In this document: positions 1-21,061 of the stretch, piece after piece
Numbering within the stretch: position 1 is the stretch's first letter
Layout of the letters: each line of letters starts with the position of its first letter
Virus record (IMG/VR): IMGVR_UViG_3300009788_000084
Coordinates: 1-21,061 of that record
From: a virus
Reading direction: 5' to 3' (one strand)
DNA length: 21,061 nt
The notes under the pieces: generated by a model
What the model was told of the DNA's origin: nothing
The model's input: the letters and a program-made list of their open reading frames with translations, nothing else
Database searches by the model: none
Position numbers and translations under genes: made by a program

Positions 1-123
1 AATCTCGGATAATACCATAAGCGGCCTCGCCTTCATCGATTACATCAATATCATCTCCGGTTTCACCCTCACGGGTAATAAACATACCGGCGCTCATATC
101 TGCGCCATTGGTTACTAGAATAT
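1..123. repeat. terminal direct repeat, left copy (circular join)
   Basis: Bases 1-123 are identical to bases 20939-21061. An exact end-to-end repeat of this size is the usual sign that an assembled contig closed on itself, or less often a true short terminal repeat. The repeat lies inside the coding sequence of the decoration-type protein, which reads through the join without interruption. That favours assembly overlap of a circular or circularly permuted genome over a real terminus. Confidence 0.95.
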
Positions 124-157
124 CACTAAACTTCTCTACTATGTCTTTATTATCCAT
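1..157 (-). CDS. 5' end of the decoration-type capsid protein gene (rest at 20592-21061)
   Basis: Read on the closed circle, the gene at 20592-21035 stays open upstream through the join to an ATG at 157-155, giving a 167-aa protein that starts MDNKDIVEKFSDILVTNGAD. The reading frame stays open further, to a TTG at 205-203 just after a stop at 208-206. The ATG at 157 has no clear SD sequence. The TTG has a GTGA element (in AAGTGA) six bases upstream, so the longer form cannot be excluded. The 5' part is missing from a linear reading of the right-hand end, where the first visible ATG (21035) would give a shortened 147-aa product. See the entry at 20592 for function. Confidence 0.8.
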   Translation of the reverse strand, partial: MDNKDIVEKFSDILVTNGADMSAGMFITREGETGDDIDVIDEGEAAYGIIRD

Positions 158-236
158 TACAATAGTTTCATGTAATTTATTATCTAAAATTGTCTGATCA
201 GCCAATTAGTTTCACTTGTTAGACTAAACCGTGCAT

Positions 237-248
237 TGAATATTAAAG
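237..248 (-). promoter_or_regulatory. possible TATA-type promoter for the capsid genes
   Basis: On the minus strand TTTAATATT (bases 247-239) precedes the decoration-protein gene and overlaps the stop codon of the glycosyltransferase gene. An archaeal TATA element here would place the start of transcription near base 217, a few bases before the TTG at 205 and about 60 before the ATG at 157. The 85 bp between the two genes (158-242) is the largest gap in the late operon, so a second promoter for the abundantly needed capsid proteins makes sense. The evidence is only AT-rich sequence at the right distance. Confidence 0.3.
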
Positions 249-1058
249 CTTTATGGCGTCGTTATAGATTTGTTTCCATTTCTCCATGATGTCTTCATAA
301 TTGTATTCTTCAGGTAGTTCTGTTAAATGATTACCATCATGATGAACGGTTCCACCCATAGCAAGAAATTCTATAGCAGTTAATGATAGAGGAAGCGTCT
401 TGCCATCAACTATCTTATGATCATGGAATAACCAGAAATGAGTTAGAAAATGAAAATAACTAATTCGGGGATAGATTTCTCCTATATCCCTTCGTTGGTT
501 AATCTTATGATCGCCTTCGCAATGGTATAAGCCATATTTGCCGCCTTCTAAGTTACCATGCGAGTGTATGACTTCTAATTCCACATTGCCACATGCTTGT
601 TTATCTCCGATCATTGACATATCTGGAGCATTAAGCATTAGTCTTACGTTATCTGGCTCATTCATTAAGCCAACTAGATCTTTGGTTGATACTGTATACA
701 ACTTGACATTTGTGTGAGGAATCATATTATGCCATTCTGTTAATCTAAGGTCACTACCATGTAGTGACATAATGATGGGTATATCTGGGAAATGATGTTC
801 AAAAAAACCCACCATGGAATGATAAAAATGAATATGTATCAAATCGGGTTTAAATTCCTTAAATTCAGCTATGTATTTTAATAATCCCATAGAATTATCT
901 AATAATTTAACTGAATTCATCCCCGCATACCATATATCTCTATCATTGGCATTTAATTCATAGATCTTGAATTGGAATCCATGGTCTCTCCAATAATTAG
1001 CAATGGTGGACCCAACAAAAGCTGTATCGCCGAATACTAGTATTCTTTTAGATGCCAT
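243..1058 (-). CDS. GT4-like (GT-B fold) glycosyltransferase
   Basis: A 271-aa protein with the look of a retaining GT-B glycosyltransferase. A Rossmann-like first strand (KRILVFGDTAFVG, about 4-16) is followed by PDLIHIHFYH (71-80), SLHGSDLR (98-105) and YTVSTKDL (121-128), the usual GT4 N-domain signatures. In the C-domain, LSLTAIEFLAMGG (224-236, Glu230) resembles the GT4 region that binds the sugar nucleotide. The protein is shorter than most GT4 enzymes (350-400 aa), so the C-domain is reduced. Start ATG 1058 follows an AAGAAGTGA SD-like run. It sits at the end of the terminase-portal-scaffold block, just before the capsid genes, so virion glycosylation is a reasonable inference. The sugar and acceptor are unknown. 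Confidence 0.75.
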   Translation of the reverse strand: MASKRILVFGDTAFVGSTIANYWRDHGFQFKIYELNANDRDIWYAGMNSVKLLDNSMGLLKYIAEFKEFKPDLIHIHFYHSMVGFFEHHFPDIPIIMSLHGSDLRLTEWHNMIPHTNVKLYTVSTKDLVGLMNEPDNVRLMLNAPDMSMIGDKQACGNVELEVIHSHGNLEGGKYGLYHCEGDHKINQRRDIGEIYPRISYFHFLTHFWLFHDHKIVDGKTLPLSLTAIEFLAMGGTVHHDGNHLTELPEEYNYEDIMEKWKQIYNDAIKL

Positions 1059-1062
1059 TAAA

Positions 1063-1530
1063 TCACTTCTTTATTGGTTTACCTGATAGTCTATCGGTCC
1101 AAGGCATACGTTCACCGCTACCACTTGGATCTAGTACTGTAGTTACTGATCCTCTATTCGGTGCATCATCCTGTTTGGTTTGAAAGACTATATCCTTTCC
1201 TGATGCTTTGAGTATTTTTGCTGCTGTTCTTAGACCTTCTAATGATTCTTTATCCAGGCCTTTTGTATCATAGTTCAATCTATCTAATTCAGAAATAATA
1301 GTTTTTCTCTCATTTGTGTCCTTTTCTTCTTTGATTGCTGCTAATTGTGTTTCAAGTTCTTTTATCCGTGCTTCTGAATCACTACTAGATTTCTTCTTAG
1401 CTTTTTCCTTTGCTTTATCTTCTTTAGCAAGTTTTGCTTCTAGTTCTGCAATACGTTCAGCATCGGTATTATCTGGAGGAGTAGGTTCTGTTGGTGGGGC
1501 CGGTTCGGCGGGTGGTGGGTTCTCACTCAT
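1063..1530 (-). CDS. scaffold-like capsid assembly protein
   Basis: A 155-aa, highly charged protein. The first 20 residues are rich in Pro and Glu, followed by a predicted coiled coil of Ala/Glu/Lys heptads (about 23-75), then a mixed C-terminal part ending in basic residues (SGKPIKK). Pro/Glu-rich N-terminus, coiled coil and basic tail, together with a position between portal and capsid genes, are what tailed-phage scaffolding proteins look like. I see no specific sequence family. Start ATG 1530 has a strong SD (AGGGGG) and overlaps the previous stop as ATGA, so the two genes are translationally coupled. No separate maturation protease gene was found. Whether the scaffold is cleaved or released intact cannot be told. 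Confidence 0.6.
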   Translation of the reverse strand: MSENPPPAEPAPPTEPTPPDNTDAERIAELEAKLAKEDKAKEKAKKKSSSDSEARIKELETQLAAIKEEKDTNERKTIISELDRLNYDTKGLDKESLEGLRTAAKILKASGKDIVFQTKQDDAPNRGSVTTVLDPSGSGERMPWTDRLSGKPIKK

Positions 1531-2051
1531 TTGCTAGCCCCCTTTTTCCTTGAAGTATGCCCAGATATCTTCTTATCCTTGACTAGTGTATATTCATAGA
1601 AAGGCATTATTTGAGGAGCAATCATATTAGGTGAATCAAATTCTCGGGATACTGCATTCCTTGATTTTTCTAATATTGTATAGCCATCTGGCAGTTTAAC
1701 GGGTTGAGAATACATATACATTTGATGTTCAGCTGACCATTCACGAATATTCCCTTTTGGTATCTCTACCGTCAGTATATCACTTTCAAATAGGTCTGCC
1801 TTATCTTTGAGTGTATGTGTTTTCTCATGCTCTCTTAAGGCGGCTTTATATGAGGTTTCAAAGGGACAATGTTTGGTTTTATCTTTCTTAGATATGTATT
1901 TGCATTTGTATACCCTGGTAGGTTTTTCTTCTCTACGGTGTATAGAAGGCGTTTCAGTTCTCTTGTGATTGTCCTCAGTTTCTTTCTTCTTGATTTTAAA
2001 TTGTGTTGGTCCACTCTTATAGGTGGGCAATTCATCAACTACTTCACTCAT
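1527..2051 (-). CDS. C2H2-type zinc-finger protein in the virion module
   Basis: A 174-aa basic protein. Its recognisable part is Cys62-x12-His75-x3-His79 (CPFETSYKAALREHEKTH), exact C2H2 finger spacing for the second Cys and the two His, with hydrophobic residues in the right places. The first Cys (C50) is 12 residues earlier instead of the usual 3-5, so the knuckle carries a Lys-rich insert. The first 48 residues are Lys/Glu-rich and probably disordered; the C-terminal half is of unknown fold. I chose ATG 2051, not the in-frame ATG at 2081, because 2051 has a GAGAGGA SD and overlaps the previous stop as ATGAGTGA. DNA or RNA binding is inferred. A role in packaging or as a minor head protein fits the position, but nothing proves it. 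Confidence 0.6.
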   Translation of the reverse strand: MSEVVDELPTYKSGPTQFKIKKKETEDNHKRTETPSIHRREEKPTRVYKCKYISKKDKTKHCPFETSYKAALREHEKTHTLKDKADLFESDILTVEIPKGNIREWSAEHQMYMYSQPVKLPDGYTILEKSRNAVSREFDSPNMIAPQIMPFYEYTLVKDKKISGHTSRKKGASK

Positions 2052-2172
2052 TTGATTTCCTCTCTTTTTCTTTTCTGTCATTCTCTAAAGTCTTGGCATG
2101 TGATTCAATAAACCTAGATAGCCTTTCATAAGCAAGCAGTAATTCTTCGAAACTGTCGAATTCTATTTTCAT
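2044..2172 (-). CDS. small 42-aa helical protein
   Basis: Translates as MKIEFDSFEELLLAYERLSR followed by a Lys/Glu-rich tail, predicted to be one long helix or coiled coil. The ATG at 2172 overlaps the stop of the glycosyltransferase gene (ATGA), and its own stop overlaps the start of the zinc-finger gene (ATGAGTGA). This exact chaining on both sides, with no other gene in the gap, is the reason for calling it. It has no recognisable family. It could be a small assembly chaperone or scaffold helper, but that is only a guess from position and helicity. Confidence 0.6.
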   Translation of the reverse strand: MKIEFDSFEELLLAYERLSRFIESHAKTLENDRKEKERKSNE

Positions 2173-3002
2173 GTTGTTACTTCCTCATTGATTCTAATTT
2201 CGAGATCTGATAATCTCTTGTAATTCTTAGGTAGATCTTCAAATTCGAGAATCCCATCTGATATTAATTCAAGACCAATACCCTCTTTATAATGTGCAAA
2301 TACTAGAAAATCTAAGGTCCAAGAGTTTTCCCATATGGGATCCTGTACTTCGATGTAGTTTCTAGTTATATCTGTAGTGACTAGCTCGCCTTCTATTTCT
2401 ATGCCACTAGAAGCGTACTTATCAGTAATGCCAATATAATCATGCTTCATTACATCACTGATATAACTAATCCCTTCTTTCTTTTTGATTAATCTGGGTC
2501 TTGCCTTGAATTTAACATCGGATCTCATTTCCCATATTGACATAAACTCAGGTTGCTTGTGACTCTCCACAGTATTAGCCATAGTAAGAGTCTCGTATAT
2601 GGACCAAATAGATCCAAATAATACCTCATCTGAATCCATTACTAAAAACCATTCTCCATCTGGTACTCTATCAACATACATCTGTCTAATCTTACATTGC
2701 AAGGTGTCCTTTTCCTTTCTTAGTAATCGATGGGAGAATTTTCCAGCTCTTACCCATATGGGAAGAACGTGTAATTTAGTCACAAAATCTTGAAGGATTC
2801 TAAGAGTAAAAGTCATCATGGGTGTTGGTATATCAGGGTAAATAGTGCATATATATAGGTGTAATTTATCGCATTTATCTGGACATAAGTATTCCTTAGT
2901 TATTATTGTAGGATTGTTTTGATACTCTTGTTCAAATTCTGATTGTCTTTGTCCTGGTATTCCACCAAAACCTATTTTCTCAGCATTAGTTACTTCATTC
3001 AT
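2169..3002 (-). CDS. GT-A (family 2-like) glycosyltransferase
   Basis: A 277-aa protein with a GT-A metal-binding signature: residues about 115-126 read DGEWFLVMDSDE. Asp123-x-Asp125 is the DxD motif, and the Gly-Glu-Trp before it is typical of glycosyltransferases that keep an acidic DxDE strand. A Lys/Arg-rich helix precedes it (LQCKIRQMYVDRVP), as in many phage-encoded family members. The C-terminal part (about 200-277) is not recognised. I chose ATG 3002 because it overlaps the portal stop (ATGAATGA); an in-frame upstream ATG at 3047 would overlap the portal gene by more than 50 bp. Its place between portal and scaffold, with a second glycosyltransferase four genes on, points to sugar decoration of virion proteins or of the host surface. 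Confidence 0.7.
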   Translation of the reverse strand: MNEVTNAEKIGFGGIPGQRQSEFEQEYQNNPTIITKEYLCPDKCDKLHLYICTIYPDIPTPMMTFTLRILQDFVTKLHVLPIWVRAGKFSHRLLRKEKDTLQCKIRQMYVDRVPDGEWFLVMDSDEVLFGSIWSIYETLTMANTVESHKQPEFMSIWEMRSDVKFKARPRLIKKKEGISYISDVMKHDYIGITDKYASSGIEIEGELVTTDITRNYIEVQDPIWENSWTLDFLVFAHYKEGIGLELISDGILEFEDLPKNYKRLSDLEIRINEEVTT

Positions 3003-4359
3003 CTGACGGGGGGTCCTGATCATTTGGATTAGCTGACGTATCAGCATCGTCTTGATCTTGATTGCCTCCCATCATTGCGTCTTTTAATTCCTTTGCCTCA
3101 TTTTCGGCTTTTTGTTTTAATGCCTCATCGATAACCATTTCTAATCCAATCAAATCCTGTACTACTTGCTGATCCCAACCAAGACGATCCATAACAGGCA
3201 TGATATCAACCATTATATCAATTCGTTTCATATCCAGCTCAACTTTCTCTGTTTCGTCTACTTCAACAAATGGTCTCCACTTCGGTGTATACAAATCGAT
3301 AATACTTTCGGTTTCATCTTTGGTATCTTGTACTACCCTATCTATTCCCCACATGTAATGATAGTTGGATTTAATCTGTGCTAGGTTGACTTGATTGAGG
3401 AACCCCTGTCTGTTTGTCTCAGCAGATCTTAAGCCGAGTTCGGACCCGATAAACGTTTCTCTAGGTAATCGAGTATATCCACTTATTGCTTCCAGGTGAA
3501 TGTCTCTATCATCTTTTGGATTACTAGGTAGGGACCCTTCACCGAACTTAATCCCAAATTCAAATCTTTGCTTACCATCCGCACCGAATGCACCTTCTGG
3601 AAATACCAGGTATGAATTCATTCCGAAATTATTAAGGAATTTCTCTAATTTTGCCTGTGCTTCATCATCTCCTATAATACTAGCAGGAGCCATAATGTAT
3701 CTAAGACCGCTAGATACTCTAATAGTTCTTAATGCGGTTTGTTGGTTAGTATTTGCCAATCCTATTAAATCATCAAATATAGGATCAACCCATGCTCTAT
3801 ATTGGCCGATTGTCTCACTATAATTCCCGATTAGTAAAACATCTTCTAATCTAGGATCCTTTGGTTTTAATTCAATTGGTTTCAATTGCTTACTATCATC
3901 AGTAAAAATAGGGGGATTGAAATGTAATTCAGTTACGTTTTTTGTACCTGGTTCAATTATAATCTTAGTTATGTCTTTCGGCTTTATCCAATAGAATTGC
4001 TTTTCCTCATTTGTTTGGAATTTGAAGTATACCATAAGACAATAGCCGTGATATCTGGCTGTTCCGTATGCTTGGATTAGTTTCTGTGTATAGTCATCAA
4101 TAAATTTAGGCGTTAATCTCTCATTAAGTTCTGTTAACTTCTGTTCTTTATCCTCTTCATCATGTAAGTCAAATCCTCTCTGAAATGATTCCTCATAGAA
4201 CCCTGTTGCAAGATATGCACCTATAGGTGTCCTATATCTCACAATGTTTCTAACAGCATGTACTATTCTTTGCCAATATCTAAATACTGCGGGGTTTTGT
4301 TTAAGTGAATTAGATTTTAGCCTTACGCCTTGTTGTACGGTGTCATCTGTTACGCTCAT
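2995..4359 (-). CDS. portal protein
   Basis: A 454-aa protein of normal portal length. Portals form the dodecameric ring at one capsid vertex and pass DNA from the terminase. Features seen: a helical N-terminal wing, a central region ending in YIMAPASIIGDDEAQAKLEK (about 240-260), and a stem/crown part with SGYTRLPRETFIGSELGLRS (about 310-330), a pattern of portals related to the DUF1073 group where a Thr/Ser-rich loop precedes 'AE' helices. The C-terminus is acidic and Gln/Asp-rich. It lies two small genes after the large terminase, as in most tailed viruses. The ATG at 4359 overlaps the previous stop (ATGA). Confidence 0.8.
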   Translation of the reverse strand: MSVTDDTVQQGVRLKSNSLKQNPAVFRYWQRIVHAVRNIVRYRTPIGAYLATGFYEESFQRGFDLHDEEDKEQKLTELNERLTPKFIDDYTQKLIQAYGTARYHGYCLMVYFKFQTNEEKQFYWIKPKDITKIIIEPGTKNVTELHFNPPIFTDDSKQLKPIELKPKDPRLEDVLLIGNYSETIGQYRAWVDPIFDDLIGLANTNQQTALRTIRVSSGLRYIMAPASIIGDDEAQAKLEKFLNNFGMNSYLVFPEGAFGADGKQRFEFGIKFGEGSLPSNPKDDRDIHLEAISGYTRLPRETFIGSELGLRSAETNRQGFLNQVNLAQIKSNYHYMWGIDRVVQDTKDETESIIDLYTPKWRPFVEVDETEKVELDMKRIDIMVDIMPVMDRLGWDQQVVQDLIGLEMVIDEALKQKAENEAKELKDAMMGGNQDQDDADTSANPNDQDPPSDE

Positions 4360-4511
4360 TTAATAATACCTCTGGGTTTACTTGGTTCGTACATCTTCCA
4401 TCTTATTTTCAAATCGACGCCTAGTCCTAATACACTTAATATTGCAGGTTCAACTTCTTTTTGCATTGCCTTGATTCTTTTCTTTACAAATTCTTCAAAT
4501 ATATCGCTCAT
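4356..4511 (-). CDS. hypothetical 51-aa protein between terminase and portal
   Basis: Translates as MSDIFEEFVKKRIKAMQKEV and onward, ending PSKPRGIIK. The N-terminal half is a predicted amphipathic helix, followed by a short beta-rich part. The ATG at 4511 overlaps the stop of the gene before it, and its stop overlaps the portal start (both ATGA). This chaining supports it as real despite its size. No family recognised. A small terminase partner or portal-assembly factor is possible by position only. Confidence 0.6.
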   Translation of the reverse strand: MSDIFEEFVKKRIKAMQKEVEPAILSVLGLGVDLKIRWKMYEPSKPRGIIK

Positions 4512-4696
4512 GAGATCACATCGATGGTTTCTATAACGATATTAACTTTCTTTGATTTAAAGATTTTCTGGAGTTCCTTGTTTCTCTTCCTATAGAAGTA
4601 CATTCTGATTATTGGCATTCTATACCGTAGTGGCGTCTTAGCTGTTAGTATCTTGATTGTTGTTGGCTCTTCTATATACACTGATGGATTGTCCAT
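4508..4696 (-). CDS. hypothetical 62-aa basic protein after the large terminase
   Basis: A short, basic protein (Arg/Lys-rich in the middle, with YRMPIIRMYFYRKRNKELQK around residues 25-44). It starts at ATG 4696, three bases after the terminase stop, with a weak GGAATGA element upstream, and overlaps the next gene by ATGA. The basic, beta/helix pattern would suit nucleic-acid binding, but there is no recognisable motif. It sits between terminase and portal, where small packaging accessory genes are often found. Confidence 0.6.
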   Translation of the reverse strand: MDNPSVYIEEPTTIKILTAKTPLRYRMPIIRMYFYRKRNKELQKIFKSKKVNIVIETIDVIS

Positions 4697-4699
4697 ATA

Positions 4700-6244
4700 T
4701 TATTCATTCCATGTCTTAACTTTTAAGGATGTTGTAGTACCGAACTTCCATTTGATACCTCGCCATAGCATTTCTACCGCATCTAGCCAATCGTCTTTTC
4801 TCTTCGGTGTGGATTCAGTACGATCATATAAGATGTATTGATCATATGCTTCCTCAATGAATCCCATATTCTTGCATACCCTAATTCTCCCCCTGGCAAA
4901 TGGTGAGTCTAACGTATCAATCCTCTTAGTCTTTTTTGTAGCCTCTTGTTTCAATGGTGTTGCACTAGGCACAGTCTCGCTTACCTCTTCTTCTAATAGT
5001 GCCTGCCAAAACTCCGCTTCGATCCACATTACATTCGGTCTATATGTTTGGCTATAGAATCTTAGTTTCTCTGTTGCTTTTCTGAATGATAATCCTTTCT
5101 CTAGATCAGTCTTCACTATATCCAAATGGCCATACGTAGTAGTCCCTATGACAATAGCGAAATAATCTGCACCAGAAGATTTACCAAATGCAGGATCAAC
5201 AGCAATATAACAATTACCACGTATCTTCTCAAATTCGTAGTCATCTATTATGTGCCAATATTTGGGATTGAAGTATTTACCTCCTCTTGGTAATGGATCA
5301 TTCTGGAATTGAGACATAAAGCTGGCTCGATCATCCAAGTACCTGAACATCAGTTGTTCGAAGGTCCATCTTGGACAACCAAGGATTTTATACGTGACAT
5401 CTTTCTGATATGAATTTCTTAATCGCATAGGTATAGTCTGAGTGCTTCCGTCCTGTGCGACATACTCTTCGAATATGACATCCTCCCAATCAGGAAAGGT
5501 TCCCTTGGTGAATTCGATTGCTGTTTCTTTTATCTCTAAGAAATGCTTCTTCTTTAATTGTGAATAGAAATCATCGTAGTCTTTCCTTGTACCCGAAATC
5601 GATAGCCTCTTGGATAAATCCCTGACATTATCATTGAAGTTCATGTATAATCTTTCACTTGTGAGCTCTGATACAGGCATTAACTGGATGATGTCTTCTA
5701 AATGTGTCCAATCTGGATGAGAGCCTACATATTTACCACCCCAACCAGATACAGCGAATATAGGATCCTCACCTATTTGTTTAGTTGAGTAGTATATACC
5801 TTTGTTCTCATCCTTCTTCTTAGTTTCATAGCCATAGTGGGCTTGTATATCAGGATCCTCTAGAACATCGAATACTATACGCCATATCTTATATGGTAAG
5901 CCTGCAATTACCAGGACTGATCGATTAAATTCAAGGATCCAATATAAGAATAATACACATAGGCCTACTGTCTTACCGTGATCTCTTGGATAGATAGTCA
6001 TAGTCTTATTTCTGGTCCACACCTCCTCTAAGAATCTGAGAATAAAATCTGGTGTGGGATCCCAATGATAGTGTCTTACGTGTTTCTTACCCCAGGTATC
6101 TATATCTCTAATTGGTATCTTTGTGTGGTCAGTTGTTTCAGAACCATTTCCGTCGATAGATCCTTGAGTTGATCGCTTCTTATTTATACTATGTTCACTT
6201 TCTGTTTTAGGGTCCTTTCTAAGTGAACGTTTGTGTTTCTCCAC
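4700..6244 (-). CDS. terL: terminase large subunit (packaging ATPase-nuclease)
   Basis: The motor that packages DNA into the head. ATPase part, numbered from GTG 6244: Walker A-type YPRDHGKT (85-92), Walker B-like strand ending HLEDII (181-186), coupling motif SISGTR (215-220). RNase H-like nuclease part: IAVDPA with Asp350, WIEAEF with Glu409, and KDDWLDA with Asp484/485 and Asp488, the three acidic positions expected. The 514-aa length is typical. The reading frame does not begin at this GTG: it stays open for 61 further codons upstream (6245-6427), and that stretch looks like a helix-turn-helix domain. The real protein is therefore probably longer at the N-terminus (separate entry). It is the first gene of the late unit. 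Confidence 0.9.
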   Translation of the reverse strand: MEKHKRSLRKDPKTESEHSINKKRSTQGSIDGNGSETTDHTKIPIRDIDTWGKKHVRHYHWDPTPDFILRFLEEVWTRNKTMTIYPRDHGKTVGLCVLFLYWILEFNRSVLVIAGLPYKIWRIVFDVLEDPDIQAHYGYETKKKDENKGIYYSTKQIGEDPIFAVSGWGGKYVGSHPDWTHLEDIIQLMPVSELTSERLYMNFNDNVRDLSKRLSISGTRKDYDDFYSQLKKKHFLEIKETAIEFTKGTFPDWEDVIFEEYVAQDGSTQTIPMRLRNSYQKDVTYKILGCPRWTFEQLMFRYLDDRASFMSQFQNDPLPRGGKYFNPKYWHIIDDYEFEKIRGNCYIAVDPAFGKSSGADYFAIVIGTTTYGHLDIVKTDLEKGLSFRKATEKLRFYSQTYRPNVMWIEAEFWQALLEEEVSETVPSATPLKQEATKKTKRIDTLDSPFARGRIRVCKNMGFIEEAYDQYILYDRTESTPKRKDDWLDAVEMLWRGIKWKFGTTTSLKVKTWNE

Positions 6245-6427
6245 TTGTCTGACTACTGTTTCTCTATCAAACCAACGTTGAACATTGCGTCTATCTTTAC
6301 CATCTGGATTAGCTATCTTGTTTCTGGTTATCTTGGACCATCCATCACCTTTTCGTCTACACTCCTGTATCTCTTCAAAATTAAAATTGGGCGACGATTT
6401 GGGCGATGGGTTACGTAGTATCTGAAA
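6245..6427 (-). other. in-frame upstream extension of the large terminase with HTH-like sequence and no standard start codon
   Basis: These 61 codons continue the terminase frame upstream of GTG 6244 to a TGA at 6430-6428. The translation holds EEIQECRRKGDGWSKITRNK (about 18-37 of the stretch) and then DRRNVQRWFDRETVVRQ, which reads like a helix-turn-helix: helix, turn around Asn-Pro-Asp-Gly, recognition helix ending in RWF. There is no ATG, GTG or TTG in frame. A GTG lies at 6431-6429 one base out of frame; skipping one T of the TTT at 6427-6425 would join it to this frame. Either a one-base sequence error, a +1 shift or a rare start (ATA at 6421) is needed. No separate small terminase was seen, so a fused one is possible. 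Confidence 0.55.
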
Positions 6428-6450
6428 TCACGATAGAAGGATAGTATGAG

Positions 6451-6460
6451 GTGTTATAAG
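6451..6460 (-). promoter_or_regulatory. possible TATA-type promoter of the late unit
   Basis: On the minus strand CTTATAAC lies at 6460-6453 in the 152-bp gap before the terminase. An archaeal initiation site about 26 bp on would fall near base 6430, right at the out-of-frame GTG (6431). The spacing is the only evidence. The gap otherwise holds the inverted repeat at 6485-6523 and no gene. Confidence 0.35.
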
Positions 6461-6484
6461 GTATTGTGTTAGGATGTGGAGAAA

Positions 6485-6523
6485 TGAGAGAATACTAAAT
6501 GACTGGAGGGAGGTATTCTCTCA
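6485..6523. promoter_or_regulatory. 11-bp inverted repeat between the early and late leftward genes
   Basis: TGAGAGAATAC (6485-6495) and its exact reverse complement GTATTCTCTCA (6513-6523) are separated by 17 bases. It sits downstream of the last early leftward gene (stop at 6580) and upstream of the possible late promoter. It could be a two-site operator for a repressor or activator of late genes, or an RNA hairpin in the read-through transcript. There is no T-run directly after the stem on the minus strand, so a simple intrinsic terminator is less likely. Confidence 0.5.
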
Positions 6524-6579
6524 GGTGTGAACAATGTGAAAACCAATCACTGTCAATATATCAGATAGGTTTAGTGAAT

Positions 6580-6810
6580 TTAAGATTTGTCTACATCATC
6601 TACATTATAGTAATGTTTCCATCCATCATACATAATAAGATCTCCGTTGTTATCAAATGTGAATCCTGCTTCAATTACTCCGTCAAAATATAATGTAACT
6701 TTGTCACGTTGCCATGAAGTAGCTCTTAATAACATGTAACTGTAAATTTCTCCATTGTCTACATAGAGATAGATTTTCTTTGTTTCATTTACCGCATAGT
6801 AATCAGTCAT
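6580..6810 (-). CDS. hypothetical 76-aa protein, last gene of the early leftward operon
   Basis: Translates from ATG 6810 as MTDYYAVNETKKIYLYVDNG and onward; it is rich in Tyr and Asp and predicted mostly beta (IYSYMLLRATSW, KVTLYFDGVIEAGFTF). An in-frame ATG at 6897 exists, but 6810 has a perfect SD (GGAGG, 6 bases before) at the repeated junction and overlaps the previous gene's stop region, so 6810 is the start. Pattern resembles a small beta-barrel or beta-sheet domain. No family recognised. The C-terminus is acidic (NVDDVDKS). Confidence 0.65.
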   Translation of the reverse strand: MTDYYAVNETKKIYLYVDNGEIYSYMLLRATSWQRDKVTLYFDGVIEAGFTFDNNGDLIMYDGWKHYYNVDDVDKS

Positions 6811-6973
6811 TTGAAGCCTCCTTGTGATTTTCACATCTTCCCTTATGTATTTCAGGACTATCGAAATTAGGGTGTTCTCGTATTGGGTGATCTCCATTAC
6901 AATTCTCTACATCATAACATTCCCCACACACTTCACACATAATTGCAAATGTGTAATCGCATATATCTGTCAC
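6803..6973 (-). CDS. Cys/His-rich 56-aa protein with shared ends (MTDIC ... EASND)
   Basis: A GTG at 6973 overlaps the TAG of the previous gene (TAGTG) and has an AAGGAG SD. The product begins MTDICDYTFAIMCEVCGECY and ends CENHKEASND. It contains CEVCGEC, a later Cys and several His, so zinc binding is likely. Its first five residues and last five match those of the 86-aa protein at 8038-8298, while the middles do not align. The last codons (gag gct tca aat gac tga) double as the SD and start region of the next gene. It is too short to attract most gene finders. Confidence 0.65.
   Translation of the reverse strand: MTDICDYTFAIMCEVCGECYDVENCNGDHPIREHPNFDSPEIHKGRCENHKEASND
6808..6821 (-). repeat. 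junction repeat copy 1 (GGAGGCTTCAAATG)
   Basis: A 14-base SD-spacer-ATG unit identical to copies at 7770-7783, 8043-8056 and (opposite strand) 11916-11929. Here the match with the two other minus-strand copies extends to 17 bases (adding ACT). It encodes the tail EASND of one gene and the start of the next. Confidence 0.9.
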
Positions 6974-7080
6974 TAAATGTCAACTCCTTCTAAAATGGCA
7001 TAGAATGACCAAAACAACCAAATCAACATAATGATTTGTGTAAAACCCCAAGCACTAAATTCAAACTGGTAAGTTTTCAT
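6973..7080 (-). CDS. 35-aa single-pass membrane microprotein
   Basis: Reads MKTYQFEFSAWGFTQIIMLI then WLFWSFYAILEGVDI. Residues about 12-30 form one strongly hydrophobic, Trp/Phe-rich transmembrane segment with short tails. ATG 7080 overlaps the stop of the previous gene (ATGA) and its TAG overlaps the next GTG (TAGTG), so it fits exactly into the chain. It could be a small holin-like or host membrane-targeting protein. No family is recognised. Confidence 0.6.
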   Translation of the reverse strand: MKTYQFEFSAWGFTQIIMLIWLFWSFYAILEGVDI

Positions 7081-7313
7081 TCCCAATCCTCTCTAGAATT
7101 TTCTTCCAATTCGCCTATCGTCATATCTCCATAGTAATTTCGAGGAAGATGTAAAGGATTGTCAGGTTTCATTCTTTTAGTATATTTCTCGAAATCCTTT
7201 GCAGTAATTAATATCTCATCTTTTCTAAAATCAATTGTTGTGATTACATAAGTGATACCTTCAACTTCAAGAAGGTGTCTTAAAGCAACTTCTTTCTTTA
7301 TGCGTTTAGTCAT
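7077..7313 (-). CDS. hypothetical 78-aa protein
   Basis: Begins MTKRIKKEVALRHLLEVEGI at ATG 7313, two bases after the upstream stop, with GGGAGAG about 11 bases before it. The frame is open further upstream but that would overlap the zinc-type gene by about 95 bp, so 7313 is preferred. The N-terminus is basic and helical; the middle (YVITTIDFRKDEILITAKDF) alternates as beta strands, then an acidic C-terminus (ELEENSREDWE). No motif gives a function. Confidence 0.6.
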   Translation of the reverse strand: MTKRIKKEVALRHLLEVEGITYVITTIDFRKDEILITAKDFEKYTKRMKPDNPLHLPRNYYGDMTIGELEENSREDWE

Positions 7314-7315
7314 AG

Positions 7316-7600
7316 CTATACGCTCTCCCAACATTCGCGATGATACATTGCTTTTAATTCTAATTCCGTTTCTAGTGGATTTCCACATACACAACATACC
7401 GGACCGCAATGCCCGCAGTAAATATGTGGATCTGTTTCATGAACAAAGAAAGTAACATTGCAATTCTTACAATTTCTTGCTTGGTTAGGCTCTTTGCGCT
7501 CGGTTGGTATCTCTATAACATTGTGGATATGGTATCCACCTAGAGGAATATTATTCCCACAGCTTTTGCATATATCCTGTGCTATATCTGAATTATTCAA
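7316..7600 (-). CDS. multi-zinc-ribbon protein, 94 aa
   Basis: Contains CKSC (11-14), CKNC (44-47), CGHC (62-65), CCVC (69-72) and HREC (87-90), so up to ten metal-binding ligands and probably two or three treble-clef or ribbon sites. The last part, CCVCGNPL then YHRECW, is LIM/treble-clef-like in spacing. The start is TTG 7600, with GGAGG seven bases before and overlap with the previous stop. An early DNA context (SGNNIPLGGYHIHN) is unremarkable. Likely a protein- or nucleic-acid-binding adaptor; target unknown. It shares the codon string for DIC with three neighbours. Confidence 0.65.
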   Translation of the reverse strand: MNNSDIAQDICKSCGNNIPLGGYHIHNVIEIPTERKEPNQARNCKNCNVTFFVHETDPHIYCGHCGPVCCVCGNPLETELELKAMYHRECWESV

Positions 7601-7772
7601 AAGATTTCCTCCATTCTATCTCGTCCGTAATTCGTTTGATTATGGGAGTTAGTTGTTGTTGTTCAAATCTTGATAACAATAAGCCATATTTAGTCAAGAT
7701 ATAATCAAGTAAATCTAATTGAGCATCATCGAAATATGTAGCTCTGTTTTTTCTTATATATGGCTTAGTCAT
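7593..7772 (-). CDS. hypothetical 59-aa helical protein
   Basis: Reads MTKPYIRKNRATYFDDAQLD, then LLDYILTKYGLLLSRFEQQQ and a charged end. It begins at a junction-repeat ATG (7772) with a strong GGAGG SD, overlapping the upstream stop by ATGA, and ends overlapping the TTG of the next gene. Two predicted helices; a basic N-terminus and a Leu-rich middle. No family recognised. Confidence 0.6.
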   Translation of the reverse strand: MTKPYIRKNRATYFDDAQLDLLDYILTKYGLLLSRFEQQQLTPIIKRITDEIEWRKSFE

Positions 7773-7909
7773 TTGAAGCCTCCTCTGATGAATAGACCAG
7801 TAACAAATAAAGCAACATATCTAAGAGTTTTATCAGGTATTGCAAAATGAAAGAAAACAACAATAGTTAATATTAGTATTCCTTTAGTAATTAATCTTCT
7901 TTTACTCAT
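7769..7909 (-). CDS. 46-aa membrane microprotein
   Basis: From ATG 7909 it reads MSKRRLITKGILILTIVVFF, then a short polar turn and LRYVALFVTGLFIRGGFK. This gives two hydrophobic segments (about 7-22 and 28-41) with positive ends: a small hairpin membrane protein. ATG 7909 overlaps the previous stop (ATGAGTAA), and the stop overlaps the next ATG at a junction repeat. A longer in-frame start at 7966 exists but would overlap the neighbouring gene. Candidates: holin-like or membrane-perturbing protein; unproven. Confidence 0.6.
   Translation of the reverse strand: MSKRRLITKGILILTIVVFFHFAIPDKTLRYVALFVTGLFIRGGFK
7770..7783 (-). repeat. junction repeat copy 2 (GGAGGCTTCAAATG)
   Basis: Identical 14 bases to the other copies. 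In this copy the SD is read in another frame (gga ggc ttc aaa tga, giving GGFK stop), so the DNA sequence, not the encoded peptide, is what is conserved. Confidence 0.9.
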
Positions 7910-8045
7910 CTTCAACAACCCCGTGTCTGTCTTCACAAGCATCACAAACGTAAGCCTGTGTTTCATTCAAATCTGATGTGTAACAACATCTTCCCGAGTC
8001 CCAAGACATTTGACAATGATGATAGCATGGAATTCGTTCAGTCAT
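7902..8045 (-). CDS. 47-aa Cys-rich microprotein
   Basis: Reads MTERIPCYHHCQMSWDSGRC then CYTSDLNETQAYVCDACEDR and HGVVEDE. Cys-x3-Cys with two His between, a CC pair and a CxxC suggest a metal-bound mini-domain with four to six ligands. It starts at a junction-repeat ATG (8045) with GGAGG six bases before and ends overlapping the membrane-protein start. Missed by length filters; the SD and chaining make it credible. Confidence 0.65.
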   Translation of the reverse strand: MTERIPCYHHCQMSWDSGRCCYTSDLNETQAYVCDACEDRHGVVEDE

Positions 8046-8298
8046 TTGAAGCCTCCTCAATAATTATATAGAATTTTGTACCATCATCATATTTCATTGC
8101 ATGTGTCGCAATTATCTTATCGCTTGGGTGCAGTAAAAGATAGTCTGTATCATCATAATCGATCTCTCTAACCAAGATTTTCCTATCTTTATCAGACGAC
8201 CCATTACCCCAATGTGCGTGTCTATCGCAATATTTGGAAGACGTTACTGATCTTTTGCACTTTGTTAATAAGCTTTTGAATTTGCATATATCTGTCAC
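8038..8298 (-). CDS. zinc-type 86-aa protein with shared ends (MTDIC ... EASND)
   Basis: GTG 8298 overlaps the TAG of the methyltransferase gene (TAGTG) with a GAGGAG SD upstream. The N-terminus, MTDICKFKSLLTKCKRSVTS followed by SKYCDRH, gives three Cys and a His spaced as in small treble-clef domains that appear in many virus proteins. The C-terminal half is beta-rich (ILVREIDYDDTDYLLLHP, KFYIIIEEASND). It shares its first five and last five residues, and the DNA behind them, with the 56-aa protein at 6803-6973. Function unknown. Confidence 0.7.
   Translation of the reverse strand: MTDICKFKSLLTKCKRSVTSSKYCDRHAHWGNGSSDKDRKILVREIDYDDTDYLLLHPSDKIIATHAMKYDDGTKFYIIIEEASND
8043..8056 (-). repeat. 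junction repeat copy 3 (GGAGGCTTCAAATG)
   Basis: Same 14 bases (17 shared with copies 1 and 2). It closes the 86-aa gene and starts the 47-aa gene. Confidence 0.9.
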
Positions 8299-8894
8299 TA
8301 TACGAACAACTCCTCTAGACTTTGTTGAGCAAATGCTTGTTTGAATACATACAATCCAATATTTGGATTCATTCGTATTCTTTCGATTCCTCCCTTTTGC
8401 ATATTCTTCACATCATCCGAAGGAAAATCTTTTGATTCGATGGGATAGTTTGCCCAGATATAATGCCGTCCTAGCTTTACTGGTATCGGAAAGGCAGTAC
8501 CATAAATCAAACCATACCTGGGTGTGACATTTTCAATTGCCCATTTACCCTGATAATCATACTTCTGTTTTAGATCAATCATTAATCCATACAATGAATT
8601 CAAATCTGGTGAATGATTATAATCCTGAAATCTCATCATGATACTATGTGTTTGACAAGGTGGACTAGCCCAGATAAAATGATATTTATTAAGATCTACA
8701 TCATCTAGATAATCATTAACATCTTTAAGGAACACTCCATCCTTTGGAAAATTATCTTCATAGATACTTATTCTTTCCAGATTGTTATCAACTGCATCGA
8801 CTTCTACGTTCTCCCATAGTTCCCGGTTACCTCCGACACCTGCATATAGATTAAGCACTTTTCGGTTAGTTTTAGATATACGCAAATTATTCAT
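8298..8894 (-). CDS. C5-cytosine DNA methyltransferase, compact phage type
   Basis: 198 aa. Motif I is NLYAGVGG (15-22, AdoMet binding), motif IV is SPPCQ with the catalytic Cys80, and motif VI is ENV (121-123). After these, IYGTAFPIP and LGRHYIWANYP (141-151) match the pattern of compact virus-borne enzymes that keep a 'RH..W/F' strand. The length is far below the 300+ aa of restriction-linked enzymes, and the variable target-recognition region is almost absent, so a distinct specificity or partner is possible. There is no restriction endonuclease nearby. Most likely it modifies viral DNA to escape host restriction. ATG 8894 overlaps the upstream stop by ATGA. Confidence 0.85.
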   Translation of the reverse strand: MNNLRISKTNRKVLNLYAGVGGNRELWENVEVDAVDNNLERISIYEDNFPKDGVFLKDVNDYLDDVDLNKYHFIWASPPCQTHSIMMRFQDYNHSPDLNSLYGLMIDLKQKYDYQGKWAIENVTPRYGLIYGTAFPIPVKLGRHYIWANYPIESKDFPSDDVKNMQKGGIERIRMNPNIGLYVFKQAFAQQSLEELFV

Positions 8895-9100
8895 GACTCA
8901 TCTACCTCGCAATTTACGAAATTAAGATTCTCGTCCCTATAGAATGTTTCGGGGACTGTCAAATATGCCAGCCTAGGCGAATGAATTAATTCATGTTCGA
9001 GTAATTTTGTGATTGCCCGATTCTGTAATTTATCTATCTTCTCTCCACAATGAGGACATTTCCAATATCTTAGTTTTCTTTTCTTGAAACTAAATATCAT
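8891..9100 (-). CDS. C2H2-like zinc-finger protein, 69 aa
   Basis: Residues about 15-40 carry CPHCGEKIDKLQ... with two His (EHELIH) 17 and 21 residues after the second Cys: CxxC then HxxxH, a C2H2-type layout with a slightly long helix. The N-terminus is basic (FKKRKLRYWK). The C-terminal part is acidic with one Cys. Likely DNA-binding or protein-binding. ATG 9100 overlaps the upstream stop (ATGA); next to the methyltransferase gene and coupled to it. Confidence 0.7.
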   Translation of the reverse strand: MIFSFKKRKLRYWKCPHCGEKIDKLQNRAITKLLEHELIHSPRLAYLTVPETFYRDENLNFVNCEVDES

Positions 9101-9390
9101 GATTGCTCAACCTCTATCAATCTTTCATTGAGATTCTCAATGATTTTATGCAATCTCATTATTTCGTTTTGTGTATCCTTAAATCTTAGTTTACAAATAT
9201 CTGACTGTGACAATTTATTCCTAATACCTTCTGCTTCACTCATGTGGTTGTCTTTAGTATGATACGGACATTCACAATAATCATTTTCGCATATAGTGCC
9301 GCTTATATGACATTCTTTTGTACAAGGTCCTTGTCCCAATACACCTGCACAATCGCCATTATGAATTAGACACGAACATATATCATTCAT
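9097..9390 (-). CDS. Cys-rich protein with C-terminal coiled coil, 97 aa
   Basis: The first half has about ten Cys and several His (MNDICSCLIHNGDCAGVLGQ, then CTKEC, ICENDYCECPYH), enough for two or more metal sites. The second half (about 65-95) is a heptad helix rich in Glu, Leu and Arg (EIMRLHKIIENLNERLIEVE). Such an arrangement suits a dimerising zinc protein. It begins with MNDIC, close to the MTDIC of two downstream genes. ATG 9390 overlaps the upstream stop (ATGA). Confidence 0.7.
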   Translation of the reverse strand: MNDICSCLIHNGDCAGVLGQGPCTKECHISGTICENDYCECPYHTKDNHMSEAEGIRNKLSQSDICKLRFKDTQNEIMRLHKIIENLNERLIEVEQS

Positions 9391-9722
9391 AGTTTCATCA
9401 TCCTTTCCAATATTGCCATTGGATCAGTGTAATCATGAGATATTAATTGTGATTGCTGACAATCTAAACAATAGATCACAACCTCATAATATTCCATATT
9501 AGTTATAATAATTGTATTTTCGTGAGTTAGGTTAAACATGAATTCAATTAAATTCCTAGCTCTATTTTTCATAGTGATATTATGCCATGCTTCATCTGAA
9601 TATAACATCATTCTTTGTTCATAGTCTGAAGGTACACATTGGTATATTCTACCCCTGGAACAAGTGCATATTCTTTCATCTAACATTAGATCATTCTCTA
9701 TCATCATTAATAGTTGCGTCAT
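9387..9722 (-). CDS. first gene of the early leftward operon, 111-aa zinc-type protein
   Basis: Contains CTCSRGRIYQC (19-29) and CLDC (84-87), giving a possible four-Cys site that brackets a mixed helix/strand core. The rest has no recognisable fold. ATG 9722 lies about 9 bases after the predicted start of transcription, without a clear SD, as expected for a nearly leaderless first cistron. Being first in the operon it may be a regulator, but no HTH is visible. Confidence 0.7.
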   Translation of the reverse strand: MTQLLMMIENDLMLDERICTCSRGRIYQCVPSDYEQRMMLYSDEAWHNITMKNRARNLIEFMFNLTHENTIIITNMEYYEVVIYCLDCQQSQLISHDYTDPMAILERMMKL

Positions 9723-9752
9723 TGGTTTTCGCCTATACTATAATACGGATAA

Positions 9753-9762
9753 TAATATAAAT
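9753..9762 (-). promoter_or_regulatory. TATA-type promoter for the early leftward operon
   Basis: On the minus strand ATTTATATTA lies at 9762-9753, about 35 bp before ATG 9722. An initiation site near 9731 would give a leader of about 9 bases. This spacing matches archaeal promoters better than a bacterial -10/-35 pair, which I could not place well here. Confidence 0.45.
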
Positions 9763-9885
9763 ACTTAGTGTATACTTGTATTGATAGATACTCACATTAA
9801 TTAATTATATTGATCTAATCAAACAGGATAGGATTACAGACACTCTTAAATCTTAGATACCCCGACCCCTATTTCATCCGCTATA

Positions 9886-9939
9886 TAATAATAATAATAA
9901 TAATAATAAATAATATATTTATATATATATATATATATA
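9886..9939. repeat. (TAA)8 and (AT)9 simple repeats
   Basis: Eight perfect TAA triplets at 9886-9909 and nine AT units at 9921-9938, separated by a few A/T bases. They are the only simple repeats of this length in the window and lie in the centre of the divergent control region. Confidence 0.95.
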
Positions 9940-10000
9940 ATTAATATAATAATATAATAATACAACAGATATTTACTATCGTCGTACTTCCATCGGAAAT

Positions 10001-10010
10001 ATTAATATAA
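10001..10010 (+). promoter_or_regulatory. TATA-type promoter for the early rightward operon
   Basis: ATTAATATAA at 10001-10010 is centred about 28 bp before the ATG at 10035, with no SD in between. That is the geometry of an archaeal leaderless transcript. Confidence 0.45.
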
Positions 10011-10034
10011 CAATACACGAATACAGTAATTACT

Positions 10035-10346
10035 ATGAGACCAAGAGAAAGGTTTACAGGAAATAGAATGAGTATCTATTCAGACGGATTAGATAACCAT
10101 CTAGTATTCAAATGGAATAGTGAGAACGTGATGTCAGGAAGATCAGGAAGGTATCGATTAGATGATCTAAAGAAATGCGACTGTGATAGTTGTATTTTTC
10201 CTAAACTCCCTAAGGGATGGCGTATTAGTCGAACTGAACAAATACTTGTAATGAAGAAAATGCAAGAATTCAAATCAAAAAGAATCTTGAGAAAGATAAA
10301 TGAAAGTTCCGTCGACCAAGTAGGAGCCGGGGTGTCGGACAAATGA
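10035..10346 (+). CDS. first gene of the early rightward operon, 103-aa basic protein
   Basis: Basic, with Arg/Lys throughout (RPRERFTGNR at the start, EFKSKRILRKINES near the end) and a Cys cluster, KKCDCDSCIF (about 46-55). The middle (SIYSDGLDNHLVFKWNSENV, GRYRLDDL) is beta-like. Cys cluster plus strong positive charge suggests nucleic-acid binding. ATG 10035 lies right where transcription should start, so translation is probably leaderless. The stop overlaps the next ATG (ATGA). No family recognised; a regulator or replication factor would suit its place beside the control region. Confidence 0.7.
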   Translation: MRPRERFTGNRMSIYSDGLDNHLVFKWNSENVMSGRSGRYRLDDLKKCDCDSCIFPKLPKGWRISRTEQILVMKKMQEFKSKRILRKINESSVDQVGAGVSDK

Positions 10347-10510
10347 AGAAAGAAGAATTAGAAATTATGGAAACCGAAATTAATGCCAGAATTGCGAAAG
10401 TAATGGTCAATGAATTCCATTTACCCATCAGTTATCAAGTAAGAATCATGGCAGAAATAAGTATGTATTTCGAAAACCTTGTGAGGGAAATAGCGGAGCT
10501 GGACAGATGA
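10343..10510 (+). CDS. hypothetical 55-aa helical protein
   Basis: Reads MKKEELEIMETEINARIAKV, then MVNEFHLPISYQVRIMAEIS and MYFENLVREIAELDR. Two or three amphipathic helices, no Cys. It overlaps both neighbours by ATGA. No motif identified. It may form a small dimer or a helical partner of a neighbouring protein. Confidence 0.65.
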   Translation: MKKEELEIMETEINARIAKVMVNEFHLPISYQVRIMAEISMYFENLVREIAELDR

Positions 10511-10752
10511 CTTGTAGTAATATGTTGAGGATGTGTCAACCAGAGTTCACTTGTACTTGCAAAAAGAAAAACAATGATTGTAAAGTAAAAGTCGAATATA
10601 CTTGTCATGGATGTAGTTACAAAACTAATCTCGATTGTAATATATGTTTGATTTGTTTTCCAGATCATGTGCATCCATCAATTGAATCAGGTTGTTATGA
10701 TTGTGAAGCAAATGAAAGATATTCCCAAGAAATGGAGGAAGGTTGGTTATAA
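10507..10752 (+). CDS. Cys-rich zinc-type protein, 81 aa
   Basis: About thirteen Cys: CTCKKKNNDC (16-25), CHGC (33-36), CNIC and CFPDH (44-52), CYDC (63-66). The order of CxxC pairs with His suits two or three zinc ribbons or a B-box-like cross-brace. The C-terminal tail is acidic. ATG 10507 overlaps the previous stop. The pattern resembles small host-interaction or nucleic-acid-binding proteins; no exact family. Confidence 0.7.
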   Translation: MTCSNMLRMCQPEFTCTCKKKNNDCKVKVEYTCHGCSYKTNLDCNICLICFPDHVHPSIESGCYDCEANERYSQEMEEGWL

Positions 10753-10910
10753 TGAGTAAAGAGAATAATCCTTGGGTGCATCCTATCACCATGACTAAGC
10801 TACAATGGAAACATATTGAAATGAATTTCAATAAGAAACACAAAGAATTCTGTGATACTTGTTTCGATCTAGAAATTAAATTACATGAGGTCCAGTTTAA
10901 AAATGAGTGA
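10752..10910 (+). CDS. hypothetical 52-aa protein with a CxxC
   Basis: Reads MSKENNPWVHPITMTKLQWK, then HIEMNFNKKHKEFCDTCFDL and EIKLHEVQFKNE. One CDTC pair with His residues on both sides could bind one metal ion. ATG 10752 is directly on the previous stop (TAATG) and its stop overlaps the next start (ATGAGTGA). Confidence 0.65.
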   Translation: MSKENNPWVHPITMTKLQWKHIEMNFNKKHKEFCDTCFDLEIKLHEVQFKNE

Positions 10911-11088
10911 ATGCAAAGAAGAATTTGAATTCTTTCAAGGCTATCCTGTTAAATGCGAATATAAACATCGAACGGAGTCAGTATTGTATAAACTCCATAG
11001 AGGTAAAATCACTAGGAATACCCAGATAGCACACATAACAGTTGAAATTAATTGGGTAGAACCACCGGAGGCGGCTGCAAGTGAGTGA
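10903..11088 (+). CDS. hypothetical 61-aa protein
   Basis: From ATG 10903: MSECKEEFEFFQGYPVKCEY then KHRTESVLYKLHRGKITRNT. Cys4, Cys18 and His22 could form a partial metal site; the second half looks like a beta hairpin (ITVEINWVEPPEAAASE). I chose 10903 over the in-frame ATG 10885 because of a GAGGT SD and the ATGAGTGA overlap. Its last codons include a GGAGGC SD for the next gene. Confidence 0.6.
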   Translation: MSECKEEFEFFQGYPVKCEYKHRTESVLYKLHRGKITRNTQIAHITVEINWVEPPEAAASE

Positions 11089-11389
11089 TTATAACGACGA
11101 GATGGATAATATAGAAATGGATGAAGGGGAAGTAAGAACTATCGGAGTTAATCTGAAAGAAATTACTAATCGATTGGATTCATTGGATAAAGCAAAAAAT
11201 CTTATTGTCGAATCCGACAGATTAGTTATTGAACGGATTGAAAAAATAGAAGATGATATTCTCCATAATATTAGATTGGATGCTCTCGATACTAGTATTA
11301 TTGCAGTCACCGGAGCAATGCAGATCCTAAGAGAAATGATTAACCACCTGGTTAGTGAATTGAAGAGACAAGGAATTGAAATCAGATGA
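11081..11389 (+). CDS. coiled-coil protein, 102 aa
   Basis: Starts at GTG 11081 with a GGAGG SD located inside the end of the upstream gene. The N-terminus is acidic (DYNDEMDNIEMDEGE); from about residue 20 to the end it is one long heptad-like helix (EITNRLDSLDKAKNLIVESD, ERIEKIEDDILHNI). Likely oligomeric. No Cys, no known family. Its stop overlaps the next ATG (ATGA). Confidence 0.7.
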   Translation: MSDYNDEMDNIEMDEGEVRTIGVNLKEITNRLDSLDKAKNLIVESDRLVIERIEKIEDDILHNIRLDALDTSIIAVTGAMQILREMINHLVSELKRQGIEIR

Positions 11390-11553
11390 CACCTTCATAT
11401 CAGGGAGAATTAAACGCTAAGAAGGTCCACAAGTCAGATGGAGACTTAGGCCATTTGTGTAATCGGGGAAAGAGAAATCCAAGAATTACAGTTAGTAATC
11501 AGTTTGTTACTTGTACAATTTGTACTAGAATTACAGGAGCAAAGAATGACTAG
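11386..11553 (+). CDS. 55-aa zinc-type protein
   Basis: Reads MTPSYQGELNAKKVHKSDGD, then LGHLCNRGKR and VTCTICTRITGAKND. The HLC ... CTIC layout matches a small zinc motif seen in many phage microproteins, where H-L-C and a VTC-x-x-C pair hold one zinc ion. ATG 11386 overlaps the upstream stop; the end overlaps the following ATG (11546). Confidence 0.65.
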   Translation: MTPSYQGELNAKKVHKSDGDLGHLCNRGKRNPRITVSNQFVTCTICTRITGAKND

Positions 11554-11701
11554 TGTATTAACAAGTGGTACATACGAATTAGTAAGAAAACATTGTCGTG
11601 TATGTAATCCACCCGATGGTAAACAAAAGTGGATCAAAACTAAGATACGACAAGCTAAGAAATTTGAATTGGTTAGGAAACATTGTGGAGTGTGTAATTA
11701 G
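11546..11701 (+). CDS. 51-aa zinc-ribbon-like protein made of two near-identical halves
   Basis: The product contains ELVRKHCRVCN (11-21) and ELVRKHCGVCN (41-51), separated by a basic linker. Each brings one CxxC, so the two together make a four-Cys zinc ribbon. The underlying DNA repeats (11576-11608 and 11666-11698) are 33 bases each and agree at 27. I chose ATG 11546, which has an AGGAG SD eight bases upstream, over an in-frame earlier start at 11504 that would overlap the 55-aa gene by 50 bp. Probable nucleic-acid binding. Confidence 0.65.
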   Translation: MTSVLTSGTYELVRKHCRVCNPPDGKQKWIKTKIRQAKKFELVRKHCGVCN

Positions 11702-11703
11702 TA

Positions 11704-11934
11704 GTGAGATGTGATGGTTGTAGATATCCTAATAATAACCTGCGATGGAAATATGTGGTAATCAAAAACAGAGGTAAAGAAGAATTAAGATTTCATTTGG
11801 AATGTTATAAAGCAAAGATCATTGAAGCCATACTTAATAATCCAAAGGATAGAGTCATACTAAGAGATTTATTGATTAAGAAAAGTAATAAGATCTTCTT
11901 TCATCAAAATGTTAAGGAGGCTTCAAATGGATAA
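11704..11934 (+). CDS. treble-clef zinc protein, 76 aa
   Basis: GTG 11704 start, two bases after the previous stop. CDGC (3-6) and HLEC (31-34), spaced by a beta hairpin with a Trp (LRWKYVVIKNRGKEELRF), give the CxxC ... HxxC layout of treble-clef fingers similar to those of PARP-type or endonuclease-type proteins. The C-terminal half is a basic helix bundle (KIIEAILNNPKDRVILRDLL). It ends in KEASNG, written by the junction repeat at 11916-11929. Probably DNA- or RNA-binding. Confidence 0.7.
   Translation: MRCDGCRYPNNNLRWKYVVIKNRGKEELRFHLECYKAKIIEAILNNPKDRVILRDLLIKKSNKIFFHQNVKEASNG
11916..11929 (+). repeat. junction repeat copy 4 (GGAGGCTTCAAATG), opposite strand
   Basis: The same 14 bases as the three minus-strand copies but on the plus strand, in the other early operon. 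Here too it encodes the end of one zinc-type gene (EASNG) and the SD and start of the next. Confidence 0.9.
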
Positions 11935-12124
11935 ACGATTGTGTAGTGATTGCCTTGACAATGGCATAGTTACTTTTATCATGCAGACATATAAGAGAAA
12001 TGGAAAACTCAAAAATAGTATATTCAAAGAAATGGAATTACATACTAGCAACAATCATGCTATGGTTATATTGGATAGATATGTTGTTATCAACGATAAA
12101 AATAAACCCATCCCATCAAATTAA
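11927..12124 (+). CDS. last gene of the early rightward operon, 65-aa zinc-finger-like protein
   Basis: From ATG 11927 it reads MDKRLCSDCLDNGIVTFIMQ, then a basic stretch and EMELHTSNNHAM. CSDC (6-9) and two His (about 39 and 44) make a C2H2-like set with a long loop. The start at 11927 has a perfect GGAGG SD; an in-frame ATG 11909 lacks one. Operon ends here with a double stop (TAATAA). Confidence 0.65.
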   Translation: MDKRLCSDCLDNGIVTFIMQTYKRNGKLKNSIFKEMELHTSNNHAMVILDRYVVINDKNKPIPSN

Positions 12125-12229
12125 TAATAAAATACTCTTAAAATGCATTTATGAGGTCGTGTCCTGATATAACGTAGCTATGCTGAAGTACCATTCTGAC
12201 TGTATATACAATTGTATATACAGCGAAAA
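12125..12229. other. convergent gap between early rightward and late leftward operons
   Basis: 105 bp with no gene. It should hold transcription end points for both operons. T-rich patches are short, so I cannot place a terminator. It contains the 24-bp palindrome listed separately. Confidence 0.6.
12200..12223. promoter_or_regulatory. perfect 24-bp palindrome
   Basis: CTGTATATACAA followed directly by its exact reverse complement TTGTATATACAG, with no loop. It starts at 12200 and ends at 12223, six bases before the end of the terminal leftward gene. A loop-less, AT-rich palindrome like this is more typical of a dimeric-protein binding site or recombination/resolution site than of a hairpin terminator, although in RNA it could also fold. 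I saw no second copy in the window. Confidence 0.85.
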
Positions 12230-12652
12230 CTATGTTTCAGATGGATTTAGATTTTCTGTGTTTTCATCAATTGATTCGTTACCATTTTTGATATTACTTT
12301 TTTCCATCAGTATGTCTATATTCCTCTGGTTATGTTCCACATGAGTTAATAACAAACTGATCTGCTCAGATACGTCTATTTGTATATCTTGCGTAGTTGG
12401 AAGGGGTAAGTTATTTAATGGGTCTTTAGAATATTTATCCTTGACAAATTGAATCTTTGGTGCTAACTCGATCGCCTTGTTTGCAACAGTGGTACTCATC
12501 TTATCGGCCACATCTCCAATAGCTGTTATCTTATCGGTGGGTGTATTGCCGGTCCAATGCTCTATCAGCTTCTTAGCAATATCCCAAATAAAGAATGATA
12601 AGGCTAGTTGCCAAATCAATTGGTATGGTAAAAATACTCCCGGCTCCGCCAT
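12230..12652 (-). CDS. hypothetical 140-aa protein with one membrane segment, end of the late operon
   Basis: Residues about 8-24 (LPYQLIWQLALSFFIWD) form a hydrophobic segment; the rest is polar and helical, ending in an Asn/Glu-rich tail (about 115-140). The segment is short with a charged helix after it (IAKKLIEHWTGN), as in signal-anchor or holin-like proteins. The position, after the tail fibre at the end of the late genes, is where lysis or egress genes commonly sit. SD GGAG lies before ATG 12652. A membrane role is likely; holin is only a candidate. Confidence 0.55.
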   Translation of the reverse strand: MAEPGVFLPYQLIWQLALSFFIWDIAKKLIEHWTGNTPTDKITAIGDVADKMSTTVANKAIELAPKIQFVKDKYSKDPLNNLPLPTTQDIQIDVSEQISLLLTHVEHNQRNIDILMEKSNIKNGNESIDENTENLNPSET

Positions 12653-12664
12653 TCTATTTCTCCT

Positions 12665-12934
12665 TTATTCTACAGGCTTAACAAATGCCTTGAATCTGTC
12701 ACTGTATCGACTAGCAAAGAATACCACTTCTGTACTCATTACATTGATCTGATCATCTGTTAACATACTAGCTATATTATCAAGCCTAGCCTTATTCAAA
12801 GGAATGCTTGCTATTGCCTCGCTTATGGCATTAACTAACTGAGCTATTGCAGGTTGTACCTGTGTCATCTTTTCTTCTGTTACACTTTCTTTGATAAAAT
12901 GTATTCCGTCTTTTTCTATTATTGTATCTGTCAT
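12665..12934 (-). CDS. hypothetical 89-aa helical protein
   Basis: Reads MTDTIIEKDGIHFIKESVTE at the start and then mostly helix (QPAIAQLVNAISEAIASIPL, DDQINVMSTEVVFFASRYSD). No Cys or membrane segment. It lies between the tail-fibre gene and the membrane gene. A chaperone or attachment helper for the fibre is possible by position; no motif supports it. Confidence 0.6.
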   Translation of the reverse strand: MTDTIIEKDGIHFIKESVTEEKMTQVQPAIAQLVNAISEAIASIPLNKARLDNIASMLTDDQINVMSTEVVFFASRYSDRFKAFVKPVE

Positions 12935-12940
12935 TTTAAT

Positions 12941-14290
12941 CTATCCTATTAATCCGTAGGTTTGCAGATCTATGATAAGTGTACCTAAGACGTCTGCAAT
13001 TTCGTCCAAGGTAGTTGCGTCTGCATCAAACGCTCTGTCTGCATTAACATTGGTTGGAGTGTATGCTGAACTTTGTGCTTGTGGTGTAGTATTAAAGAAA
13101 CCGACAGTTCCAACGATCTTACTGCCGCCTCCTTCTGTAAGTAACAAGGATGTTACTCCGCCATCCACATCATCAAATGAAAGCCCCGTTGCTACTGTCT
13201 TTATGTTCCAGGATCGATTACCTGTGCTCTTTAATTGAAGGGTAGGTATACCCGCACTAGTAGCAATTATTTGTAATAATGCATTGGTTCTTTCTATTAT
13301 TTGATTCTGCGTAAATGTGTTTGCGTTTCCTGCAACCGCAGCGATTGCCTCACTATTAAGATATTTAGTATGATGGTCAGATGCAAGATTCTTATGGGTA
13401 GTAATTAATGCGTCTATAGCATTATCAATTGATTGGCCATTAACTAGTTCTGCTGTAATGACTGATTCGACTTCAGCTACCGTATCTATTGCAAACGTAA
13501 TGTCTTTATCTGGATAGGTCAATAATCTATCTGCACCCAAGGCAGCAACTTGAAATTTAAAGAAGGTAGTACCTGCATCATTACTCCATCTCTCAGGTAC
13601 TATCTGAGCATCTTCCCATTCTACGGTTCTTAGCCATGCTTCTGCGATAACATTACCGGTATGTTGGTGTAGATGAACGATTGATTTACCTGAGAAATTA
13701 CCCAAACCTTCTAAGATTAATCCGCCCTCAGTATCGGGATTGACGAAAGTAATATGTAAGTGCTTGTTTCCAAAGGTCCAGTTGATATCACCATCCTCGG
13801 GATTAGTGATTACATCTAACTTTAAGGCAGTTATCAACGTATCATCGTCTACCCATGCAGCACCAGTATAAGTATACCATTTGTTCTCGTCTAATAAATA
13901 CGCACTGAATCCTTCTACTGCTGTGAGAAATGTCCATGTTCCATCATCTTTATTAGCAATGTTATTATCCTGTGCATTCCAATCACCTGACCCACCAACC
14001 CCGACTATATACAACGCACCATTAGCAGGACTAGCAGGTGGAGCCGTCAAGTCCTTATCAACTACTATGAACCTCGGTTGACTGAAGAATTGTCTCTCCT
14101 CCTCTGTTAGATGAGTTTGTTCTGTTGAGTGTATTTCATTAGTGGATATCTCTACTAATGAAGGTATAATATTATCAGGAGTAAAAGCAACCTTAGTTGC
14201 ATCAGTATTGATTATATCTATCTCAGATTTACGTTTACGTAGATTCTTGATTTCATCTAAATCATTTATGTCTCTATGTATGTCACTCAT
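12941..14290 (-). CDS. tail-fibre protein with DUF2793-like domain
   Basis: 449 aa. Residues about 74-148 match the DUF2793 layout found in phage tail fibres: a Pro-rich start (LTAPPASPANGALYIVGVGG), then GDWNAQDNNIA, DGTWTF and an aromatic end (KWYTYTGAAW). The middle is beta-rich with small-residue repeats, as in receptor-binding fibres. The C-terminus (TPTNVNADRAFDADATTLDE, then ADVLGTLIIDL) is a trimer-tip motif shared by many tail proteins. ATG 14290 has a GAGGA SD and overlaps the upstream stop; an in-frame TTG at 14311 is less likely. Probable role: contact with the host surface. Confidence 0.75.
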   Translation of the reverse strand: MSDIHRDINDLDEIKNLRKRKSEIDIINTDATKVAFTPDNIIPSLVEISTNEIHSTEQTHLTEEERQFFSQPRFIVVDKDLTAPPASPANGALYIVGVGGSGDWNAQDNNIANKDDGTWTFLTAVEGFSAYLLDENKWYTYTGAAWVDDDTLITALKLDVITNPEDGDINWTFGNKHLHITFVNPDTEGGLILEGLGNFSGKSIVHLHQHTGNVIAEAWLRTVEWEDAQIVPERWSNDAGTTFFKFQVAALGADRLLTYPDKDITFAIDTVAEVESVITAELVNGQSIDNAIDALITTHKNLASDHHTKYLNSEAIAAVAGNANTFTQNQIIERTNALLQIIATSAGIPTLQLKSTGNRSWNIKTVATGLSFDDVDGGVTSLLLTEGGGSKIVGTVGFFNTTPQAQSSAYTPTNVNADRAFDADATTLDEIADVLGTLIIDLQTYGLIG

Positions 14291-16848
14291 GATAGCGTCC
14301 TCTTTTGGCAAATAAACGTTACAAAATTATTATACCCATTTGCAGCATTGCGATTTAATTCCATCTGATATATAAGTAAGGCTCCTTGTTGACCCGCAAC
14401 ATAATTTGCTACCGCACCGGTACTAGGAAACTTTACCTCTACTGTCTTACCTATATCTAGCCGTGAATAATCCTGCAAGGCAAAATCATAGTTGATCTTA
14501 AAGGTAACAAATCTCTCTGCATTTTTATATATTAGTTTCTTCTTACTCAAAAATTGTGTAATCTGCGATCTATTATTAATATCTGGCCTAGTAACAAGTT
14601 TTACTTCTAAACCAAGATCGCTTGCATGTTCAGGTGTTATTGAAGTTGATCCACTAACACCCTTTCCTATTACCTTTAAAGTACTAGCCTCATTGTCTGA
14701 ATTGATTCTGATACTTGCATTATCTTCCCAATCAAATATATCTGCATCAGTCAGAGTCAGACCAGAACTAACGAAAGAATTAGCAAAATTGAATATAGGT
14801 AAATCATTTTGTGGATCTGTTTGGTAAGACATAAAGAAAGCTGCATTAAATAACTCGGACCATTTGGTCATGGTCTCTAGAATCTTGACATTGATATAAT
14901 TTGTTATATCTGGTATTTCGTCAGTAAGGGTAAAGTTAAGTGTGGCCCATAGATCTATTCCTGATGTGATCCAAAAGGCAGTAGCAATATCACTTATCTT
15001 ATCGCAGATAAAATATTTGTCGCCAATTACTTCACCTGAGCTATCCACCCCACCAACGGAAAGCCCATCTTTATAAATATCTTCACTCATCCAACTTACT
15101 CCACCACTAACATAAAAGGCTAAAGTATGATCCGTAACAGTTTCTATTTTTGCAGCTGCCAGTTCGAAGGGTTGGTCTATATCTAGATCAAAGGTTAATA
15201 ATGCACTCTCTATATTCACAGCTTTATAATTTCCCCCTGATGTGCTACCCGAATAAATCCTAAATGATAAGGTATGTTGTTTGAAATTCAGATTATTGTT
15301 TGCTCCGACACTGAAGTAATCTAGAAGAGTTCCTTGTTTTGTTATATTAAATTTGAAGGTTCTCCTTTCACTTTGAGTTTGACCTAGATCGTCGGTACCA
15401 TCACTATCAGTGTACCTACTAACTATCTTATCTTCTTTGTCTAGACCTGTTATCTCTTCCCAAGTAGAAGAATCATAATTAAACAACCAGGGTGTGGGTG
15501 GATTCGTACTATAAGGAGCTGATACTCTGAGTTTTACTTCTATCTCTGCTTTGGTTATAACAGATCCATTTTTCAGAAATGAATTAAAATTTAATTCTGA
15601 ATAAAAATCCGTATCATTATCTGAAACATGCCAACCTTTTTCATCGTCACCATCAGATTGATTGATTCTATAATATAGATTTTCTATCTTACCTACTTCT
15701 GAATCGGGAGTAATTCCTGTTCCTCCTGCATTCGTTATTGCGATTGTAGCAGGCATACTGACATGTCGTTTATCATTTGTTCTCTGGAATACTATGAATT
15801 TATCAGCATAACTACCAGGGAATACACTTGTTACATTTGGGCCAAATTCTTCCTTATATAACTTATTTCCTATTAAGCCACCTATTACCCCTTCTCTTAA
15901 TACTGGATTATAATTACAATCTGTATTCTTTAGCTTCTCCATCAGATCTTTGAGTATTATCTCTCTTGTGACTGGATTAGTACCTGAGATTTCGCCCTGA
16001 AGGAATCGTTGATTAAATCTTGTTTCACTAATAGTCGCAACAGTTCTATGTGCTGCTTCTACTGTTAGACCTAGTGTATGTAATGGATCGTGATATATTA
16101 GTTTTCCACTGGCTCCGATTTGCCCGATTGCATTACTGGCATAGGTTGATTCTATCTTAACATTAACTCCATCAACAACTGCATTATCTATTGGGATCCC
16201 TGCACCGGTAATTAAACGTAGATCATCTGTTTGCATGTGTGCGTTAAATGCAGTTTCCCATGCACCAACACCTACTTCAACAACAGGATCGTCAAATGCA
16301 GGTGCAGCAGGTGTATATGTTCCCGCAGCTGTTCCGAAATCCTCATTACTTGGTTGAATTGTACTATTATTACCTAACCAGTAATAAGTAATGATTCCAT
16401 TCTCGATGTGCATCCATAACCAAGTCCATTCTTCATCAATCCATTGTCCATTAGTAAATAGGACCGCATTATCGGTTGCCAGTATACCTCTGCCTGCTTG
16501 TCGTCTAGCTCTTGATACTCTTTTTAATCCCGTTGTTCCTGCATGTTCTATGAACATTGGATAGGAATTACCTGAAGTATCCTTGACATACATACCTATC
16601 CTATTGAATTGAGAGGCTCCTGTAGATTCTTGTAATCCCTTTACTCTACAATAAACATCAACTGCCTCACCCGCATTAATCCATGTTATTGCTTTGTATA
16701 ATGCGACATTGTGAAACCCCGCTCCGAGATCATCTGCATCATCATAATTGACCGGATTAGAGTTATTATCAAAACCTTGGGTTCCGTCTATTTGTTCCTC
16801 TGTCCAGCCGGTCCAATTGGACCACTCTTGAAGTAATGCCTTTGCCAT
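14287..16848 (-). CDS. large tail protein, hub plus LamG-like host-contact domain
   Basis: 853 aa, the biggest gene. The N-terminal 215 residues look like a LamG/concanavalin-type jelly roll (WTWLWMHIENGIITYYWLGN, around 142-161, and matching strands before and after), often used to bind glycans. The middle (about 300-600) is beta-sandwich-like. The C-terminal 200 residues (WEDNASIRINSDNEASTLKV, then LDIGKTVEVKFPS) resemble baseplate-hub domains that close siphovirus tails, with 'LxIGKxVxV' strands. It sits between tail-tube-like and fibre genes. So it is probably a tail-tip protein with an added receptor-binding part. The start ATG 16848 comes one base after the upstream stop. Confidence 0.6.
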   Translation of the reverse strand: MAKALLQEWSNWTGWTEEQIDGTQGFDNNSNPVNYDDADDLGAGFHNVALYKAITWINAGEAVDVYCRVKGLQESTGASQFNRIGMYVKDTSGNSYPMFIEHAGTTGLKRVSRARRQAGRGILATDNAVLFTNGQWIDEEWTWLWMHIENGIITYYWLGNNSTIQPSNEDFGTAAGTYTPAAPAFDDPVVEVGVGAWETAFNAHMQTDDLRLITGAGIPIDNAVVDGVNVKIESTYASNAIGQIGASGKLIYHDPLHTLGLTVEAAHRTVATISETRFNQRFLQGEISGTNPVTREIILKDLMEKLKNTDCNYNPVLREGVIGGLIGNKLYKEEFGPNVTSVFPGSYADKFIVFQRTNDKRHVSMPATIAITNAGGTGITPDSEVGKIENLYYRINQSDGDDEKGWHVSDNDTDFYSELNFNSFLKNGSVITKAEIEVKLRVSAPYSTNPPTPWLFNYDSSTWEEITGLDKEDKIVSRYTDSDGTDDLGQTQSERRTFKFNITKQGTLLDYFSVGANNNLNFKQHTLSFRIYSGSTSGGNYKAVNIESALLTFDLDIDQPFELAAAKIETVTDHTLAFYVSGGVSWMSEDIYKDGLSVGGVDSSGEVIGDKYFICDKISDIATAFWITSGIDLWATLNFTLTDEIPDITNYINVKILETMTKWSELFNAAFFMSYQTDPQNDLPIFNFANSFVSSGLTLTDADIFDWEDNASIRINSDNEASTLKVIGKGVSGSTSITPEHASDLGLEVKLVTRPDINNRSQITQFLSKKKLIYKNAERFVTFKINYDFALQDYSRLDIGKTVEVKFPSTGAVANYVAGQQGALLIYQMELNRNAANGYNNFVTFICQKRTLS

Positions 16849-16849
16849 G

Positions 16850-17863
16850 CTATGCTATCCCGTAGAAAGTGGTCTTATTCAGACCGTCTTTGAATTCTAA
16901 TGACATACTCTCAGCAATACCGGTTATTATCCATATGTTCTCCACTTTCTGATCATCTATGGTGTGATTAGGTACCATATTCCAAACACAATCGGTTAAT
17001 GTGACCTGCCTGTATTCAGTAGCACTATTGTATATCCTAAATACTATCTCTTTCCTAGTTCCAGAAGTGGACAAATTGATAAAATCATCTCTGATCTTCT
17101 TACTAGTTCCTCCTGCTCTTCTAATAGTAAAATCAAAATTGGGCTTTGCATTACCTGTTGTAATTTTCTCAAAGTATTTCTGATCTACTATATCAACTGG
17201 ATGATCTTCAAAGTCTATCTGAACACCCCAACGGAATGATATGATTTCTGGTAACATAGAATCACCATCCCAGGTTAATACAGTATTTGTATCTTTTTTA
17301 TAACGATTACTAGTTGAATTAGGAAAGATTGGAGGATTGGATACATCTGATGCCGGTGCTACTCTTCTTAATCCTCTATAAGTAATAGATGCTTTTAATC
17401 GCTCCATACCCGTAGCGAATAACATAGACTCTGAATAATCAGTAATTAAACATCCAACAAAATGATCTCTGATATTCTCAGAACTGTTTCCGTGGTCCGT
17501 TCTCATGGTAAAACTGGACCTTTCCCCTGTGATTACTGGTGTTATTGTGAATACGCCTGCGGCCTCTGATATATCTGTATCTGTTACTGGTACAGTAAAT
17601 ACAAACCTCCAAGGGTAACAATTGACCGGATCAAATAGGATAGGATCTCCTTGAGCTACAGAATTAGTAATAACTATCTGACCTATTTGAAAAGAGTCAA
17701 ACCAAAACGGTTGAAATGAAAGCACTTCTCTTATTAGATCGCCTGCAGGTTGTGTCAGTTTCCCAATCATGTAGTGTGTTGTATTAGCTGGATCGATTAT
17801 ATCCGTTGCATATACTGCTTCGTGTAATATTCCGATGTAATTAGTTAAGTATATCTCTGTCAT
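16850..17863 (-). CDS. tail-tube-like structural protein
   Basis: 337 aa from ATG 17863, which has a GGAGGAG SD; an in-frame TTG at 17878 would be inside the SD region. The body is almost all beta: GCLITDYSESMLFATGMERL (about 150-170, a strand motif typical of tube proteins), LPEIISFRWGVQIDFEDHP and a repeat-like second half. A two-domain tube or distal-tail protein of 300-350 aa is common. I rank tail tube first because of the pattern 'GC...S' then long strands; a distal tail or neck role is the main alternative. Confidence 0.55.
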   Translation of the reverse strand: MTEIYLTNYIGILHEAVYATDIIDPANTTHYMIGKLTQPAGDLIREVLSFQPFWFDSFQIGQIVITNSVAQGDPILFDPVNCYPWRFVFTVPVTDTDISEAAGVFTITPVITGERSSFTMRTDHGNSSENIRDHFVGCLITDYSESMLFATGMERLKASITYRGLRRVAPASDVSNPPIFPNSTSNRYKKDTNTVLTWDGDSMLPEIISFRWGVQIDFEDHPVDIVDQKYFEKITTGNAKPNFDFTIRRAGGTSKKIRDDFINLSTSGTRKEIVFRIYNSATEYRQVTLTDCVWNMVPNHTIDDQKVENIWIITGIAESMSLEFKDGLNKTTFYGIA

Positions 17864-17973
17864 ACTTGTCTCCTCCAATATAAATAGAATAAGAATATAC
17901 TACATAGTATAATAAACCCGATATTAAAAACTATGATTGAATAATCTATTCTTTTGGATATTGCGTAAGTCAT
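17860..17973 (-). CDS. hidden 37-aa single-pass membrane protein
   Basis: Reads MTYAISKRIDYSIIVFNIGF then IILCSIFLFYLYWRRQV. Residues about 12-32 form one continuous membrane helix, with a basic tail (WRRQV) pointing to the inside. ATG 17973 overlaps the stop of the previous gene (ATGA), and its TGA overlaps the next ATG (ATGA). The chain fits on both sides, which is strong evidence for a gene this small. Position among the tail genes suggests a virion component or an egress factor. Confidence 0.6.
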   Translation of the reverse strand: MTYAISKRIDYSIIVFNIGFIILCSIFLFYLYWRRQV

Positions 17974-18368
17974 AAGTTAATTGCTCCTGAAGTTCTTAAG
18001 AGTGTGTAACTCGCCTGGAGTTGTGCACTTGTTTCATTCCTACCAGAGTCTATCGCTTGTAACTGTGCATATAGAATATATAGAGATACTCCACCCACAA
18101 CAGCAGTTTGTAGAGCAAGTGCAGGATTACTAATCCTAAGTGCAGCCCCGGTTTGAATGACTGTATTTATAGCCGTTCTTAATGCATAGGCTTGTACTCT
18201 GAATGTCGCATCCACACCAAACCCTATAGCTTGGAACGATAGCAATGCCATTTCTGATACTCGATTAATTGTACCAACCGAACGATTTGCGCTTTGTAGG
18301 ACCCTATTATTAAAGTTCTCTAGTTCTGCATCTCCTCTGGTAGTATCTACACCTGCTACTATACTCAT
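17970..18368 (-). CDS. hypothetical 132-aa helical protein, possible short tape measure
   Basis: Almost entirely helix with Ala, Gln and Leu, and a hydrophobic segment near residues 88-105 (TAVVGGVSLYILYAQLQ). Helical, Ala-rich, with a membrane-like segment: this is how tape-measure proteins look, but they are usually 500-2000 aa. If it is one, it would set a very short tail. It sits right after the neck genes and before the tube-like gene. ATG 18368 follows the previous stop (18371-18369) directly. Confidence 0.45.
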   Translation of the reverse strand: MSIVAGVDTTRGDAELENFNNRVLQSANRSVGTINRVSEMALLSFQAIGFGVDATFRVQAYALRTAINTVIQTGAALRISNPALALQTAVVGGVSLYILYAQLQAIDSGRNETSAQLQASYTLLRTSGAINL

Positions 18369-18809
18369 CTATAACACCGAAAACCTTGTTCCCTCTAGAC
18401 CTACGCTAGACAGAGCTAAATTAACTTCTCTTCTTACATGCTTAATTGCTAATCGTTTAAATGATCTGAATCGCATCGGTCTAGTACCTTTCGTTGACGG
18501 ACTAACATAGAACCCTCTTGCTCTGAAATGATATTCAGCATAAGGAGTCAAAGCAATAACAATTTGTTTGATTTCTTCCCAGGTGATTGTAATCTGTCTA
18601 GCTTGGACTACTTGTTTCTGAGCCATTAATACGTTGATGGCACGTTTGAATGATCTTCTCATCCTACCCGTTTTCATCGCAATGCTGGGCAGGAATTCAT
18701 CTACTGCCTTAAACAATCCCTTTCTGAATCCTAATGCAAGAGCTAGGTTTCTATTTTCTATTATTGCTTCTGGTCCTCTGACCACGCCAGAAGTTACTAC
18801 TAAACTCAT
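18369..18809 (-). CDS. neck protein, HK97 gp10-like
   Basis: 146 aa. The basic KTGRMRRSFKRAI (about 46-58) and the later LTPYAEYHFRARGFY (about 89-103) with a Pro/basic end are the signs of the gp10-like neck family, which binds the end of the portal/connector and holds the tail. Length fits (about 120-160 aa). ATG 18809 overlaps the upstream gene by ATGA. It is the most recognisable of the connector genes. Confidence 0.6.
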   Translation of the reverse strand: MSLVVTSGVVRGPEAIIENRNLALALGFRKGLFKAVDEFLPSIAMKTGRMRRSFKRAINVLMAQKQVVQARQITITWEEIKQIVIALTPYAEYHFRARGFYVSPSTKGTRPMRFRSFKRLAIKHVRREVNLALSSVGLEGTRFSVL

Positions 18810-19252
18810 GAAATCGCACTCTGGTCAAATAATACGGATCTAATAGTAAATTCTATTTCTCCCATAACTGGGTTTTGATTAAATTCCGTGGGTGGTACAA
18901 CTGTCCATTTATAATTCCTAGATGGTAAATTGTTATTGACATTCAATATTCTTGTTAATTCTGCAAGGATACCATTTATTGCGATATCATCTTGAGCTAC
19001 CTTGGATTCATATTTAATAAACCCAGTTATAAAATCAACTTCGTGTCTGACTTCGCCTTGTTCTATATCAGTTCCTTTCAGCTCTTCTTCAAAAACAATT
19101 CTGCCATTAAAATTATAGGCATATACTGTATCTGGTAACCAGCCTATTTCTATTGTGGGATCTGCTTTTGTTTCTGCATGATCAAAGGTGACATTGGTAT
19201 GATCGAAATTATTCAATACGTATTGCTGTAAATCATATGTTTTTCTGGCCAT
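18806..19252 (-). CDS. tail-completion or terminator-like protein
   Basis: 148 aa with helix-strand alternation: a C-terminal strand GEIEFTIRSVLFDQ and a strand KWTVVPPTEF preceded by a helix (GILAELTRILNV). This is the shape of tail-terminator and tail-completion proteins that cap the tube at the neck. No invariant motif was found; the call rests on order (connector, this gene, gp10-like neck) and length. No strong SD before ATG 19252. Confidence 0.45.
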   Translation of the reverse strand: MARKTYDLQQYVLNNFDHTNVTFDHAETKADPTIEIGWLPDTVYAYNFNGRIVFEEELKGTDIEQGEVRHEVDFITGFIKYESKVAQDDIAINGILAELTRILNVNNNLPSRNYKWTVVPPTEFNQNPVMGEIEFTIRSVLFDQSAIS

Positions 19253-19258
19253 GATGAA

Positions 19259-19621
19259 TCATTCCGCATCTTCATGAAAGAAACCGTAAGTGTCAGTATC
19301 ATTATTTATACCTATAGCAAAAGTAGCTTTATCATCTATTTCTTCTGTCTGAAGAGCCTTAATCATTTCGTGAATATCTTTAGAGATAAGTGGAGGGACC
19401 GAGATCGTTGAATCAGTTAGCGCCCGTCGTTGTAAAGTCATTCTATCCAATAAATGAATAATCTGAACTTTCGCTATCCGGTCCCAATCTGCATCCGTAC
19501 CTTGTGTATACGTAGAACCAAAATATATAGAAATTAAGTCAAGTCCTTGTTCAACTGCATTAGGAATATCTGTAGTACCTTCATAAGTGCCAAGTTTGGC
19601 TATGTCTGTAGCTAAAGTCAT
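19259..19621 (-). CDS. head-tail connector (gp6-like adaptor)
   Basis: 120 aa, nearly all helical, with a C-terminal acidic tail. Placed directly after the major capsid gene, it has the size and helix content of gp6/gp15-like adaptor proteins that sit under the portal ring. The N-terminal part (AVEQGLDLISIYFGSTYTQG, about 23-42) is the helical 'AxxxAxxxI/L' pattern of that group. Strong SD GGAGGT seven bases before ATG 19621. Confidence 0.55.
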   Translation of the reverse strand: MTLATDIAKLGTYEGTTDIPNAVEQGLDLISIYFGSTYTQGTDADWDRIAKVQIIHLLDRMTLQRRALTDSTISVPPLISKDIHEMIKALQTEEIDDKATFAIGINNDTDTYGFFHEDAE

Positions 19622-19649
19622 TATTATACCTCCGACGGATGAAGTATTA

Positions 19650-20591
19650 CTAAACTCCGGTTACGTCTGTTTCTACTAATACACCAAGTGGTTCTGCATC
19701 TCTTCGGCTCAGTCTCATGGTAGGCTGAATGGTAAGACCCCTTGTCTCATCAAATGGTGATTGATTAATCTTTAAAGTACTGGATAAAGTTCTCATGACT
19801 CTTGGATCATGGATATACATAAGAATAATGTCACTACCTTCTGTAATGGTATGTACTCCGGAATCATCTACAGCGAATGATCCACCCAGATATGGATTTT
19901 CCACAACTTTAGAAGCAGGACCGAATGTACTTAACATTTGTTTCTCAATAGCTTCCAAACTTGTTCTGTCTTCTGTTGCAGTGCCTGTCCCATCTGCTAC
20001 TACATAAGCATCAGGTGTCATCTCAATTATTAATGTGCTCTGAGGACCTGCAATGCCTTTGTATTTCAATGCAGCTCGTAATTGTTGGAATGCCTTGGCA
20101 AATGTTAATTTTGCGTTGGTTGGTGAAGCAATATCTAATGGAGTGGTAATTTCTGTCCCTGGTGTTGCTGTACCTAATGGAGCGATTGAATGTTTAGTGG
20201 ATCCCATATATGTGATCAGATCAGCTCTTGTTTGTAATTCTTCCACTTGCGCGGCCATACGAGCAGCGAGAGAATAAGGATCGTTATTGTACTCTTCAAA
20301 CTCTAGAGCACTCATTGAATAGTTAGAATATAATATAGGAGTTTCTACATTGTCTCGTTTCTGTGAGAACGTACTATCGGGTGGTGATACGACATCTAAT
20401 TCGAACCCTACACCAACAGTTGATTTAGTTTTCCAATCTTCATAATTTTTAGTTCTTAATTGTAAGCTCTTCTCATCTGGTAGGCTTTGCATTGCTAAAC
20501 TACCGTATTTGATAGTATCGAGTAATATTGCAGATACTTGAGTAATTGTACTTGGTCTTATTCTATAATCTACATCATCATGAATTGTCAT
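19650..20591 (-). CDS. major capsid protein (HK97-fold type)
   Basis: 313 aa, the usual length for a single-domain HK97-fold capsid protein without protease domain. Seen: a helical N-terminal arm (about 1-60), a long backbone helix region (DPYSLAARMAAQVEELQTRA, about 104-123), a peripheral strand set with Gly-rich loops, and a C-terminal strand 'MRTLSSTLKINQSPFDETRG' followed by RLSRRDAEPLGV, much as in encapsulin/HK97-type proteins. It follows the decoration gene and precedes the connector gene, as expected. SD AGAAGGA lies before ATG 20591. The first 35 residues are too short for a classical delta domain, fitting a separate scaffold. Confidence 0.75.
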   Translation of the reverse strand: MTIHDDVDYRIRPSTITQVSAILLDTIKYGSLAMQSLPDEKSLQLRTKNYEDWKTKSTVGVGFELDVVSPPDSTFSQKRDNVETPILYSNYSMSALEFEEYNNDPYSLAARMAAQVEELQTRADLITYMGSTKHSIAPLGTATPGTEITTPLDIASPTNAKLTFAKAFQQLRAALKYKGIAGPQSTLIIEMTPDAYVVADGTGTATEDRTSLEAIEKQMLSTFGPASKVVENPYLGGSFAVDDSGVHTITEGSDIILMYIHDPRVMRTLSSTLKINQSPFDETRGLTIQPTMRLSRRDAEPLGVLVETDVTGV

Positions 20592-21061
20592 TTATCCTTC
20601 TAACCTCACTATAGTTACTAGATTTTCTGCACTACCTACAGCGTGCACTTTGGCAAATCTACCAACGAATAATCTATCTCTCTGAGCAGTAGTAGCAGGC
20701 GCGAAGTTAGTAACAGTGCCCGGATCTAAATTACCCTGGATAAGAACAGGACCCCATGTCGCATTATCAAGTACGTAAGCAGGATCGCCTAATGCTACAG
20801 CTAAACTTGAACTGCCATCTCTGAATAAAACACATTGAACTTTAATACCTGCAGCTCGTCTCAATACTTTGACTTGTGTATTGTCTGGAAAATCATTACC
20901 TAAAGTATAACCTGATTGAAATGATCTCTCATTGGCATAATCTCGGATAATACCATAAGCGGCCTCGCCTTCATCGATTACATCAATATCATCTCCGGTT
21001 TCACCCTCACGGGTAATAAACATACCGGCGCTCATATCTGCGCCATTGGTTACTAGAATAT
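20592..21061 (-). CDS. capsid decoration/cement-type protein (3' part, continues at 1-157)
   Basis: Full product 167 aa when the join is closed (ATG at base 157). The visible part is beta-rich with Gly turns (IKVQCVLFRDGSSSLAVALG, then DPAYVL), and a C-terminal strand pair (RLFVGRFAKVHAVGSAENLV). Size, beta content and place directly before the major capsid gene match head-decoration or cement proteins (as in lambda gpD or DUF2190 types). I see no exact family motif. It is the first gene of the capsid part and may have its own promoter (237-248). The copy of its 5' region at 1-123 is the join repeat. Confidence 0.6.
   Translation of the reverse strand, partial: ILVTNGADMSAGMFITREGETGDDIDVIDEGEAAYGIIRDYANERSFQSGYTLGNDFPDNTQVKVLRRAAGIKVQCVLFRDGSSSLAVALGDPAYVLDNATWGPVLIQGNLDPGTVTNFAPATTAQRDRLFVGRFAKVHAVGSAENLVTIVRLEG
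20939..21061. repeat. terminal direct repeat, right copy (circular join)
   Basis: Exact duplicate of bases 1-123. Removing one copy leaves 20,938 bp of unique sequence and restores the decoration-protein gene as one uninterrupted reading frame. Confidence 0.95.

Follow-up and report, generated by a model that had tools for sequence, protein, structure and literature searches.

A possible helix-turn-helix N-terminus on the large terminase of an orphan tailed virus

Introduction

The large terminases of the Peduoviridae (PF06056 Terminase_5 plus PF03237/PF17289) carry an N-terminal helix-turn-helix (HTH) followed by the ATPase-nuclease core. In gpP of phage P2, Terminase_5, HTH_23, Terminase_6N, and Terminase_6C are found in a single protein, for which our own search gave a Terminase_5/HTH match at E = 2.3e-27, and the terminase record of phage 186 itself mentions an HTH. 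With the arrangement of P2 gpP known, an HTH on a large terminase is not new. There, the HTH presumably helps to set the motor on DNA at packaging. P2 also has a separate small terminase, and an HTH on a large terminase therefore does not imply that the small and large subunits have been fused.

Here, we describe a large terminase gene of a virus in which an open, HTH-like stretch without a standard start codon lies directly in front of the first usable start. We compare this stretch with the P2 arrangement and weigh the possible starts of the protein.

Results

The window, which is the whole 21,061-nt stretch of DNA that we analyzed, corresponds to a virus record of IMG/VR in which positions 1-123 and 20939-21061 are perfect copies of one 123-bp repeat. 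Because the ends are identical over 123 bp, the record probably represents a complete genome of ~20.9 kb that was assembled as a circle. We class it as a tailed virus from its terminase, a large gene of tail-like character, and a weak match to a portal. A megablast of the whole window against a phage collection of 50,697 records returned zero nucleotide matches, and the portal, capsid-like, and tail proteins had zero protein matches in the same collection. We found no close relative with peptide patterns (terminase, portal, capsid-like protein, 853-aa tail protein) in viral contigs, with terminase peptide patterns in genome contigs, with degenerate DNA motifs and profile-derived patterns, or in the phyla of a Poseidoniales and a Methanothrix genome (up to 400 genomes each). 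All of these searches together yielded distant terminases only, at 15 to 24% identity with local segments of up to 32%. Judged by these comparisons, this is a virus of the tailed kind without close known relatives, an orphan in the collections searched.

Several other features of the genome were observed. The protein encoded at 1527-2081 shows a pattern like that of a C2H2 zinc finger (CKYISKKDKTKHCPFETSYKAALREHEKTH); this protein and the TATA-like elements near the first genes are hints of an archaeal host. The gene at 8298-8894 encodes a 198-aa cytosine methyltransferase-like protein, with the family matched over the N-terminal part only. The divergent intergenic region at 9723-10034 is very AT-rich, with AAT and AT runs, and gene direction and GC skew switch there; it looks origin-like. 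A ribosome-binding-site-like stretch plus ATG (GGAGGCTTCAAATG) is present in four exact copies distributed over the two strands, where 0.08 would be expected with up to 2 mismatches allowed, and TGACAGATATATG is present in two copies, at the starts of genes 6973 and 8298. The recurrence of these two motifs suggests that small early genes have been duplicated.

On the minus strand, 6427..4700 forms an open frame of 575 codons. It matched phrog_38 at E = 6.8e-36, PF17289 Terminase_6C at 24.6 bits (cut-off, 22.6), and a profile of 46 distant terminases at 159.5 bits over residues 88-559 of the 575-residue open reading frame. The Walker A motif is intact (PRDHGKT, residues 147-153), and the acidic nuclease residues D411, E470, D545, and D546, which are invariant across 47 sequences, are present. 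The profile match, Walker A, and the nuclease residues place the protein among the large terminases (PHROG 38, Terminase_6), and the identity that the sequence-only reading had given this gene is borne out. By these sequence characters, the gene is an ordinary, genuine large terminase of a tailed virus, that is, a DNA-packaging motor. Among the large terminases of PHROG 38 and related phages, that of Mannheimia phage vB_MhM_3927AP2 shares the motifs and has a similar core (22.5% identity, with 77% of the protein covered). Recognizable terminase homology starts only at about residue 88 to 104, with the conserved block beginning at about 102 to 104. Since the homology begins at least 26 residues downstream of GTG 6244, the form made from that codon already holds the full motor; it would open with about 26 to 42 charged residues ahead of the terminase homology.

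Table 1. Coordinates of the terminase features and of the recurring start motif in the window
Feature	Position	Strand	Basis or remark
Large terminase, GTG start form, 514 aa	4700..6244	-	Holds whole ATPase-nuclease core; only standard start
Charged low-complexity linker	6119..6243 (end approximate)	-	Translation and homology envelope; from GTG 6244 to clear homology
61 open codons in frame with GTG 6244, without ATG/GTG/TTG	6245..6427	-	Chance of openness, 0.011-0.018
HTH-like segment (RRKGDGWSKITRNKIANPDGKDRRNVQRWFDRETVVR)	6251..6358	-	phrog_11725, 19.6 bits (six-frame genome); P2-gpP profile; weak
ATA, candidate non-standard start	6368..6370	-	Suggested by codon-choice change at codon 20/21
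First 20 codons of extension	6368..6427	-	-6.7 bits; 0% of 20-codon in-gene windows as low
GTG one base out of frame	6429..6431	-	Own frame of six codons, then TAA, ending at 6411
TATA-like TTATAA	6453..6458	-	Centered about 25 bp upstream of GTG 6431
GGAGGCTTCAAATG copy	6808-6821	-	
GGAGGCTTCAAATG copy	7770-7783	-	
GGAGGCTTCAAATG copy	8043-8056	-	
GGAGGCTTCAAATG copy	11916-11929	+	

Upstream of GTG 6244, the sequence-only reading had reported 61 open codons without a start and a GTG at 6431 that is one base off the terminase frame. We confirmed both in position and in frame (Table 1). The open stretch, which we call the extension, is bounded upstream by a TGA at 6430-6428, and a +1 shift would be required to pass from GTG 6431 into the terminase frame. 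GTG 6244 is the sole ATG, GTG, or TTG before the motor; the only near-start codons in the extension are ATA, at 6421, 6370, 6331, and 6316. Two main readings of this arrangement are nearly balanced. In the first, which we give an even chance, the protein has a real HTH-bearing N-terminus whose start is hidden or non-standard. In the second, which we rate at somewhat below even, translation begins at GTG 6244, and the stretch upstream is a leader that is not translated, or what is left of a decayed older N-terminus; its openness and HTH look arose by chance.

The openness of the extension argues for an HTH-bearing N-terminus and against a start at GTG 6244. A run of at least 61 open codons upstream arose by chance with p = 0.018 when the region was dinucleotide-shuffled and p = 0.011 with intergenic composition, 2.0% of the 61-codon windows in the wrong frames of the genome's genes were stop-free, and every other gene of the genome has at most 38 open codons before its start. 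The missing ATG, GTG, and TTG are unremarkable and uninformative because 13% of gene-interior windows of 61 codons also have none. The case for translation of the 61 codons is suggestive only.

Codon choice divides the extension in two. The score that we used measures synonymous preference only and was trained on the genome's own genes. All 61 codons jointly score lower than 99.4% of gene windows, which favors a start at GTG 6244. The whole deficit sits in codons 1 to 20 and counts against an HTH-bearing N-terminus. Because their synonymous choice is below that of every 20-codon gene window, codons 1 to 20 are probably untranslated or atypically translated. Codons 21 to 61 are gene-like (+3.0 bits, compared with a gene mean of +3.2), as an HTH-bearing N-terminus would have it; the discriminating power of this value is modest, since it is unexceptional among stop-free wrong-frame windows (72nd percentile). 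If anything, the change in codon choice favors translation that begins within the extension, around ATA 6370, over a start at 6421 or 6431. Within the anti-coding first 20 codons, at 6388-6409, TCGCCCAA is repeated; this could be a putative protein-binding site or chance.

We then asked how far the extension resembles an HTH. When it was compared with the PHROG library, the only match was phrog_11725, at E = 0.003 over residues 25 to 59. This match is not compelling because one of similar strength (E = 0.008) arose among ten other proteins compared. A Pfam scan of the N-terminal 128 residues found no HTH and no Terminase_5, even at E ≤ 10, and the best matches among PDB sequences were homeodomains at E ~ 0.1. 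By hhalign, the score to a P2-gpP HTH profile was 16.3, which was equaled by 4 of 200 shuffles (p ~ 0.02); by hmmsearch with this profile, E was 0.7, and the extension frame was not the top-scoring frame of the window. AlphaFold, run on the N-terminal 118 residues as a single sequence without an alignment, gave an uninformative pLDDT of 55. Thus, of the earlier description of an HTH-like translation, a faint likeness exactly in the terminase frame has held up, and a domain that Pfam recognizes has not. That the extension carries an HTH is suggestive from these comparisons, not established.

Compared with P2 gpP, the extension lacks both the Terminase_5/HTH match and a standard start codon, the terminase core is on a distant branch, and the HTH similarity is limited to the hhalign result. 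By the Pfam scan, the extension falls outside Terminase_5, the P2 gpP type; it could still function like a Terminase_5 HTH. None of the 46 distant large terminases (0/46) has an N-terminal HTH by Pfam. This does not refute an HTH-bearing N-terminus, since these proteins are only 15 to 24% identical and have no linker. Counting against such an N-terminus, conservation of the stretch was seen in no relative.

It had also been proposed that the gene is a fused small-large terminase. TerS has an oligomerization core in addition to its N-terminal HTH (PMC9611059). The space before the motor holds only ~40 HTH-like residues and the charged linker, and the extension looks too short for such a core. 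The proposal of a fusion is not supported. The companion observation, that no separate small terminase was found, agrees with our check of its small proteins, among which none was recognized.

Transcription signals bear on where the mRNA begins. The TATA-like element above GTG 6431 is present as had been described (TTATAA, 6458-6453). In front of the terminase gene, neither a sigma-70-type bacterial promoter, of which there was none at TTATAA, nor a terminator was supported. Between the TATA-like element and the next gene upstream, 6485-6495 and 6513-6523 form an inverted repeat (TGAGAGAATAC) with perfectly matching arms of 11 bp that are separated by 17 nt. Any such inverted repeat turned up in 3 of 20 genome shuffles, and this one is a possible candidate operator.

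There is no Shine-Dalgarno sequence before ATA 6370 or GTG 6244 and no promoter close to GTG 6244, which argues against a start at the latter. In its favor, Shine-Dalgarno sequences are also missing at several other genes of the genome. However, those genes are mostly closely behind an upstream gene or ~30 bp from a TATA-like element, and GTG 6244, if it were the start, would sit about 187 nt into a leader, unlike them. The two other operon-first genes, 9722 and 10035, have no Shine-Dalgarno sequence either and start ~30 bp downstream of TATA-like elements.

The similar layout at GTG 6431, with TTATAA about 25 bp above it, raises the possibility that this GTG is a leaderless start and the real one, put out of frame by a sequencing or assembly error or by a real one-base mutation. 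The suspected run is just three T, an untypical site for an error, and the anti-coding codons 1 to 20 would lie directly behind the start. We consider this unlikely; its probability is part of that given to the HTH-bearing N-terminus, overlapping with it and not additional. A programmed +1 frameshift from GTG 6431, which the sequence-only reading had offered as another option, has the frame relation as its one point in favor. The shift must fall within the first six codons, where we found by inspection no known slippery element; no Rfam element matched, and there is no conservation evidence. We regard a programmed shift as unsupported and very improbable.

Discussion

On this single genome, the two readings of where the terminase starts stay close in probability. 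A start at GTG 6244 has the merit of being the sole standard start and of yielding the complete core, and it agrees with the poor codon choice of the 61 codons taken together and with the failure of Pfam to find an HTH upstream. It leaves the openness and the weak in-frame HTH signal to chance and would need the long leader. An HTH-bearing N-terminus accounts for the open codons and for the position of the HTH signal, and the charged residues after GTG 6244 fit an inter-domain linker better than the beginning of a protein. It also has a precedent in the architecture of P2 gpP. Against it are the missing standard start, the anti-coding codons 1 to 20, and the PHROG and Pfam results.

If an HTH-bearing N-terminus is made, the protein would consist of a small N-terminal HTH (about codons 21 to 61 of the extension), the charged linker, and then the motor, as in P2 gpP. 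The longer form would start at a rare ATA, with 6370 likelier than 6421, or at a standard start hidden by one base, and that one-base difference would be in the genome or in the assembly. An mRNA transcribed from the TATA-like element (6453-6458) would begin near 6430 and span the entire extension.

A stronger proposal is that this tailed virus belongs to an undescribed group and translates its large terminase, HTH included, from AUA or, through a programmed +1 shift, from the leaderless GTG, and that the HTH replaces the absent small terminase. We consider this proposal as a whole doubtful, at long odds.

As it stands, this is mainly a problem of gene-start annotation in a virus to which the collections offer no close relative. 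Should the longer form prove real, it would add a further, distant example of a packaging motor with its own HTH, here in a genome among whose small proteins no small terminase was recognized. It would also be a candidate for initiation at a rare codon.
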